Shown: positions 1-64,000 of the stretch, piece after piece | Layout of the letters: every line of letters begins with the position of its first letter | How positions within the stretch are numbered: position 1 is the first letter of the stretch | Notes under the pieces: model-generated | Told to the model about the DNA's origin: nothing | What the model saw: the letters and a program-made list of their open reading frames with translations, nothing else | Database searches by the model: none | Made by a program: the position numbers and the translations under genes | From: Rhodothermus marinus DSM 4252 | GTDB taxonomy: Bacteria; Bacteroidota; Rhodothermia; Rhodothermales; Rhodothermaceae | NCBI RefSeq assembly: GCF_000024845.1 | Contig: NC_013501.1 | Span: 1,654,874 to 1,718,873, forward strand | DNA: 64,000 nucleotides | Direction of reading: 5' to 3'

Positions 1-1039
1 GCGCCTCCAGTGCGGCCGTGCGGGGCAGGCCGTTCGCCACAGCCATGGCCGCCTCGAAGAGCACCACCCGGGTTTTCGGGACATAGCTTTCAAAACCACT
101 CTGGAAGGCGAAGGGAATGCCGGCTTCGTGCAGCCGGGCGGCCGTTTCCAGCGTCGCGTTGACCGTCTCGCCGCGCGGCCGAACCATCGCGGGATGCAGA
201 ATGACAGGGACGCCAGCCTGCTTGATTGCGTCGAGCACCAGATAGGCTTCGGCGGCACCGTCCAGAATCAACCGGAAACCAAATTCCCGCTGCAGTCGCA
301 GCGCGGCCATGATCTCGGGCACCTGCTGCGCCGTGATCATCAGCGGGATCTCGCCGTCGAGCACCCGCACGAGCGTTTCCATGCCCAGGTCCGGCTCCGG
401 TCGCCGCGACGGGTCCGAAGCCTGCAACTTGCGCCGATAGGCCTGTGCCTTGAGCAGCTCGGCCCGGAGCATGGCCACCGCCTTGGCCCGCGTGCCCGGA
501 CTGCGGAAGTAGCGTTCGACCATGGGTCCCAGCGTGGCCGCCACCGTCGCCACCGAATCGATGAGCGCTTTTTCGACCGTCTCGCCCCGCGTTTTGACCA
601 GCATGGTCTGGCCGCTGATGACCGCACCCGGGCCGTGCCCGGTGTGCAGCGTGGTCACGCCAAAGCTGCGCACCCATTCGACCAGCCGTTCCCGCGCATT
701 GTAGGCATCGATGGCCCTGAGTTCCGGCTGGATGGGATCGGACGTGTCCAGTTGGTCCTGATCGTGGTCGTAGTTCAGGATGCCGGCCAGCCCCACCACG
801 CTGTGCGCGTCGATCAACCCCGGCGTCACCACCACCGCTTCGAGCACCCGATAGCCCTCCGGGATGCGAATCGCCTGCGCTGGCCCTACCTGCTCGATTT
901 TTCCATCACGAATGAGCACCACGCCGTTTTCGATCGGAGCGCCGGCCATCGTGTAGATGGTGTCGGCCCGGACGGCCAGCTGCGCCTGGGCCGAGGAAAC
1001 CAGCAGGCCCAGCGTGAGCAAAAAGCTCCAGATCTTCAT
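1..1039 (-). CDS. Exported amidohydrolase-family protein lacking metal ligands (C-terminus off window)
   Basis: The reading frame starts at the ATG at 1039 and runs off the left edge. A signal peptide (MKIWSFLLTLGLLVSSAQA) predicts export. The fold follows the imidazolonepropionase-like amidohydrolases: a beta-sandwich start, then an IDAHS segment and a GQTMLVKTRG segment. It is a paralogue of the gene just upstream (1059-2348, gap 19 bp), and the two probably form one operon. Compared with that neighbour it has lost the expected metal ligands: HSH is HSV, the HTH triplet is TAQ, the HH pair is DG, and the HTDD segment is QSGFE. It is therefore probably not a metal-dependent hydrolase itself and may be a structural partner. 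The family is confident; the inactive-partner role is inference. Confidence 0.85.
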   Translation of the reverse strand, partial: MKIWSFLLTLGLLVSSAQAQLAVRADTIYTMAGAPIENGVVLIRDGKIEQVGPAQAIRIPEGYRVLEAVVVTPGLIDAHSVVGLAGILNYDHDQDQLDTSDPIQPELRAIDAYNARERLVEWVRSFGVTTLHTGHGPGAVISGQTMLVKTRGETVEKALIDSVATVAATLGPMVERYFRSPGTRAKAVAMLRAELLKAQAYRRKLQASDPSRRPEPDLGMETLVRVLDGEIPLMITAQQVPEIMAALRLQREFGFRLILDGAAEAYLVLDAIKQAGVPVILHPAMVRPRGETVNATLETAARLHEAGIPFAFQSGFESYVPKTRVVLFEAAMAVANGLPRTAALEA

Positions 1040-1058
1040 AGGTCAACTTCTGCTGTTT

Positions 1059-2348
1059 TCAGTGCGCTTCATGGACGAACGTATCGCCATCATCGAACAC
1101 ACCGGTTCCGCCGACCGCATACCTGCGGTCTTCCGGATCGGCCCGGTCGAACACCTTTTGTCCTTCCACCCAGGTCTGCTCCACGTGCGTGTAGATGCTG
1201 AAAGGATCGCCCGACAGGATGATGAAATCGGCGTCCTTGCCGGGATCCAGCGACCCGATCCGGTCGGCCAGGTCCAGCATGCGGGCGCCCGCCAGCGTGA
1301 GCGCCTCCAGCGCTTTTTCGGGCGACATGCCGGCCCGCACGGCCAGCGCAGCCGAACGCAGAAACCAGCGCGAATCCGTGATCAGGTCGTCCGTGTGAAT
1401 GGCCACATCGACGCCCGCTTTCTCCAGCACGGCCCCGTTTTCCATGCGAATTTCGGCGGCCTCCAGCTTGCCGCCTGGCGCATCCAGGATGATGATCGAG
1501 CAGGGCACGCCGGCCGCGGCGATCTCGTCGGCCACCTTCCAGGCCTCGCTCACATGGTGCAGCACGACCCGGAAGCCGAACTCCCGCTTGAACCGCAAAA
1601 CGGTCAGGATGTCGTCGTGCCGATGCGTGTGGAAATGCACAATGCGGCGGCCGTCGAGCACCTCCAGCAGCGCTTCCATGTCCAGGTCACGCTCCGGCAT
1701 CTTTTCGGGATCGCCCTTCGCCTGCTCGATCTTGCGCCGGTAGGCCAGTGCCTTCAGAAATTGCTGGCGGACCAGCGCGGCTGCTTTGGCCCGTGTGCCC
1801 GGAAACGGCGGATCGCCCTGCGGATTCGTGCCGTTGGCCATCTTCAGGCCGCCGCAGACCTCCGCCAACGGATCCCTGCAGTAGAGCAGGTCCTCAATGG
1901 TATTGCCTTTTCGGAGCTTTAGGTAGACGGTCTGGCCGCTGAGCAGATGCCCGGAGCCCGACATCACGTTGACGGTGGTGATGCCTCCGGCCCGCGCCCG
2001 CTGCACCGAGCTATGCCGCACGTCGATGGCATCCAGCGTGCGGACGGCCGGATGCATGGGCGCCGAGCGGTCGCCTCCCTCCACGCGTCCGATGTGCGAG
2101 TGCGTATCGACCAGCCCCGGCATGATCACCTTGCCCGTCACGTCGTAGACGATGGCCTGCTCGGGAATCGATACCTCGCCTTCCGACCCCACCGCCACGA
2201 TCTTGCCATGCTGCACCACCAGCACGCCCCGTTCAATGGGCGGCTGGCTGATCGGATAAAGCCGCGCGCCCCGAAAGACCAGGGGCTGCTCCTGCCCGTA
2301 CAGCGCCAGCGGAATGAGCGCGATCAGCAATGTGAGACGAACCCGCAT
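1059..2348 (-). CDS. Exported amidohydrolase (imidazolonepropionase-like)
   Basis: This 429-residue protein has a signal peptide (MRVRLTLLIALIPLALYGQ) and acts in the periplasm or at the cell surface. Metal-dependent hydrolase signatures are intact: MPGLVDTHSHIG near residue 75, HFHTH in the middle, LHH a few strands later, and IHTDD near residue 310. The C-terminal GSLDPGKDADFIIL is the usual closing motif of the composite beta-sandwich. Family members cleave cyclic amide or peptide-like bonds; the substrate cannot be told here. It is the first gene of a two-gene operon with the degenerate paralogue at 1-1039. Upstream (2349-2500) is a divergent promoter region shared with the TonB-domain gene. 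Confidence 0.9.
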   Translation of the reverse strand: MRVRLTLLIALIPLALYGQEQPLVFRGARLYPISQPPIERGVLVVQHGKIVAVGSEGEVSIPEQAIVYDVTGKVIMPGLVDTHSHIGRVEGGDRSAPMHPAVRTLDAIDVRHSSVQRARAGGITTVNVMSGSGHLLSGQTVYLKLRKGNTIEDLLYCRDPLAEVCGGLKMANGTNPQGDPPFPGTRAKAAALVRQQFLKALAYRRKIEQAKGDPEKMPERDLDMEALLEVLDGRRIVHFHTHRHDDILTVLRFKREFGFRVVLHHVSEAWKVADEIAAAGVPCSIIILDAPGGKLEAAEIRMENGAVLEKAGVDVAIHTDDLITDSRWFLRSAALAVRAGMSPEKALEALTLAGARMLDLADRIGSLDPGKDADFIILSGDPFSIYTHVEQTWVEGQKVFDRADPEDRRYAVGGTGVFDDGDTFVHEAH

Positions 2349-2500
2349 ACGCCTACCTGGATTATGTGGAACGAATCTCGGTTTGAGCGCGCCCTGAAAT
2401 TAGGCAAAATTCGGAAAAAGCGCGCGTCGTTTGTTCAGACAGCAACTTTTCATCGAAGCCATAGTTTTTTCACAAAGGCTTTGCATAGAGTGAGGTGGTC

Positions 2501-3217
2501 ATGCGGCGTGGGCCAACAGACTCGCTGCTTCTCCGGAGCCGACTCTCCGAGCGGCTGGAAGCGCGGGAGCGTGCCTATTCGCTTCGTGTTCTGATCGGTC
2601 TTGCTTTTGCGCTGTCGCTGTGCCTGCTGTTGACTCGCCTGCCCTGGTATCCGAAACCGCGGCCTATCGGGTGGCAGCTGGTCGAAGAAGATCGACGCCT
2701 GGCGTTGCTGGCCACGCAGCTCGAAGCCCGCGCCCGAGAAGACGCTGGCGTTCCCATCACGCGCTTCGCGCCTCCCGAGCCTGAAGAGAAAAAGGAAGGT
2801 CGCGATACGTCCGAGCTGAAGGCGCTCCAGCTGCGCAGGCGCCTGGAGCCTCCGGCCCGCCTGCTGGCGCGCGAGGTCATTTTTGAGAATCCCGAACAGC
2901 CGCCCCAGATCATCGGCGGCCTGGGTGCCTACTACATCCACATCGAGTATCCTGAAGAAGCCATCCGGGCCGGCATCGAAGGGCGGCTGGTGCTGCGTTT
3001 CGTGGTGGAGACCGACGGGCGACCCTCCAACATCCGGGTAATCCAGCCACTGCACCCGCTGCTGGACTCGGCGGCGGTGGCAGCACTGCGTCGGGTACGG
3101 TTCATTCCCGGCAAACAGAACGGCCAGCCGGTGCGCGTCCGCATGCAACTACCTGTGCGGTTTCGTCTGCTTTCCAGTCCCGTTCAGGCCAACAACGACA
3201 ACGGAAGCGGGCGGTAA
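2501..3217 (+). CDS. TonB-family protein (energy transducer, C-terminal TonB domain)
   Basis: The ATG at 2501 is chosen because GAGG at 2492-2495 gives a good ribosome-binding spacing; a GTG at 2495 overlaps that site and is less likely. The protein has a short basic cytoplasmic start, one membrane anchor (about residues 29-45), a charged and proline-containing linker rich in Glu and Arg, and a TonB C-terminal domain over the last 90 residues (YPEEAI...GRLVLRFVV...AVAALRRVRFIPG). Such proteins couple inner-membrane proton-motive force to outer-membrane receptors, or act as structural variants. No ExbB/ExbD or receptor gene lies nearby, so its partner is unknown. It converges on the lipoprotein gene that ends 3 bp downstream. 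Confidence 0.85.
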   Translation: MRRGPTDSLLLRSRLSERLEARERAYSLRVLIGLAFALSLCLLLTRLPWYPKPRPIGWQLVEEDRRLALLATQLEARAREDAGVPITRFAPPEPEEKKEGRDTSELKALQLRRRLEPPARLLAREVIFENPEQPPQIIGGLGAYYIHIEYPEEAIRAGIEGRLVLRFVVETDGRPSNIRVIQPLHPLLDSAAVAALRRVRFIPGKQNGQPVRVRMQLPVRFRLLSSPVQANNDNGSGR

Positions 3218-3220
3218 CCA

Positions 3221-4345
3221 TTACCACCCGGAGACGACCGTTTCTTCCTCGGTTTTCGGAATTTCAGGAAGAGGCAGATCCGAAAGGTGCAGTATTTCCT
3301 GACCGACCTGCTGTCGCCAGCGTTCCTCCGCCCTCCGATTGCCCGAAACCCACCGGAACGTAGCGCCGGTACCGTCTTCGCTCACTGTCAGCACGCCAAA
3401 CAGTTCACTGGAAGGCCGGAACCAGCCCCCCTCGCGCCAGCGGGCCGACACCTCCGCCACGTATTGCAACGTCAGCGGGTTGAAGCTCCAGCTCTCCACA
3501 CGCAGCCAGACCGGATACGGGCGGCCGCTGAGATGCGCGACCACCTGGCGGAGCGCTTCGCTCACGAAGTGGGCCACCTCTTCCTTGCGCTCGGCTTCGG
3601 TCTTGGGCCGCAACCGTTTGCTGAGGGAGGCCAGCAACTCGGGCTGTTCCATGCCCCCGTACACCTCGAACGTCACAACGGCCGGGCGTCCGGCCCGAAA
3701 CTGCTGTTGCAGCGTATAGCGGAAATCCGGAAAATCCGGCAACGAGGCCAGCTCGACCACGCCCTCCCAGGCCTGCAGCGGAATCCGGAGCCGGCTTCGT
3801 GGATCAGCCTCGGTACCCACCAGCAGATAGCCCTGAAGCACGCGCCGCACCGGAAGTGGCTCCCAGCCTTCGTCGTCGTAGCGCCGACGCTCCAGACGAG
3901 GATGCAGCCGGTAGTAAAGCCGGGCGGTCGTTCCCTGATAGGGATAGACGATCTCGGGCGCGACCACCACCCGCTTCGGAGAAGCATTCAGGCCGAGCTG
4001 ATCGCACACCGAACGTCGCCCGAACCAGCCACACACTTCCAGCAGCAGGCGCTCACGATCGCCCAGCCGGGCATCCGGCACCGGGATCGCCGTCGCATTT
4101 CCCAGATACAGCGTGTCGTATTGTGCGTTGAGCAACAGGACCTGAATCGAATCGGGCACGACAGGTTCGGCCGAAGAGAGCCATCGACGCTTCTGGAACT
4201 GCACGTCGACCCGAACCGAATCCCATCCCCGGCGATGCACCAGCAGCTGGGCCACGCGATAGGATTCCCTGAGCTGACAGCCTCCCACAAGGAAAGCCGC
4301 CAGCAGCAGGACTCCAACAGCACCGGCCACCTTTTTCAAGGGCAT
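3221..4345 (-). CDS. Predicted lipoprotein of unknown function
   Basis: This 374-residue protein has a classic lipoprotein signal: two lysines, a hydrophobic stretch, and the lipobox LVGGC with the acylated cysteine at residue 23. The body is rich in beta-strand and aromatic residues and has no domain I recognise. It contains DSIQVLLLNAQYDTLYLG, which resembles beta-sandwich surface proteins, and two helical segments around residues 255-275. It probably sits on the periplasmic face of a membrane. It is not obviously in an operon: the TonB-domain gene converges from the left and a NUDIX gene ends 45 bp upstream on the same strand. Function unknown. Confidence 0.75.
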   Translation of the reverse strand: MPLKKVAGAVGVLLLAAFLVGGCQLRESYRVAQLLVHRRGWDSVRVDVQFQKRRWLSSAEPVVPDSIQVLLLNAQYDTLYLGNATAIPVPDARLGDRERLLLEVCGWFGRRSVCDQLGLNASPKRVVVAPEIVYPYQGTTARLYYRLHPRLERRRYDDEGWEPLPVRRVLQGYLLVGTEADPRSRLRIPLQAWEGVVELASLPDFPDFRYTLQQQFRAGRPAVVTFEVYGGMEQPELLASLSKRLRPKTEAERKEEVAHFVSEALRQVVAHLSGRPYPVWLRVESWSFNPLTLQYVAEVSARWREGGWFRPSSELFGVLTVSEDGTGATFRWVSGNRRAEERWRQQVGQEILHLSDLPLPEIPKTEEETVVSGW

Positions 4346-4390
4346 AGCGCCATGCCTGCGACTTTTCGAGCCGGTTGCCTGAAAAACGAC

Positions 4391-4957
4391 TCAGGCCGCC
4401 CGGTTCGCATGTCCGTCGGGTAGAATGCCGCGGAAGTGCGCCCAGAACAGCGCGGCCGCGTGGATGCCGTGCACGATCCGGCCTTCGTCGGCCAGCCGCA
4501 GCGCTTCGACGGGACGGATCAGGCGTACCTCCATGTCTTCGCCCGGGTCCAGCCGCGGCGCCGCTACCTGTCGCGCCCCGCGCGCCACAAAGATATGCGC
4601 CAGGTTCGTGTGTTTGCTGGGCTCCGGGGCGCAGCGCCCCAGCGGCTCCCAGACCTCCGCCGCATAGCCGGTTTCTTCCAGCAGCTCACGCCGGGCCGCC
4701 TCCAGCGGATCTTCCCCCGGCTCGATGCCCCCGGCCGGCAACTCCAGGCTTACCACACCCAGCCCGTGCCGGTACTGCTCCACCATCACGAGTTGCTCGT
4801 CCTCCGTCATACACAACACGCACACCCAGTCGGGATACTCGATCACGTGAAACTCCTCGATCTCTTCCCCACTGGGCAGCCGCACGCGATCGACCCGGAG
4901 GTTCATCCACCAGCGGCGGAGCAGATACTCCTGCTTGAGAATTTGCCAGCGCTTCAT
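4391..4957 (-). CDS. NUDIX hydrolase, ADP-ribose pyrophosphatase-like
   Basis: This 188-residue protein contains a complete Nudix box (G-x5-E-x7-REL-x-EE-x-G) around residues 76-98. LELPAGGIEPGE and the later REL.EETGY supply the metal-binding glutamates. The preceding VVMVEQYRHG-like strand (LVMVEQYRHG) and overall length match the ADP-ribose/nucleoside diphosphate sugar pyrophosphatase branch, which hydrolyses ADP-ribose to AMP and ribose 5-phosphate in the cytoplasm. It is transcribed towards the lipoprotein gene and divergently from doxX; the gap 4958-5117 should hold both promoters. Confidence 0.88.
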   Translation of the reverse strand: MKRWQILKQEYLLRRWWMNLRVDRVRLPSGEEIEEFHVIEYPDWVCVLCMTEDEQLVMVEQYRHGLGVVSLELPAGGIEPGEDPLEAARRELLEETGYAAEVWEPLGRCAPEPSKHTNLAHIFVARGARQVAAPRLDPGEDMEVRLIRPVEALRLADEGRIVHGIHAAALFWAHFRGILPDGHANRAA

Positions 4958-5117
4958 CTATAAACGTCAGATCGGTCTCGCTGCTGTACAACGGGCATCA
5001 AAAGGCATACCGTCGGGCAACAACGCATGTTGAAACAAAAAGATGCCACGCAACGGAACGCTTTCCATCAACCGGCATATCTCTTCTTTAAGAAATCTTA
5101 ACAAACAGAGGCCGGTT

Positions 5118-5582
5118 ATGAGAAGCCTGGACGATCTTCGCACCTGGCTCGACGCACATCGGCTGCTGGGCTACGATCTGATTCGCATGTACCTGGGCGT
5201 GGCGCTTTTCGTGCGCGGCTGGCTGTTCGTGGCCGACTCCTCGCGTATCATGGCCTTCGCCGAGGGGCAGAACCTGGACTGGTTCCTGCCCATGGCAGCC
5301 GTCCATTACGTGGCGCTGGCCCATCTGGCCGGCGGGCTGATGCTTGCCGTCGGGCTGCTCACGCGCCTGGCCGCGCTGGCACAGGTGCCCATTCTGTTCG
5401 TGGCGACCTTCTTCCTGCACCTGCAGGAAGGATTGCTCTCGACCAGCCAGTCGCTGGAATTGTCGGCGCTGGTGCTGTTTCTGCTGGTGGTCTACAGCAT
5501 TTTCGGCGCCGGGCCCTACTCGCTCGACGCCCGGATGCTGGCACGGACGCCGGCGCAGCGCCTGGAGGCTCAGGGTGCCTGA
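5118..5582 (+). CDS. DoxX-family integral membrane protein
   Basis: The start is placed at the ATG at 5118, which has AGAGG at 5107-5111 at good spacing; an in-frame ATG at 5043 would add an unlikely basic leader. The 154-residue product has four predicted membrane helices: about residues 18-38 with [12 protein letters not shown], 62-85 with [15 protein letters not shown], 88-106 and 118-138. This is the DoxX/SURF4-like arrangement. Family members are linked to respiratory or redox complexes, but the exact role is unsettled. It overlaps the convergent msrB gene by 13 bp, so the two stop codons share sequence. Confidence 0.82.
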
Positions 5583-5980
5583 TCGGCCGGCTCGAAGACC
5601 AGTGCCGCCGAGTTGATGCAGTAGCGCAGGCCCGTGGGCGGCGGGCCGTCGGGAAATACATGCCCGAGGTGGCCGCCACAGGCGGCGCAATGCACTTCGA
5701 TCCGATGCATGCCCAGGCTGTAGTCGTCCGACGTCTCCACGTGCGTCGGGTCGATCGGTGCGTAAAAGCTCGGCCAACCGGTGCCGGAGTCGTACTTTGC
5801 CTCCGACGAAAACAGTGGCAATCCGCACCCGGCACACCGGTAAATGCCTGGCTCTTTATGATTCCAGTATGCGCCGGTGAAGGCCGGCTCGGTGCCGTGC
5901 TCCCGGAGAATGCGGTACTGCTCCGGCGTCAAAAGCCGCCGCCATTCTTCTTCGGTGCGCGTGATCTTCTGAACGGCCAT
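5570..5980 (-). CDS. msrB: Peptide-methionine (R)-S-oxide reductase MsrB
   Basis: This 136-residue protein is the usual length for a single-domain MsrB. Zinc is held by two CxxC pairs (C49/C52 and C98/C101), and the catalytic cysteine is C121 in RYCIN. GTGWPSF and [11 protein letters not shown] are family hallmarks. It reduces the R-epimer of methionine sulphoxide in oxidised proteins, a repair task fitting an aerobic thermophile. No msrA is fused or adjacent. There is no signal peptide, so the protein is cytoplasmic. A 108-bp gap separates it from the divergent acyl-CoA synthetase gene. Confidence 0.95.
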
Positions 5981-6088
5981 TGGTTCGCTTGTTTGCCCAC
6001 GGTCTGACTCCTAACGATCTTGCGCGGGGCCATGCTCCCCACGTATCATGAAAGGGATCCGCTGAAGCAAACCTGTTGTGCTTGAACA

Positions 6089-8080
<1,992 letters not shown>

Positions 8081-8294
8081 TGACGGGGCCGTTTCCTGCA
8101 TCGCTTTGTGATGCCATTTCGGCGGACGCCTTCATGGCTTACTACACATATGCTCGTGGTCAGGCACGAAGCGTAAGCGAAGTGCCGCTAAACGCTATTA
8201 CTTCGTGCCGACTCGCGGCTTTCCGCAAGGCCTTGCCCGGATCTCCCGACGGCGCTAACTTGCGGGGCGTGTCGTCATCCTGCCGAGAGTAACC
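8081..8294 (+). other. Intergenic region with hairpins, no gene
   Basis: No convincing coding sequence lies here. The stretch holds a 9-bp inverted repeat, GGCACGAAG at 8163-8171 with CTTCGTGCC at 8201-8209. Between the arms a GTGCC could pair alternatively with the GGCAC of the left arm. A 12-bp palindrome, GCAAGGCCTTGC, lies at 8225-8236. Neither has a following T-run, so they are not obvious intrinsic terminators. Confidence 0.4.
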
Positions 8295-11200
8295 ATGCCA
8301 CGTCCGGCCATAACCGTTGCGCTGTGGGTTCTGCTGATCCTGGGCGCGGCCGCCTGCCGCCGCGCCCCTTCGGTCCCGGAACCCGGCACCGACACCTATC
8401 AGGAAACCGTCACGGCTTTTTACACGGGACTGGCCGCCCTGCAGGCCGGCGAAGACCGGGGCGCCCGCACACTGCTGGAGCGGGTGACCGAGCTGGCCCC
8501 CGGCGAGCCGGCCGCCTGGGCCAACCTGGGCCTGCTCGCGTTGCGCCGCAACGACTTGGAGGCCGCCCGCCGCTACCTTGGCGAAGCCGCCCGCCTAGCG
8601 CCCGAAAGCGCCCGCATTCAGGTACTGCTGGCCCGCCTGGCCCTGGCCGAAGAGCAGCCGGACGCGGCCCGTCGTCACCTGCTCGCCGCTCTGCAGCACG
8701 ACCCCGCCGACCTCGAAGCCGCCTACCTCCTCTTCCAGCTCCTTGAAGCCCACCCGACGCCCGGCGACACGCTGACGGCCGACACGCTGCTGGCCCGGAT
8801 GTTACGCCACCGCTCCGACAATCAGGCGCTCTGGCTGGAGCGCCTGCGCCGGGCCATCGCCACACAGGACGCCCGGACGCTGCAGGAAACGATCGCCCAC
8901 CTGCAAGCGCTTGTCGATACCTGGCCCGACGAGGCGCGGACGGTCTGGCAGGAGCTGCTCGCACTGGCCCGTGAAGCCGACTGGACGGCGCTGCGCACTC
9001 AGGTGGCTTTTCTCCGCAATACCCTGCTCCAGCACCCGGCCTTCCGGGCCGATCTGGCCGAACTGCAACCCCCGCCGGAAGTGCTGAGCCCACCGCTTAC
9101 CGAGCCGTTGCGTCTGGAGCCTCCCCGGGCCACCTTCGCCCTGCCCGACACGCTGATGACGTTTCAGCCCGAGCCGCTGACAGGCGGCCCGGCGCTGGCG
9201 ACGCGCGTGCTCTGGAAAACCGCCGACGCCAGTCCCTCGGTGCTGCTGGTACGCGCGCACGACGTGGTGCTTGATGACGGCACCGTGCTGCAACGCCCGG
9301 ATCCGTTACCGCCGACGGCCACGCCCACCCACAGCGTCGCCCTGTTTGACTTCGACAACGACTTTCGCATGGATGTGGCGCTGGTGGGTAGCGCAGGCGT
9401 CCGGCTCTACCATCAGGAAGCCGGCGGTACCTTCAGCGAAGTCGCCCTTCCCCCGCTTCCAGCAGACGAAATCACCGGCCTCTGGGTAGCCGATTTCGAT
9501 CTGGAGGGCGACCTCGACCTGCTGGTCGGCACCGCATCCGTTTTTTTGGTTAGCAATAACGGAGACCAAACTTTCCGGACCCGCCGCGTCTTCGACATCG
9601 CCCCTCGCCGACTCGCCTGGAGCGACCTCGACGGCGACGGCGATCCCGACCTGGCCGCGCTGGACCTCAACGGCGTGCTCCACCTCTGGCGCAACGAACG
9701 CCAGGGTCTCTTCCTGAAAGATTCGACCATACCCGCCCGCTCCGGCTGCACGCTCGCCGCCGCCGACCTCGACCACGACGGCCTGCTCGAACTGACGCTG
9801 TGGAGCCCGGACGGCTCGCTCCACCGGCTCGCCTATATGCCGCGCACCCGCTCCTGGGAAACCCGTCCGCTGCCCGTCCGAACCCCCGCGCTCGACGAGT
9901 CCGCCTGTCGCCAGGCCCATCTCTTCACCGCCGACCTTGACAACAACGGCGCCCAGGACCTGATTGCGTCAATCCCCGGTCGGACCTGGATCTGGCTCGT
10001 TGACGCCCGCGGCCGCCTGCGCTCCGAGCCGCTCACACTCGATGTGCAGGCCTTCGATGCGGCCGACCTCGACGGCGACGGCCGCCTGGACCTCGCCGCC
10101 GTGCAATCGGACGGCACGCCCGTCCGCCTCCGCAACCGGAGCGACGCGCCGTATGCCTGGACGCAACTTCATCCTCAGGCTGTCGTCGTGGGCGACCAGC
10201 GCGTCAACAGCTTCGGCATCGGCGGCGTCGTCGAAATCCGCGCCGGCACGATCTATCAGAAGCAGGTCATCCAGGCGCCCGTGGTGCATTTCGGGCTCGG
10301 ACTGGAATCGCGCGTGCCACTGGCCCGCATCGTCTGGCCCAACGGCAACGTGCAGGCCGAATTCAACCTGGCCGCCAACGAAACCGTCCAGGCCACGCAA
10401 CGCCTCAAGGGCTCCTGTCCCTGGGTCTTCGCGTTCAACGGCGAGCGCATGGTTTTCGTGACCGACTTCATCTGGGGCTCGCCGCTGGGCCTGCGCATCA
10501 ACGCCCAGGAGACCGGCGACATCGCCCAGACCGAGGACTGGATCAAGATCCGCGGCGACCAGCTCCGCCCACGCGACGGCATCTACGACGTGCGCATCAC
10601 GGCCGAGCTGTGGGAGACGCACTTTTTCGACCACGTGTCGCTCATGGTGGTCGATCATCCGGAGGAGACCGAGGTCTGGGTGGACGAACGCTTCGCGTTT
10701 CCGCCGCGTCAGCTCCGACTTTACACCACCGGCCCGGTGCAGCCCATCGCCCGTGCCCGTGATCACCGGGGCCGGGATGTAACGGAAAAGGTGCAACGTC
10801 GCGACGGCCGCTACTTCGACACGTTCGCCCCCGGTGCGTACCAGGGGATCGCCGAGCCCCACTTCGTCGAGCTGGACCTGGGCGAAAGCGTCCCGGTCGA
10901 CCGACCGCTCTACCTGATCGCCTACGGCTGGTTGCGTCCGACCGACAGTTCGATCAACGTGGCGATCAGCCAGGGCCGCCATCCCCGGCCGCGGGGTCTG
11001 CGCATCGAGGTGCCCGACGGCCGGGGCGGCTGGCGCGTGGCCTACCCGGACCTGGGCTTCCCGGCCGGCCGGTTGAAGACGATCGTGATCGACCTGAGCG
11101 GCCAGTTTCCGGAGGGTGGTCCTTATCGCGTGCGGCTTCACACGAACCTGGAGATCTACTGGGACTGGATCGGCTGGGCCGAAGCGCGTCCGGACGTGCC

Positions 11201-11711
11201 GCTTCGCACCACGCGCCTGGCGCCCGAGCGGGCGCTGCTGCGCTACCGGGGCTACTCGGCCACCGTGCAACCCGAACGTTCCGCACCGGAAGTCCCGATC
11301 TACGATTCGCTGGCCGGCACGGCCCAGCGCTGGCGCGATCTGGAAGGCTACTACACGCGCTTCGGCGACGTACGCGAGCTGCTGGCCGAGATCGACGACC
11401 GCTACGTCATCATGAATGCCGGGGACGAACTCGTCTTCCACTTCCCCGCCCTGCCCGATCCGCCCGAAGGCTGGACGCGCGACTTCGTGCTCATCGGCGA
11501 CGGCTGGGTCAAGGACGGCGACTACAACACGACGTTCTCGCGTACCGTGCGTCCGCTCCCCTACCACGACATGCCCGGCTACGACACACTGCCCGGTCGC
11601 CTGTGGGACGACCCGGTCTACCGACGCTTCCCCGAAGACTGGCTGCGCTTCCACACGCGCTACGTCGCCCCGGACCGCTTCGACCAGAAGCTGGCGCTGC
11701 AGGCCCGGTAG
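8295..11711 (+). CDS. TPR / FG-GAP / ASPIC-UnbV lipoprotein
   Basis: This 1138-residue exported protein starts with a lipoprotein-like signal ending at AAAC (residue 21). Residues about 40-270 form TPR-like helical repeats (AWANLGLLALRRNDLEAARRYL). Residues about 340-620 hold FG-GAP/VCBS repeats with DFDNDFRMDVALV, DLDGDGDPDLAAL and DADLDGDGRLDLA calcium-binding loops forming a beta-propeller. An ASPIC/UnbV domain follows (VNSFGIGGVVEIRAG, HFGLG). The last 400 residues, from about 710, are a beta-rich region (VFAFNGERMVFVTDFIWGSPLG onward) that I do not recognise. The protein is probably attached to a membrane and may bind carbohydrate or partner proteins. The gene stands alone, and a T9SS substrate gene converges on it 9 bp downstream. 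Confidence 0.82.
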   Translation: MPRPAITVALWVLLILGAAACRRAPSVPEPGTDTYQETVTAFYTGLAALQAGEDRGARTLLERVTELAPGEPAAWANLGLLALRRNDLEAARRYLGEAARLAPESARIQVLLARLALAEEQPDAARRHLLAALQHDPADLEAAYLLFQLLEAHPTPGDTLTADTLLARMLRHRSDNQALWLERLRRAIATQDARTLQETIAHLQALVDTWPDEARTVWQELLALAREADWTALRTQVAFLRNTLLQHPAFRADLAELQPPPEVLSPPLTEPLRLEPPRATFALPDTLMTFQPEPLTGGPALATRVLWKTADASPSVLLVRAHDVVLDDGTVLQRPDPLPPTATPTHSVALFDFDNDFRMDVALVGSAGVRLYHQEAGGTFSEVALPPLPADEITGLWVADFDLEGDLDLLVGTASVFLVSNNGDQTFRTRRVFDIAPRRLAWSDLDGDGDPDLAALDLNGVLHLWRNERQGLFLKDSTIPARSGCTLAAADLDHDGLLELTLWSPDGSLHRLAYMPRTRSWETRPLPVRTPALDESACRQAHLFTADLDNNGAQDLIASIPGRTWIWLVDARGRLRSEPLTLDVQAFDAADLDGDGRLDLAAVQSDGTPVRLRNRSDAPYAWTQLHPQAVVVGDQRVNSFGIGGVVEIRAGTIYQKQVIQAPVVHFGLGLESRVPLARIVWPNGNVQAEFNLAANETVQATQRLKGSCPWVFAFNGERMVFVTDFIWGSPLGLRINAQETGDIAQTEDWIKIRGDQLRPRDGIYDVRITAELWETHFFDHVSLMVVDHPEETEVWVDERFAFPPRQLRLYTTGPVQPIARARDHRGRDVTEKVQRRDGRYFDTFAPGAYQGIAEPHFVELDLGESVPVDRPLYLIAYGWLRPTDSSINVAISQGRHPRPRGLRIEVPDGRGGWRVAYPDLGFPAGRLKTIVIDLSGQFPEGGPYRVRLHTNLEIYWDWIGWAEARPDVPLRTTRLAPERALLRYRGYSATVQPERSAPEVPIYDSLAGTAQRWRDLEGYYTRFGDVRELLAEIDDRYVIMNAGDELVFHFPALPDPPEGWTRDFVLIGDGWVKDGDYNTTFSRTVRPLPYHDMPGYDTLPGRLWDDPVYRRFPEDWLRFHTRYVAPDRFDQKLALQAR

Positions 11712-11720
11712 GCCGCTCGC

Positions 11721-13808
11721 TCAGCGAAGGTGCAGCATCTTACCTGTGAGCGACCGGCCGTTCACGGTCAATCGGTAGAGATAGACACCGGACGGATAGC
11801 CGCTCGCGTCCCACACCACGGCGTGGCGTCCCGGCGTCACCGGGCCGTCGAGCAACACCTGCAGCTCACGCCCCAGCACATCGAACACGGCAAGCCGAAC
11901 ACGCCCGGGCCTGTTCAATTCGAACGTGATGGTGGTCTGCGTGGTGAACGGGTTGGGGAAACTGGTCAGCAGCGACCGGTCGGGCACCTCGGGCGACGGC
12001 ATCTCCTGCAGCAATACGCCACCTTTTCGATAGACGAGCAGCCCATCCCCGGCAATCCATATATGTCCGGAGGCATCTACGGCAAGCGCCCTCGTCCATT
12101 CCACTATTTTTGCATAGTGCGCAAGGGGAGGGTGAATAAACTCCCAGAACACCCCGTCAAAAACCGCAAGGGTGCTACCGACGCTGAGCCAGAGTTGCCC
12201 GTCCGCGTCCCTGGCTATCGCTTCAACATGCGCACGTGGCAGGCCGGTATTGCGGGACGTATAGCGGGTCCATGTGCTGCCGTCAAAGCACATCAGTCCC
12301 CCCGAGGTAGCCACCCAGATGCGCCCTGCTTCGTCGGGAAGAATCTGACGAATAGCACCAGGCTGCCCCCCTAGATCTGCAGCAGTATAGACCTGCCAGT
12401 CGGTGCCGTCAAAAGTGATCAGCCTGTCGTTGGTGCCGATCCACACCGTGCCACTCCTGTCGACTGCCAGCGCATAGATAGGTGCCGGAGGAATCGGGCT
12501 GTTGGTGGAATCGTACACCGTCCAGTCTGCACCATCAAAGGTAACCACCTTGCCTCTGAACAAGCCCGCCCAGATTTTGCCCGTCTGATCTGCCGCCAGC
12601 GAAAGCACCTGATAGTCCGGAAGCTCCTGGACGTACTGCGTCCATCTGCTCCCATCATACACGGCCAATCCTTCCGTATGCGTCCCTACCAGGATTCGCC
12701 CCTGAGCGTCTACCGCCAGCACACTGATCCACGTAAGCTCTGGATTGGGATTGGTCCAGCCGTTTCCATCAAAAACAAAAAGGCCATCATTCCCTCCTAC
12801 CCACACCCTTCCTTGCTGATCAACGGCAAGCGCCGAAAATGACGTCCCTACCAGAGTAGAATCGCCTACATAATGCATGTGATGATAGGTGTCGCCTATT
12901 TCCAGCACTCCATAGTGCGTTCCGATCCAGAGCCGATCGTTTTCATCAAGGGCAATCATATTTTTCCCGAGTCGCTCCAGATTCAGCGCCTCGGTATAAC
13001 GATGCCACGCAAAGCCATCGAACATGACCAGCTCTTTTTCGGCATTAACCCAGACACGCCCCCGACTATCCACGAGCACCTGATGTACCCAGCGGTTGGG
13101 AAGATCAGAATTTTCAGGCGTGTAAACCGTCCAGGAGCTATCCCTGAATACGGCCACGCCCTTTCCGTTGATCGCTGCCCAGATATGTCCCGTCTGGTCT
13201 ATCGCCAGAGAAGAGACAATACCTCCACCAAGCGAATCGGTAAAATCAAAATAGCGCCACCGTGCGCCGTCGAACAGAGCTACCAGAGACCCTACGCCTA
13301 TCCACAGATGCCCCGGCGTATCACGGATTAGTGCGCGTACACTGAATTGGGGAATTCCACTCCGGTATATCTTCCAGGAGTCCCCGTCATAACGCGCCAC
13401 ACTTCCCCGGCCTCCTATCCATACATGCCCTTCGCTGTCGACGAAAAATGCGTCAAATGTATCATCTTCAGGAATCTGATCGGGCGTTCGGTTCTCCCAT
13501 TGTCCATCCTCGTAAACAAACAGGCCATACCTCCTTACCCACACCCAGGGTCTTCCGGACCGATCAATTCCCAGCACGCGAAAGTAATTTGCGGGTAACC
13601 CCGTATCGGATATGTATTGCAGGGTCTGCGTTCTGGCCTCCGTGTCGATCTGGAGCAAAAAGCCCTCAACTGTACTTGCCCAGAGTTTTCCCTGGCCCAC
13701 CGCCAGGGTTGCAATCGTTTGCCTTCCGACAAAATGCTTCCATTCAGGGCGCTGGGCCTGGGCCGTCAGACTCAGCAGAAGAGCGAGCAGTAAAACCGAG
13801 CCTCGCAT
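11721..13808 (-). CDS. Exported two-component-regulator-propeller-like protein with T9SS sorting domain
   Basis: This 695-residue protein has a signal peptide (MRGSVLLLALLLSLTAQAQ). It then has about a dozen propeller blades of the ligand-sensor type, each roughly 40 residues with a core such as GRVWVGGNDGLFVFDGNGW. The final 80 residues form a type A T9SS sorting domain: SFPNPF, then LAVFDVLGRE and a closing GVYLYRL. It is therefore expected to be secreted across the outer membrane. Unlike intracellular propeller sensors it has no kinase or HTH output. The central part (about 12100-13700) is visibly richer in A+T than neighbouring genes, which may mean different ancestry or relaxed codon use. 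Confidence 0.85.
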   Translation of the reverse strand: MRGSVLLLALLLSLTAQAQRPEWKHFVGRQTIATLAVGQGKLWASTVEGFLLQIDTEARTQTLQYISDTGLPANYFRVLGIDRSGRPWVWVRRYGLFVYEDGQWENRTPDQIPEDDTFDAFFVDSEGHVWIGGRGSVARYDGDSWKIYRSGIPQFSVRALIRDTPGHLWIGVGSLVALFDGARWRYFDFTDSLGGGIVSSLAIDQTGHIWAAINGKGVAVFRDSSWTVYTPENSDLPNRWVHQVLVDSRGRVWVNAEKELVMFDGFAWHRYTEALNLERLGKNMIALDENDRLWIGTHYGVLEIGDTYHHMHYVGDSTLVGTSFSALAVDQQGRVWVGGNDGLFVFDGNGWTNPNPELTWISVLAVDAQGRILVGTHTEGLAVYDGSRWTQYVQELPDYQVLSLAADQTGKIWAGLFRGKVVTFDGADWTVYDSTNSPIPPAPIYALAVDRSGTVWIGTNDRLITFDGTDWQVYTAADLGGQPGAIRQILPDEAGRIWVATSGGLMCFDGSTWTRYTSRNTGLPRAHVEAIARDADGQLWLSVGSTLAVFDGVFWEFIHPPLAHYAKIVEWTRALAVDASGHIWIAGDGLLVYRKGGVLLQEMPSPEVPDRSLLTSFPNPFTTQTTITFELNRPGRVRLAVFDVLGRELQVLLDGPVTPGRHAVVWDASGYPSGVYLYRLTVNGRSLTGKMLHLR

Positions 13809-13909
13809 GATCCTGTCCAGAAAGGTATTCCCTGGAAAAGCCTTGCTTTATGGTAAGCACGTTTCCCGGATCTGTCAACCCCACAACCTGTCTTGCGTCG
13901 GAAAACGGC

Positions 13910-14341
13910 TCAATTCAGCAACGTCAATCCCTGATCAGGAAAACGCCGGTCAAGCGTGTAAACATAGCGTACGCCCCTGTGATGGGCTTCCGCCCATCAC
14001 AGGGCATCGGCAATGGAGACGCGCCCGGACGGTAAACAGCGCATCAGCGCCTGCAAAACCTGCGACTTTGCCCAACCAATCGGTTGCAGATTTTCTTTTT
14101 GCAGAAGCCAGATCAGACTTTCATCAATGACCTGCCGACGCGGAACGCCATAAACGGACAGCAGCACATACGCCGTCTCTGCAAGCACAAGCAGTGAAAC
14201 GCCCAGCACTTCATCACCATCCAGAATAGCTGCAGCACGAGCGGCCATCTCCTCGGGCGTTCCGGTCAGATAGCGCACCAGCACGCTGGTATCGACCAAT
14301 GCACCTATCGGTTTTCTTTTTCCTGGCTGATGGCTTTCCAT
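13910..14341 (-). pseudogene. vapC-like PIN-domain toxin interrupted by an in-frame TGA
   Basis: The open frame from 14341 ends at a TGA (13999-13997) after 114 residues, immediately after the PIN motif SIADAL. The same frame continues without a shift for 28 more codons to a TGA at 13910-13912. The extension reads WAEAHHRGVRYVYT, then LDRRFPDQG, which is the normal C-terminal end of a PIN domain including its last conserved acidic residue. The product is therefore truncated by a single nonsense codon. PIN toxins are Mg-dependent RNases; D17 in VDTS, the Glu in LAET and the Asp in IAD are still present, but the aspartate of LDRRF is lost. The start overlaps the antitoxin gene by 37 bp. Confidence 0.85.
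13975..14004. repeat. Perfect 13-bp inverted repeat spanning the vapC nonsense codon
   Basis: CCCTGTGATGGGC (13975-13987) and GCCCATCACAGGG (13992-14004) are exact reverse complements separated by TTCC. On the reverse strand the TGA that truncates vapC lies within one arm. No T-run follows, so a terminator role is unlikely. The perfect pairing inside a coding sequence suggests that one arm may have been copied from the other. Confidence 0.85.
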
Positions 14342-14571
14342 GCCTGCTCACGAAGGGCGGTCCAGTCGTCCGTTTCCGGCTGACGCTTGATGTACGGGGC
14401 CAGCATACCCTTCAGGGAACGTCGATGCACAGGGGGTACAAAATACAGTTCAACATGATCTTCGACCAGCAATTGAACAACTTCCCAGCCAGGCCCGATA
14501 CCCAGTTTATCCCGAATCTCCTTGGCAATAACGACCTGCCCCTTGGAGCCAATCTTGTAAGTCATGAGCAA
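14305..14571 (-). CDS. VapB-like antitoxin, SpoVT/AbrB domain
   Basis: This 88-residue protein has an N-terminal swapped-hairpin AbrB domain (KIGSKGQVVIAKEIRDKLGI) and an acidic, helical C-terminal tail of the kind that binds a PIN toxin. Start codons at 14571 (MLMTYK) or 14565 (MTYK) are both possible. It overlaps the toxin frame by 37 bp, the usual antitoxin-first operon. It would repress its own promoter and neutralise VapC; with the toxin truncated the module is probably inert or kept for DNA binding only. The upstream reverse strand carries TATAAC about 10 bp before the start, without a clear -35 box. Confidence 0.85.
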   Translation of the reverse strand: MLMTYKIGSKGQVVIAKEIRDKLGIGPGWEVVQLLVEDHVELYFVPPVHRRSLKGMLAPYIKRQPETDDWTALREQAWKAISQEKENR

Positions 14572-14871
14572 AAGTCGTTATACTTTGCTTTGGAGAGCAT
14601 AACTACAGACACTCACTTCTTCAAGGTTCAAACCTGTTGCAGCCGGTCGTCGGAAGAGCAGCACGCGGGTTCGGTCGTGCGTGCGAGCGGCGATAATGCG
14701 CGGGCCGACGGTGATCTTCACGACTGCAGCAGGTCAACAGGTAAAAAGTCGGCCGGATCGCTTATTTTGACGGCGTGAACATCAACTTCTGCAGAGAATC
14801 CAAAAAGCGCTTCCGCTTTGAAGCTCGAAATTTCGTAAACTGAAGCCAGGTTGTATCCTTCTTGAAGAACT
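14572..14871. other. Intergenic region between vapB and etfB, no confident gene
   Basis: This 300-bp gap between divergent genes should hold the promoters for vapBC and the etf operon. A 63-codon reverse frame at 14718-14909 encodes an unremarkable peptide that overlaps the etfB start. I found no recognisable domain in it, so it is not called as a gene. No terminator-like hairpin with a T-run was seen. Confidence 0.4.
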
Positions 14872-15639
14872 ATGAATATCTGCGTCTGCATCAAACAGGT
14901 ACCGGACATTCAGGCGCCCTTTCGGATCGTGGACGGGCGCCTGCAGTTCGACGTCGAGCGTTACGTCCTGAACGCCTACGATGCCTCGGCCGTCGAAGGG
15001 GCGCTGCAGCTCGTCGAGCAGCACGGCGGTACGGTCGAGGTCGTCGCCATCGGGCCGGCCTCGGTCTCGGAGTCGATTCGCAAGGCGCTGGCCATGGGTG
15101 CCGAGCGCGCCTATCACATCGAGGCGGATCCGTCCGACTGGGACTCGGCCACCGTGGCGACGGTGCTGGCCGCCTTCTTCCGGGACCGGAGCTACGATGC
15201 TATTTTCACCGGCAAACAGGCCCAGGACACCGACGCAGGCCTGACCGGTACCATGCTGGCCGAGCTGCTGGGGCTCCCCTACGTGAGCAACGCGGTGGGG
15301 CTGGCCTACGAAAACGGACGCCTGATCGTCACGCGCCAGGGCGACGCCGGCCGGGAAATCATCGAACTGGCGCTGCCGGGTCTGGTAACGATCTCCAACG
15401 ACATGAACGACCCGCGCATTCCGTCGATTCGGGGGATCATGCAGGCCCGCCGCAAGCCCATCGAGGCGCTCACGCTGTCGGACCTGGGGCTGTCGCCCGA
15501 GCAGCTCCGGCCCCGCACGCGCGTGACCGGCTACCGACCGATTCCGCCCCGTGCGCCCGGCCGCAAGCTCGAAGGCGAACCGGCCGAGGTGGTTCGTGAA
15601 CTCGTTCGTCTGCTCCGCGAAGAAGCCCGCGTGTTGTAA
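14872..15639 (+). CDS. etfB: Electron transfer flavoprotein beta subunit (EtfB/FixA)
   Basis: This 255-residue protein starts with MNICVCIKQVPD, the standard ETF-beta N-terminus. It contains the ETF adenine-nucleotide-binding fold, with GKQAQDTDAG near residue 120 and TISNDMNDPRIPSIRGIMQARRKPI, the conserved ETF-beta signature loop, near residue 185. It pairs with EtfA (next gene, 2-bp gap) to carry electrons from acyl-CoA dehydrogenases. Co-location with fixC and fixX shows this is the FixABCX type, which in some bacteria bifurcates electrons between quinone and ferredoxin or flavodoxin. It is the first gene of a five-gene operon. Confidence 0.95.
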   Translation: MNICVCIKQVPDIQAPFRIVDGRLQFDVERYVLNAYDASAVEGALQLVEQHGGTVEVVAIGPASVSESIRKALAMGAERAYHIEADPSDWDSATVATVLAAFFRDRSYDAIFTGKQAQDTDAGLTGTMLAELLGLPYVSNAVGLAYENGRLIVTRQGDAGREIIELALPGLVTISNDMNDPRIPSIRGIMQARRKPIEALTLSDLGLSPEQLRPRTRVTGYRPIPPRAPGRKLEGEPAEVVRELVRLLREEARVL

Positions 15640-15641
15640 CC

Positions 15642-16625
15642 ATGAGCACCTACCTCTGCCATATTCCCACGCAACAGGAGCGCCCTACCCGTGCGGCGCT
15701 GGAAGTGCTGACGCACGTGCGCACGCTGGCCCGCCGTGATGGAGCCCGACTGGCCGCCTGTGTGCTGCACCCCGAGGCGGATCGCTTCGTCGAAGCGCTG
15801 AAGCCCTACGGGGTGGATCAGGTCTATCTGGTGAAACACCCCGTACTGGACCGGCACCTGAACGCGCCGGTGCTGACTGCGCTGGCGGCCGTCTTTCGCG
15901 CGGCACAACCGACGCTGATGGCGCTGCCGTCCACCGAGTCCGTCAAGGACGTGCTGGGGGCGCTGGCCGCCCGCGTCGGAGCCGCCGCCCTGCCCGACGT
16001 GTCGGCGTTCGACATCGGCGCGTCCGTGACGGCCACGCGTCCGGTCATGGCCGCCCGTGTGCTGGCCGACACCGAAGCCACCACACAACCCGTGCTTGTC
16101 TCGGTGCGGGCCGGCACCTATACCGCACAACCGGCCGAAAGCCCCACCGAGCCTGAAGTCGTGGAGGTACCGCTCGACTTCGACACGGCCACGCTGCGGG
16201 CCACGCTCCGCGAGGTGATCACCGGCACGACCGGTCAGGTGGACCTTTCGGAGGCCGACATCATCGTGGCGGCCGGACGCGGCGTGCGCGACGAAGCCGG
16301 CAAACAGCTCGTCGAAGAACTGGCCCGCGAGCTGGGCGCCGCCATCGGGGCCTCGCGTGCCGCCATCGAGGCCGGTCTCTTTCCGGCTTCGCTCCAGATC
16401 GGCCAGACCGGCAAGGTGGTTTCGCCCACGCTCTACATCGCCGTCGGCATCTCCGGGGCCATCCAGCACGTGGCCGGCATGGCCGGAAGCAAGGTGATCG
16501 TGGCGATCAACAAAGACCCGGACGCGCCGATCTTCAACATCGCCACCTACGGCATCGTGGGCGACCTGTACCAGATCCTGCCCCTGCTCATCGAAGAAAT
16601 CCGCCGGATCAAGGCCGAAAGCTGA
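15642..16625 (+). CDS. etfA: Electron transfer flavoprotein alpha subunit (EtfA/FixB)
   Basis: This 327-residue protein has an N-terminal nucleotide-binding-like domain and a C-terminal FAD-binding domain carrying [23 protein letters not shown] and [11 protein letters not shown], the hallmarks of ETF-alpha. It forms the flavin-bearing heterodimer with EtfB, whose gene ends 2 bp upstream. Its stop overlaps the fixC start by one base (TGATG), so translation of the two is probably coupled. Length is normal for the family. Confidence 0.95.
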
Positions 16626-17953
16626 TGGAAGCCGAACGCTTCGGGTGCATCATCGTCGGCGGTGGCATCGCCGGACTGAGCGCGGCCATGGTGCTGGCCC
16701 GCCATGAGGTGCCCTTTCTGCTCATCGAGCGCGGCGCCTACAGCGGCGCCAAGAACGTCTCGGGCGGCGTGCTCTGGGGCACCGACCTGGCCCGCCTCGT
16801 GCCCGAGTACTGGAACGATCCGAACGCCAGCTTCGAGCGCTTCATCAACCACCGGCGGCTGACCTTCCTCGACGAACAGTCGGCCTTCTCGATCGACTTC
16901 AAATCGTCCCACTACGACACGCCGCCCTACATGGGCGTGACCGTGCTGCGGGCCATTTTTGACCGCTGGCTGGCCGACAAAGTGCAGGAAGCCATCGACC
17001 GGAGCGCCTGTGCCGACGCGTCCTTTCTGGCCTTCGACGTGCTCGTCGAACGCCTGCTCGTCGAAGACGGCCGCGTCGTGGGCGTCGAGGCCGGCGGTGA
17101 GCGCTTCTATGCCGACTGCGTGATCCTGGCCGAAGGCGTCAACAACCTGCTCACGCGCCAGATCGGCCTGCAGGCCGAGTACGTGCCCGCCGACCACATG
17201 GCCGTCGGCGTCAAAGAAGTGCTCCGCTTCGACCGTCGGGTGCTCGAAGACCGCTTCCAGCTCTCCGAGCGCAGCGGCATGGCCAACGAGTTCATCGGCG
17301 CCATCACCGACGGTGTCGAAGGCGGTGGCTTCCTCTACACGAACCGCACCACCGTATCGATCGGACTGGTGCTCGGGATGGCCGACCTGCGCCGCAAGCG
17401 CAAAAAGCCCTACGAACTGCTGGACCGCTTCAAGGCGCACCCTGTGGTGGCCGACATGATCCGGGGGGGCGAGGTCGTCGAGTACTCGGCGCACGTGGTC
17501 TCGACGGGCGACATGCGGGCCATGCCGCGCGAACTCTACGCCGACGGCGTGCTCGTGGCCGGCGAGGCGGCCAACCTGCTATTGAACGCCGGCAAGGCCA
17601 TTCAGGGCATGGACTTCGCCATGCATTCGGGTATCCTGGCCGCCGAAACCGTGCTCGAAGCCCGACGCGTCGGCGACTTCTCGGCCGCCACGCTCCGCCG
17701 CTACCGCGAGCGCCTGGAGCAGAGCTACGTGCTCCAGAACATGCGGAACTTCCAGGCGGCCGTTCGTTTGCTCCACGAGCCGGTGATGTACGAACGCATG
17801 CCGCGCCTGGTGTGCGACCTGGGCCGCGAATTCTTCCGCGTGGAAAACCGTCCGGCCCCGAAATTGCGCCAGATTCTACGCGAGGTGGTGCGCCGCCACA
17901 GCTCGCTGCCGGAACTGCTCAAACTCACCTACCGGGCCTGGAAAGCCCTCTGA
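16625..17953 (+). CDS. fixC: ETF:quinone oxidoreductase-type flavoprotein FixC
   Basis: This 442-residue FAD protein starts with a Rossmann dinucleotide motif (IIVGGGIAGLSAAMVLA) at about residues 9-25. It continues with GAYSGAKNVSGG and a C-terminal LLLNAGKAIQGMDFAMHSG segment typical of the FixC/ETF-QO family. It is shorter than mitochondrial ETF-QO because the iron-sulphur domain is encoded separately as fixX. It takes electrons from the ETF and passes them to the membrane quinone pool; amphipathic segments near residues 205-235 may contact the membrane. Gene order A-B-C-X is the canonical fix arrangement, here without any nif genes in view. Confidence 0.93.
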   Translation: MEAERFGCIIVGGGIAGLSAAMVLARHEVPFLLIERGAYSGAKNVSGGVLWGTDLARLVPEYWNDPNASFERFINHRRLTFLDEQSAFSIDFKSSHYDTPPYMGVTVLRAIFDRWLADKVQEAIDRSACADASFLAFDVLVERLLVEDGRVVGVEAGGERFYADCVILAEGVNNLLTRQIGLQAEYVPADHMAVGVKEVLRFDRRVLEDRFQLSERSGMANEFIGAITDGVEGGGFLYTNRTTVSIGLVLGMADLRRKRKKPYELLDRFKAHPVVADMIRGGEVVEYSAHVVSTGDMRAMPRELYADGVLVAGEAANLLLNAGKAIQGMDFAMHSGILAAETVLEARRVGDFSAATLRRYRERLEQSYVLQNMRNFQAAVRLLHEPVMYERMPRLVCDLGREFFRVENRPAPKLRQILREVVRRHSSLPELLKLTYRAWKAL

Positions 17954-17956
17954 GCC

Positions 17957-18250
17957 ATGACGATCGCCGAACGCCTCGGAACCGTCAACTACCGCAACCA
18001 GGAGCGCCGGGACGCCCGGCCGCATATTCTGGTCGACACGAACATCTGCAATACGCGTTGCCCGCACAAGGCCACCACCTACGTGTGTCCGGCCAACTGC
18101 TACACGCTCGACGAGCAGGGCCACGTGCACTTTCAGTTTGAAGACTGCATCGAGTGCGGCACCTGCATGTACGCCTGCGACCAGGGCGCCGTCAGCTGGC
18201 ACTACCCGGATCCCGAGCAGGGCCGCGGCGTGAACTGGAATTACGGATAA
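17957..18250 (+). CDS. fixX: Ferredoxin-like protein FixX
   Basis: This 97-residue protein has eight conserved cysteines: C31, C35, C44, C48 and then C64, C67, C70, C74. The second group gives a CxxCxxC-x3-C 4Fe-4S motif. The first group is the degenerate N-terminal cluster region usual for FixX, so probably one cluster is bound. It supplies the iron-sulphur half of the ETF:quinone oxidoreductase with FixC (gap 3 bp). The C-terminal GRGVNWNYG is a family-like ending. Cytoplasmic, associated with the membrane through FixC. Confidence 0.93.
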   Translation: MTIAERLGTVNYRNQERRDARPHILVDTNICNTRCPHKATTYVCPANCYTLDEQGHVHFQFEDCIECGTCMYACDQGAVSWHYPDPEQGRGVNWNYG

Positions 18251-18280
18251 GTGCTGAGATCACAAAAAATTGGATAGACC

Positions 18281-19528
18281 ATGGGCTCGTTTCCCTTCAA
18301 CCCGGACGATGCGTTCCTCTTCGAGTCGATGCTGAAGGAGGAGGATCGCCTGATCATGGAGACGGCGCGCGAGTACGCCCAGAGCTGCCTTGAACCCCGC
18401 GCGCTCGAAGGCAACCAGCAGGGCATCTTTCACATGGAGATTCCCCGCGAGATGGGCGAGCTGGGCCTGCTGGGCGTGACGATCGACCCGAAGTACGGCG
18501 GGGGTGGCGCCAGTTACACGGCCTACGGACTGATCGCCCGTGAGCTGGAGCGCGTCGACTCGGCCTACCGCTCGTTCATGTCGGTGCAGTCGTCGCTGGT
18601 GATGTTCCCCATCGAGAAATACGGCACCGAGGAGCAGAAGCGCAAATACCTGCCGAAGCTGGCCACCGGCGAGCTGATCGGCTGCTTTGGCCTGACCGAG
18701 CCCGACCACGGCTCCGATCCCGGCTCGATGGAGACGACGGCCCGGCGCGTCGACGGCGGCTGGATCCTCAACGGTACGAAAGCCTGGATCACGAACGCCC
18801 CCATTGCCGACATCGCGGTGGTCTGGGCCCGCGCCAAGGAGCACCCGGACGACGAGGGCGAAATCATGGGCTTCATTCTGGAGCGCGACATGCCGGGCCT
18901 CTCGACGCCGGAGACCAAAAACAAGATGTCGCTGCGGGCCTCCTCGACCGGCGAGATCGTAATGGAAGACGTGTTCGTGCCCGATGCAAACGTGCTGCCG
19001 GGCGTGCGCGGGCTACGAGGACCGTTCTCGTGCCTGAGCAACGCCCGCTACGGGATCGCCTGGGGCACGGTGGGCGCGGCCGAGGACTGCTACCAGCGCA
19101 CGCGGCGTTACGTGATGGAGCGCACGCAGTTCGGCTACCCGCTGGCGGCCATGCAGCTCATCCAGACGAAGCTGGCCAACATGCTCACCGAGATCACCCA
19201 GATGCAGCTGCTGGTCTTCCGGCTGGGGCAACTGGCCGACGAGGGCAAGGTGACGCCCGCCCAGATCTCGCTGGCCAAGCGTAACAACGCCGGCAAGGCG
19301 CTGGAGATTGCCCGCATGGCGCGCGACATGCACGGCGCCAACGGCATCGTAGGTGAGTATCGGGTCATCCATCACATGGTAAACCTCGAAAGCGTCAACA
19401 CCTACGAGGGTACCTACGACATCCACGGTCTGATCCTCGGCCGCGAGATCACGGGCATCCAGGCCTTTGTGCCGCGCGGCAACGACCTGCCCCCGAAGAA
19501 AAAGCCCGCTCCGGCTACGGCTTCGTAA
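18281..19528 (+). CDS. gcdH: Acyl-CoA dehydrogenase, glutaryl-CoA dehydrogenase type
   Basis: This 415-residue flavoenzyme matches the glutaryl-CoA dehydrogenase branch closely. [16 protein letters not shown] holds the arginine that recognises the omega-carboxylate, [19 protein letters not shown] binds FAD, and [17 protein letters not shown] carries the catalytic glutamate near residue 376. It should oxidise and decarboxylate glutaryl-CoA to crotonyl-CoA in lysine/tryptophan degradation and hand electrons to the ETF encoded just upstream. It is the last gene of the etfBA-fixCX operon (30-bp gap). Its 3' end overlaps the convergent TPR gene by 14 bp. Confidence 0.9.
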
Positions 19529-20372
19529 AGACCTTTGTCAGCCGCTCGGCCAGCGGACGAAGGACCTGGTCAGGGTCGAGTAGGTGGGTCGTGTCGGCCA
19601 GGGCGGTTTCGTCGAAGTCCAGCAGCGGGCACGTAGTGGCCTCTTCCGACACCAGCGCCCGCCCTGTGCGCGTGTTGCCTTCTTCGAGCTGGAGGCGCGC
19701 CGCGTCGGTTCGCGCTCTGGCATAGGGCCGGGCCTGTGCCAGCAACGCGGCGGCGGTCTTCCGATCGCCCGCCTGCCAGGCCAGATAGGCCTTCAGCACA
19801 TAGGCCGGCACGCTGCGGAAGTTCATCGCCAGCACCTTGTCGAAAAGCGCAGCGGCTTCCTCGAAACGCCCCTCCAGCAGGGCCACTTCGCCGAGGTGCA
19901 GCACCGGACCGCTGTCTTTGTTCAGCGCCAGCGCCCGCTCGAACGAAGCACGGGCGGCCTCCAGGTCGAACAGGGGACTTTCGGGATAGCACATCTGCAG
20001 GCGACCGAGTTGCATGAAGGCCCGGTTGCTCCGGGGGTGGGCGGCGGCCAGCCGCTGCCAGACCCGGTAGGCGTCCTCCAGGCGCCCCAGCTCCAGATAG
20101 GTGTTGCCCAGGTAGTAGAGTGCGTTTTCGTGCAGACTGTCGAGCGCCAGCGCCTGTCGGTACAGTTCGACGGCGGCTTCCAGTTCGCCACTCAGGCGCC
20201 GCTGCGTGGCCTCACGATACAGCTTCCAGAACTGCACCACGCGGGCCCGTTCGGCCTCGGACGCGTCGGTCGACTCCTGCGAGGCCGTGCGGGAGGCGCA
20301 TCCGGTCAGCAGCAATAGCCCAAGCAGTCCGCCGACGAGCAGGTGTTTCAGTATGAGTCCTGCGCGTTTCAT
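19515..20372 (-). CDS. TPR-repeat lipoprotein
   Basis: The start is the ATG at 20372, because the lipoprotein signal [15 protein letters not shown]...LLTGC (acylated C25) begins there. The ATG also overlaps the stop of the upstream ASPIC gene as ATGA, giving translational coupling. The 285-residue product holds about five TPR units ([22 protein letters not shown] and similar) over residues 60-220. Such lipoproteins act as scaffolds on the outer face of the inner membrane or in the outer membrane. Its place as third gene after the cytochrome and ASPIC genes suggests it helps assemble or anchor that complex. Confidence 0.85.
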
Positions 20373-22150
20373 GTGCCCACGTCTTCGACGATACGTACGA
20401 TCTGCCGGGCCGGTACGTCGGTAAGCACCTGACGGCGGCCGTTGCACGGCCAGATAACCTCGACCGTATCGACGCGGGTGACCTTTCCCAGTCCGAAGTG
20501 GGCCACGGGGCTGTTCTGCGACAGGTAGGTGCTCTGCGCACCGATCTGGCGTACCTGCACCTGTCCGCCCGCCACCACGCGCACCCGTGCCCCCAGTGCC
20601 ATCCGGTTGCAGGAACGGCTTTCGAGCGCCACCTCCAGCCAGCTGTTCCGGTTGCCCCCTTCGTTGCGGAGCAACACGCCCCGGCCGCCGTGATTCACCA
20701 CGAAAATGTCCACATCGCCATCGTTGTCGTAGTCGCCAAAAGCCGCCCCGCGCCCCACATAGAGCGAATCGAAGAAGCTGCCGCTGACGGCCGACACGTC
20801 GTAGAACCCGTCGCTGCCACGATTCCAGAAAAGCAGGTCCTTCTGGGGTACAAGCAGGTGCGGGCGGTCGCGCTGCTGGAGCGTGCTGCCATTCGTCACA
20901 AACAGGTCAAGCCGCCCGTCGTTGTCGTAGTCGAAAAACGAAGTCCCCCATCCCACGTAGTCGAGCGAAATCTGCCCGAGCCCGTACATGTCGGCCTCGT
21001 CACGAAACAGCAACTTGCCCTGCTCCCGCAAGAGGTTCGTATAGAGCGCGTTTTCCTGGGCCACCCAGTGCGTCAGGAACAGATCCAGGTCGGTGTCGCC
21101 GTCCCAGTCGCCCACGGCAATGCCCATCGAACTCCGGTAATCGGCCACCAGCGCGGGATAGCTCAGGTCTTCGAAGGTGCCATCGCCCCGGTTGCGGAAG
21201 AAGGTGTTGTCCGAGACGTCGTTGGCCACGTAGAGGTCGAGCCAGCCGTCCTCGTCCAGATCCGCCCAGGCCGCGCTGAGCCCTTTGCCTTCGGGGTCAG
21301 CCACGCCGGCCCGGACGGCGATTTCGGTGAAGGTGCCGTCGCCGTTGTTGCGATAGAACAGGTTGCGCTCGGGCTCGAAGGTCGAGGGATTGATGCCCGG
21401 CGGATTTTCGATGTCGAAGCCCAGCGCCGAGGGATCGTTGCTGACGGGCACGTAGCGGACGTAGCCGGTGATGTAGAGGTCGAGGTCGCCGTCGTTGTCG
21501 TAGTCGCCCCAGGAGGCGCCCGTCCAGAAACCCTGCGGCCCGGCCAGTCCGGCCCTGCGGGTTACGTCGGTGAAGGTGCCGTCGCCGTTGTTGTGATAGA
21601 GCATGTTCTGTCCGAAGGCGGTCACCACCAGGTCAGGCCAGCCGTCGTTGTCGTAGTCGCCCCAGGCCGCGCCCATACCCCATCCACAGAAGCCCACCCC
21701 GGCCGCCTCGGTCACATCGGTGAAGGTGCCGTCGCCGTTGTTGTGGAACAGGCGGTTGCAGGTACCGGCCCGGCGCCCTTCTTCAGGCGTCATCGAAAGC
21801 GGGCCGATCGTACTGACCACGTAGAGGTCGAGCCAGCCATCCCGGTCGTAGTCGCCCCAGGCTGCCCCCGAGCCCATGTCTTCCGGGATCTGGCTTGTGC
21901 GCCGGCCTGCAAAGTGGCGAAAGCGAATGCCGGCCGCCTCCGTCACATCCGCGAACGTCACGCGGGGATAGTCCGGCGGGAGCGTCCGCTCCAGGCGGGC
22001 CACCACCCCTTCGACCTGTTCGCCCGGGCGGTACGGCGCTTCGTCCGTGTCGGTCATGCTCCAGACCAGCACGCCGCCGCCCAGGCTACCGACCAGCGCC
22101 ACTCCCAGCGCCCACAGCGCCTGGCGCTTTCTTCGCGAAAGTCGTCCCAT
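20369..22150 (-). CDS. CRTAC1-type FG-GAP/ASPIC-UnbV protein
   Basis: This 593-residue protein has one N-terminal membrane anchor (residues about 12-31) and an extracytoplasmic beta-propeller of about seven FG-GAP/VCBS blades. Each blade carries a calcium loop such as WGDYDRDGWLDLYV or FGDYDNDGDVDIFVV. A C-terminal ASPIC/UnbV domain follows (GARVRVVAGGQVQVRQIGAQSTYLS, VAHFGLGK). The family resembles cartilage acidic protein 1, and its bacterial role is not settled. The gene sits 5 bp after the multihaem cytochrome gene and 4 bp into the TPR lipoprotein gene, so the three are almost certainly one transcript. Confidence 0.88.
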   Translation of the reverse strand: MGRLSRRKRQALWALGVALVGSLGGGVLVWSMTDTDEAPYRPGEQVEGVVARLERTLPPDYPRVTFADVTEAAGIRFRHFAGRRTSQIPEDMGSGAAWGDYDRDGWLDLYVVSTIGPLSMTPEEGRRAGTCNRLFHNNGDGTFTDVTEAAGVGFCGWGMGAAWGDYDNDGWPDLVVTAFGQNMLYHNNGDGTFTDVTRRAGLAGPQGFWTGASWGDYDNDGDLDLYITGYVRYVPVSNDPSALGFDIENPPGINPSTFEPERNLFYRNNGDGTFTEIAVRAGVADPEGKGLSAAWADLDEDGWLDLYVANDVSDNTFFRNRGDGTFEDLSYPALVADYRSSMGIAVGDWDGDTDLDLFLTHWVAQENALYTNLLREQGKLLFRDEADMYGLGQISLDYVGWGTSFFDYDNDGRLDLFVTNGSTLQQRDRPHLLVPQKDLLFWNRGSDGFYDVSAVSGSFFDSLYVGRGAAFGDYDNDGDVDIFVVNHGGRGVLLRNEGGNRNSWLEVALESRSCNRMALGARVRVVAGGQVQVRQIGAQSTYLSQNSPVAHFGLGKVTRVDTVEVIWPCNGRRQVLTDVPARQIVRIVEDVGT

Positions 22151-22155
22151 CGTGC

Positions 22156-24147
22156 TTACATCACCTGAATCACCGTGGAATCGGCCGACAGCTCCGTCAC
22201 CGGTGCGGTCAGCGTGGTGTCGGGGAACAGGAAGTTGAGCAGGAACTGGTTCACCTTGCGGTAGCAGAGTCGGGCCTTCACGTGCAGGCGACGGGCGTCG
22301 CGCGGCACGGTGAACGTGTAGCGGGCCTGATCGGCATAGCCCGGAAACATGGCGCGCTTGTAGCGCACGCCCACCATCTCCCAGAGGTTGTGCCGGTCGA
22401 TCAGGTTGCCGTAGCGGTCCACCGGCTCCGCCTTGAAGACGAAGGAACCGGGCTCGATGAAGTAGCGGTCGTCGAGCCGTCCGCTGGCGAACACCTCCCG
22501 ACCCTGCTCGTCGGTCACCACAAACTCGACCCAGGCCTGAATGATGTCCAGCGGCCCGGTGGGGAAGTCGTGCCCGGCCTTGTTGTTCAGCATGGCCACC
22601 TCGACGGTGACCGTTTCACCGGGACGGGCACGTTCCGGGGCCAGCACCTGGATGGGAATGACCGACCCGTTGCGCCACTTGTCGGCAATCTCCGGCACTT
22701 CGATCTCGCCCCGGAGCCATTTTTCGACGAGCCGTGCATGTTCTTTGCCGCCCGGCAGCTCCAGGTGGGCCGGGATGAACTGATTGGCTCCCAGGAAGCG
22801 ATGGCTGCGGTGTTTGCCGTCGTCGGGCGAGCGGTTGTAGTCGAGCGCATCGCCACGAGCCGGATCGAACGAATCGACCAGCGGCATGTGGCACTCCCGG
22901 CATTCGATCGTCTTCGCGGGATCGCCCGGATGATTCCAGCGGCTCTTGCGCCAGTTGTCGTACTGGTTCTGGAGCTGCACCCAGCCCACGTTGTTGATCT
23001 CCTCATCCACGAACTGCTTGTGGCAGGCGCCACAGAACTCCGGGCTCTTGAACATGCGGCGGCTCAGGCTCGAAACGTGGTGCTTCGGATAGGAGCGAAT
23101 CAGGAAGTTGCTGATCAGTACACCGAGACCGCTCGTGTCGCGCTCGAACAGATAGGGTTCCGGCGCATGGATCACGTAGTCCGCATTGCCCCGCACGTCC
23201 ACTTCCTGGATCGCATGGCAGGTCACGCACGAGACGCCCTCATGCAGCCCCACAGGATTGGTCAGGTCGTCGCGAAACAGGTTCTTCGCAGCGCTGAAGA
23301 GCGAGATCGGGTCGTGGCAACCGCCACAGTAGCGGGTCGATTCGGCCCCGTTCTGCGTGCCCATCACATGCTGTACCCGACGAAACAGCGGATCGGCCGC
23401 CGAATAGCGGTGCGCGCTGGGCAGCCATTCTTCGTAGATCTGCTCGTGGCAGCCCGAGCGCCCGCACGAAGCCGACCCACCCAGCATCTCGGCCGGAATG
23501 GCCTTGTTGTTCTCGGTGCGGGCCAGACTCGGCGCGAAAGGACGGTCGGGGCCATAGAGGTAGCTGTAGTCCGGCGGAAAATCGACATAGCGGGCCGGCG
23601 CCCGGTAGACATAGGCCAGCCCTACCACCACGACGAACAGCCCCAGCGTCAACGCCGTCACCGCCGTCGAAAAATGTCGCTGCGCCACCAGCACCGGACG
23701 GATCGCCTCGCGCTTGCGGGCGCGATGGTCGCGCACCATGATCCAGACCACGTGCGGCACCACCGTGGCGATCAGCGCGAACGTGGACCAGAGGTGCACC
23801 CGGCTCCAGCCGTAGTGGATACGCGTGCCCCAGAGCGCCTGTACCGTCAGCACCAGTCCCGACACGATGGCCACCAGCGTGGCGACCATCCCCACATAGC
23901 CGAGCACCACGATGTGATTCCACGGCATGCGCCGGTAAATCCACCAGTGCCGCACCTGGTACCACAGGTAAGGGAGCAGAAACACCAATCCCCCTGCGGT
24001 GTGAAGCAGCACGATGAACTGACTGGGCACGCTGAACGGTAGCAGGTAAATGCCCAGCCCGCTCAGCGTTTCAAACAGCAGCAGGCCGCCCACAAACCAC
24101 AGCAGGCGGTGCCGCCACTCTCGGACACGAGGATGATCGGGCTGCAT
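22156..24147 (-). CDS. Membrane cytochrome b/multihaem cytochrome c fusion (cytochrome c554-like)
   Basis: The ATG at 24147 is preferred over a TTG at 24180 further upstream. The 663-residue protein has a membrane part with about five helices (15-36, 42-62, 78-100, 116-137, 160-180). Histidines at H49, H67, H118 and H132 could ligate b-type haem. A large extracytoplasmic domain follows with four CxxCH sites (C274, C307, C372, C416) and one CX4CH site (C228-H234) in SASCGRSGCHEQIYEEW, where cytochrome c554-like proteins usually have CxxCH. A C-terminal beta domain lies from about residue 480. It probably passes electrons between quinone and periplasmic acceptors or donors. It heads the operon with the ASPIC and TPR genes. 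Confidence 0.85.
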   Translation of the reverse strand: MQPDHPRVREWRHRLLWFVGGLLLFETLSGLGIYLLPFSVPSQFIVLLHTAGGLVFLLPYLWYQVRHWWIYRRMPWNHIVVLGYVGMVATLVAIVSGLVLTVQALWGTRIHYGWSRVHLWSTFALIATVVPHVVWIMVRDHRARKREAIRPVLVAQRHFSTAVTALTLGLFVVVVGLAYVYRAPARYVDFPPDYSYLYGPDRPFAPSLARTENNKAIPAEMLGGSASCGRSGCHEQIYEEWLPSAHRYSAADPLFRRVQHVMGTQNGAESTRYCGGCHDPISLFSAAKNLFRDDLTNPVGLHEGVSCVTCHAIQEVDVRGNADYVIHAPEPYLFERDTSGLGVLISNFLIRSYPKHHVSSLSRRMFKSPEFCGACHKQFVDEEINNVGWVQLQNQYDNWRKSRWNHPGDPAKTIECRECHMPLVDSFDPARGDALDYNRSPDDGKHRSHRFLGANQFIPAHLELPGGKEHARLVEKWLRGEIEVPEIADKWRNGSVIPIQVLAPERARPGETVTVEVAMLNNKAGHDFPTGPLDIIQAWVEFVVTDEQGREVFASGRLDDRYFIEPGSFVFKAEPVDRYGNLIDRHNLWEMVGVRYKRAMFPGYADQARYTFTVPRDARRLHVKARLCYRKVNQFLLNFLFPDTTLTAPVTELSADSTVIQVM

Positions 24148-24179
24148 GGCGCCGGGCCTGTTTTTTGGATGAAAGCACA

Positions 24180-24208
24180 AAAATACATTTAATCATCCTT
24201 TGTCTTAA
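24180..24208 (-). promoter_or_regulatory. Possible sigma70-type promoter of the cytochrome operon
   Basis: On the reverse strand TTAAGA (24208-24203) and TATTTT (24185-24180) are spaced by exactly 17 bases, 33 bp upstream of the cytochrome start, in an AT-rich pocket. Each box matches consensus at four of six positions. TATTTTTG also matches the TAnnTTTG -7 element described for Bacteroidota, although no -33 TTTG element was seen. Tentative. Confidence 0.35.
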
Positions 24209-24346
24209 ATTGAAGGTAACAGCCTGCTCCACCCATGTCAAGGGCTTGTCGCGTCTCCACGGCGCAGGTGTAACCCGGCTGTACTGTTTTCGTAAAGCCA
24301 GGGTGTCGTTTCCGGGTCATTTTCTGTGAAAAACTCTTGAGCCCTC

Positions 24347-25471
24347 ATGAAACGTGTGCTCTTGGTGCTGGCCGGGCTGGCCGTAATGGCCGTGGTGATC
24401 CTGCTGTTGCTTTCTTCCGACAACGGCCAGGCGGCCGAAACGCTACCCACCGTTACGGTTACGCGCGGTGACATTGTGGACAGAGCGCTGGCGGTCGGGA
24501 CCATCGAGCCCCGGGTCGAGATCAGCGTCAAGTCTCAGGTGGCCGGTGTGGTGCGGCGGCTGTTCGTGGACGCGGGCGACTATGTGGAAGCGGGCACGCC
24601 GCTGCTGGAAATTCAGCCCAACCCCACCCCTCAGGAACTGATCGACGCCGAGCGCCGGATCGAACTGCGCCAGCTCGAGGTGGACAACCTGCGCCGGGAG
24701 TTCGAGCGGCAGCAGCAGCTCTTCGATCGCCGGCTGATCTCCGAACAGGAGTACGAACGGGCCCGCCGTGCCTACGAGGAGGCCCGCCTGCAGCTTCAGG
24801 CCGCCCGCGAGCAACTGGCGCTGCTGCGGGAAGGTCGGGTGCAGACCGAGTCGGGCCGCTTCGAAACGGTCGTTCGCGCTCCCATCAGCGGCTACGTGCT
24901 GGAGAAGATGATCGAAGTGGGCGATCCGGTCGTGCCGCTCACCTCCTATCAGGAGGGCACCGTGCTGATGACGATGGCCGACATGAACGATCTGGTCTTC
25001 CGGGGTACCGTGGACGAAATCGACGTGGGACGCCTTCAGGAAGGCATGACGGCGCAGATCAAGATCGGGGCCCTGCCGCAGGCGCAGGTGACCGGCCGCC
25101 TTTCGAAAATCTGGCTCAAGGCGAAAAAAGAGGAAAACGCGACTGTCTTCCCGGTGGAGATCGAGATCGTCGAGGCGGTCATGCGCGACCCGCGCGATCC
25201 GGAGGCGCCGCCCCGACCGCTGGTGCTCCGGGCCGGCTATTCGGCCAATGCCGAGATCATCATCGAAAAGCGCGAAAACGTCCTGCTCATTCCGGAGCGC
25301 GTCGTCACCTACAGCGGCGATACGGCCCGCGTGACGGTGGTCCATCCGGACGGCACGACCGAGGAGCGGATCATCCAGACCGGGCTCAGCGACGCGCTGC
25401 ACGTGGAGGTCGTCTCGGGCCTGGAGGAAGGCATGAAGGTGCAGGAAAAACCCCTGCCACAGATTCAGTAA
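24347..25471 (+). CDS. MacA-like periplasmic adaptor (HlyD/RND-type membrane fusion protein)
   Basis: This 374-residue protein has one N-terminal membrane anchor (residues 4-24), then a lipoyl/barrel-sandwich segment (VKSQVAGVVRRLFVDAGDYVEAGTPL) and a helical hairpin (about 90-155, with EFERQQQLFDRRLISEQEYERA). The second lipoyl half (VRAPISGYVLEKMIEVGDPV) and beta-barrel domains follow. This is the MacA/HlyD architecture that bridges inner-membrane ABC permeases to an outer-membrane channel. It is followed 6 bp later by two MacB-type permease genes, so the three probably form one efflux or surface-export machine. No TolC-like gene is in view. Confidence 0.9.
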   Translation: MKRVLLVLAGLAVMAVVILLLLSSDNGQAAETLPTVTVTRGDIVDRALAVGTIEPRVEISVKSQVAGVVRRLFVDAGDYVEAGTPLLEIQPNPTPQELIDAERRIELRQLEVDNLRREFERQQQLFDRRLISEQEYERARRAYEEARLQLQAAREQLALLREGRVQTESGRFETVVRAPISGYVLEKMIEVGDPVVPLTSYQEGTVLMTMADMNDLVFRGTVDEIDVGRLQEGMTAQIKIGALPQAQVTGRLSKIWLKAKKEENATVFPVEIEIVEAVMRDPRDPEAPPRPLVLRAGYSANAEIIIEKRENVLLIPERVVTYSGDTARVTVVHPDGTTEERIIQTGLSDALHVEVVSGLEEGMKVQEKPLPQIQ

Positions 25472-25477
25472 CGGGCC

Positions 25478-26710
25478 ATGCGCTGGCTGACCACGCTGGA
25501 GCAGTTTCTGCACGACCTGAAGGCCCAGCGGCTGCGCACGACGCTGACGATCCTGGGCATCACCTGGGGGACGGTGGCCGTCGTGGTGCTGCTGGCCTTC
25601 GGCGTGGGCTTCGAACGCCAGACGCGCAAGAACATGCACGGCATGGGCGATGGCATCGTGGTGCTTTTCGGCGGCCGGACCACCCGGCCGTTTCAGGGCT
25701 ACCCGGACGGCCGACCCGTTCGTCTCCGGGAAGAAGACGCCCGGCTGCTCCAGCGCGAGATTCCGGCCATCGAAGCCATCAGCCCCGAGTATATCAACCG
25801 TCAGACGCCCGTCCGGCGCGGCCGTGCCGTCACCAACCCCGCCATTACAGGCGTCTATCCCGTCTACGGTCGCCTGCGCAATATCATCCCGGAGCCGGGC
25901 GGACGCTTTCTGAACGAGCAGGACCTGAAGCTGCGCCGCCGGGTGGTCGTACTCGGCGATCAGATCAAAAAGCTACTGTTCGGCGACGAAGAAGCCGTCG
26001 GGCAACAGGTCTACATCGGTCAGACGCCGTTTCTGGTCGTCGGCGTCATGCAGCCCAAAATCCAGAACAGCTCCTACTATGCCCGCGACGCCGATCGCAT
26101 CTTCATCCCGGCCTCGACTTTCCGCGTCCTCTTCGGCGACCGCTACGTGAACAACCTGGTCTACCGCCCCGTCGATCCGGACCTCAGCGATCGGGTCAAA
26201 CGGGCGGTTTACGTCACGCTGGGACGCCGCTACCGCTTCGATCCCGCCGATGAAGACGCCCTGGGCATCTGGGACACGAACGAAATGGATCGCTTCGTCA
26301 AGTACTTCTTCCTGGGCTTCAACCTGTTCATGGGCCTGATCGGCAGTTTCACGCTGACCGTGGGCGGCATCGGCGTGGCCAACATCATGTACGTCGTGGT
26401 GCAGGAACGCACCCGGGAGATCGGCATCAAGCGGGCGGTCGGTGCCCGCCGCCGGGACATCCTCGGCCCGTTCTTTCTGGAGACCTTTCTGATCGTGGCG
26501 GTCGGAGCCCTGCTGGGCTTTCTCATCGCCTACGGCATCATTCAGGTAGCCGGCGCCCTGCCGCTTCAGGAGGAGATCGGCCGCCCCGAGCTGTCTCCGA
26601 TGGTCGCCACGGTCACCGTGGGGCTGTTGCTGCTGATCGCCCTGCTGGCCGGCTATTTTCCGGCCCGTCGCGCCGCCCTGCTCGACCCTGTGGAATGCCT
26701 CCGGAGCTGA
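25478..26710 (+). CDS. MacB-type ABC transporter permease (FtsX domain)
   Basis: This 410-residue protein has an N-terminal helix (about 22-42), a periplasmic MacB core domain (about 45-275) and three C-terminal membrane helices (about 283-306, 336-360, 372-395). Conserved FtsX-type segments include VGGIGVANIMYVVVQERTREIGIKRAVGARR, the coupling region that docks on the ATPase, and GYFPARRAALLDPVE at the end. Unlike E. coli MacB there is no fused ATP-binding domain. It is followed 6 bp later by a similar permease, suggesting a heterodimer from a tandem duplication. Confidence 0.9.
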   Translation: MRWLTTLEQFLHDLKAQRLRTTLTILGITWGTVAVVVLLAFGVGFERQTRKNMHGMGDGIVVLFGGRTTRPFQGYPDGRPVRLREEDARLLQREIPAIEAISPEYINRQTPVRRGRAVTNPAITGVYPVYGRLRNIIPEPGGRFLNEQDLKLRRRVVVLGDQIKKLLFGDEEAVGQQVYIGQTPFLVVGVMQPKIQNSSYYARDADRIFIPASTFRVLFGDRYVNNLVYRPVDPDLSDRVKRAVYVTLGRRYRFDPADEDALGIWDTNEMDRFVKYFFLGFNLFMGLIGSFTLTVGGIGVANIMYVVVQERTREIGIKRAVGARRRDILGPFFLETFLIVAVGALLGFLIAYGIIQVAGALPLQEEIGRPELSPMVATVTVGLLLLIALLAGYFPARRAALLDPVECLRS

Positions 26711-26716
26711 CGCGCC

Positions 26717-27961
26717 ATGTGGAAGATCCTGCTCCAGGAATTCTGGCACGACCTGAAGGTGCAGCGGCTGCGCGCCTTCCTGACCATGTTCGCCATCACG
26801 TGGGGAACGCTCTCGGTGGTGCTGCTGCTGGCCTTCGGCGAAGGACTGGGCCGCACGCTGCTCAACGGCCTGCTGAATGCCGGCGACCGCATTTTCATGA
26901 TCTACGACGGCGAGACGAGCAAGACTTTCGAGGGCCTGCCCCGGGGCCGCCGCATCCGCCTGGTGCGTGAAGACCTGGATCTGCTGCTCCGCGCCATTCC
27001 GGAGCTGGAGTCAGGGAGCGTCTCCTACGGACGCTGGGGCACCGTGCTCGAAGTCGGCGACGTGCGCACCACCACCTACATGGAAGGCGTCGATCCGTCC
27101 TTTGAGGCACTGCGCCGCACCTATCCGGTCCGGGGCGGTCGATTTCTGAACGAACAGGACGTGCGGCGCAAGCGACGCGTGGTGTTCCTGGGCGACGAAC
27201 TGGCCCGCCGACTTTTCGGCGACCGGGATCCGGTGGGCCAGACCGTGAAAATCGACGGTCTGCCCTTCACCGTCGTGGGCGTCATGCAATCGAAGCTGCA
27301 GACGTCCATGAACAACGGTCCCGACGCCCTGCGGGCCATCATCCCGTCCACCACGTTCGAGACCATCTACGGCTTTCGCTACGTCGACCACCTGCTGGTG
27401 CGGCCGCGCAGCGTGCACGAGGCCGAACGGGCCAAACGAGAGATCTACCGGGTGCTCGGCCGCCGCTACCGGTTCGATCCCGCCGACGAGCGGGCGCTGA
27501 CGGTCTGGGACTTCATCGAGGAGGCCCGCCTGCTCCACCGCATCGCCCTGGGCATCCAGATCTTTCTGGGGCTGGTGGGCGGCCTGACGCTCCTGCTGGC
27601 CGGCGTGGGCGTGGCCAACATCATGTACGTGTCGGTGCGCGAGCGCACGCGCGAGTTTGGCATCAAGCGAGCGCTGGGGGCGCGTCGGGGCACGATTCAA
27701 CTGCAGGTGATCTTCGAGGCGTTGCTGATCGCGTTCACAGGCGGTGCGGTCGGCCTGTCCGTCTCCTGGCTGCTCGTCGAAGCCGTACGCCATATCCCGA
27801 ACAAAGAGGGCGCGCTGGAATTTCTGGCTAACCCGGTGCTCTCCCCGCCCATCGCCTTGCTGACCGTTGCCCTGCTGACGCTGATCGGTCTGGCCGCGGG
27901 ATTCTTCCCGGCCCGCCGCGCCGCCCTAGTCGATCCCGTTGAGGCGCTTCGCTACGAATAA
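26717..27961 (+). CDS. MacB-type ABC transporter permease (paralogue of previous gene)
   Basis: This 414-residue protein has the same layout as the preceding gene, with many shared segments (LHDLKAQRLRT versus WHDLKVQRLRA; VLGRRYRFDPADE in both; ANIMYV.VRERTRE.GIKRALGARR; FFPARRAALVDPVEALR). It lacks an ATP-binding domain. Together with its partner it should form the membrane channel of a tripartite ABC system, with energy supplied by an ATPase encoded outside this operon. It ends 86 bp before the glnA promoter boxes; no terminator hairpin is evident between them. Confidence 0.9.
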   Translation: MWKILLQEFWHDLKVQRLRAFLTMFAITWGTLSVVLLLAFGEGLGRTLLNGLLNAGDRIFMIYDGETSKTFEGLPRGRRIRLVREDLDLLLRAIPELESGSVSYGRWGTVLEVGDVRTTTYMEGVDPSFEALRRTYPVRGGRFLNEQDVRRKRRVVFLGDELARRLFGDRDPVGQTVKIDGLPFTVVGVMQSKLQTSMNNGPDALRAIIPSTTFETIYGFRYVDHLLVRPRSVHEAERAKREIYRVLGRRYRFDPADERALTVWDFIEEARLLHRIALGIQIFLGLVGGLTLLLAGVGVANIMYVSVRERTREFGIKRALGARRGTIQLQVIFEALLIAFTGGAVGLSVSWLLVEAVRHIPNKEGALEFLANPVLSPPIALLTVALLTLIGLAAGFFPARRAALVDPVEALRYE

Positions 27962-28047
27962 CCCTCTTTTCGTTTAAACAACGATCTCGTTTTCCTTTCT
28001 TTTTGAGGCAACTCGATCTTTTCCCTTTAAAAATTACATAAAGCCTG

Positions 28048-28076
28048 TTGACATCTAAATAAATCCGGTCTATATT
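28048..28076 (+). promoter_or_regulatory. Consensus-like sigma70 promoter upstream of glnA
   Basis: A perfect TTGACA at 28048-28053 is separated by 17 bases from TATATT at 28071-28076, about 73 bp upstream of the glnA ATG. It lies in an AT-rich block (27962-28140) that contrasts with the surrounding GC-rich genes. This is the clearest promoter in the window and implies strong, housekeeping-type expression. I saw no NtrC-like or GlnR-like repeats next to it. Confidence 0.7.
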
Positions 28077-28149
28077 CCCGAAGGTCTTACTAAGTAAGCC
28101 GAATTCTCTTTTAACCCGACATTCTTAAAACCAAACCTGGAGCGTACGT

Positions 28150-29601
28150 ATGGCGCCGCCACTGATCACGGAAATGCCGGTGGAAACCCGGCAGGAAGCC
28201 ATCCGGAAGGTGTTCGAGCTGATCGAAAAGGAAGGGGCGCAGATGGTCGACATTCGCTTTGTCGACTTTCTGGGCCAGCAGCAGCACTTTTCGATCCCGG
28301 CCGATCAGTTCGAGCCCGATCACTTCGATGAGGGCGTGGGCTTCGACGGCTCGTCGATCCGGGGCTGGAAGAGCATTCACGAGTCGGACATGCTGGTGAT
28401 CCCGGATCCGACGACCGCCTTCATCGATCCGTTCTTCCAGCACAAGACGGTTGTGCTCATCGGCGAAATCCACGAGCCCGGCACGCTGGAGCCCTTTCAG
28501 CGCTGCCCGCGGGGCATCGCCCGTCGCGCCGAGCAGTTCCTGAAGCAGTCGGGCATCGCCGACGTAGCCTACTTCGGGCCGGAGGCCGAGTTCTTCGTCT
28601 TCGATCACGCCTCGTTCGACGAAGGCCCCAACCATGCCTTCTACAAGATCGACTCGGACGAAGGCGCCTGGAACCGGGGCCGGCACGACAGCCTGGGCTA
28701 CAAGCCCACCACGAAGGGGGGCTACTTCCCCGTGCCGCCGACCGACTCGCTGCAGAACCTGCGCGCCGAGATGGTGCTCCACATGGAGGCCATCGGTATT
28801 CCGGTCGAGTGCCAGCACCACGAGGTGGCCTCCGGCGGCCAGTGCGAGATCGACTTCCGCTTCCAGCCGCTGCTGAAGTGCGCCGATTTCCTGATGAATT
28901 ACAAGTACATCGTCAAGAACACGGCCTGGAAGTACGGCAAGACGGTCACCTTCATGCCCAAGCCGATCTTTGGCGACAACGGCTCGGGCATGCACACGCA
29001 CATCTCGCTCTGGAAGGATGAGCAGCCGCTGTTCTTCGGCGACAGATACGCCGGGCTGAGCCAGGAGGCGCTCTGGTTCATCGGCGGCATCCTGCACCAC
29101 GCACCGGCCGTCATCGCCTTCACGAACCCGACGACGAACTCCTTCCGGCGGCTGGTGCCGGGCTTCGAGGCGCCGGTGAACCTGGTCTATTCGGCCCGGA
29201 ACCGCAGCGCCGCCATCCGCATCCCGGTCTACTCGGACAGCCCCAAGGCCAAGCGGATCGAAGCCCGCTTCCCGGACCCGTCCTGCAATCCGTACCTGGC
29301 CTTCTCGGCGCTGTTGCTGGCCGGGCTCGACGGCATCCGCAATCAGATCGATCCGGGTCAGCCGGTCGACCGGGACATCTACCACCTGTCGCCGGAAGAA
29401 CAGGCCGCGCTGCCCCAGGCGCCCAAGTCGCTCGAAGAGGCGCTCGAGGCGCTCGAAAAGGACCACGAATTCCTGCTGCAGGGCGGCGTCTTCACCGAGG
29501 ACGTGATCGAGGCCTGGATCCAGTACAAGTACGACAACGAGGTGCAGCAACTCCGGATGCGCCCGCATCCGTACGAGTTCTCGCTGTACTTCGACGTGTA
29601 A
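28150..29601 (+). CDS. glnA: Glutamine synthetase, type I
   Basis: This 483-residue enzyme makes glutamine from glutamate, ammonia and [22 protein letters not shown] is the GS signature near residue 60, and [36 protein letters not shown] and [13 protein letters not shown] are active-site motifs of the GSI family. The tyrosine in DIYHLSPEE near residue 411 matches the site adenylylated in GSI-beta enzymes, but whether it is modified here is unknown. The gene is monocistronic, with a sigma70-like promoter upstream and a strong terminator 24 bp downstream. Confidence 0.97.
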
Positions 29602-29624
29602 GCGACCGTACCGCAAAGACAGCG

Positions 29625-29658
29625 CGGGCGGCCGCCGGAGCGCGGCCGCCCGTTTTTT
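29625..29658 (+). terminator. Intrinsic terminator of glnA
   Basis: An 11-bp perfect stem, CGGGCGGCCGC (29625-29635) with GCGGCCGCCCG (29642-29652), and a 6-base loop are followed directly by six T residues. It ends just where the convergent TPP-enzyme gene stops (29660), so it could also limit read-through between the two. Confidence 0.92.
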
Positions 29659-29659
29659 C

Positions 29660-31405
29660 TTATCCCCGCAGCCGGCGCCAGAGGGCGCGGCCTACGAAAC
29701 GCAGCCGGTCGCCCGTCGGGAAGCGCTCGAGCACGGTCTTTACCACGCCCCGGGTGAAGCGGGTGCGGCGGCTGTAGTCGATGGGCACGTCCACCACCAC
29801 GACGTCGCCGCCCTGTGCCCACGCCAGCGCCTCACGCAGCGTCCGCTCCAGCACGGCCGGCTCGCCCTGCAATCGGACATACCGGGCGCCCACGGCATGG
29901 GCAATTCCGTCGAGTCGCACCTCGCCGATCACCGTGCAGGTCTTTCGGTTGTAGGGGATCTCCTGGCCCTGGGAGATCTGGCTCAGCTCGCCGTCGTGGA
30001 AGACGCAGCAGACCACCCCGACGCCCGAGCGCCGGGCCGTGAGCAGCTCCAGCCCGGTCATCAGAAACGCTCCGTCTCCCACGACGGCCACCACCGGACG
30101 GTCGGGGTGCGCCAGTTTCGCGCCCACGGCCGCCGGGACGGCATACCCCATGCAGTTGAAGTCGGTCGGCACGATGAGCGTGCGCGGCCGCCGCACCTCG
30201 AACAGCTCGGCCGTCAGGTAGGTATGGTTGCCGTCGTCCACCGTAACGATGGCCTCGTCGGGCAACACGGCCCGCAGCGCATCGAAGAACCGGACGGGAT
30301 TGACGCGCGCGCCGCTGTCGTGCCGGTACCATTCGTCCCGATAGGCCTGCTTGTCGGCCCGGATCTGGCGGGCGACGGCCTCACGCCGGTCCCGCCGGTC
30401 CACGCCCATGGCCCGGAGTGCCTCCAGGAGACGCGGCAGCACCACGCGGCTGTCGCCCGCAATGGCCACGCGGGCCGGGTAGTTGACGCCAAGCACACCG
30501 GGGTCCAGGTCGATATGCACAAGCGCCTCGGGCACGCGCACGCCAAAGCTCCCGGTGGGAATCTCTGCAAAGCGCGTCCCCACGGCCAGCAGCGCGTCGC
30601 AGTCCGCAAAGGCCCGTTCGGCCGCCGGCACGGCCGCCTGCGAAAAGCCCATGCCGGCATGCAGCGGATGGTTGCCCGGAAAAGCGCTCAATCCCTGCAG
30701 CGTGGTCGCCACCGGCGCGCCCAGCCGCTCGGCGATCTCGATGAGCGACTCGGTCGCATCGACGGCCCCCCAGCCGACAAAAATCCCCGGCCGTTCCGCT
30801 TCGGCCAGTACCCGGGCGGCCTGTTCGATCAGCGCGTCGTCCGGCGCCTCCGGCGGCGGAGGCGGCGTGAACGCGGGCGGCTCCGGTACTTCCTCCCGGA
30901 AGAGCTGCACGTTGACGGGCACTTCGACAAAGACGGGTCCGGGCACGCCCGAGACGGCCGTTCGGTACGCCTCGAAGAGGGTCGGAACGATCTCCTCATG
31001 CCGCAGCACCCGCCAGAACCCTTTCGTGACGGCCCCCACCAGCTTTTCCTGATCGATCTCATGCAGTTGAAAACGAAACGGGATGTCCGTCCGAATGCCG
31101 CCCGAGATCACCAGCATCGGCACACCCGCGAGATAGGCCTCACCCATGCCGCCCATGGCCAGCGCCGCGCCGGCTGCGGGCACGATCGCAAGCGCTCCGA
31201 TGCGCTCGGGTGCCACCCGACTGACGGCGTCGGCCATAAAGGCCCCGCCGCCTTCGTGCGTGACCAGCACGGGCCGCACACGCTCGCTCCGGCCCAGCTC
31301 GTCGTACAGCTCCGTTACGTGCACGCCCGGAATGCCGAACGTGAACGGCACGGGCAACTGCTCCAGGGCGTATCGGATCAACCAGGCGCCACTTTTCTTC
31401 GGCAT
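29660..31405 (-). CDS. Thiamine pyrophosphate-dependent enzyme, acetolactate synthase-like
   Basis: This 581-residue protein has the three-domain TPP-enzyme layout. The N-terminal PYR domain has the catalytic glutamate in THEGGGAFMADA near residue 50. A central nucleotide-fold domain (about 195-335) follows, then a C-terminal PP domain with GDGAFLM near residue 440. The usual NN of the GDG-x-NN metal motif reads HD (CVFHDGEL), so the Asp may act as ligand. It could be an acetolactate synthase, benzoylformate decarboxylase-like or sulphopyruvate/oxalyl-type enzyme; the substrate cannot be fixed. No regulatory subunit is adjacent. The flavoprotein gene 19 bp upstream is probably co-transcribed. 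Confidence 0.83.
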   Translation of the reverse strand: MPKKSGAWLIRYALEQLPVPFTFGIPGVHVTELYDELGRSERVRPVLVTHEGGGAFMADAVSRVAPERIGALAIVPAAGAALAMGGMGEAYLAGVPMLVISGGIRTDIPFRFQLHEIDQEKLVGAVTKGFWRVLRHEEIVPTLFEAYRTAVSGVPGPVFVEVPVNVQLFREEVPEPPAFTPPPPPEAPDDALIEQAARVLAEAERPGIFVGWGAVDATESLIEIAERLGAPVATTLQGLSAFPGNHPLHAGMGFSQAAVPAAERAFADCDALLAVGTRFAEIPTGSFGVRVPEALVHIDLDPGVLGVNYPARVAIAGDSRVVLPRLLEALRAMGVDRRDRREAVARQIRADKQAYRDEWYRHDSGARVNPVRFFDALRAVLPDEAIVTVDDGNHTYLTAELFEVRRPRTLIVPTDFNCMGYAVPAAVGAKLAHPDRPVVAVVGDGAFLMTGLELLTARRSGVGVVCCVFHDGELSQISQGQEIPYNRKTCTVIGEVRLDGIAHAVGARYVRLQGEPAVLERTLREALAWAQGGDVVVVDVPIDYSRRTRFTRGVVKTVLERFPTGDRLRFVGRALWRRLRG

Positions 31406-31424
31406 GGCGTTTTCCTCGGTCAGG

Positions 31425-33038
31425 TTAGAGATGACGGGCGGTGGTGCGTGCCGTGAGAATACACCCGCCCAGGAATGTCCCTTCCAGTGAGCCCCGGCCG
31501 TGCATGCCGCCGCCCCCGAAGCCGGCCGCCTCGCCCACGGCGTACAGGCCGGGAATCGGCGTATCGTCGGGTCGCAGCACGCGACCTTCCAGGTCGGTCT
31601 TGAGTCCGCCCAGGCTCTTGCGCGTCAGGATAAAACAGCGGATTGCGATCAGCGGGCGGGCTTTCGGGTCGAGGATCGGCTGAAAACGGCACAGCCGGAG
31701 CCGGTCGGCCCGATAGGTGCGGAAGTTCATCAGCCGCCGGAGCTGCTCGTCGTTGAAGAAGGCCGGACCGCGGGCGATCATCGCATCGTAGGCCTGAATG
31801 TCGCGCAGCATGCCCTCGCCGTCGATCTGCAGGCCGAACAGGCTCCGGGCGTTCATGCCGTCGATGAGCGCTTCCGGCGTGTCGGCCACGACGAAGTCGT
31901 CCGGGCATTCATCGAGGAGCCGCCGCACGAGCCGGTGGTTGCCACGCACCAGCTCCCAGAGCATGCGCAGGCGTTTCTTGTAGCGGAAGGCCTCCATGTA
32001 GTCGCAGCCCGAGACGGCCAGCTCCCGCACGGCAATTTTGTAGTTGAGCACCAGCCAGCTGTACTGGCCGGGCTGGCGGAGCACCTGCTCGACGAGCCAT
32101 CGGGTGTCGGTGTACCCCACCAGCGGCGGGGGGCCGATGCGTCGGCCGTGTGCGTTGCACCAGAGCGCCGAGCGCGGCGGCACCAGGCTCAGGCCATCAT
32201 CGGGGCGACGCCGCGCCGGATGGTGCACCCCGGCCGCGTAGTGCCACTGCAGGTCCAGGTGCGTCAGGTGCGCACCCAGTGCGGCCGCCCGGTCGTGCAG
32301 CAGGCCGTCGGCGTAGCGATGCGCCCCGTTTAGCAGTTTGCGGGGCGGCTCGCCCCAGGGACGGTACCAGTGCGCCCGCACCCTGCTCAGATCGCCTCCG
32401 CAGATCCCCCCCGAGGCCACCACCACGGCCTCGCCCCGGGCTTCGAAGGCGGGGCCGTTCGGCTCCACCCTTCCGGTAACGCCCACCACGCGGCCGCCCT
32501 CCTGCACAAAGTCCGTCACGGCATGCCGAAAGTGCAGCGCAAGCCGATGTCGGTTCGGATGCGCTTCCAGTGCCGCGATCACGCGGGTGGCAATCTCGTA
32601 GCCCGTACCCCAGGCGATGTGCCAGCGCGGCACCGAGTTGAGCGGTTCGTAAAGGCCCCGCTCCGGCCAGTTTACCAGCGGGAGAAAGCGCACGCCCAGC
32701 CGATCCAGAAACTCGAAGATGAGCGGGATGGAACGCTCGCAATAAAGCTGTGCCCAGCGGCGTGGCCAGTGATCCTCGGGACCGAAGCGGGCGCAGCGTT
32801 GCCAGTCGCTCCAGGCCAACTCCGGACTGTCCTGAATGCGCAGCCGTCGCTGGTGCGGCGTGTCCACCAGAAAGACGCCGCCGAACGATTCGCGGGCCAG
32901 CCCGCCCAGCCGCTCGGGCTCGTCACGGTCGAGCAGCACCACGCGGCGGTTCTTTTCGAGCAGCTCCAGCGCGGTCACCAGCCCGGCCAGCCCGCCCCCC
33001 ACGATCACCACGTCGGCTTCGTAACGAAGCGATTGCAT
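31425..33038 (-). CDS. FAD-binding dehydrogenase (fumarate reductase/ketosteroid dehydrogenase-like flavoprotein)
   Basis: The start is the ATG at 33038, giving MQSLRYEADVVIVGGGLAGLV with the FAD Rossmann motif at residues 10-25; an in-frame upstream ATG at 33110 would add a nonsensical leader. The 537-residue protein contains GLARESFGGVFLVDTPHQRRL, EDHWPRRWA, SVPRWHIAWGTG and a C-terminal IPGLYAVGEAAGFGGGGMHGRGSLEGTFLGG. That set is typical of the putative FAD-binding dehydrogenase subgroup of the succinate dehydrogenase/fumarate reductase flavoprotein family. Substrate unknown. It probably shares a transcript with the TPP enzyme downstream and is divergent from nth (80-bp gap). Confidence 0.85.
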   Translation of the reverse strand: MQSLRYEADVVIVGGGLAGLVTALELLEKNRRVVLLDRDEPERLGGLARESFGGVFLVDTPHQRRLRIQDSPELAWSDWQRCARFGPEDHWPRRWAQLYCERSIPLIFEFLDRLGVRFLPLVNWPERGLYEPLNSVPRWHIAWGTGYEIATRVIAALEAHPNRHRLALHFRHAVTDFVQEGGRVVGVTGRVEPNGPAFEARGEAVVVASGGICGGDLSRVRAHWYRPWGEPPRKLLNGAHRYADGLLHDRAAALGAHLTHLDLQWHYAAGVHHPARRRPDDGLSLVPPRSALWCNAHGRRIGPPPLVGYTDTRWLVEQVLRQPGQYSWLVLNYKIAVRELAVSGCDYMEAFRYKKRLRMLWELVRGNHRLVRRLLDECPDDFVVADTPEALIDGMNARSLFGLQIDGEGMLRDIQAYDAMIARGPAFFNDEQLRRLMNFRTYRADRLRLCRFQPILDPKARPLIAIRCFILTRKSLGGLKTDLEGRVLRPDDTPIPGLYAVGEAAGFGGGGMHGRGSLEGTFLGGCILTARTTARHL

Positions 33039-33118
33039 CGGAACGCTTGCGGGAATGCAGGATTTGCCGGAATTTACCGCCGCGATTCTACCTTTGCAAC
33101 GAACCTTCACAATGGCCT

Positions 33119-33772
33119 ATGCCCACCGAAGACGCACGCCGGCGCATCGGCGCCATTCTGGAGCGCCTTCGCGAAGCGTATCCGAATGCCACCACCGAGC
33201 TTCGCTGGTCCAACCCGTTCGAATTGCTCATCGTGACCGTACTTTCGGCGCAGACCACCGACAAAAAGGTCAACGAAGTATCGCCGGAACTATTCCGGCG
33301 CTATCCAACGGCCGAAGCGCTGGCGCAGGCCAACCCGGAAGAACTCGAACCGCTCCTCCGTCCGCTGGGCTACTACCGCCAGAAGGCCCGGACCATCGTC
33401 AACCTGGCCCGCCAGCTCGTCGAACGTCACGGCGGCGAGGTGCCACGCAGCATGGAAGCGCTGACAGCATTGCCGGGCGTGGGCCGCAAGACGGCCGCCA
33501 TCGTGCTGGGGACCGCCTTCGGCATTCGCGAGGGCATTGCCGTCGATACGCACGTCAGCCGCGTCGCGCAGCGCCTGGGATTGACCTCCCACAAGACACC
33601 CGACAAAATCGAGCAGGACCTGATGGCGCTGGTGCCGCGCGAGGACTGGACGTGGTTCGGACACGCCCTGGTGCTGCACGGCCGCTATGTGTGCCTGGCC
33701 CGTCGTCCCCGCTGCAGTCAGTGCGTGCTGGCCGACCTGTGCCCGCGCATCGGCGTGACCGTGGCCGCCTGA
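33119..33772 (+). CDS. nth: Endonuclease III (DNA glycosylase/AP lyase)
   Basis: The start is the ATG at 33119, which gives the normal 217-residue length; the frame is open further upstream but only as antisense to the flavoprotein gene. A helix-hairpin-helix LPGVGRKTA carries the catalytic lysine K124, and VDTHVSR carries the catalytic aspartate D143. Four cysteines in C-x6-C-x2-C-x5-C spacing near the C-terminus bind the 4Fe-4S cluster. It removes oxidised pyrimidines in base-excision repair. Another ATG in a different frame lies 5 bp upstream but does not continue usefully. Confidence 0.96.
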   Translation: MPTEDARRRIGAILERLREAYPNATTELRWSNPFELLIVTVLSAQTTDKKVNEVSPELFRRYPTAEALAQANPEELEPLLRPLGYYRQKARTIVNLARQLVERHGGEVPRSMEALTALPGVGRKTAAIVLGTAFGIREGIAVDTHVSRVAQRLGLTSHKTPDKIEQDLMALVPREDWTWFGHALVLHGRYVCLARRPRCSQCVLADLCPRIGVTVAA

Positions 33773-34160
33773 GCCAACTCAATATGTGATCGCTAATTTA
33801 TTCGGTGCATGCATGCAAGCACCAGCGCTTTCTGCCCGCAAACGCGCAAGACCAACCGCCACCACCTGCATCCCGAACGCCAACGCTAAAAACAACCAGA
33901 TTTGCCCCTCCCCTAACCCCTCCTTGGCAGGGAGCACCTGAGGGAAAGCCTCGACGCTGAAACGCGCGCAGGCGCCAGTCTCCATCGCCAGCCGTAGCCC
34001 GTAAACACAGCTCCCCCTAGAAGGGGGAGCTGTCGCGAAGCGACTGAGGGGGTGGTGACATAAGCTCCTGCTCCCATAAAGCCTGGAGGCTTGTCCATGA
34101 AGATGGAAGGTGGGGGCATGGGAGGCCACACACATGCACTATCGAACCCGGAAAATCATA
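33773..34160. other. Intergenic region between convergent nth and yraN, with a REP-like element
   Basis: No real gene is seen in these 388 bp. A reverse open frame at 33779-34135 is created by the low stop density of the repeat sequences and has no domain. The region contains a CCCTCC/GGGAG-rich stretch at about 33905-33935 and the REP-like hairpins described separately at 34008-34044. Confidence 0.6.
34008..34044. repeat. REP-like palindromic element (double hairpin)
   Basis: Two adjacent hairpins share one base. CAGCTCCCCCT (34008-34018) pairs with AGGGGGAGCTG (34022-34032) around a 3-base loop, and GTCGC (34032-34036) pairs with GCGAC (34040-34044) around GAA. A tract of five G residues follows. 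The layout matches repetitive extragenic palindromes and lies between convergent genes, a typical site. Only one copy was noticed in this window. Confidence 0.65.
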
Positions 34161-34544
34161 TCAGCCAGCCCAGAAGGCGTCCCTGAAATGTTCGATCTCC
34201 GGCGGACGGTCGTCGTGCAGCACGATGGCGATCACGTCGAAGCGACAGCGGGCCCGCTGCAGGTGGTGCTCGTACAGATAGGCGCGGGCCGCCCGGATCA
34301 GATGGCGCTGCTTTTCGGGCGTGACGGCCTCTTCCGGACGCCCGAAGCCCAGCCCGCGACGGGTTTTCACTTCGACGAAAACGATCTCACCCCCGTCTTC
34401 GGGGCGCGGGGCCGGCTCGAAACAGACCAGATCGATCTCCGCCCGCTCGAAGCGATACTGGCGCGCCAGAATCCGATAGCCCTGCTGCTCGAGATAGGCC
34501 GCGGCCAGATCCTCGCCGCGCGTGCCGATCGTGCGTGTATCCAT
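34161..34544 (-). CDS. yraN: UPF0102 (YraN-type) endonuclease-fold protein
   Basis: The start is placed at the ATG at 34544 (MDTRTIGTRGEDLAAAYLEQQG), giving 127 residues, the usual family length. An ATG at 34601 would add 19 residues, and the frame is open further only as antisense to the SAM hydrolase gene. The fold is nuclease-like, with GE near residue 10, EIDLVCFE and VFVEVKTRRG forming the D-x-ExK-type site. Family members are often near ribosomal and DNA-processing genes; their role is uncertain. A larger-than-usual charged insertion (PAPRPEDGGE) sits between the Asp and Glu strands. Confidence 0.88.
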   Translation of the reverse strand: MDTRTIGTRGEDLAAAYLEQQGYRILARQYRFERAEIDLVCFEPAPRPEDGGEIVFVEVKTRRGLGFGRPEEAVTPEKQRHLIRAARAYLYEHHLQRARCRFDVIAIVLHDDRPPEIEHFRDAFWAG

Positions 34545-34658
34545 GCGTCTTTCAGAAGTCGGATCAGGCCATGAACGAAAGCGCTCGGGATCCCGTTTCA
34601 TGCGTGCGCATTCGATGCGTGCTGTTCGTAGTTTACGCTGAAAAATAGCCCGTACGGC

Positions 34659-35480
34659 ATGGCGGACCAACCGATCCCCCTTATCACGCTGACCACCGAC
34701 TTCGGCACGCGCGACGCCTATGTGGCGGCCATGAAGGGCGTGCTGCTGAGCCTGGCCCCGCAGGCCCGGCTCGTGGACATCACCCACGAGATCCGACCAC
34801 AGGATGTGATGGAGGCGGCGTTTGTCCTCCGCGAAGCCGTGCCGTACTTTCCGCCGGGCACCATTCACCTGGTCGTTGTCGATCCGGGCGTGGGCACCGC
34901 ACGGCGTGCCGTCGCCCTTCGGCATGGTGCGCACTGGTTCGTGGGCCCCGACAACGGCCTGTTCACGCTCGTGCTGGGCACCGAACGCCCCGACGAGCTC
35001 GTCGAACTCAACCGACCCGAATTCTGGCGCACCCCCACACCCAGCCAGACTTTTCACGGACGCGACATCTTTGCGCCGGCCGCCGGACATCTGGCCGCCG
35101 GACGCTCGCTTCAGGAGATCGGCACGCCGCTGGAGCAATTGACCACGCTCCGCTGGATGGAGCCGTCGGCCAGCAACGAAAGCATTCACGGCTGGGTGGT
35201 CCATGTGGATCGCTTCGGCAACTGCATTACAAACGTTTCGCGAGAGCTGTTCGAGCGCTACCGGGCGGGTCGCCCGTTCAAATGCTACGTGGGCAGCACC
35301 CCGTTCACGCAGGTGCAGCCCACCTATGGAGCGGTCGCCCAGGGCGAAGCGCTGCTCCTGTTCGGCAGCAGCGACTTTCTGGAGATTGCCGTCAATGGCG
35401 GCAATGCCGCCGAGCTGCTCGGCATTCGCCAGGGCACACCCGTCCACATTATTTTTGAGCAGAAACCTTCGCGTTCATGA
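34659..35480 (+). CDS. SAM hydroxide adenosyltransferase (DUF62 family)
   Basis: This 273-residue protein belongs to the fluorinase/chlorinase-related family that uses water (hydroxide) to split S-adenosylmethionine into adenosine and methionine. LTTDFGTRDAYV near the start, VVDPGVGTARR near residue 75 and TFHGRDIFAPAAGHLA near residue 128 hold the conserved Asp-Arg-His set. The loop that marks true fluorinases is not evident. Its stop overlaps the start of the next gene as ATGA, so the membrane sigma/anti-sigma-like protein is translationally coupled to it. Confidence 0.92.
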   Translation: MADQPIPLITLTTDFGTRDAYVAAMKGVLLSLAPQARLVDITHEIRPQDVMEAAFVLREAVPYFPPGTIHLVVVDPGVGTARRAVALRHGAHWFVGPDNGLFTLVLGTERPDELVELNRPEFWRTPTPSQTFHGRDIFAPAAGHLAAGRSLQEIGTPLEQLTTLRWMEPSASNESIHGWVVHVDRFGNCITNVSRELFERYRAGRPFKCYVGSTPFTQVQPTYGAVAQGEALLLFGSSDFLEIAVNGGNAAELLGIRQGTPVHIIFEQKPSRS

Positions 35481-36652
35481 ATTCCCCGAAGGCCACACCG
35501 CGGGCGTTGCTTGCCCATCTGGACGAACTCTACCGGCTGGCGCAACTGCTGACGTCAGACGCTGAGGCGGCCGCCCGGCTGGTTCGTGACGTGTACCGGG
35601 AAGCGCTGGCGTCGCCGCCACCGGCCGATCAGGCCCGGACCTGGCTGGTGGCACGCCTGCTCCACCACGCCCGGCTCGCCGAAAGCACCGACGAGCCCGT
35701 ACTGACCGCCCGCCGGGAGCTGGCCGAAAGCATGCTGAGCCGGGTGCTCCCGGCCGCCGTAGCGCTGCTTTCGGCACGCGACCGGCTCTGGCTCTACCTG
35801 TGCGACGTGTTGACGCTTACGCCCGAGACGGCCGCCACGCTGCTGGAAGATGCACCGGAAGGATACGAGCGGGCCCGCGCGGCGCTTCGTACGGCCCTCC
35901 GGCGATACCTGACGCCCGGTCAGTTCGCCCTGCTGGAGTTCGGGCTGTCCGACGAGCAGATCCGCACGCACCTGCAGCAGGCCCTGAGCCGTCTGCTGCA
36001 ACCGCCGCCGGGCTCGTTGCGCACGGAGCTGCTGAACCTGGGCGGTGGCGAAGAAGTGACGGTTTCCGAAGTACGGACCCGCTCCGTCGCGCGCCATCCG
36101 GCCACACGCATGCTCGTGGCTGTGCTGATCGTGCTGCTGGCCGGCCTGCTGGGATGGCTGGCCTGGCAGGGTACGCGTCCTGCCAGTTCACCTTCCCCCG
36201 CCCGGCCGTCCGATCTGATCCGCCGCTCCGTCGAACTGGCCGCCTCGCTGACCGTCGAGCAACCGCTGACGCGCCCCGCCGAAGCCGAGCGCTACCTGGC
36301 CCGGCAGGGCTGGCGCGTGGTTGTCCCCGACATCGCCGATGCCCGGCTCGTCGGCCTGGCGCAGGCGCCGGTACTTCCGGACCTGAGCGTGCCCGTACTG
36401 CTCTTTGAAGACCGCACCAGCGGCCGCACGCTGGCCGTTTATCTCTACAGTTATGCGCTGCTGGATCGCTACCGGGATCGGCTGACGCTCAACCCGGACG
36501 TGCTCCGCCAGATCGAGGAAGAGCAGCACTTCGACCTGCACGTGCTCGGCCGCCAGCAGGTGCTCGTCTGGCGCTACCGGGACGACATCTACGTGGCCGT
36601 CACCGAAGGCGATGCCGCCGCCCTCCGCGAGCGGATCGCCTTCCCGTCATAA
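35477..36652 (+). CDS. Membrane protein with ECF-sigma-like N-terminus and anti-sigma-like C-terminus
   Basis: This 391-residue protein is unusual. Residues 10-46 resemble sigma region 2 (LLAHLDELYRLAQLLTSDAEAAARLVRDVYREAL). Residues 95-142 resemble region 4 (LLSARDRLWLYLCDVLTLTPETAATLL...YERARAALRTALRR). A helical segment follows, then one membrane helix at about 212-231, a Pro/Ser linker, and an extracytoplasmic domain (250-391) like the outer part of anti-sigma factors (YLARQGWRVVVPDI, then LLFEDRTSGRTLAVYLY and VLVWRYRDDIYVAVTEGD). DNA-binding residues of region 4 look weak. It may be a membrane-tethered, possibly inactive sigma relative. No free sigma or anti-sigma gene is adjacent. Confidence 0.7.
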   Translation: MNSPKATPRALLAHLDELYRLAQLLTSDAEAAARLVRDVYREALASPPPADQARTWLVARLLHHARLAESTDEPVLTARRELAESMLSRVLPAAVALLSARDRLWLYLCDVLTLTPETAATLLEDAPEGYERARAALRTALRRYLTPGQFALLEFGLSDEQIRTHLQQALSRLLQPPPGSLRTELLNLGGGEEVTVSEVRTRSVARHPATRMLVAVLIVLLAGLLGWLAWQGTRPASSPSPARPSDLIRRSVELAASLTVEQPLTRPAEAERYLARQGWRVVVPDIADARLVGLAQAPVLPDLSVPVLLFEDRTSGRTLAVYLYSYALLDRYRDRLTLNPDVLRQIEEEQHFDLHVLGRQQVLVWRYRDDIYVAVTEGDAAALRERIAFPS

Positions 36653-36658
36653 AGCGCC

Positions 36659-37999
36659 TCACCGCAGCGGCAGCGTGATGCGGAACGTCGAGCCCTGACC
36701 GGGTCGCGACTGCACCAGGGCGATGGTACCGCCGTGGTAGTCCTCCACGATGCGCTTGGCCAGACTGAGCCCCAGTCCCCAGCCCCGCTTTTTCGTGCTG
36801 TAGCCCGGCCGAAAGATGTTTTTCCACTGGCGTCGGTCGATGCCCCGCCCGGTGTCCTGCACCTCGATCTGCACCACGTCGCCCTGCACGCGGGCGCGCA
36901 CGTCGATGCGGCCGTCCGGTCCCTCGATGGCGTCCAGCGCATTTTTGAGCAGGTTCTCGATCACCCACTCGAACAGTTCGGCGTTGAGCGGCAGCCGGAT
37001 GTCTTCGGGCACGTCCACCGAGAGCGTCACCTGCTTGCCCAGGCTGGGCATGCGGCGTCGGATGTAGTCGGCCGTGTTCTGAACGACCGGGGCCAGCGGC
37101 TGCACTTCGAGCCGGGGCAGCGATCCGATTTCCGAGAAGCGCTGGGCCACCCGCTTCAGCCGGGCGATGTCTTTTTCGATCTCGTCGAGCGCCTCGCGCT
37201 GCTGCTCGGGCGAAAGGCTGTCGGTCCGGAGCAGCTCCACCCAGCCCATCAGGCTGGAAAGCGGCGTCCCGAGCTGATGCGCCGCCTCCTTGGCCATGCC
37301 CACCCAGAGGCTTCGCTGCTCACTACGCCGCACGTACGAGAAGCCCAGGTAGCCCACCAGAATGAACAGCCCCATTACGAAGAGCTGTACGTAGGGAAAC
37401 ACCCGGAGCTGGCGGATCAGCCGCGACTCGCCGTAATGCACGTACTGCACCAGCTCGGTGTCGTCGAAGCGGATCCGGATGGGGATGGGTCGGTGCACCC
37501 GGTCCATTTCGGCTACCAGTTCGCGCAGGCGGGCGATAGCCCGGGCCGAATCGGCGGGCGTCAGGCCCGAGAGCGAGTCGGGCACAGGCACGTTGCGCCA
37601 GAAAAGCGGCTGCAGGCCGGTCGAATCGGTAATGATGGCGGGAATGTCGAAGGCCCCTTCGAGCACGATCTCGCTGGCGAGCGTCACATCGGACGTGGGC
37701 GGCATGGTACGCGCCCAGGCCAGCGCCGCCCGGTAGCGGGCCAGCTCTTCTGGCGTGTTCACACCTCCGAGGCGGTCGAGCCGCGCTTCCAGCTCCTGAA
37801 ACACGTCGATGTACGGGTTGACGTGTTCGGTCGTGGCCAGTTGCTCCTGAGCGGCCGCCCAGAGCCGCACCAGAAACTCCTCGCGCTCGCGCAGCCGGTT
37901 GGCCAGCCAGTTCGTGTAGGCCACCGAGGCCACCGCAATCGCCACGGCGGCCACCACCAGCCCCAGCTTCAGATTGACCGAAAGGCGATAGGCCTTCAT
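36659..37999 (-). CDS. Sensor histidine kinase
   Basis: This 446-residue kinase has two membrane helices (about 12-30 and 201-222) flanking a periplasmic sensor of roughly 170 residues with no known fold. The phospho-acceptor is H241 in AAHQLGTPLSSLMGW. The catalytic domain has the N-box ENLLKNALDA, G1 QDTGRGI and G2 GWGLGLSLAKRI. No response regulator gene is adjacent, so it is an orphan kinase here. It converges on the sigma-like gene with a 6-bp gap. Confidence 0.93.
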   Translation of the reverse strand: MKAYRLSVNLKLGLVVAAVAIAVASVAYTNWLANRLREREEFLVRLWAAAQEQLATTEHVNPYIDVFQELEARLDRLGGVNTPEELARYRAALAWARTMPPTSDVTLASEIVLEGAFDIPAIITDSTGLQPLFWRNVPVPDSLSGLTPADSARAIARLRELVAEMDRVHRPIPIRIRFDDTELVQYVHYGESRLIRQLRVFPYVQLFVMGLFILVGYLGFSYVRRSEQRSLWVGMAKEAAHQLGTPLSSLMGWVELLRTDSLSPEQQREALDEIEKDIARLKRVAQRFSEIGSLPRLEVQPLAPVVQNTADYIRRRMPSLGKQVTLSVDVPEDIRLPLNAELFEWVIENLLKNALDAIEGPDGRIDVRARVQGDVVQIEVQDTGRGIDRRQWKNIFRPGYSTKKRGWGLGLSLAKRIVEDYHGGTIALVQSRPGQGSTFRITLPLR

Positions 38000-38033
38000 A
38001 CGCTTCGCGGATCACGCTACCTGAAAAACAAAC

Positions 38034-38058
38034 ACAGGCGCCGCGTGCAGGCGCCTGT
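38034..38058 (-). terminator. Hairpin terminator downstream of the UPF0175 gene
   Basis: ACAGGCGCC (38034-38042) pairs with GGCGCCTGT (38050-38058) around a 7-base loop. Read on the reverse strand it is followed by a T-rich tail (TTTGTTTTTC). It lies between the UPF0175 stop and the kinase start, so it should separate their transcripts. Confidence 0.7.
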
Positions 38059-38098
38059 TTCCAACCGAGCAATCGGAAGCGGGTTCAAACATCAGCCG

Positions 38099-38353
38099 TC
38101 ACAGACGCCCGAGCCTTCTGAGCGTTTCCCGATCTTCTTCGTATGCACGCACATCGTAATGCATGGGAATTCCACGCCCGGCCAACGTCTGCTGGAATTG
38201 CCAGACCGGTACGTTCGCCAGTTCGGCGGCTTTGCCCAGAGAAAGGCGCCCCTGCTCAAACAGATGGATGGCCAGTTCAAGCCGCAATTCTTCAAGCGTC
38301 ATGCGGGTCGCCTGCAGAAGCTCCTCGGGTAGTTCGAGCTGCACCGTTTTCAT
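38099..38353 (-). CDS. UPF0175-family small protein (orphan antitoxin-like)
   Basis: This 84-residue protein matches UPF0175: MKTVQLELPEELLQ, then a short helix-turn-helix (LSLGKAAELANVPVWQFQQTLAGRGI) and a closing HYDVRAYEEDRETLRRL. Such proteins usually pair with a PIN-domain (DUF3368) toxin encoded next to them. No PIN gene follows: the next element downstream is a terminator and then a kinase gene. It is flanked by hairpin terminators on both sides, so it appears to be its own transcription unit. Confidence 0.85.
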   Translation of the reverse strand: MKTVQLELPEELLQATRMTLEELRLELAIHLFEQGRLSLGKAAELANVPVWQFQQTLAGRGIPMHYDVRAYEEDRETLRRLGRL

Positions 38354-38367
38354 TTCAGAAAAAGCAA

Positions 38368-38409
38368 CGCCTGAGGGATCTATGCGCTTGCATACACATC
38401 CCTCAGGCG
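38368..38409 (-). terminator. Hairpin terminator downstream of purA
   Basis: CGCCTGAGGGAT (38368-38379) and ATCCCTCAGGCG (38398-38409) are perfect 12-bp arms around an 18-base loop. On the reverse strand the hairpin is followed by TTGCTTTTTC, as expected for termination after purA. It also lies in the 5' region of the UPF0175 gene. Confidence 0.75.
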
Positions 38410-38430
38410 TACCTCAGGTTCCGGCAGCCT

Positions 38431-39732
38431 TCACGCCGAGGCCGGGATGGCGGCGCGGCCGTTCCAGATGGTCTGCTCCCGCTTGGGGCCGGTCGAGATC
38501 AGACTGATGTCCACGCCGGTAAAGCGGGCAATGAATTCCAGGTAGCGTCGGGCCGCCTCGGGCAGGTCCTCCAGCCGGCTGGCGCCCGTGATGTCTTCGT
38601 GCCAGCCGGGCAGCACCTCGTAAAGGGGCTCGACTTTTTCGAGCGTCTGGGCCTCGCTCGGGAAGCGCTGGCTGACCTTGCCGTCGTACCGGTAGCGGGT
38701 GCAGACGGGCAGCTCCTCGAAGCCCGTCAGCACATCCAGCTTCGTGATGGCCAGCTCCGTGAAGCCGTTGATCATCGACGAATAGCGGAGCGCCACCAGG
38801 TCGAGCCAGCCGCAGCGACGTGGCCGTCCGGTTGTGGCCCCGTACTCGTGCCCGACTTCGCGCAACCGTTCACCGATCTCGTTGTCCTGCTCGGTCGGGA
38901 ACGGTCCGTTGCCCACACGGGTGCAGTAGGCCTTGACGATCCCGATGATGCGCGTGATGGCCGTGGGCGGAATGCCCAGCCCCGTGCAGCAGCCCCCGAC
39001 GGTCGGGTGGCTGGAGGTCACGTACGGATAGGTGCCGAAGTCCACATCGAGCAGCGAGCCCTGGGCGCCCTCGGCCAGGATATGCTTGCCCTCGCGCAGC
39101 GCCCGATTCAGATACTCGGCCGTATCGGTGACGTACGGGTCGATGAGCTTGTCGAACTCAACGTATTCCTCGATGATCGCGTCCACGTCGAGCGCTTCGG
39201 CCTTGTAGACCTCACGCAGGATGGCGTTTTTCTCTTCGATGGCCTGCTTGAGCTTCTTGCGGAGCACGTCCCGGTCGAGCAGGTCCACCACCCGGATGCC
39301 CGTGCGGGCGAACTTGTCCATGTAGGCGGGACCGATGCCGCGGCCGGTCGTGCCGATGGCGTCGGCGTCGCGGAAGCGCTCGCGCGCCTCTTCCAGCTTG
39401 CGGTGGTAGGGCATGATCAGGTGGGCGTTGTGTGAGATCAACAGCCGCCCCTCCACCTCGTAGCCCAGCGAGCGAATCATGCGGATTTCTTCGAGCAGCG
39501 CCACCGGATCGAGCACGACGCCGTTGCCGATCACGCAGGTGACGCCTTCGTGAAAGATGCCGCTGGGCACCAGATGCAGCACGAAAGTTTTGTCGCCCCA
39601 GCAGATCGTGTGGCCTGCATTGGCGCCCCCCTGATAGCGGGCGACGATGTCCACGTCCTGGCTGAGCAGATCGACGATCTTACCTTTGCCTTCGTCGCCC
39701 CACTGGCTTCCGATGACAACCGTTACCGGCAT
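38431..39732 (-). CDS. purA: Adenylosuccinate synthetase
   Basis: This 433-residue enzyme joins IMP and aspartate using GTP in the first committed step to AMP. GSQWGDEGKGK at residues 8-18 is the GTP-binding and catalytic loop with the conserved Asp. GANAGHT, IGTTGRGIGPAYMDK, EGAQGSLLDVDFGTYPYVTSS and TKLDVLTGFEELPVCTRY are all family motifs. Length is normal. It is followed by a clear terminator and preceded by the STAS terminator, so it is a single-gene transcription unit. Confidence 0.97.
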   Translation of the reverse strand: MPVTVVIGSQWGDEGKGKIVDLLSQDVDIVARYQGGANAGHTICWGDKTFVLHLVPSGIFHEGVTCVIGNGVVLDPVALLEEIRMIRSLGYEVEGRLLISHNAHLIMPYHRKLEEARERFRDADAIGTTGRGIGPAYMDKFARTGIRVVDLLDRDVLRKKLKQAIEEKNAILREVYKAEALDVDAIIEEYVEFDKLIDPYVTDTAEYLNRALREGKHILAEGAQGSLLDVDFGTYPYVTSSHPTVGGCCTGLGIPPTAITRIIGIVKAYCTRVGNGPFPTEQDNEIGERLREVGHEYGATTGRPRRCGWLDLVALRYSSMINGFTELAITKLDVLTGFEELPVCTRYRYDGKVSQRFPSEAQTLEKVEPLYEVLPGWHEDITGASRLEDLPEAARRYLEFIARFTGVDISLISTGPKREQTIWNGRAAIPASA

Positions 39733-39771
39733 TGCTGGCTACTTTTTGTTCTGCAAGCAAAGCAAACATGG

Positions 39772-39802
39772 CAAAGGCGACGGCTTCGTACCGTCGCCTT
39801 TG
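39772..39802 (-). terminator. Hairpin terminator downstream of the STAS gene
   Basis: CAAAGGCGACGG (39772-39783) and CCGTCGCCTTTG (39791-39802) form a perfect 12-bp stem with a 7-base loop. On the reverse strand CCATGTTTGCTTTGC follows, a weakly T-rich tail. It separates the secD-secF-STAS unit from purA. Confidence 0.65.
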
Positions 39803-39829
39803 GGCCGTAAGGGAGGTTCGCCATGAAGT

Positions 39830-40201
39830 TCAGGTGGCCTGCTCCACCGGAACCGGCGGATCGGTCTCGAAGCTTTTGACCGCTTCTTCCACCGAGTCGT
39901 AATGCTTGAAAACGGTGATCAGTTTCGTGATCATCAACAGCGACTGAATGCGGTCGGCTACATTCGCCAGGCGCAGATCCCCGCCGGCATTGCGCAGCGA
40001 GGTCAGCGCGCTGATGAGCATACCCAGACCGCTGGAGTTCATGAACTTCACCTTCGACAGATCCACCACCACATTTTTCTTTCCTTCCCGGATCAGTTCA
40101 TGAATCTTTTCGTGGAGTTTGACCCCGTCCGGGCCGCCCATCACATTGCCCTTCAGTGTGATGACGACCGCATTGTAGCGTTCCTCGATGGAGAAGTTCA
40201 T
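39830..40201 (-). CDS. STAS-domain anti-sigma factor antagonist
   Basis: This 123-residue protein is a single STAS domain: NAVVITLKGNVMGG, then NVVVDLSKVKFMNSSGLGMLISA with the phosphorylatable serine at about S56/S57, then DLRLANVADRIQSLLMITKL. Such proteins bind a serine-kinase anti-sigma factor when unphosphorylated and so free a sigma factor, or serve in partner-switching elsewhere. No RsbW-like kinase is nearby. It follows secF by 18 bp and is probably co-transcribed with secDF. Confidence 0.9.
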   Translation of the reverse strand: MNFSIEERYNAVVITLKGNVMGGPDGVKLHEKIHELIREGKKNVVVDLSKVKFMNSSGLGMLISALTSLRNAGGDLRLANVADRIQSLLMITKLITVFKHYDSVEEAVKSFETDPPVPVEQAT

Positions 40202-40219
40202 TGCTGCTACCGGTTTGAA

Positions 40220-41146
40220 TTAACGGGCTGTTGCCAGACGACGTCGCGCAGCCGCCCGCGCCCGCAGCTCGATGACCACGGGCGAGGCCACAAAGATCGA
40301 CGAATACGTACCGATCACGATACCCACAATCAGCGCGAACGAAAAGCCCCGCAACACTTCTCCTCCGAATATAAAGAGGATCACGACGACCAGCAAGGTC
40401 GTGCCCGAGGTGATGATCGTACGGCTCAGCGTTGTGTTGATCGACAGGTTCACCACCTCCTCAAACGGCTTCGTCTTGAAGATGTTCATGTACTCACGAA
40501 TGCGGTCGAAGACGACCACGGTGTCGTTCAGCGAGTACCCCACGATGGTGAGGAAAGCGGCAATGATCGTCTGGTCGATCTCCAGGGAGAACGGCAACCA
40601 GCCATGCAGTAGTGAAAACAGCCCGAGCGTGATGAGCACGTCGTGGAAGAGTGCCACCACGGCTCCCAGACTAAAACGCCACTCGAAGCGGATCAGAATG
40701 TACACGAAGATGACGAGCAACGCGCCCAGGATCGAGTAGATGGCGCCGCGTTTGAGGTCCTCGGCGAAGCGTGGCCCGACGATGTTCGTCTGCACCACCT
40801 CGGGTTGCGTTTCCGGGAAGCGCTGGCGGATCGTTTCGACGATCCGCCGCTGCACTTCGTTGATGTCGCCCTCGGCGGCCACCCGGATCAGGATGTCCTC
40901 GGCGCCGTAGGTTTTCACCTCAGGCTCGGTACCGAGCACCGGGGTCAGCGCCTCACGAATGGCGGTAGCACCGGGTTCTCTCGCCCCGCTTATGATAAAT
41001 TCCATACCGCCCTTGAAGTCGATGCCCAGCTCCAGCCCACGGGTGACCAGCGACACCAGGCTCAGCAAGATGAGCACGCCGGAGAAGACGTAGGCCTTCT
41101 TCCGGTGCTGCACAAACGGGTAGTTGGCATTTTCGAATATCCGCAT
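40220..41146 (-). CDS. secF: Protein translocase subunit SecF
   Basis: This 308-residue protein has an N-terminal membrane helix (about 17-37), a periplasmic P4-like domain containing GIDFKGG near residue 43, and five more helices. VGYSLNDTVVVFDRIRE in the cytoplasm-facing loop is the SecD/SecF signature. With SecD it uses the proton-motive force to pull exported proteins through SecYEG, which matters for the many T9SS and lipoproteins in this genome. secD lies 21 bp upstream. Confidence 0.96.
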   Translation of the reverse strand: MRIFENANYPFVQHRKKAYVFSGVLILLSLVSLVTRGLELGIDFKGGMEFIISGAREPGATAIREALTPVLGTEPEVKTYGAEDILIRVAAEGDINEVQRRIVETIRQRFPETQPEVVQTNIVGPRFAEDLKRGAIYSILGALLVIFVYILIRFEWRFSLGAVVALFHDVLITLGLFSLLHGWLPFSLEIDQTIIAAFLTIVGYSLNDTVVVFDRIREYMNIFKTKPFEEVVNLSINTTLSRTIITSGTTLLVVVILFIFGGEVLRGFSFALIVGIVIGTYSSIFVASPVVIELRARAAARRRLATAR

Positions 41147-41167
41147 GGTCGTTTTCTCCCGGTTTGG

Positions 41168-43036
41168 TTAGCCCACACTGACCATCAGCTTCCGCTCCAG
41201 CACCAGGTAGTCGAAGATGATCCGCGTGATGACGATGGCGCTGAAGAGCGAAGCAGCGATACCGGCCATCAGCGTCACGGCAAAGCCCTGAATGGGCCCG
41301 ACGCCGAACGAGTACAGGATCGCGGCCGTGAAGAACGTGGTGATGTTCGCGTCGAAAATGGCGCTGAAGGCCTTCGAATAGCCCAGATCGATGGCCGCCC
41401 GCAACGTCTTGCCCGTGGCCTGTTCCTCGCGAATGCGCTCAAAGATGAGCACGTTCGCGTCGACGGCCATACCGATGGTCAGCACGATACCGGCAATGCC
41501 CGGCAGCGTCAGCGTTGCGTTAAAAGCAGCCAGAATGCCCAGAATGAAGATGATGTTGAGCACGAGGGCCAGGTCGGCGATCATGCCGCCCGTACGATAG
41601 TAGAAGATCATGAACAGCGCCACGAGCAGCAGGCCGGTCAGCACCGAGCGAAGTCCGGCTCGGATGGACGCCTCACCCAGGCTGGGCCCGACCGTCCGCT
41701 CTTCGATGATGTCCACCGGTGCCGGCAGCGCACCGGACTTGAGCACGGTCACGATGTCCTGGGCTTCCTCCCGCGAATCCAGTCCGGTGATCGACGAGCG
41801 GCCGCTCGGGATGCGCTCGTTGACGACCGGATAGGAGTAGACCACGTTGTCAAGCACGATGGCGATATGCTTGCCCACGTTGGCCCCGGTCAGCCGCGCC
41901 CAGATGCGGGCGCCCTCCGAGTTCATGGTCATCGACACCTGGGGCCGGTTCAGCTCGTCGAACTCGACGCGGGCGTCCGTGATCACCTCACCGGTCAATT
42001 CCACCTCTTTGCGCACGCCCAGCAGGTAGTAGAGCGGCCGCCCCTGCTCGTCGGTGCCTACCGGATTGGCGGTGTAGAGCAGTTCAATGCCGGATGGCAG
42101 CAGAGCCTGCACCTCGGGATTCCTGAGCAGGCGGTTGACCTGGGCCGTGTCGGGACCGGCCACGATGCCGAACACCACGCCTTGCCCCACCGGTTGCATG
42201 ACGGCCAGCAGCGGGTTGCGCGGACGCTCCGGCGACGGCTGCTCGCCCAGCAGCGCGGCCAGCGAGGTGTCGGCCGTGGCCGTGTCGGTGACCGCCGAGG
42301 TCTCGGACGCGGCCGTCGTGTCGGGTTCATAGTAGGCAATGATGTCCTGAAGGGCCGCCTGCAGCAGTTGCGGATCGGCCATCAGGCGGAACTCCAGCCG
42401 GGCCGTCCCTCGCAATAGCCGCCGCACGCGCTCGGGATCGTCCACGCCCGGCAGCTCGACCACAATGCGACGGGTTCCCTGCTTCTGGATGACCGGCTCC
42501 GTCACGCCGTAACGGTCCACGCGGTCGCGGATGATCTCGATGGCGCGGTTGACCGCCTCCTCGGCCTGCTGGCGCAGGTAGGCGGCCACCTCTTCGTTCG
42601 ACGAACGCCGCGTGATGCCGGCGTCCGGATTTCGGAAGTAGCGCGACAGCCGCGCATTGGGATCGCGCCGCTCGAACTCCTCCACGAAGGCGTCGATCAA
42701 CGACACGTCGCCGGAGCGGGCACGCTCGCGGGCGGCTGCCAGCACCTCCTCGAACGTTTCGTCCACGTCGGTGGCCAGCTCCCGGATCAGCGCGTCCACC
42801 CGCACCTCGAGCGTCACGTGCATACCGCCCTGCAGGTCGAGTCCCAGCTTCAGGGCACGCTCCCGCAGGCTCTGAATCGTTCCGTAATTGGCCTCGATGA
42901 AGGCCGCCCGCTCCTCTTCCGACATGCGGTTGAGCTTGCGCTGCAGCAGGGCATATCGAACCGTCGGGTACAGGTAGTACCCGCAGAGCAACAGCAGCGC
43001 CAGCGTAACACCTATCTTAAAACCGTTGCGTTTCAT
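41168..43036 (-). CDS. secD: Protein translocase subunit SecD
   Basis: This 622-residue protein has an N-terminal helix, a large periplasmic P1 domain (LGLDLQGGMHVTLEV near residue 65; ELPGVDDPERVRRLLRGTARLEFR) and five C-terminal helices with GIVLTIGMAVDANVLIFERIREE. A low-complexity Thr/Ser/Ala-rich segment near residues 245-275 (ATSETSAVTDTATADTS) interrupts the P1 domain. It is an insertion seen in some Bacteroidota-type SecD proteins. It is the first gene of secD-secF-STAS. Confidence 0.96.
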   Translation of the reverse strand: MKRNGFKIGVTLALLLLCGYYLYPTVRYALLQRKLNRMSEEERAAFIEANYGTIQSLRERALKLGLDLQGGMHVTLEVRVDALIRELATDVDETFEEVLAAARERARSGDVSLIDAFVEEFERRDPNARLSRYFRNPDAGITRRSSNEEVAAYLRQQAEEAVNRAIEIIRDRVDRYGVTEPVIQKQGTRRIVVELPGVDDPERVRRLLRGTARLEFRLMADPQLLQAALQDIIAYYEPDTTAASETSAVTDTATADTSLAALLGEQPSPERPRNPLLAVMQPVGQGVVFGIVAGPDTAQVNRLLRNPEVQALLPSGIELLYTANPVGTDEQGRPLYYLLGVRKEVELTGEVITDARVEFDELNRPQVSMTMNSEGARIWARLTGANVGKHIAIVLDNVVYSYPVVNERIPSGRSSITGLDSREEAQDIVTVLKSGALPAPVDIIEERTVGPSLGEASIRAGLRSVLTGLLLVALFMIFYYRTGGMIADLALVLNIIFILGILAAFNATLTLPGIAGIVLTIGMAVDANVLIFERIREEQATGKTLRAAIDLGYSKAFSAIFDANITTFFTAAILYSFGVGPIQGFAVTLMAGIAASLFSAIVITRIIFDYLVLERKLMVSVG

Positions 43037-43141
43037 GTTTTTTTCTCAATGGTTGTGGTCAACAGAACCCACCAGAAGTAGCACAGAGCACCCACGCGCT
43101 CCGCATGGCCTGGATAGCTCGGCCAGAAGGACCGGTGGCCC

Positions 43142-43693
43142 CTACGGACCCATCGGGAGAACGGCACCGAACAGAAGGGTCGTCGTCGCAGAGACCGGCA
43201 CGTCGAGCGCAACCGGCAAGATCAGCGCCGGAGGGTACTCCCGGAGATCAGGATTGGCGGCAAAAACCGCCGTAACGACCCGCTGCAGACCTGCCAGAAG
43301 CGCTCCACCGCTTGCCTGCAGCAGCGGGGTCAGGATCGGCTCGGCCACCAGGCGAGGCACCAGCCCCAGCAGCCAGGCCACCACGGTCTCGTCCGAAGCC
43401 TCGGCCGGAAGCCCAAGCGCTGCACGGATGACCGCTCCCCCTTCTTTCTGCGCACAGACCCGCAGGAATGCCCGAACGAACGCTTCCGGCGTGGCGGGTC
43501 GATCGGCCAGCGCTTCCTGAAGGCCCTCCTCCAGCACCGATTCGGCCAGCACGCCCTGCAGCTGCACGCGCAGCCAGGCGGCATACGAAGCGCCGGAGAC
43601 CGGCCAGAGCGGACGCACCGCACCGACCAGCAACGCCAGCGCAAGCCCCAGGCTCACGCTGCGCAACACGCCGATATGCCGCAATCGCTTCAT
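43142..43693 (-). CDS. Exported or membrane-anchored hypothetical protein
   Basis: The start is taken at the ATG at 43693 (MKRLRHIG), giving 183 residues; another ATG at 43708 adds five. A basic start and hydrophobic segment (about 10-26) predict a signal peptide or anchor. The rest is helical with a hydrophobic C-terminal stretch (PALILPVALDVPVSATTTLLFGAVLP) that could be a second membrane segment. I do not recognise a domain. It lies 105 bp upstream of secD on the same strand and may be its leader gene. Confidence 0.6.
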   Translation of the reverse strand: MKRLRHIGVLRSVSLGLALALLVGAVRPLWPVSGASYAAWLRVQLQGVLAESVLEEGLQEALADRPATPEAFVRAFLRVCAQKEGGAVIRAALGLPAEASDETVVAWLLGLVPRLVAEPILTPLLQASGGALLAGLQRVVTAVFAANPDLREYPPALILPVALDVPVSATTTLLFGAVLPMGP

Positions 43694-43850
43694 CGCTGCA
43701 CGTTGCAACCGCCGCCTAATTTACGGCCCGGCATGGCCGGGGTCAACGGCCGGGCTTGAGCGTTCGGCGAAAACAGGGTGTGACACATAGCTGTCACCAC
43801 CTGAACCCTATACTGGCACCACGTTGGCAAAACAACTATCCGATAACGCC

Positions 43851-44039
43851 ATGAGCGACCGTCCCCGCCACATTTCCGAGATCTTACCGGAAGTGCTGGA
43901 ATATCTCCGGGCCGCCGGCGAAGCAACTTCGCCACAGGTGGCCCGGACGCAGACCCCCGAGCGTCTCCGCCCGGCCACTCAACGGATGGCAAAGGTGATC
44001 TCCACGCGCGCCCGCACCTCGATCTCGCCGGCGGCATAG
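43851..44039 (+). CDS. Possible small hypothetical protein
   Basis: A 62-residue frame starting at the ATG at 43851 reads MSDRPRHISEILPEVLEYL and continues through a plausible helical segment. The upstream 60 bases are relatively AT-rich. It overlaps the convergent SIMPL gene by 61 bp, and its last 20 residues are therefore antisense to that gene. Codon composition of the first 40 residues looks gene-like, but no family is recognised. It may be a real short gene or a chance frame. Confidence 0.35.
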   Translation: MSDRPRHISEILPEVLEYLRAAGEATSPQVARTQTPERLRPATQRMAKVISTRARTSISPAA

Positions 44040-44707
44040 GCCTCGGGCTCGGGCGCCGCTTCGGCCGTACGCAGCGCGGCCACGTCGGCCCGCCAGAGCG
44101 GCCGCGGGAATTCCAGCGCCTGCTCGGTGATCCGAATCGGATCGCCCACTTCTCGATTCAATTCGGCCAGCATCTGTCGGGCTTTCTCGCGGGCGTTGCG
44201 GACGGCCGCCTGCAGCGCCGCCAGCCGCACCGCCTCTCGGTTCGAGACGTCGTACTGAATGCCCTGCAGCCGATTGGCCCCCTGCTGCACCACGCGGGCT
44301 ACCACCTCTGGAAGGCGATCCAGATCGTCCAGTTCTACGCGCAGTACGCGCTGCACCTCATAGCCTTTCTCCTCCCACCGACGCAGGTCCGGGTTGTATT
44401 CCCGCATCGGGTGCAGCGTCAGCGCTTCCAGATGGAGTTTCCGTTCGTCAATGCCCAGTGCCCGCACGGCGTTGAGCGCCCGGCGCGACGCCTCGGCATT
44501 GCGCCGACGGGCCTGTTCCGGATCCAGATCGCGCGTGACCACCGCAAAACGCAGCGTCGCCCGATCCGGCTGCACGCGCACCACCCCTTCGCCCTGCACG
44601 GTGATCGTCGGGACGGCGGGCGTCTCCGTTCCCATCCGTATCACCTGCGCGCGGGCCGCCAGACACCCCGTCCAGGCCATCACCAGACCGATCAGCAGCA
44701 AACGCAT
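43979..44707 (-). CDS. SIMPL-domain (DUF541) exported protein
   Basis: The start is the ATG at 44707, which begins a clear signal peptide (MRLLLIGLVMAWTGCLAARAQ); the longer frame from a TTG at 44884 has no support. The 242-residue protein has the SIMPL pattern: ITVQGEGVVRVQPDRATLRFAVVT, then LRVELDDLDRLPEVVARVVQQGANRLQGIQYDVSN, and AVRNAREKARQMLAE. Family members are periplasmic or outer-membrane proteins of poorly defined function, some linked to oxidative stress or signalling. An internal cysteine in WTGCLA could make it a lipoprotein. It is divergent from the tiny lipoprotein gene at 44935. Confidence 0.85.
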   Translation of the reverse strand: MRLLLIGLVMAWTGCLAARAQVIRMGTETPAVPTITVQGEGVVRVQPDRATLRFAVVTRDLDPEQARRRNAEASRRALNAVRALGIDERKLHLEALTLHPMREYNPDLRRWEEKGYEVQRVLRVELDDLDRLPEVVARVVQQGANRLQGIQYDVSNREAVRLAALQAAVRNAREKARQMLAELNREVGDPIRITEQALEFPRPLWRADVAALRTAEAAPEPEAYAAGEIEVRARVEITFAIR

Positions 44708-44934
44708 AATAACCCTCCGTTTGATTGACAGGCAACTCTCCTGTATGAACGAAGCACCCCGGATCATTCGCACGGACTTACACCATACCGACCGAGATCG
44801 CCTTACGCGCCCACCGTCAGGATCAAGACACACAAACCGATTCCCCCGGGCATCTAACGCCCGAACTATACGCACCAATTGCAATGCGCACCGTCTTTGG
44901 CTGAAAATACACCTGCCACCAGACGGAGTCTCTC

Positions 44935-45033
44935 ATGCGACGCCTTTCGTTTCGCCTCGTGCTCGGCCTGAGCCTGCTGGCCCTGCTGGTACTGAACGGT
45001 TGCGATTTCCTCCCTGGCTTCCCTGAAATCTGA
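44935..45033 (+). CDS. Very small lipoprotein (32 residues)
   Basis: An ATG at 44935 follows a good ribosome-binding site (GGAG about 8 bases upstream) and encodes MRRLSFRLVLGLSLLALLVLNGC and then DFLPGFPEI before TGA at 45031-45033. This has everything expected of a lipoprotein signal: two arginines, a hydrophobic core and a lipobox LNGC with the cysteine at residue 23. The mature lipopeptide would be only 10 residues. Its stop lies one base from the stop of the convergent asnS gene. Short lipopeptides of the entericidin type are known in other bacteria, but this one is not recognisably related. The signal features make a chance frame unlikely. Confidence 0.65.
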   Translation: MRRLSFRLVLGLSLLALLVLNGCDFLPGFPEI

Positions 45034-46539
45034 TCACGGTGTCAGGCGGCCGAGCAGTCGCGGGAAGGGGATCACCTCCCGCACGTGGTGCACGCCGCAG
45101 ATCCAGGCCAGCGTCCGTTCGAGTCCGAGCCCGAACCCGCTGTGCGGTACCGTGCCGTAGCGGCGCAGGTCCAGGTACCACTCGAACGCCTCACGGGGTA
45201 GTCCGTGCGCCTCGATCTGGGCCTCCAGAAAGGCCAGGTCGTCGGCCCGCTGGCCGCCCCCGATGATCTCGCCGTAGCCTTCCGGCGCGAGCACGTCCAT
45301 GCCGAGCGCCAGGCGGTCGTCTTCCGGGTCGCGCTTCATATAGAAGGCCTTGATGGCGGCCGGAAAGCGATGGACGATGATCGGCCGGTCGAAGTGCCAG
45401 GTCAGCACCGTCTCGTCACTGTTGCCGAAGTCGTTGCCCCACTGGAAATTCCGGGCCGACTCCTTCCAGAGCGGCAGGTTTTCCAGTTCTTTTTCGATTT
45501 CGTCCAGGCGCTGGTTGATTTCGATCTCGCGGGCATCGATGCGCCGCTTTTCGGCTTTTTTGGCCTGACCGTAGCGTCGTCGGTTTTCGGCCCGTTCGGT
45601 TTCGAGTTGTCGTTGCTCTTCTTTCAGCGCTTCGATGCGGGCGTCGATCATGCGGGCCGTCTCATCGCTTCGGAGCAGTTCGACGGCCTCCGAGTAGGTC
45701 AGGCGCGGGAACGGCGGCTGCACGCGTTCCAGCGCCGCAATGTCACGGCCGAGCACCTCCAGTTCGGTCCGGCAGTGGCGCAGCACCTCCTGCACGATGT
45801 GCACCACCAGCTCCTCGGCCAGCGCCATGTTCATTTCCAGATCGTAGAACGCCATTTCCGGCTCGATCATCCAGAATTCGGTCAGGTGCCGGCGCGTTTT
45901 GGACTTTTCGGCACGGAACGTCGGGCCGAACGTGTACACCTTTCCGAAGGCCATCGCCATGGCCTCGGCGTAGAGCTGGCCACTCTGACTCAGGTAGGCT
46001 TTGTCGCCGAAGTAGTCGATCTCGAACAGCGTCGTGGTGCCCTCGACGGCGTTGCCCGTCAGGATCGGCGCGTCGAGTTGCAGAAAGCCGCGTTCCTGGA
46101 AAAAATCGTGGATGGCCCGGATCACCCGGTTGCGAATGCGCATGATGGCCCATGGCCGGCGGCTGCGCAGCCACAGGTGCCGGTGGTCCATCAGAAACTC
46201 GATCCCGTGCGGCTTGGGCGTGATCGGATAGTTTTCGGAAGGGCCGATGAGTTGCAAACGCTCAACGTGCACCTCGTGGCCGCCGATCTGGCGCTCGTCG
46301 CGCACGACGGTACCCACCACCTCCAGCGAGCACTCCTGCGTGGCCTCCTCGGCCACCTGCCAGGTGTCGGCGTCCACCCTGTCCTGCGCCACCACGCACT
46401 GCACCAGACCGGTGCCGTCGCGCAGGATCAGAAAGTGCAGCCCTTTCGAGCTTCGCTTGTTGTACAGCCAGCCTTTGAGCGTGACGGTCTGGCCCACGTA
46501 CCGGGACAATTCCTCAATGTATTGAAACGGCAGTTCCAT
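45034..46539 (-). CDS. asnS: Asparagine--tRNA ligase
   Basis: The start is the ATG at 46539 ([17 protein letters not shown]), giving 501 residues; a frame-open extension to 46620 has no family similarity. The N-terminal OB fold ([26 protein letters not shown]) reads the anticodon. Class II motifs follow: [44 protein letters not shown] and the C-terminal [34 protein letters not shown] is AsnRS-like rather than AspRS-like. A charged coiled-coil insertion of about 70 residues (292-362) lies before FQWGNDFG, making the protein longer than typical bacterial AsnRS. Confidence 0.95.
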
Positions 46540-46734
46540 CGTTCTGAAGGTTGCTGGTGAGCAGATTTCCGGGCTATCGAAAGCGCCCGCGCTTATACGC
46601 GCAAGGCAAAGACAAGTCACTCAAAACCATTTGCGCCAGAAGTACTGCATTCTGAGCGCCAAATGTTCTACACATTTACTCAAAAATTTCCGAGAAAGAA
46701 AAGAGATTATCTCTCATAAAAAAATTTTTTAACA

Positions 46735-49700
46735 ATGTATTTCAAACTATGCTATTGCTTACTTGTTGTTATTTTTCTTTTCGCGAGTCTGACGCCGGCA
46801 GCCGAAGCTCAAATCTTTTCAACCACGACCGGTGGTAGCTGGACCGATCCGAATACGTGGATAGGCGGCATCGTACCCAGCGTAAACGATAGTGTCGTGG
46901 TACGGGGTCCTGTAGTTCTAAACAATAATGTCCAGGTTCGCGGCCTCACCGTAGCCGACACGCTTCGCATCGGCAGCTACACGCTCACCGTCGACCACCT
47001 CCTGGTCGACGGCGCCCTCCTGCCCCTGACCGGCTCCTACCCCATCGCCCAGGTCCGCACCTCCCTGACCAACAACGGCGCCATCCAACTCTACCGACTC
47101 GCCTTCCTCGACAACGCCACCTACCGCCAGGCCCCCCAGGCGCAGCTCTCCATCAACATCTTCCACCTCGGATCATCCGGCAGCAGCACCAACGGCGCCA
47201 ACCTCACCCTCCAGATCGACTCCCTCCTCAGCGGAACCATCGCAGATCTCCAACCCCAGAGCGGCACCCTCCACCTCACGCCAGGTGCCCGACTCATCCT
47301 CCGCAACAACTCCAGACTCCGCGGACCCGGAACCCTCCGGTGCCCCGACAACGCCTCCTGCCGCATCGAAGGTCAAACACAACTCTACGGCCTCACACTC
47401 AACGGAAATTTCCGCCTCCACGACAACCACCAGCTCCTCGCCACAACCAACGTCAACGGCACGCTCACCATCGCCGACACGCTTCGCATCGGCAGCTACA
47501 CGCTCACCGTCGACCACCTCCTGGTCGACGGCGCCCTCCTGCCCCTGACCGGCTCCTACCCCATCGCCCAGGTCCGCACCTCCCTGACCAACAACGGCGC
47601 CATCCAACTCTACCGACTCGCCTTCCTCGACAACGCCACCTACCGCCAGGCCCCCCAGGCGCAGCTCTCCATCAACATCTTCCACCTCGGATCATCCGGC
47701 AGCAGCACCAACGGCGCCAACCTCACCCTCCAGATCGACTCCCTCCTCAGCGGAACCATCGCAGATCTCCAACCCCAGAGCGGCACCCTCCACCTCACGC
47801 CAGGTGCCCGACTCATCCTCCGCAACAACTCCAGACTCCGCGGACCCGGAACCCTCCGGTGCCCCGACAACGCCTCCTGCCGCATCGAAGGTCAAACACA
47901 ACTCTACGGCCTCACACTCAACGGAAATTTCCGCCTCCACGACAACCACCAGCTCCTCGCCACAACCAACGTCAACGGCACGCTCACCATCGCCGACACG
48001 CTTCGCATCGGCAGCTACACGCTCACCGTCGACCACCTCTTGGTCAACGGCGCCCTCCTGCCCCTGACCGGCTCCTACCCCATCGCCCAGGTCCGCACCT
48101 CCCTGACCAACAACGGCGCCATCCAACTCTACCGGCTCCTTCTGATCGGCACGCGCCCTCGCAGGATCTGGGCGAAAGGATCGATTCAAGGGGATATTCG
48201 TATCGACGGTCAGTTTTCACTTATGGATCGCAGCTATCTGCCTTATTTCACTATTTCCTCAAACGGCCTGCTTATTGTTGCCGATACTCTGGAGATCGGC
48301 GATGGTCCTTTCAATGGAACAGAGCGGTTGATCGTTACCGGCGTGCTTCTGGCACGACGTTCTGTAGCGATTTCCGACTTTGCATTACCCAGCCTGTCGA
48401 TCCAGGGCCTCAGCGCGCCAGACACCACCGACACACTCCTCATAGCCTACCATGGGCTGAGCGCTCCCCTTTCGTTTGCCAATGCCGCGTTGGTCTACTG
48501 GCAGTTTCAAACCGACGCCACAACTGTGTCCAAACGCACAATACCCGACACCACAGGTCCTCAAGCTGCCACCCTCACCTTTTCCTATCAGGATCGGCAA
48601 ATTGCACAGATGTCGGAAGATTCGCTTCAGGTATTTTATTCGTCCGATGATTCTACCTGGCAACCTTTCGAAGGAGAAGTAAACAGGAATACCTCTCAGA
48701 ATACGATTACACTACAGAATGCTTTACTCCATGGCTTTTATACGCTTGCTCCACCAAGTGCAGCGCCTGTAGGGGCTACCCCTATCATTTATGTTGATCT
48801 GCTCGGCCGTCGCACCTTGCGAATTGGTGCTCCTAATCGATATACGCTTTTTTATGCAAACCTGGGGCGAACTTCCAGTGGGCCTATTTTTTTGGAAATG
48901 CAATATGATACACTGGCAATGCGGTTAGAATATGTAGAGATTATAAACGAAGCAAACGATAATGTTGAACACTTGCCTCCTGATAGTGTATTAATTACCA
49001 CCGGCCAGGTTGTACTATTAGGGCGTCCTCTTGAACCTGGAGAAACTGCGTCGTTTGACCTTGTCTTCACGGGGCTTCCAGGAGCCCTCCCTAAACGTTC
49101 TGCGGAAATACTGATTTTACCAGCACTGGCCGCTTTTGCTCTGCCTGTCCTCAAATGGGCACTGGTTGGAATTGTTACAGGATTTGTCAAAGACTTACTT
49201 GACCAGTATCTCTGTGTAGAAATGTGGAAACCAGTTTCTTCAGATGCCAATGTTCAGAAAGAGCTCAGTCAAGCTGCCTGGAGAGCTTTGAAAAAAACAG
49301 GCTCCGAGTGGGTCTCCAGTCCCCAGAAACCTGCCAAAGCGCTTCAGGACAAATTCGAGGAAGAAGTTAAAGATAAAGTAAAAGAGGGCATCTTGCCGGC
49401 CTGGGTTCTGGATGCCATTAAGGGACCTATAAAAATAGGAGAACTGATGTATGATGCCCTGAATTGCTTGCTGAAAGGAGCAGAAACATACCTGAACGCC
49501 TCAGCTTCTACCCGAAGCTTTACTTTGCAGCCGGTACGCTCGTGGGATCCCAATGAAAAAACAGGACCTACCGGGGTAGGCGGGGGCCAATTTCTAACCG
49601 ATGTTGGTCGGCTACACTATACCATCTTCTTTGAAAACAAAGCGGAAGCCACTGCTCCGGCTTACCGCATTGAGATCATCGACACGCTTGATGGGCGGCT

Positions 49701-50547
49701 CGATCCTTCCACCGTCCGTTTTGAACGAGCCAGTCATGAAGGATGGAATTTTACTGTAACCGGTAACGTGTTACGCTGGGAAATTGAAGGTATTGAACTA
49801 CCCCCCAATGTGAATCCCCCCGAAGGCGAAGGATATGTCAGCTTCTCTATAGAACCCTTTGCCGGTCAGGTTATCGACGGTACCCGTATTGAAAATCGAG
49901 CGACCATTACTTTTGACCTGAATCCCCCCATTACTACCAATACCGTATATAACACATTCGACCTGGCTCCTCCTGTAATCACACTACTGCCACTGGCCGC
50001 CGAAACTGAAGAGGACTCCGTGGTTATTCGCTGGCAGGCACACGATAACGCTTCGGGCGTAGCTCGAATCAACGTGTTTCGCTCCGTTGATGGAGGACCA
50101 TTCGAACTGGTCGCCCCTGTTCCTGCTCAAACGGACTCCGTAGCGTTACCTGTAGAAGCAGGCCATACTTATCGTTTCTATGCAACTGCACAGGATTTTG
50201 TAGGGAATTCCACCTTACAGCGTTCCAACGAGGTTACTACTCATGTAATAGCCGTTGGCGTAAACGACAATGCTAACTTCCCTAATCAGTTTGCACTGGA
50301 CGCAGTATATCCCAATCCATTCCGAACCGGAGTGACCTTCCGAGTAGGTTTGCCCCAACGGGCACATGTACGACTTGTCGTTTACGATCTGCTGGGTAGA
50401 GAGGTCGCACGCGTTGTGGATCAGGAGCTTCCGGCCGGGTGGCATGAATTGAGATGGTCTGCCCCGCCAATCGCCAGCGGACTGTATCTGGTTCGCTTTG
50501 AAGCTGGGCAAACGCAACATATGCGAACATTCCTGCGATTGCGGTAA
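46735..50547 (+). CDS. Large surface protein with tandem repeats and T9SS sorting domain
   Basis: This 1270-residue protein starts with a signal peptide ending near AEAQ (residue 26) and a G8-like strand segment (GGSWTDPNTWIGGIVPSVNDSVVV). Residues 74-246 and 247-419 are identical repeats and 420-467 a partial third, rich in Leu/Asn/Thr and predicted to form a beta-helix. The middle has a helical stretch (about 790-910) and a conserved SWDPNEKTGP...FENKAEATAPAYRIEIIDTLD domain (about 938-1075). An Fn3-like domain (about 1090-1170) and a type A T9SS sorting domain at the end (YPNPFRTGVTFRVG, VVYDLLGREVA, GLYLVRFEAG) follow. The 3' half is clearly richer in A+T than the repeat block. Probably an adhesin or surface-layer-associated protein. 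Confidence 0.85.
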   Translation: MYFKLCYCLLVVIFLFASLTPAAEAQIFSTTTGGSWTDPNTWIGGIVPSVNDSVVVRGPVVLNNNVQVRGLTVADTLRIGSYTLTVDHLLVDGALLPLTGSYPIAQVRTSLTNNGAIQLYRLAFLDNATYRQAPQAQLSINIFHLGSSGSSTNGANLTLQIDSLLSGTIADLQPQSGTLHLTPGARLILRNNSRLRGPGTLRCPDNASCRIEGQTQLYGLTLNGNFRLHDNHQLLATTNVNGTLTIADTLRIGSYTLTVDHLLVDGALLPLTGSYPIAQVRTSLTNNGAIQLYRLAFLDNATYRQAPQAQLSINIFHLGSSGSSTNGANLTLQIDSLLSGTIADLQPQSGTLHLTPGARLILRNNSRLRGPGTLRCPDNASCRIEGQTQLYGLTLNGNFRLHDNHQLLATTNVNGTLTIADTLRIGSYTLTVDHLLVNGALLPLTGSYPIAQVRTSLTNNGAIQLYRLLLIGTRPRRIWAKGSIQGDIRIDGQFSLMDRSYLPYFTISSNGLLIVADTLEIGDGPFNGTERLIVTGVLLARRSVAISDFALPSLSIQGLSAPDTTDTLLIAYHGLSAPLSFANAALVYWQFQTDATTVSKRTIPDTTGPQAATLTFSYQDRQIAQMSEDSLQVFYSSDDSTWQPFEGEVNRNTSQNTITLQNALLHGFYTLAPPSAAPVGATPIIYVDLLGRRTLRIGAPNRYTLFYANLGRTSSGPIFLEMQYDTLAMRLEYVEIINEANDNVEHLPPDSVLITTGQVVLLGRPLEPGETASFDLVFTGLPGALPKRSAEILILPALAAFALPVLKWALVGIVTGFVKDLLDQYLCVEMWKPVSSDANVQKELSQAAWRALKKTGSEWVSSPQKPAKALQDKFEEEVKDKVKEGILPAWVLDAIKGPIKIGELMYDALNCLLKGAETYLNASASTRSFTLQPVRSWDPNEKTGPTGVGGGQFLTDVGRLHYTIFFENKAEATAPAYRIEIIDTLDGRLDPSTVRFERASHEGWNFTVTGNVLRWEIEGIELPPNVNPPEGEGYVSFSIEPFAGQVIDGTRIENRATITFDLNPPITTNTVYNTFDLAPPVITLLPLAAETEEDSVVIRWQAHDNASGVARINVFRSVDGGPFELVAPVPAQTDSVALPVEAGHTYRFYATAQDFVGNSTLQRSNEVTTHVIAVGVNDNANFPNQFALDAVYPNPFRTGVTFRVGLPQRAHVRLVVYDLLGREVARVVDQELPAGWHELRWSAPPIASGLYLVRFEAGQTQHMRTFLRLR
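46954..47472 (+). repeat. Tandem repeat copy 1 (519 bp, 173 codons)
   Basis: This is the first copy of a direct repeat inside the surface-protein gene. It begins at GCCGACACGCTTCGC and runs to just before the same sequence at 47473. By inspection it appears identical to copy 2 throughout its length at the nucleotide level. Confidence 0.93.
47473..47991 (+). repeat. Tandem repeat copy 2 (519 bp)
   Basis: The second copy has the same length and, by inspection, the same sequence as copy 1 (46954-47472). Silent positions are also shared, so the duplication is recent or kept uniform by recombination. Confidence 0.93.
47992..48134 (+). repeat. Partial tandem repeat copy 3 (143 bp)
   Basis: The start of a third unit is identical except for two changes (CTG to TTG, and GAC to AAC changing Asp to Asn). 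Similarity ends abruptly after CTCTACCG, where unrelated coding sequence (LLLIGTRPRRIWAKG) follows in frame. Confidence 0.88.
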
Positions 50548-50551
50548 GCAC

Positions 50552-51373
50552 TCAGGATTGCACCAGCGTAGTCACAGCCGGCCAGGCTACCAGCAGATCG
50601 AGCAGGGCGAGATGGCCGTCGGTGATGCCGTGGCGGGCGACGCCGAGCACCATGCCGACAAGCAGCACGCCGAGCAGGTCAACGGCGGCCTCCGGTCGTT
50701 TCAGATGTGCCATGAAAATCAGGCCGACGGCCAGCGCCCCGAGCAGCAGGCCCAGCGCCACGCGGCGCAGCGTGCCGTAAGACCAGCGCACGGCGGGCGT
50801 GCGCACTCCCGAAGCCAGATCGCCGACGCGATCCGGCCAGTCGGCCAGCAGCGGATTGGGCAGCAACCACAGCAGCCGATAGGCTGTCAGCAGCCACAGG
50901 TCGGCGCCGGGCGTTCGTCCAGCTTCCAGAACCGGTAGCAGCGTGGTGCCCAGACTCCAGGCGCCGGCGATCAACAGCGGCTTGAGCAAGCCCCACTGTT
51001 TCAATCGCACGCCCGGCAGCACGTAGAGCATCCCCACCAGTCCGAGTCCGGCCCCTGCTACCAGCGTGACCGGTCGCAGGTGCAGCGTGGCCCATCCGGC
51101 AAGTAGCGCTCCGAGTGCCAGCCCACCGCGTTGCAACGTCCGATGCGCACGCCACCAGGACACACGTCCCGGTCGATTCAGGTAGTCCTCCGGCCCGACC
51201 GCCAGCGAACGATCCAGCAGGTACACGATCCAGGCCCCTGATGCCTCCAGCACGACGAGTGGCTTCGAAAGGGAAAGCTGCAGCAGGGCGGCATTTCCCG
51301 CCAGCAGGGCAACGGCCAGCAGTGGAATGTGCAACCCGCTCCAGAACAGCCTGCGCCAGAAGGGAATCGGCAC
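50552..51373 (-). CDS. UbiA-like prenyltransferase-family membrane protein
   Basis: No ATG suits the start; the GTG at 51373 (read as Met-Pro-Ile-Pro-Phe-Trp) gives 273 residues, while the longer frame to 51583 is antisense leader. About eight membrane helices are predicted. DWPDRVGDLASGVRTPAVRW near residue 180 resembles the second Asp-rich UbiA motif (D-x3-D-x3-G-x2-T), and DRSLAVGPEDYLN near residue 50 may stand for the first, though it is degenerate. The family attaches prenyl chains to aromatic or other acceptors; here the acceptor is unknown and activity uncertain. It lies 43 bp downstream of the SDR gene on the same strand. Confidence 0.68.
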   Translation of the reverse strand: MPIPFWRRLFWSGLHIPLLAVALLAGNAALLQLSLSKPLVVLEASGAWIVYLLDRSLAVGPEDYLNRPGRVSWWRAHRTLQRGGLALGALLAGWATLHLRPVTLVAGAGLGLVGMLYVLPGVRLKQWGLLKPLLIAGAWSLGTTLLPVLEAGRTPGADLWLLTAYRLLWLLPNPLLADWPDRVGDLASGVRTPAVRWSYGTLRRVALGLLLGALAVGLIFMAHLKRPEAAVDLLGVLLVGMVLGVARHGITDGHLALLDLLVAWPAVTTLVQS

Positions 51374-51416
51374 GGCTCCGATTTTTTTCGGGCCTACGCC
51401 ACGCCGCCGTGCAGGT

Positions 51417-52217
51417 TCATTCCGGCAGCGGTCGGCGCGCTTCGAGCCAGCCGTCGGCGGCGGCGTCGCGGTGCACCAGCCAGCGGAAAAGCGGAGGGAC
51501 CACGGCCGGCAGCACCTCCACCAGGAGCCGCATGTAGCGGGGCACGAACACCTCGGGCAGATCGTGCTCGATCGCCCGCACAACGGCCCGTGCCACGTCT
51601 TCGGGGCGGGCCAGCGGCACCAGCGGGGAGCGCCGGACGCCTTCGATCAGCCGCGTGGTGACCATGGTCGGACAGATGCAGCTCACGCCCACCCGCGTGT
51701 GGCGCAGCTCGAAACGCAACGCCTCGGAAAATCCCACCACGCCGTGCTTGGCCGCGCAGTAGGCGGCCAGCCCCGAGGCCCCGAACTTCCCTGCAATGCT
51801 GGCGATGTTCACGATATGCGCCCGGGGTTGCGCCAGCAGATGCGGGAGCGCTGCGTGTGTAAGTGCCATGAGCCCGGTCAGGTCCACGTCGATCGTCCGG
51901 GCCCAGACCGAAAAGTCGATCTTGGCAAACGGCCCGCTTGGCAGCACGCCCGCGTTGTTCACCAGCACCGAGAAGCCCCCGGCCGCTACGGCCTCGTCCA
52001 CCACGCGTCGCACGGCCTCCCGGTCGGCCACGTCTGCTTCGAGCGCCAGAAAGCGCCGGCCCAGCGCTTCCACCCGGCGGGCCGTTTCGGCCATGTCGTC
52101 GGCGTGTAGATCCACGCCGATCACGTGTGCCCCCCGTTCGGCCAGCGCCACGGCCGTGGCCTGTCCGATGCCCCGGGCCGCGCCGGTCAACAGCACGGTC
52201 TGATCTTTCAGCGTCAT
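51417..52217 (-). CDS. Short-chain dehydrogenase/reductase
   Basis: This 266-residue classical SDR has the NAD(P) motif TGAARGIGQA at about residues 11-20, NNAGV near residue 87, the catalytic serine in NIASIAGKFGASG near 138 and the YCAAK pair near 152-156. An Asp after the second strand (VDLHADD) favours NAD(H). It probably acts on a lipid- or steroid-like alcohol/ketone, given neighbours for FMO, alpha-hydroxyacid oxidase and acyl metabolism, but the substrate is not certain. The C-terminal tail (MRLLVEVLPAVVPPLFRWLV) is hydrophobic and may associate with the membrane, as in some lipid SDRs. Confidence 0.9.
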   Translation of the reverse strand: MTLKDQTVLLTGAARGIGQATAVALAERGAHVIGVDLHADDMAETARRVEALGRRFLALEADVADREAVRRVVDEAVAAGGFSVLVNNAGVLPSGPFAKIDFSVWARTIDVDLTGLMALTHAALPHLLAQPRAHIVNIASIAGKFGASGLAAYCAAKHGVVGFSEALRFELRHTRVGVSCICPTMVTTRLIEGVRRSPLVPLARPEDVARAVVRAIEHDLPEVFVPRYMRLLVEVLPAVVPPLFRWLVHRDAAADGWLEARRPLPE

Positions 52218-52275
52218 GTCTGAGAACCCGAAAAAGATAGAGACGGCCCTTCCGGATGGAGCAAAAACACAGAGG

Positions 52276-52500
52276 CTACGTGGGCGTGGAGGTATCCGGA
52301 CCTGTCTCTTCGAACACCACGTGGCGCAAAACCTCCAGATCTTTCAGGCGCTTATTGGCGTCCAGAATTTCGATGCCGGCGACACGTCCGTCGGCGGCAT
52401 AATCCACCGCAATCCCTTCGGCCACTTCGCGGGTGGTTACCGTCGCCTTCAGAAAGCGAATGTAAAGGGCATCAACTTCTCTGTCGTAGGTTATCTGCAT
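52276..52500 (-). CDS. DUF2283-family small protein
   Basis: This 74-residue protein matches DUF2283: MQITYDREVDALYIRFL, then VDYAADGRVAGIEILDANKRL. Such proteins are usually encoded after a small DUF4258-type gene, as here, in what looks like a toxin-antitoxin-like pair; the biochemical role is not established. The ATG lies 15 bp after the original stop of the neighbour (52516) and is overlapped by its frameshifted end (52491). No other function can be inferred. Confidence 0.85.
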   Translation of the reverse strand: MQITYDREVDALYIRFLKATVTTREVAEGIAVDYAADGRVAGIEILDANKRLKDLEVLRHVVFEETGPDTSTPT

Positions 52501-52515
52501 CTCGCAAACAGTCGG

Positions 52516-52766
52516 TCAGAAATAATACACGTAGACCGTGACCACAACGATTTTTTCGGGTTCCTCAACAAATATGGGGCGCACCTGTTTGCATAAAGCT
52601 TTCCGTTCCAGCCATCTTCAAAGCGAAAATCTTTCTGACAGCTCCATCTTCCTGATGCCACAGGTGTCCAATCGGCCGTTCGAATCGCCTCGACAACTTC
52701 TTCAACCGTAGCTCCGCGGTCCTGAAGGCGCTCGTAGGCATGTCTTGAAAAGCGAATACGTTTCAT
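52516..52766 (-). pseudogene. DUF4258-family gene with a C-terminal frameshift
   Basis: The frame from 52766 starts as a normal DUF4258 protein (RFSRHAYERLQDRGATVEEVVEAIRT) but its end reads as a non-homologous tail running on to 52491. Reading in the next frame from about 52583 instead gives VRPIFVEEPEKIVVVTVYVYYF and a stop at 52516-52518. That is the expected family C-terminus. A one-base loss (or equivalent) near 52581-52592, in the KLYAN segment, explains this. The BECR/RelE-like fold of this family relies on that last strand, so the product is probably inactive. A base-calling error cannot be excluded. The start overlaps the upstream FMO stop by 4 bp. Confidence 0.8.
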
Positions 52767-54109
52767 TCGTCAGACGCTTCTTTCAGGCCCTTTCCAAGAG
52801 CCTGTCGTGGGGGCCGACGCCGGCCGCGACGTCGCTCCCGGCGAAGCTGGCGCAGGTAGCGGTAAAAATCCACTTCCAGCGCATGACGCTTCGTGGGAAC
52901 GAAGCGTCGCCGGCGCCAGGCATCCTCGCGACGAATCCAGCGCCACATGGCTTCGCGCGACGGCAACCCGGCCCGTCCCTCCAGCAGGTCGGCCACCCAT
53001 TCGGCCTGTGCTTCGGCCAGCGGCATGATGGAGCCCAGTGGCTGCACCAGTCCGATGAAATACAGGTTGGGATAGTCGGGCGGCACCACATGCAGGTAGC
53101 GCGGCAGGTAATTGTCGCGCACTTCCAGGAAGGCCGGATTGAAAAACGGAAAGGCCACCCGATAGCCGGTCGCGTAGATGATCAGGTCGATCGTCTCCGT
53201 CGAACCGTCCGCAAAGTGCACCTGCCGCCCCTCAAGGCGGCGCAGGTCGGGTTTGACGCGGATACGGCCGTGCCCGATGAGCGGCAGCAGTTCGGTGGAG
53301 ATCGTCGGATGCTCGGCCCCGAGCGGATAGTCGGGCACCGGAAAGCCGTAGCGCCGCTGATTTCCGCGTGCCAGATAGACGAGCAGTCGGAAGAGCGCCC
53401 GCTGCACGGCAAGCGGCAACCGCGCGGTAAACGGCGTCAGCCACAAGTCGAGCGGCCGCCCCAGCAGATACTTCGGGATGACGTGTGCCCCGCGGCGCGT
53501 CGAGAGCAGGACGTCCCGGGCATGATAAGCCGCCTCGCAGGCGATGTCGCAGGCCGAGTTACCAGCCCCTACCACGAGCACCCGTTTGCCCCGGAGCACG
53601 TCGGGCGTCCGGTAGTCGCGGGCGTGCATGACCTCGCCGTCGAACGTGCCCGGCACCTCGGGCCAGTTCGGGCACCAGTGGTGTCCACTGGCCACGATGA
53701 CCGCGTCGTAGCGCTCGGTGCGCGTGGCTCCGGTGTCCCGATGGCGCACCGTTACGTCGTAGGTGCCTTCTTCGGCCGGTTCGACGCGCACCACCTCGGT
53801 GCGGAATGTGATCGTGTGCCGGAAGCCGAAATGCTCCACGTAGCGCTCGAAGTAGGCCAGCAGTTGCGCGTGCGAGGGGAAGTCCGGGTAGTCTTCCGGC
53901 ATCGGGAAATCCGAAAAGGCCGTCTTCGTCTTCGACGTGTTCGTGTGCAGCGAGGCGTAGGCGGGCGAAAGCCCGCTGTCGTTTTCGTAGCGCCAGAGCC
54001 CGCCGATGTCGGAGCCCTTCTCGAAGCAGTCGAACGGCAGGCCGCGCTGATAGAACACTTTGGCCGTGACCAGTCCGGAAGGCCCCGCGCCGATGATGCA
54101 GGCTTTCAT
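52763..54109 (-). CDS. Flavin-containing monooxygenase (FMO-like NAD(P)/FAD oxidoreductase)
   Basis: This 448-residue protein has the FAD motif GAGPSG at residues 8-13 and the NADPH motif VVGAGNSACDIA near residue 185. The FMO fingerprint FDGEVMHARDY lies near residue 160, and ATGYRVAFPFF is the usual late motif. Such enzymes oxygenate soft heteroatoms or carry out Baeyer-Villiger oxidation of ketones. The basic C-terminal tail (RRERRRGRRRPPRQ) is unusual. It overlaps the alpha/beta hydrolase stop as ATGA, so the two are translationally coupled; a hydrolase beside a Baeyer-Villiger-like enzyme would fit ester cleavage after ketone oxidation (inference). Confidence 0.9.
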   Translation of the reverse strand: MKACIIGAGPSGLVTAKVFYQRGLPFDCFEKGSDIGGLWRYENDSGLSPAYASLHTNTSKTKTAFSDFPMPEDYPDFPSHAQLLAYFERYVEHFGFRHTITFRTEVVRVEPAEEGTYDVTVRHRDTGATRTERYDAVIVASGHHWCPNWPEVPGTFDGEVMHARDYRTPDVLRGKRVLVVGAGNSACDIACEAAYHARDVLLSTRRGAHVIPKYLLGRPLDLWLTPFTARLPLAVQRALFRLLVYLARGNQRRYGFPVPDYPLGAEHPTISTELLPLIGHGRIRVKPDLRRLEGRQVHFADGSTETIDLIIYATGYRVAFPFFNPAFLEVRDNYLPRYLHVVPPDYPNLYFIGLVQPLGSIMPLAEAQAEWVADLLEGRAGLPSREAMWRWIRREDAWRRRRFVPTKRHALEVDFYRYLRQLRRERRRGRRRPPRQALGKGLKEASDE

Positions 54110-54975
54110 ACGGACAGCGACTTTTCGACGGAGAGGAATCGTTCAAGCAACGCGCACACGGCGTCCGGTGCTTCCACCACGGGAACGTGTCCGACACCCG
54201 GCAGCACCTCCAGGCGAGCCTTCGGCAGCCGGTCGGCCATCTCGCGCGCATGCGCTACCGGCACCACCGGATCCCTCTCGCCGGCGATCATCAACACCGG
54301 GCACTGTACCGAGCCCAGTTGCTCGGTCAGATCCATGTGCGCCACGGCCGCGGCCAGTTGTAGCAGGACGTCCGGAGGATAACGTTTCGCGTCGGGATAG
54401 ACGCTTTCGGAAAACACCTGACCGGCCGTTTCCTGCCAGGCCTCCGGTCGCCCGCTCAGCCGGACCAGCAACCGACGCCAGCGTTCGGGACGGGCCGTCA
54501 GCCAGCGATAGCCGAGGCGGAAAAGCGCGCGGCCGGCGCCGTGATCGGCCAGCTGCACGCGCGCCAGCGCTCCCGAAAGGCGTCCCCGGGCGAAGCTGCT
54601 CACCAGCACCAACCGCTCCAGCCGGGTCGGTCGATGTACGGCCAGGCACAGCCCCCAGAAGCCCCCCAGCGAATGCCCCACCACCTGCACGGGCGCCTCG
54701 CCGGTCAGGTCCTGAATCGTCTGTGCCAGCGCTTCGGCCAGCCGCTCCGGCGTAAGCAGCAGCGTGCGTGGGCCGTCTTCATCCGGCAGGTGGCCGGGCA
54801 GCGACAGCGCGTACCAGCGGCGTTGGGTGCGCAGGGCCGGTGGCATCAGCGCAACCCATCCCCACGGCGAAAGCGTCCAGCCGTGCAGCCAGACAAGGGG
54901 CGGTCCCGGCCGGTAAATGCCGTCCGTCACCACCCGCACCGGCCCCAGCTCCGTCGCAATGCGATAGGTGATCAT
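54106..54975 (-). CDS. Alpha/beta hydrolase
   Basis: The start is the ATG at 54975, which overlaps the stop of the upstream gene as ATGA; the longer open frame to 55113 is antisense to real sequence. The 289-residue protein has an oxyanion loop WLHGWTLSPWG near residue 29, the nucleophile elbow VVGHSLGGF near residue 98, the acid in IAGERDPVVP near residue 230 and the histidine in GVGHVPVVEAP near residue 260: a complete triad. BioH- or lactonase-like esterases look similar. It sits between the FMN oxidase and FMO genes, so it may act on their products. Confidence 0.9.
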   Translation of the reverse strand: MITYRIATELGPVRVVTDGIYRPGPPLVWLHGWTLSPWGWVALMPPALRTQRRWYALSLPGHLPDEDGPRTLLLTPERLAEALAQTIQDLTGEAPVQVVGHSLGGFWGLCLAVHRPTRLERLVLVSSFARGRLSGALARVQLADHGAGRALFRLGYRWLTARPERWRRLLVRLSGRPEAWQETAGQVFSESVYPDAKRYPPDVLLQLAAAVAHMDLTEQLGSVQCPVLMIAGERDPVVPVAHAREMADRLPKARLEVLPGVGHVPVVEAPDAVCALLERFLSVEKSLSV

Positions 54976-56162
54976 GAGCTCTCGTGCAACACCGAGCGGT
55001 CCACCTCGTCCCAGCTCCGGCAGCCGAGCAGGCCCAGCGCCAGGTCGAGTTCGGCCAGCAGGTTTTCCAGCACGAAGCGCACGCCGTCCTCGCCGCCCAC
55101 GGCCAGTCCGCACGCGTAGGGTCGCCCCAGCAGCACGGCCCGGGCGCCCAGCGCCATCGCCTTGAGCACGTCGGCCGCGCGGCGGATGCCGCTGTCGAAC
55201 AGCACGGTCAGCCGGTCCCCCACCGCCTCCACCACGGCCGGCAACGCCTCGAGCGCGGCAATCGCGCCGTCCACCTGACGGCCGCCATGGTTCGAGACGA
55301 TCACCCCGGCCACACCCGCCTCGGCCGCCCGCCGGGCATCGTCCGGGTGCAGGATTCCCTTCAGCAGAATCGGCAGCCGGGTGTTCTCTTTCAGAAAGGC
55401 CAGATCGTCCCAGGTCAGGTCCGGGTTGGAAAACACCCGGGCGAACGTCAGGATGGCGGCCGTCGGATTGGCCTCGGGCGGCTCGTCAAGCCGGCTGCGG
55501 AAGACCGGATCGGTGAAATAGTTCGCCAGCCCTTCGCCCCGTAGAAACGGCAGGTAGGCATGCGCCAGGTCCTGGTCGCGCCAGGCCAGCAGCGTCGTGT
55601 CGAGCGTCACGACGAGCGCCTCGTAGCCAGCCGCCTCGGCGCGGCGGATCAGGCTGACGGTCAGCTCCGGATCCCGTCCCCAGTAGAGCTGAAACCAGCG
55701 CGGGGCCGCACCCATGGCCTCGGCCACCGCTTCGAGGGACTGCGACGACACCGTGCTCAGCACGAACGGCACGCCCACGGCGGCGGCCGCCCGCGCCACG
55801 GCCAGTTCGCCCTCAGGGTGCAGCATACCCTGCACGCCGATGGGCGCCAGCAGCACAGGCGCCGGAAGCCGGCGTCCCAGCAATTCCACGCTCAGGTCGC
55901 GTCGTCCCACGCCCCGGAGCATGCGCGGCACCAGCCGCCAGCGGCGGAACGCTTCCCGATTGGCCCGCACCGTCTCCTCGCCGCCGGCGCCGCCGAACAG
56001 GTAGGCGGCGGCTTCGGGCCGCAACACCTCGCGCGCCCGCGCCTCCAGCGCCTCGATGGCGATCGGAAACGGCGGTTTTTCACCGGCCAGCCCGTTCAGG
56101 TAGATCTGCAGCTGGCGCTGCATCCCGGGCGAAGCTCCGGGCAACGAGGCCTCCTGCATCAT
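54972..56162 (-). CDS. FMN-dependent alpha-hydroxyacid oxidase/dehydrogenase (lactate oxidase-like)
   Basis: The start is the first of two adjacent ATGs at 56162 (MMQEASLPG), giving 396 residues. The TIM-barrel enzyme has LLAPIGVQGMLHPEGE, STVSSQSLE and RWFQLYWGRD binding FMN, and VSNHGGRQVDGAIAALEALP near residue 285 with the catalytic histidine and arginine. LFDSGIRRAADVLKAMALGARAVLLGRP binds the flavin phosphate. It should oxidise an L-2-hydroxyacid such as lactate to the keto acid. Relatives also act on long-chain 2-hydroxyacids, which would suit the lipid context. Confidence 0.9.
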   Translation of the reverse strand: MMQEASLPGASPGMQRQLQIYLNGLAGEKPPFPIAIEALEARAREVLRPEAAAYLFGGAGGEETVRANREAFRRWRLVPRMLRGVGRRDLSVELLGRRLPAPVLLAPIGVQGMLHPEGELAVARAAAAVGVPFVLSTVSSQSLEAVAEAMGAAPRWFQLYWGRDPELTVSLIRRAEAAGYEALVVTLDTTLLAWRDQDLAHAYLPFLRGEGLANYFTDPVFRSRLDEPPEANPTAAILTFARVFSNPDLTWDDLAFLKENTRLPILLKGILHPDDARRAAEAGVAGVIVSNHGGRQVDGAIAALEALPAVVEAVGDRLTVLFDSGIRRAADVLKAMALGARAVLLGRPYACGLAVGGEDGVRFVLENLLAELDLALGLLGCRSWDEVDRSVLHESS

Positions 56163-56193
56163 GGTCTCGTTCCGAGTAGTTCTATTGCACGCT

Positions 56194-56484
56194 TTACAGT
56201 TCGATGCCTTCCTGCAGGGCCGCCTGTTCGATGGGCCGGGAAGGATTTTCGGCCAGCACCACATCGATCTTTCGATCGCCGAGCTGCAGCTTCAGGCGGG
56301 CCAGAAAGGTCAGTTTGCGGTCGAAAAGATCTTCGCGCACGGCCGGGATCACGTAAAGGTCCACATCGCCGCCCTTTCGATGGGGATCGACGCGGCTTCC
56401 GAACAGGAACACCCGCGTGCCGGGGCCGAACACCTCGCGGGCAATCTGCTTGATGCGTTCCCTGTCCTGCGCCCGAAGCCGCAT
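56194..56484 (-). CDS. MNT-type nucleotidyltransferase domain protein
   Basis: This 96-residue protein is a minimal nucleotidyltransferase: FLFGSRVDPHRKGGDVDLYV holds the GS-x10-D-x-D metal site. A helical rest (LARLKLQLGDRKIDVVL) supplies the third acid. Such proteins often pair with a HEPN protein as a toxin-antitoxin system in which the nucleotidyltransferase modifies the HEPN partner. No HEPN gene is adjacent; the flanking genes are metabolic. It lies 4 bp downstream of the thioesterase gene, inside the long reverse-strand run. Confidence 0.85.
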   Translation of the reverse strand: MRLRAQDRERIKQIAREVFGPGTRVFLFGSRVDPHRKGGDVDLYVIPAVREDLFDRKLTFLARLKLQLGDRKIDVVLAENPSRPIEQAALQEGIEL

Positions 56485-56488
56485 GGCC

Positions 56489-56926
56489 TTATTCCTGATA
56501 GGGCAGGACGGCCAGCGTCAGACGGCTGACGCACACAAGCCGTTCCTGTTCGTCGTAGATGCGGATGTCCCACACCTGCGTCCGACGGCCGATGTGGAGC
56601 GGACGCGCCACCCCCTTCACCTGACCGGAACGCACCGCGCGGATGTGGTTCGCGTTGATCTCCAGCCCCACACAGTAGTAGCGCGCCGCGTCGATGCACA
56701 GGTGCGAGCCGACGCTTCCCATCGACTCGGCCAGCGCCACCGAAGCACCGCCGTGCAGCAACCCGAACGGCTGCTGCGTGCGGTGATCGACGGGCATCGT
56801 GGCCACCAGATAGTCGTCGCCGATCTCCACGAACCGGATACCCAGGTGTCCCAGCATGTTGCCCTCGGTCATCCGGTTCAGGTCGTCCAGCGTGGCCGGT
56901 TGTTTCCAGATTGTCGTGGTCGCCAT
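56489..56926 (-). CDS. Hotdog-fold thioesterase (PaaI/YdiI-like)
   Basis: This 145-residue protein has the hotdog core with [24 protein letters not shown]. The HGG turn and the following Glu are the catalytic features of the 4-hydroxybenzoyl-CoA/PaaI type. [34 protein letters not shown] is the expected second half. It hydrolyses acyl-CoA thioesters and may recycle CoA alongside the beta-oxidation genes directly upstream (14-bp gap to the FadJ-like gene). Annotation as an uncharacterised PaaI-family protein is the safe call. Confidence 0.9.
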
Positions 56927-56940
56927 ATTTCTGCAGAATT

Positions 56941-59103
56941 TCAGGCAAACACTTCACCGCGGCGGGCCATGTCGCGAAGACGCTCCGGCGGCATGAATCG
57001 TTCGCCATAGCGCTCGGCCAGTGCTTCGGCCCGTGCCACAAAGCGCTCCAGGCCGTAGGCGTTGATGAACTGGAGCGTACCCCCGTGAAACGGCGCAAAA
57101 CCCCAGCCGAATACGCTCCCGATGTTGGCGTCGGCCACCGAAGTGAGCACGCCTTCGTCCAGACAGCGTACGGTCTCCAGCGCCTGCACGAACAACAGGC
57201 GGTCGATCATCTCCTGCTGCGGCAGCGGCTCACCCTGCGGCGGGAAGAGCCGTCGCAACTCCGGCCACAGGTATTTGGGGCCGTCTTTCGGATATTCGTA
57301 GAAGCCCGCACCGTGCGCCTTACCGAGCCGGCCGTGCTCACGCACCATCACGTCGAGCACCCGATAGGCTGGATGCGGCGGGAGCGTCTTGCCCTCGGCG
57401 GCCAGGTCTTTCTCAGTCTGCTCGCGGATGTGCTCCATGAGCTGCAGGCTCACCTCGTCGGCCACGGCCAGCGGTCCGATGGGCATACCCGCCTGGCGGC
57501 CCGCCACCTCGATGGCGCGTGGATGCTGCCCTTCGGCCAGCAGCGCCAGCCCTTCGTTCAGGTAGGTGCCGAAGACGCGCGACGTGTAGAAGCCGCGGCT
57601 GTCGTTCACCACGATCGGCGTCTTGCCGATTTTGCGTACGTAGTCGAACGCCTTCGCCAGCGCCTCGTCCGAGGTCTGGCGCCCGCGGATCAACTCGACA
57701 AGCCGCATGCGATGCACCGGCGAGAAGAAGTGAATGCCCACGAACCGGTCCGGGCGCCGGGAATAGGCGGCCAGGCTGGTGATGGGGAGCGTCGAGGTAT
57801 TCGAGCCGAAAACGGCGTCTTCGGGCAGTACCGCTTCGGTTTCGCGGATGACCTGCGCCTTGACGTCTCGGTTTTCGAAGACCGCCTCGATCACCAGATC
57901 GCACCCGGCCAGGTCTTCGACGCGGTCGGTCGTGCGAATGCGGTCGAGCACGGCCTGCTTCTCTTCGGGCGAGAGACGTCCCTTCGCCACGCGTTCGTCG
58001 AGCAGCTTCGCGATGCGGGCCTTGCCGGCCTCGGCCTTTTCCAGCGTCAGGTCCTTCAGCACCACCTCCATGCCCGCCAGGGCCGTCACGTAGGCGATGC
58101 CGTGCCCCATCAGACCGGCCCCGAGCACGCCGACTTTTTTCGTATCGGTGGGCGGAATTCCGGCCGGACGGCTGCGCCCCCTGTTGATCTCGTTGAGCTG
58201 AAACCAGAACGTCTGGATCATATTCTTCGCCACCTGGCCGGTGGCCACGCGGGCGAAGTAGCGCGACTCGATGCGGCTGGCCGTGTCGAACGTCACGAGC
58301 GCGCCTTCGACGGCGGCGCTCAGGATGGCCTCGGGTGCCGGGTAGTTGCCCCAGGTCTGCTTGCGGAGTATGGCCGGCGCCACGGCCAGCATCTGCATCA
58401 TGCGCGGATGACGGGGATCGCCGCCCGGCATCCGGTAGTCCGGCCGATCCCAGGGTTGCGTGGGATCCGGTCGCGAACGGATCCAGGCGCGGGCCTTTTC
58501 CAGCAGCGCTTCATTGCTTTCGGCCAGCTCATGCACCAGACCCGCCGCAAGCGCTTCGCGAGGCGATACCTGGCGGCCTTCGATCAGGTAAGGATGGGCC
58601 GCCTCCAGCCCCAGCAGCCGCACCAGCCGGGTGATGCCGCCGCCCCCGGGAATCAGGCCGAGCGTCACCTCCGGGAAGCCCAGTCGGATGGATGGATCGT
58701 CGCGCACGATGCGCCGGTGGCAGGCCAGCGCCAGCTCCATGCCGCCGCCGAGCGCCGTCCCGTTGATGGCGGCCACCACGGGACGCCCCAGCGTCTCCAG
58801 GCGCCGGAGCAGCGCCTTGAACTGCTCGGCGCGGCGGAACGCCTCGGCCGGATCGCGCAACGCCAGCAGCCCTTCCAGATCGGCCCCGGCCAGAAACGTG
58901 GACTTGGCCGAAGTCAGGATCACGCCGCTGATGGCGTCTTTTTCCTGTTCCAGCCGATCGAGCGCGGCCGCCAGCGCTTCGGCCAGCACTTCGTTGATCA
59001 CGTTCGCCGAGCGCCCCGGCATGTCCATCGTCAGCGTGACGATCCCGTCGGCGTCGCGCTCGTAGCGAATGGCCGGTTGCGTCTGTTCGGTCATGGTCGT
59101 CAT
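56941..59103 (-). CDS. fadJ: Fused enoyl-CoA hydratase/3-hydroxyacyl-CoA dehydrogenase (FadJ/FadB alpha-like)
   Basis: The start is the ATG at 59103, which overlaps the thiolase stop as ATGA; an ATG at 59094 is also possible. The 720-residue protein has an N-terminal crotonase domain with [17 protein letters not shown] and [15 protein letters not shown] (oxyanion hole and two glutamates). From about residue 320 a dehydrogenase has the NAD motif [14 protein letters not shown], the catalytic HFFSPVHRM and [20 protein letters not shown]. It performs the second and third steps of fatty-acid beta-oxidation. With the thiolase gene it forms the fatty-acid oxidation complex. Confidence 0.93.
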
Positions 59104-60314
59104 ACCCGTTCGATGATCGTGGCGATACCCATGCCGCCGCCCACGCACAGCGTGATCAGGGCGGTCGAAAGGTCGCGTCGCTCCAACTCATCGAGCGCCG
59201 TGCCCAGCAGCATGGCGCCCGTGGCGCCCAGCGGATGGCCCATCGCGATGGCGCCGCCGTTCACGTTCACACGCTCGGGCCCTTCGTCTTCCAGCCCCAT
59301 ATCGCGCATGAACTTGAGCACCACTGCTGCGAAGGCCTCGTTGACCTCGATCAGGTCGATGTCGTCGAGCGTCATGCCCGCCTTCTGCAGCGCCTTTTTC
59401 GAGGCCGGCGCCGGTCCGGTCAGCATGATCGTGGGCTCGGTGCCCACCAGCGCGGCCGAGACGATTCGGGCCCGCGGCTTCAGCCCCAGCGCTTCGCCTT
59501 TCTCCTTCGAGCCGATCAGCACCAGCGCGGCCCCGTCGACGATGCCCGATGAGTTGCCCGCCGTGTGCACATGGTTGATGCGCTCGACGGTGACGTACTT
59601 CTGGAGCGCCACGTCGTCGAAGCCCATGGCGCCCATCATCTCGAAGGCCGGCGGCAACGCAGCCAGCGCCTCGAGCGTCGTGTCGGGCCGGATGTGTTCG
59701 TCCTCGGCCAGCACCACCAGGCCGTTCTGGTCGCGCACGGGCACGATCGACTTGAAATAGCCGTTGGCCCGGGCGTGGGCGGCCCGCTGCTGCGAGCAGA
59801 GCGCGTAGCGGTCGACGTCTTCGCGCGTGAAGCCCTCGATCGTGGCGATCAGGTCCGCGCCGATGCCCTGCGGCACAAAGCCGATCTTCATGCTGACGGC
59901 CGGGTCCAGCATCATGGGACCACCGTCCGAGCCCATCGGCACACGCGACATCGACTCGACGCCACCGGCCACCACCAGGTCTTCCCAGCCGGAGCGCACC
60001 TTCATGGCGGCCAGGTTGACGGCGTCGAGACCGGACGCACAGAAGCGGTTAATCTGCACGCCCGGCACCGACAGGTCCCAACCGGCGTAGAGCGCGGCCG
60101 TCTTGGCGATGTTACCGCCCTGCTCCCCGATGGGCGTCACGCACCCCAGGATGACATCGTCCACCTGCGACGTATCCAGCTCGTGGCGCCGCTTGAGTTC
60201 GGCAAAGAGCGTGGTGAGCAGGTCGATGGGTTTGACCTCGTAAAGCGATCCGGTCGTTTTGCCCCGTCCGCGGGGTGTGCGGATCGCATCGAAAACGTAG
60301 GCTTCGCGGGCCAT
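59100..60314 (-). CDS. Acetyl-CoA C-acyltransferase (thiolase)
   Basis: This 404-residue thiolase has the acyl-accepting cysteine C92 in [12 protein letters not shown]. The C-terminal [17 protein letters not shown] and [16 protein letters not shown] hold the catalytic His and second Cys. It cleaves 3-ketoacyl-CoA in the last beta-oxidation step. The N-terminus ([19 protein letters not shown]) is standard. Its stop overlaps the fadJ-like start, so the two subunits are coupled. The oxidoreductase gene lies 15 bp upstream. Similarity to FadI/FadA-type enzymes is clear, but biosynthetic thiolases look alike. Confidence 0.93.
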
Positions 60315-60329
60315 GGTCGGATCGACTGG

Positions 60330-61334
60330 TTAAAGGCGGACCACCACCTTGCCGACGTTGCGGCCGGCGTGCAGATGCTCGACGGCATCCGCCACCGACT
60401 CCAGTCCCTCGAAGGGGGTGGGATCGACGGCCACCCGCAGCTTCCCGCTCCGATAGAGCTGGAAAAGCCGGGGCAGGTGCGTGCGAAAATGTGCGACAAA
60501 ATGCGGCAGGAAAAAGCCGTGCACCGAAGCCGACTTCGGAATCAGCCGGGCGTAGATGCGCGGGCGGGCCACGGGCTGCGGGCCGGTCAGGTACTCGCTG
60601 ATGAACCCGATGCAGAGCAGCCGGCCGTGCCGCGCCAGCGCCTCCAGGCACAGATCGAACAGCTCACCGCCCACGCTTTCGTAGACCACGTCCACCCCGT
60701 CCGGAAACTCTTCCCGGAGCACGCGGGCCACGTCCTCTTCCCGGTAGTTGATCACGCGGTCGCACCCCAGCTCCCGGAGCAGCGCGGCTTTCTCTTCCGA
60801 GCCACAGGTGCCGATCACCGTACAACCGGCCATGCGGGCCAGTTGCACCGCGTACTGGCCGGTCCCGCCTGCGGCGGCCGTCACCAGCACCTTTTCCCCG
60901 GCGCGAATGCGGGCCACCTCCTGCAGGGAGATCGAAGCCGTCAGGCCGCTGACCAGCAGGCTCACCACTTCGGCCGAGACTTCCGGTACCGGGATCGCAT
61001 GCTTGGCCGGTACGATCTGGTACTCGGCATAGCCGCCGCCCAGCTTGATCGTCCCCACCGGATCACCCGGCCGGAAGTCCCGGACGCCCTCCCCCACGGC
61101 TACCACCTCGCCCACCGCTTCGGCGCCCAGATCGAACGGCGGCGTCATCGCCGGGCGGTACCGACCGGCCGTGATGTTGACGTCGGTCGCGTTCACCCCG
61201 GCGAAGCGATTGCGGATCAGCAGTTCACCGGGGCCGGGTCGCGGCGTCAGCACTTCGACGATCTCGGCGGCCTCCCGGAAATGCGGCGACAGCCGCCGGG
61301 CCACCAGCTTGCGATAGGTTTTCGGTAACAGCAT
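60330..61334 (-). CDS. Zinc-independent medium-chain dehydrogenase, quinone oxidoreductase-like
   Basis: This 334-residue protein has the MDR layout: a GroES-like N-terminal half (RFAGVNATDVNITAGRY, then FRPGDPVGT) and a nucleotide-binding half (LVTAAAGGTGQYAVQLARMAGCTVIGTCGS) with the NADPH-type motif AAAGGTGQ. It lacks the cysteine and histidine set that binds zinc, as in quinone oxidoreductase or crotonyl-CoA-type reductases. The end (LHAGRNVGKVVVRL) is a typical closing motif. It lies between the MBL and thiolase genes and may reduce enoyl or enone intermediates. Confidence 0.9.
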   Translation of the reverse strand: MLLPKTYRKLVARRLSPHFREAAEIVEVLTPRPGPGELLIRNRFAGVNATDVNITAGRYRPAMTPPFDLGAEAVGEVVAVGEGVRDFRPGDPVGTIKLGGGYAEYQIVPAKHAIPVPEVSAEVVSLLVSGLTASISLQEVARIRAGEKVLVTAAAGGTGQYAVQLARMAGCTVIGTCGSEEKAALLRELGCDRVINYREEDVARVLREEFPDGVDVVYESVGGELFDLCLEALARHGRLLCIGFISEYLTGPQPVARPRIYARLIPKSASVHGFFLPHFVAHFRTHLPRLFQLYRSGKLRVAVDPTPFEGLESVADAVEHLHAGRNVGKVVVRL

Positions 61335-61361
61335 CTTCGTTCTGAACGACAGTTTTTTGAC

Positions 61362-62285
61362 CTAATCCTGCGCCAGCTTGCGGCGCCAGTAACGGGCCAG
61401 GCCGAACCAGCTTGCCCGCGGCTGGCCGAACTGCTCGTAGCGCGACACCAGCGTCTCGTCCTGCAGGCATTCCCGGAGTTCGGCCATGACCTGTTCATGA
61501 AACGCCTCGGCCCGCTGCGCATCGTCGCCTTCGGTGTCGAGCGAATGCCGTACGGCCTCGGCCATGGCGTCGAGCCGGCGGGCCATCTGCGTCAGGTGCG
61601 CTTCGGGATCGTCCGAAGGCCCGAAGTGCGTGACAAAAAGCCTTCGGGGCTGCCAGCGGGCAATGCGCTCGAGGCTTTCGTGCCAGGCTTCCACCTGAAT
61701 GTCGGGGGGCGGCGCCACGGGCAACACGCAACGCGTGCCGGTGATCTGCATGCCGGCCGTATCGCCCACGAACGCCATGCCGGTGTCCGGGTCGAAGAAG
61801 CTGACGTGGTGCACGGCGTGACCCGGCGTGTAGGCCACTTCCAGCACGCGGCCGCCCGGACGGATCGTCTCGTCCCCTTCCAGCGCCACGATCTGGCGTT
61901 CGGGCACCGGCAGCACGGCCCCCCAGAGCGGCTCCATCAACTCGCCGTAGAGGCGACGGGCGCTGGCCAGCAGGCGGCTCGGATCCACCAGATGGGGTGC
62001 CCCGATGCGGTGGACGTACACCTGCACGTGCGGGGCCTCGGCCGCGATGGTACCGGCCGCGCCGGCATGGTCCAGATGAATGTGCGTCAGCAATAGCGCC
62101 CGCACGTCGGCCAGCGAAGCGCCCGCCTCGTGGAGCGCGGCCTTCAGGTTGTCCAGCGCCGAGGTCGGACCCGGGTCCACCAGCAGCAGCCCTTCAGGCG
62201 CCTCCAGCACGGCACAGGCGATCAGCCGGTCCGTGCCCAGATAGTTCAGGTCCAGATAACGTACGCCTTGGTCCAGTGCGATCAT
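61362..62285 (-). CDS. Metallo-beta-lactamase-fold hydrolase
   Basis: This 307-residue protein has the HxHxDH motif at residues 68-73 (THIHLDHAG), further metal ligands in YTPGHAVHHVSFFDPDTG and TGMAFVGDTAGMQ, and a C-terminal helical extension. The layout matches glyoxalase II/lactonase-like and other thioester hydrolases. The C-terminal third (VTHFGPSDDPEAHLTQMARRLD) is the conserved MBL extension of this subgroup. Its start overlaps the TetR stop as ATGA, so it is the first structural gene after the regulator. Confidence 0.9.
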   Translation of the reverse strand: MIALDQGVRYLDLNYLGTDRLIACAVLEAPEGLLLVDPGPTSALDNLKAALHEAGASLADVRALLLTHIHLDHAGAAGTIAAEAPHVQVYVHRIGAPHLVDPSRLLASARRLYGELMEPLWGAVLPVPERQIVALEGDETIRPGGRVLEVAYTPGHAVHHVSFFDPDTGMAFVGDTAGMQITGTRCVLPVAPPPDIQVEAWHESLERIARWQPRRLFVTHFGPSDDPEAHLTQMARRLDAMAEAVRHSLDTEGDDAQRAEAFHEQVMAELRECLQDETLVSRYEQFGQPRASWFGLARYWRRKLAQD

Positions 62286-62905
62286 GCTTCCCGATTGTCC
62301 TTGCGCCGCATCAGCCGGCAGAGTCCGCCGATGGCCTGACGGATGGCGTGTTCGATCAGCGCTTCATGATCCACCTCGAGCCGGAGCCGGGCCAGGCGTC
62401 CGGCCAGCAGCAGGCTGACGATCCCATGGAGGGCGCTCCAGAACGACACGGCCGCCACGCGGATGTCGGGCATTTCCAGGTCGTGCCGACGTACGTAATC
62501 CTCGATCGCCTCCACAATGGGATCCAGCAGCCGGTAGGCCCGCTGCAACCGCTCCTCGGGGTACGAGGCCAGCTCGCGCGGATGCAGCATGAACAGAATC
62601 TCGTAGGATTCGGGATAGGTCAGCCCGAAGTCCACGTAGGCCCGCGCCAGCGCCTGCAACCGCCCGCGGGGATCGTCGATCGCCTGAATCTGCGGATCGA
62701 AAAAGCGCTCGGCCAGCCGCTCCTGCGCCCGATCCATCAGGGCAAAGAGCAGCCCTTCTTTGCTGTCGAAGTAGAGATAAAGGCTTCCTACACTGCAACC
62801 GGCCCGCTGTGCAATACGCCGCATCGTCAGGCTGCCGTACCCTTCGCGGATCAGCAGGTACTGGGCGGCTTCCAGGATGGCTTCCTGCAGGTCGTGACGG
62901 CTCAA
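62282..62905 (-). CDS. TetR-family transcriptional repressor
   Basis: The TTG at 62905 is chosen as start, giving 207 residues that begin LSRHDLQEAILEAAQ; a TTG at 62971 would place the palindromic operator inside the gene. The helix-turn-helix (SLTMRRIAQRAGCSVGSLYLYFDSKEGLL) is canonical, and the C-terminal domain (YVDFGLTYPESYEILFMLHP) is of the common WHG/TetR_C type that binds acyl ligands in many relatives. It heads the reverse-strand run of fatty-acid genes and probably represses it and itself until an acyl-CoA or fatty acid is bound. Confidence 0.88.
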   Translation of the reverse strand: MSRHDLQEAILEAAQYLLIREGYGSLTMRRIAQRAGCSVGSLYLYFDSKEGLLFALMDRAQERLAERFFDPQIQAIDDPRGRLQALARAYVDFGLTYPESYEILFMLHPRELASYPEERLQRAYRLLDPIVEAIEDYVRRHDLEMPDIRVAAVSFWSALHGIVSLLLAGRLARLRLEVDHEALIEHAIRQAIGGLCRLMRRKDNREA

Positions 62906-62925
62906 GGTGGTACTACATGAAAGAT

Positions 62926-62939
62926 TGAACGATCGTTCA
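62926..62939. promoter_or_regulatory. Perfect palindrome, candidate TetR operator
   Basis: TGAACGATCGTTCA is a perfect 14-bp palindrome, 20 bp upstream of the TetR start. It resembles the GAACG-n-CGTTC type operators bound by TetR fatty-acid regulators such as PsrA and FadR. Binding here would block transcription of the TetR-led operon and could also affect the divergent gene at 63085. Confidence 0.75.
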
Positions 62940-63084
62940 TCAAAAATAAACCGAACCGGATGATAAATCAAGAAAAGAAGCGCTTCCCGACCGTCGGCCG
63001 CTATGCATCATCGCGCACCCTTCCTACATTTTCTGCGTTGAAGAACCCGGCGTTCTGCTTCATACGATTCCGGATCACGGTTCC

Positions 63085-64000
63085 ATGCCCAAAATCGACG
63101 GCGTCCGTTTTCTGAACGAGCAGTTTAAAAAAGCGCTCATTCTGGAGAATCCGGACCCGAGTCTGGACGACTACCTGCGCGCGCAGGGGATCGAGCCGGA
63201 GCGCCTGCCCGACGCGGTGGTGCAGAATCCCGAGGCGGTGATCGCGCGGCTGAAAGAAGGTCAGCATGACCTGCTCTTCAAGCGTAGCCGTTTCATTGTG
63301 GACGAGCGCGTGCTCCGGGCCTCGGAGAACCTGGCCGCCGTGATTCTCTGCTGCATCGGCGACGACTCGGTGGACAAGGAGGCCTGCGCGCGGGAAGGGG
63401 TCATGGTGATGAACGACCCCATCAGCAATGCCCGCTCGGTGGTCGAGCTGGTCTTCGGCGAGATGATCTGCCTGGCACGCCGGGTCTTCCAGGCCAACGA
63501 GGCCGCCCACCGGCACATCTGGACCAAGGACAACCGCAAGCGCTACGAACTGCTGGGCAAGACGATCTCCATCATCGGGCTGGGCAACATCGGCAAGCAG
63601 GTGGCCCAGATGGCCGAGAAGTTCGGCATGGAGGTTTACTTCTACGACAACCGCGAAGTGGCCCGTGAGGTGGGCGTGACGCTCGGCTGGAAGGCGTGCC
63701 GGACGCTGACCGAGGCGTTCCGCGTGGCCGACTTCGTGACGGTGCACGTCTCGGCCGAAGACCATCGGGGCCGCTCGAACCGCAACCTGATCACCTACGA
63801 ACACTTCGCCCAGCTCGGCGCGGACCGTGGTTCCAACAGCCCGCGCATTTTCATCAATGCAGCCCGCGGCTTCATCCACGAGCCGGAAGACCTGATCCGG
63901 GCCGTACGCGAAGGGCACGTGCAGGCGGCCGCCGTGGACGTCTACCCTGAAGAACCGGCCAGCAAGGACGAACCCTGGCACAACCCGTATGCCGGCATTC
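63085..64000 (+). CDS. D-2-hydroxyacid dehydrogenase, phosphoglycerate dehydrogenase-like (C-terminus off window)
   Basis: An ATG at 63085 opens a frame that runs off the right edge after 305 codons. It has the substrate-domain start (LILENPDPSLDDYL...FKRSRFIVDERVLRASENLAAVI), the NAD-binding motif GLGNIGKQVAQMAEKFGMEVYFYD near residue 170, and the catalytic arginine and glutamate region INAARGFIHEPEDLIRAVREGHVQAAAVDVYPEEP. The catalytic histidine should be in the H-x3-P stretch beginning WHNPYAG at the edge. It is SerA-like, taking 3-phosphoglycerate into serine synthesis, but other 2-hydroxyacids are possible. The upstream gap (62906-63084) is shared with the TetR gene. Confidence 0.88.
   Translation, partial: MPKIDGVRFLNEQFKKALILENPDPSLDDYLRAQGIEPERLPDAVVQNPEAVIARLKEGQHDLLFKRSRFIVDERVLRASENLAAVILCCIGDDSVDKEACAREGVMVMNDPISNARSVVELVFGEMICLARRVFQANEAAHRHIWTKDNRKRYELLGKTISIIGLGNIGKQVAQMAEKFGMEVYFYDNREVAREVGVTLGWKACRTLTEAFRVADFVTVHVSAEDHRGRSNRNLITYEHFAQLGADRGSNSPRIFINAARGFIHEPEDLIRAVREGHVQAAAVDVYPEEPASKDEPWHNPYAGI

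Follow-up and report, generated by a model that had tools for sequence, protein, structure and literature searches.

Between the SIMPL and asnS genes of Rhodothermus marinus DSM 4252 lies an ATG-initiated open reading frame (ORF) of only 32 codons, which raises the question of whether so short a frame is a gene in its own right. We analyzed this ORF within a 64,000-nucleotide stretch of DNA (the window) of a genome that comprises 3,386,737 bp in two contigs. The reading that we favor, with a probability of about 0.7, is that of a real, translated lipoprotein gene restricted to Rhodothermus, whose product would be expressed and lipidated.

The tiny ORF and its neighbors

When the sequence was read again, the coordinates and the translation given for the ORF in a preliminary description proved exact. 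The features of the locus are as follows.

44935–45033, + strand: tiny ORF, putative lipoprotein gene, ATG start, 32 codons, product MRRLSFRLVLGLSLLALLVLNGCDFLPGFPEI; homologues lie at the same place in genomes G002, G005, G004 and G006
44924–44928, + strand: ribosome-binding site CGGAG, common to all five gene-bearing species
44935–45000, + strand: predicted signal peptide, residues 1–22, ending in L-N-G ahead of the cysteine
45001–45030, + strand: predicted mature lipopeptide CDFLPGFPEI, with Cys23 as the would-be lipidated +1 residue
44708–44934, no strand assigned: 227-nt divergent intergenic region, from SIMPL to the tiny gene
43979–44707, − strand: SIMPL (DUF541) gene, divergent neighbor (Pfam PF04402, 157.7 bits)
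45034–46539, − strand: asnS (asparaginyl-tRNA synthetase), convergent neighbor (PF00152 and PF01336; the ATG of MELPFQY is at 46539)

The ribosome-binding site, lipoprotein signal and lipobox that had been claimed for the ORF were all found, as the CGGAG six bases 5′ of the ATG, the signal peptide of residues 1–22 and the motif LNGC. Its placement between SIMPL and asnS also held, with a refinement: the tiny gene is on the plus strand and the other two are on the minus strand, so that it diverges from SIMPL and converges on asnS. The TGA stop of the tiny gene (45031–45033), described earlier as one base before that of asnS, immediately adjoins the asnS stop codon (45034–45036). The intergenic region presumably holds the promoters of both SIMPL and the tiny gene; no sigma-70 consensus site was found on its plus strand, and neither a clear promoter nor a clear terminator for the tiny gene was seen at the locus. 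Because no terminator separates the two genes, transcription of the tiny gene probably enters asnS.

Two other readings of the locus were considered and set aside. An asparagine-attenuation leader for asnS was ruled out: the ORF is located at the 3′ end of that gene and antisense to it, and contains one Asn codon. The intergenic region is flanked by a 14-nt inverted repeat (44654–44667 and 45038–45051, 93% complementary), which might have marked an invertible segment; the repeat lies within coding sequence and is absent from G005, and we took it as a chance occurrence.

The surrounding genes have features of their own. On the minus strand, asnS contains some 60 residues (45480–45680) whose sequence is highly charged and coiled-coil-like, a feature also present in several Rhodothermus relatives. 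Beside asnS, a 1270-residue ORF (46735–50547, plus strand) contains internal repeats, each about 180 residues long and nearly identical to one another (TIADTLRIGSYTLTVDHLL...), and its C-terminal region resembles, by eye, a type IX secretion sorting domain. Between SIMPL and SecD, a 188-residue ORF (43142–43708, minus strand) gave no Pfam match; L007 may contain a related ORF.

Rarity, conservation and distribution

The tiny ORF was the sole match in the window to a strict filter (an ORF of at most 60 codons with a Shine–Dalgarno site, signal peptide and lipobox), and 20 Markov shuffles of the window gave none. With a looser filter it was again the sole match in 864 kb of the genome, and four 800-kb shuffles yielded one match, so that an ORF of this kind would be expected by chance about once in every few Mb. 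Since shuffled sequence yields an occasional match, this rarity is suggestive and not proof of a gene, and conservation is the stronger evidence.

The preliminary description had named conservation of the frame and lipobox in close relatives as the check on its proposal, and the ORF passed it: among seven Rhodothermus species genomes, five have a tiny gene between SIMPL and asnS, with products of 27–35 aa (G000, MRRLSFRLVLGLSLLALLVLNGCDFLPGFPEI; G002, MRRLSFRLVLGLSLLALLVLNGCADLCALTGSCFP; G005, MRCLSFRLVLGLSLLVLLVLNGCELLPPII; G004, MRRLLSLMLLVVTFLLLNGCELLSPVF; G006, MRRLLSLILLVTTLLLLNGCELLPPVF). Alignment of the five showed an invariant M-R start, within an M-R-x-L n-region pattern, and an invariant L-N-G-C, and each homologue retained CGGAG and the ATG. 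Signal-peptide length differs between the two clades by 9 nt, in frame. Between G000 and G005, 3 of 69 sites differed in the signal region versus 41 of 227 upstream (binomial, 0.0007), and between G004 and G006, 10 of 84 sites differed in the ORF versus 48 of 222 upstream (binomial, 0.016). The ORF changes in the latter pair fell 5/1/4 on the three codon positions and were synonymous in five of the nine changed codons. In a neutral simulation, which included no indels and scored the frame and lipobox without ribosome-site conservation or peptide similarity, 10 of 20,000 runs preserved both in each of the four simulated tips. In the real genomes, frame, ribosome site and cysteine persist in five species across about 41% third-position divergence. 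Taken together, these comparisons suggest a modest but consistent coding constraint on the ORF, drawn from few sites and few independent lineages.

The mature tail, of 8–13 residues counting the cysteine, had been stressed in the preliminary description, yet it is the least conserved part of the protein. After the cysteine, the other homologues read ELLPPII, ELLPPVF, ELLSPVF and ADLCALTGSCFP; the five-member alignment shares a loose C-[DEA]-x-L-[PSC] beginning and a proline near the end. G000 and G002 have 69 identical signal-region bases followed by unrelated tails, and G002 carries about 30 additional bases ahead of asnS; the change of tail is a replacement or an indel event. Upstream divergence of this pair is only 2.6%, so that the identity of their signal regions is unremarkable by itself. 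The mature tail of G002 (CADLCALTGSCFP; L002:1736–1843), which follows a signal peptide identical to that in the window, contains two more cysteines, potentially able to close a small loop.

In G003 and G001 the gap between asnS and SIMPL is short, and both the tiny gene and the divergent intergenic block are missing; the gaps are also shorter in the three outgroups examined. Of the trees built from asnS, SIMPL and SecD, two joined G003 to G004 plus G006 (support 91 and 71), and the remaining one grouped it with G001 (support 91). The tiny gene was likely lost in G003, a point that these trees do not settle.

Searches beyond the genus yielded nothing comparable. A profile search of 114 genomes of the order gave 50–64 bits for the five members, from which the profile itself had been built, and about 20 bits or less for everything else. 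A search of viral contigs found no relatives. In the single match from a pattern-based GTDB scan, L058 (Bdellovibrionales), LVLNGC stands in the signal peptide of a longer protein that looks lipocalin-like by eye, and the match was rejected. The three short-frame matches that were read within the order (L039, L040 and L042) were likewise discarded, as a comparable tiny lipoprotein was absent from them. Judged from these sequences, the tiny gene is genus-restricted within the reach of the searches, a reach that very short peptides limit. The earlier proposal of a new small lipoprotein family is therefore supported within the genus Rhodothermus by the conserved frame and lipobox.

Lipoprotein features and known small lipoproteins

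All five products combine a positively charged n-region (M-R-x-L), a hydrophobic core and LNGC. The classic lipobox consensus is [LVI][ASTVI][GAS]C, and the Asn at position −2 lies outside it. The lipobox named in the preliminary description is thus present and departs from the consensus at this residue, which none of eight longer lipoproteins selected with a simple filter showed. The lipoprotein reading is weakest at this Asn, whose invariance in the five homologues suggests that it is tolerated; the variable tail and the lack of the gene in two of the seven species also count against this reading.

The genome encodes LspA, Lgt and Lnt, with matches over the cut-offs (PF01252, 128.8 bits; PF01790, 137.9 bits; TIGR00546, 231.9 bits), which makes an acylated lipopeptide feasible. 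In the proposed pathway, Sec would insert the 32-residue precursor into the membrane, Lgt would attach diacylglycerol to the cysteine, LspA would cleave off the signal peptide of 22 residues, and a third acyl chain might be added by Lnt, leaving an acylated peptide of 8–13 residues presumably anchored in the cell envelope. Residue +2 is acidic in four of the five members. In E. coli, an acidic +2 residue leads to inner-membrane retention; by this rule the product would favor the inner membrane, although the rule may not hold in this phylum, where it is not established. The lipoprotein export signal of Bacteroidota is rich in acidic residues. That this signal is a distinct one, located after the cysteine, is stated in a study of these bacteria (PMC5080379).

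Known small lipoproteins offered only partial likenesses. LptM (formerly YifL) of the Enterobacteriaceae (PMC10567701) is likewise a small lipoprotein, one that places its acylated N-terminus at its partner's functional site, but differs in its size of about 6 kDa and in its own PF13627 motif. Its profile matched three of the five members weakly (best E 0.027); the window protein reached 11.0 bits against the NF047847 cut-off of 27.7, over the signal peptide only, and had no match to Pfam PF13627. The entericidin A/B family also includes tiny lipoproteins, but their mature parts are longer, for example 32 aa in Atu8019 (PMC7296081); here, entericidin A matched two members only, with a nonsignificant best E of 0.18. 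Rz1-type spanin lipoproteins are similarly very short and gave a weak match (E about 0.1), but no phage genes were seen beside the tiny gene, which has no Rz partner and encodes no mature part of spanin length. Because these matches are at the level of the signal peptide and below the cut-offs, we assigned the protein to neither LptM, entericidin A nor Rz1.

Alternative readings and possible function

The intergenic block and the ORF occur together and are absent together, and transcription probably runs on into asnS. Both observations would also fit a region conserved as DNA or RNA, with divergent promoters or an untranslated RNA running antisense across the end of asnS, in which the ORF is incidental. 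We regard this as unlikely: the ORF is better conserved than the DNA upstream of it, the length difference between the clades is a multiple of three, the RNA fold energy equals that of shuffled sequences (z 0.01), and a search of the region against Rfam gave no family.

Quite unlikely, in our judgment, is a tiny single-span membrane peptide with an unlipidated cysteine, possibly toxic and repressed by antisense RNA reading through from asnS, as in type I toxin–antitoxin systems. The 27–35-aa product is very hydrophobic, the convergent asnS mRNA could read through, and a weak terminator-like site lies beyond the ORF (minus strand, 44925–44910). By eye, G004 shows no such site, however; LNGC is invariant while the sequence that follows it varies, and searches of the protein against toxin, PADLOC/defence and phage families gave no match above cut-off. 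Finally, a chance or decaying ORF, such as the leftover signal peptide of a formerly longer lipoprotein, would agree with the very short, variable mature part, the loss or absence in G003 and G001 and the chance rate given above, but is very improbable given the retention of frame, ribosome site and cysteine over such divergence and the failure to find a longer homologue at the locus in seven Rhodothermus genomes and three outgroups.

The role of membrane signal or toxin suggested in the preliminary description was neither supported nor contradicted by these results, in which no family match and no antitoxin partner emerged. For the translated lipoprotein that we favor, the role we tentatively put first is that of a small accessory protein or modulator, anchored in the membrane, of an envelope complex. 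More speculatively, the functional unit might consist of the signal peptide plus the acylated cysteine, in a lipoprotein born within one genus and pared down almost to its lipid anchor, with a nearly free tail and with either the released signal peptide or the acylated N-terminus as the acting part.

The tiny gene would be a good example, in a thermophile, of a gene below the usual gene-caller size, and its predicted mature lipoprotein is very short. With the gene present in five species and absent in two, and with shorter gaps in the outgroups, the locus would be suited to studying how a lipoprotein gene arises or is lost.

Follow-up and report, generated by a model that had tools for sequence, protein, structure and literature searches.

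The Rhodothermus marinus DSM 4252 window (the whole stretch of DNA that was analysed, 64,000 nucleotides) carries an accessory gene for a predicted T9SS-exported surface protein, with a signal peptide, a beta-strand-rich N-terminal region, DUF7619 and a sorting domain, in which a 173-residue stalk unit appears to have been recently duplicated in the manner of periscope proteins, a reading that we hold with a probability of about 0.68. To first order this explanation is ordinary; what is unusual is how codon composition is tied to the repeats. The features, in window coordinates, are these:

46608..50570, no strand: accessory segment; strain AA3-38 has 32 bp in its place, with flanks at 95.3% and 94.9%
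46735..50547, plus strand: gene for a predicted T9SS-exported surface protein, 1270 codons; ORF whose start resembles a signal peptide by eye, with DUF7619 and a sorting domain
46855..47019, plus strand: weak G8-like beta-strand region, residues 41-95, extending into copy 1; Pfam G8 at 21.4 bits, under the cut-off of 22.9
46954..48134, plus strand: block of distinct composition; C 77% and G 10% at third positions, GC skew about −0.45
46954..47472, plus strand: repeat copy 1; 519 nt, 173 codons, 519/519 identical to copy 2
47473..47991, plus strand: repeat copy 2; 519 nt
47992..48134, plus strand: partial copy 3; 143 nt, 2 mismatches
49546..49956, plus strand: DUF7619, residues 938-1074; Pfam PF24595 at 96.8 bits, cut-off 27
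50305..50532, plus strand: T9SS type A C-terminal sorting domain, residues 1191-1266; TIGR04183 at 34.8 bits, cut-off 23

An earlier note on this DNA had placed the block at these coordinates and described its full copies as identical, silent sites included, and a base-by-base comparison of each position with the one 519 nt downstream agrees: bases match from 46954 to 47520, differ at 47521 and 47527 (partners 48040 and 48046), and match again to 47615. The two differences that it had seen in a third, partial copy are thus located. That copy repeats the first 143 nt of the unit and departs from copy 2 by a silent CTG to TTG change (Leu) at 48040 and by GAC to AAC (Asp to Asn) at 48046. The note's claim of perfect in-frame repeats of 173 codons likewise fits the open reading frame, which holds 2.28 copies of a unit whose two full translations are 100% identical. 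No other exact repeat of at least 30 nt occurs in the window, so chance is excluded; Tandem Repeats Finder missed it because the longest period of that program is 500. The DSM 4252 genome (3,386,737 bases in two contigs) holds no further copy of the unit as DNA beyond the three of the block, and no protein copy beyond the block up to an E value of 10. Among 99 genomes the unit occurred in one, DSM 4252 itself, and the 98 relatives have no homologue. Two ORFs on the opposite strand of the block (47173-47685 and 47692-48189) are probably a by-product of its C-ending codons.

Could the recorded repeat number be an assembly error, either collapse or false duplication? At 1181 bp the block exceeds the usual Sanger read, so a miscount is conceivable, and such arrays do break assemblies: contigs end inside them in all five draft congeners, namely G001 (end of C2, start of C4), G003 (end of C14), G004 (end of C17, start of C5), G005 (end of C177) and G006 (end of C53), while the other two genomes, G000 and G002, are free of draft breaks and have whole arrays. 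Against this, the partial third copy has distinguishing bases, and extracts of the genome report describe DSM 4252 as finished from Sanger reads of 8-kb and fosmid libraries together with 454 reads, and with measures taken for repetitive regions (PMC3035238). We therefore consider an assembly error very unlikely. The caveat that short reads may have collapsed further copies accordingly falls away for DSM 4252 but holds for its congeners, and it carries a caution: draft genomes of Rhodothermus lose such genes at contig ends.

The assignment to a T9SS protein, also made in the earlier note, stands on the TIGR04183 match and on the presence in the genome of SprA, the T9SS component searched for (2630.7 bits, cut-off 200). 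A second sorting-domain profile, Pfam PF18962, scored 23.0 bits on the C terminus, under its cut-off of 27, and T9SS sorting-domain matches number 49 genome-wide. The N-terminal start resembles a signal peptide in translation, as judged by eye. No adhesive domain was among the profile matches of the protein, and a sequence search of the PDB gave no match below E 0.01. A single-sequence structure prediction was all-beta at very low confidence (pLDDT 39.8). Judging from its sequence, the unit may form a beta-helix-like stalk of several turns.

The gene is accessory, present in DSM 4252 and absent from AA3-38. Where DSM 4252 (replicons of 3,261,604 and 125,133 bases) has 3963 bp, AA3-38 (3,430,829 bases; PMC6952675) has 32 bp and lacks the whole gene, and the flanks align at 95.3% up to window position 46607 and at 94.9% from 50571. 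In G001, too, asnS adjoins the short-chain dehydrogenase gene with the repeat gene missing between them. Outside the block, the gene has a G+C content of 49–50%, vs 64–70% in three nearby host genes. The short C-terminal tail of the neighbouring UbiA-like gene (window 50552-50600) reads VAWPAVTTLVQS in DSM 4252 and VAWPFVTAWMLG in AA3-38, which puts the insertion boundary within the 3' end of that gene.

Periscope proteins carry long, highly identical tandem stalk repeats, as extracts on Sgo_0707, SasG, Rib and CdrA describe (PMC8201768, PMC9704523). The protein studied here resembles them as a predicted surface protein with units of more than 50 residues, more than 80% identity, near-identical DNA and in-frame length steps. 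It differs in having a T9SS sorting domain rather than a sortase anchor or autotransporter, in its mere 2.28 copies and an array known from one genome, in the jump of codon composition at the repeat edges, and in its host, a free-living thermophile. If the likeness holds, the stalk repeats would arise and stay identical through intragenic recombination. RecA-dependent unequal exchange or replication misalignment could add or remove whole 173-residue steps with the frame kept, each step changing the reach of the protein from the cell, and the 143-nt third copy may be what unequal recombination between direct repeats left behind as the far homology arm. In the open-licence literature on T9SS tandem repeats and on Rhodothermus we found no description of these arrays.

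A second repeat gene of DSM 4252 lies at locus L171 (2664-11666, minus strand), where a 3001-codon frame with fn3 and VWD domains and 537-nt tandem units adjoins malQ and a response regulator gene (names by eye). It shares with the 519-nt array tandem units of about 180 residues and the same hyper-C composition at fourfold sites, and differs in that its unit matches the 519-nt unit neither as DNA nor as protein, in its VWD and fn3 domains, and in having its sorting domain in a separate frame. Over L171 2199-11666 (minus), one stop codon ends the 3001-codon frame, itself devoid of a sorting domain, and is followed by a 154-codon frame that has a signal-like start of its own and a T9SS sorting domain, a pairing seen also in G004 (L175) and G006 (L176). 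Among the five full 537-nt copies there are 30 variable sites, 21 of them informative; all four allele combinations occur at 54 of 210 site pairs, and copies 0 and 3, but not 1, 2 and 4, have a tract in common at unit positions 317-397. These mixed site combinations, most simply explained by exchange between the copies, show that this second array has recombined, and they count as indirect evidence that arrays of this kind do so. In part this bears out the suggestion of the earlier note that perfect in-frame repeats let repeat number change by recombination. The 519-nt array shows no trace of exchange because its full copies are identical.

Related arrays have units of 576 nt in AA3-38, 537 nt in G004, 546 nt in G003 and 579 nt in G001. 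An L171-type gene stands upstream of asnS in G004 (L049), and another G004 contig (L175) starts inside an array and runs through the array end, the 154-codon frame and the UbiA-like gene to the short-chain dehydrogenase gene; the two contigs probably join. The beginning of a related gene is found upstream of asnS in G003, G005 and G006, while the malQ site of AA3-38 holds a DUF7619/T9SS gene (L068) in place of the L171-type gene. At no fewer than two places in the chromosome, asnS and malQ, the resident repeat-bearing surface gene therefore differs from genome to genome.

The repeats are set apart by their codons. Fourfold sites of the 519-nt unit have C at 0.76 and G at 0.09. The rest of the gene has 0.29 and 0.20, and host ORFs (51022 fourfold sites, with ribosomal genes not singled out) have 0.38 and 0.39, which rules out host codon use as the cause. 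Fourfold C is similarly high in the arrays of L171 (0.75), AA3-38 (0.80), G004 (0.74) and G001 (0.67), and reaches 0.48 in the G003 array, whose repeats are about 77% identical. Other parts of the array genes have values of 0.19–0.38, with the exception of the L171 VWD region (0.54). In 359 kb of DSM 4252 (20 stretches plus the window, without the 519-nt repeat gene), not one of 4647 windows of a hundred codons had a C3 of at least 0.75. In a non-random survey of 150 ORFs, mostly from T9SS loci and the window, three reached that value, all of them with direct repeats, and 11 had a repeat over the set limit.

Change-point fits compare the edges of composition with those of the repeats. The C-rich interval spans codons 69-466 in this gene, vs repeats at 74-466, and codons 162-467 in the AA3-38 gene, vs repeats at 162-468; in L171 it starts at the array start and continues beyond the array end. 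The coincidence of compositional and repeat edges in two unrelated genes is new here, as are the C-rich fourfold sites of the block, the differing occupants of the two chromosomal sites and the exaggerated skew of local repeats described below. Just before the C-rich array, L171 codons 1640-1790 have fourfold G at 0.64 and C at 0.25, a sharp skew reversal within one gene. The RNA of the unit folds more weakly (−121.6) than recodings with host codons (−180.7 ± 8.9, n = 60) or with codons from elsewhere in the gene (−140.7 ± 9.2, n = 60). Runs of CCC in the block number 33, below the 64.8 ± 5.1 of mononucleotide shuffles. G-quadruplexes were considered and ruled out, since both strands of the block, of the 537-nt array and of the AA3-38 array lack a G3 motif.

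Such sharp edges could mean that the block is an imported cassette, which arrived with or before the duplication from a donor with strongly C-ending codons and replaced part of a native gene. Its departure from both gene and host at fourfold sites, the match of the C-rich interval to the repeats and the lack of a homologue in 98 relatives all point that way. However, the search for a foreign donor gave no match to the unit in the 98 relatives, genome_contigs, plasmids or phages, although the genome_contigs negatives are weak, since the 537-nt unit family had no match there either despite its presence in congeners. Moreover, three different units (519, 576 and 537 nt) in several genomes share the bias, in G001 part of the gene, homologous to the array of AA3-38, shows less bias, and the sign of the skew tracks the replication strand in all readable arrays, which import does not predict. 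Import is thus possible but unlikely, and we continue to favour recent duplication of a stalk unit within an accessory surface gene.

The sign of skew in DSM 4252 switches between a sample at 1.52 Mb and the window at 1.65–1.72 Mb. The C-rich arrays coded on the lagging strand, two in DSM 4252 and one each in AA3-38, G001 and G004, have fourfold skews of −0.78 (519-nt unit), −0.74 (L171), −0.72 (AA3-38), −0.81 (G001) and −0.62 (G004), set against −0.047 ± 0.114 in lagging-strand host ORFs (n = 86, minimum −0.32) and 0.045 ± 0.163 in leading-strand ones (n = 90). A G-rich repeat gene on the leading strand of G001, L125, has a skew of +0.84. This T9SS gene (284-2950) has a CBM_4_9-like match and a 1071-bp identical direct repeat at a spacing of 1110, with third positions that are G-rich and poor in C and A, opposite in skew to the window array. 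At L136 (6671-11523), two adjacent paralogues, which we take to be GH3 genes by eye, are 92.7% identical over 2323 bp; they are the two most G-biased leading-strand ORFs of the sample.

Across eight local repeats, mean signed skew was 0.288, vs 0.057 ± 0.022 for random stretches (0 of 5000 draws), and without the three repeats that gave rise to the idea it was 0.261, vs 0.056 ± 0.030 (again 0 of 5000), in a test that was post hoc, choice of places included, small and confined to one genus. The correct sign at all eight places is not rare (1271 of 5000 draws), so that only the magnitude is unusual. The L049 and L174 arrays, scored apart, gave 0.26 and 0.24. Outside the eight-place test, four other T9SS repeats of 68–86% identity (L103, L099, L081 and L084) deviate, with signed skews of 0.08, −0.03, −0.05 and −0.15, the last of them at the skew switch; L119, L121 and L172 were left unscored, their replichore not being determined. 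High-identity local repeats thus have an exaggerated skew with the sign of their replication strand, a post hoc observation with exceptions.

One could therefore suppose that a replication-linked process acting on repeats, whether mutation bias or selection for recombination-prone DNA, made the skew in place, and that identity and skew share a cause. The eight-repeat means, with or without the founders, and the opposite signs of the five lagging arrays and the one leading-strand gene speak for it. Set against them are the small, post hoc nature of the test, the commonness of eight correct signs, the deviation of the four older T9SS repeats and the exclusion of G-quadruplexes as a mechanism, and on balance we regard such a process as unlikely.

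Strong skew in recombining surface-protein DNA has a parallel in the vls cassettes of Lyme Borrelia, for which extracts of one study give a mean GC skew of 0.52 and discuss a G-quadruplex idea (PMC11499132). Both systems have a strand skew that is strong relative to the rest of the genome, but in the array described here (−0.45) the sign on the coding strand is opposite, there are no silent cassette copies elsewhere in the genome as DNA or protein, no G-quadruplex motif is present, and the copies stand in tandem within one gene.

Recent stalk duplication leaves room for a wider and distinctly speculative idea, to which we give little credence. In the tandem surface arrays of Rhodothermus, and perhaps in recent local duplications generally, exaggerated replication-strand GC skew might be part of the mechanism: G-rich leading-strand composition and a poorly folding coding-strand transcript would mark or promote oriented recombination, as Chi-like or RecA-loading DNA, by which arrays would arise, stay identical and change length, with whole genes exchanged between the two sites.

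Most descriptions of periscope-like length variation come from pathogens, and immune evasion is among the leading reasons given. Were a T9SS version to exist in a free-living thermophile, it would suggest different reasons, for example biofilm or contact with phage or particles. The coincidence of repeat and codon edges and the tie to the replication strand would, for their part, allow a test of whether composition drives amplification or follows it.
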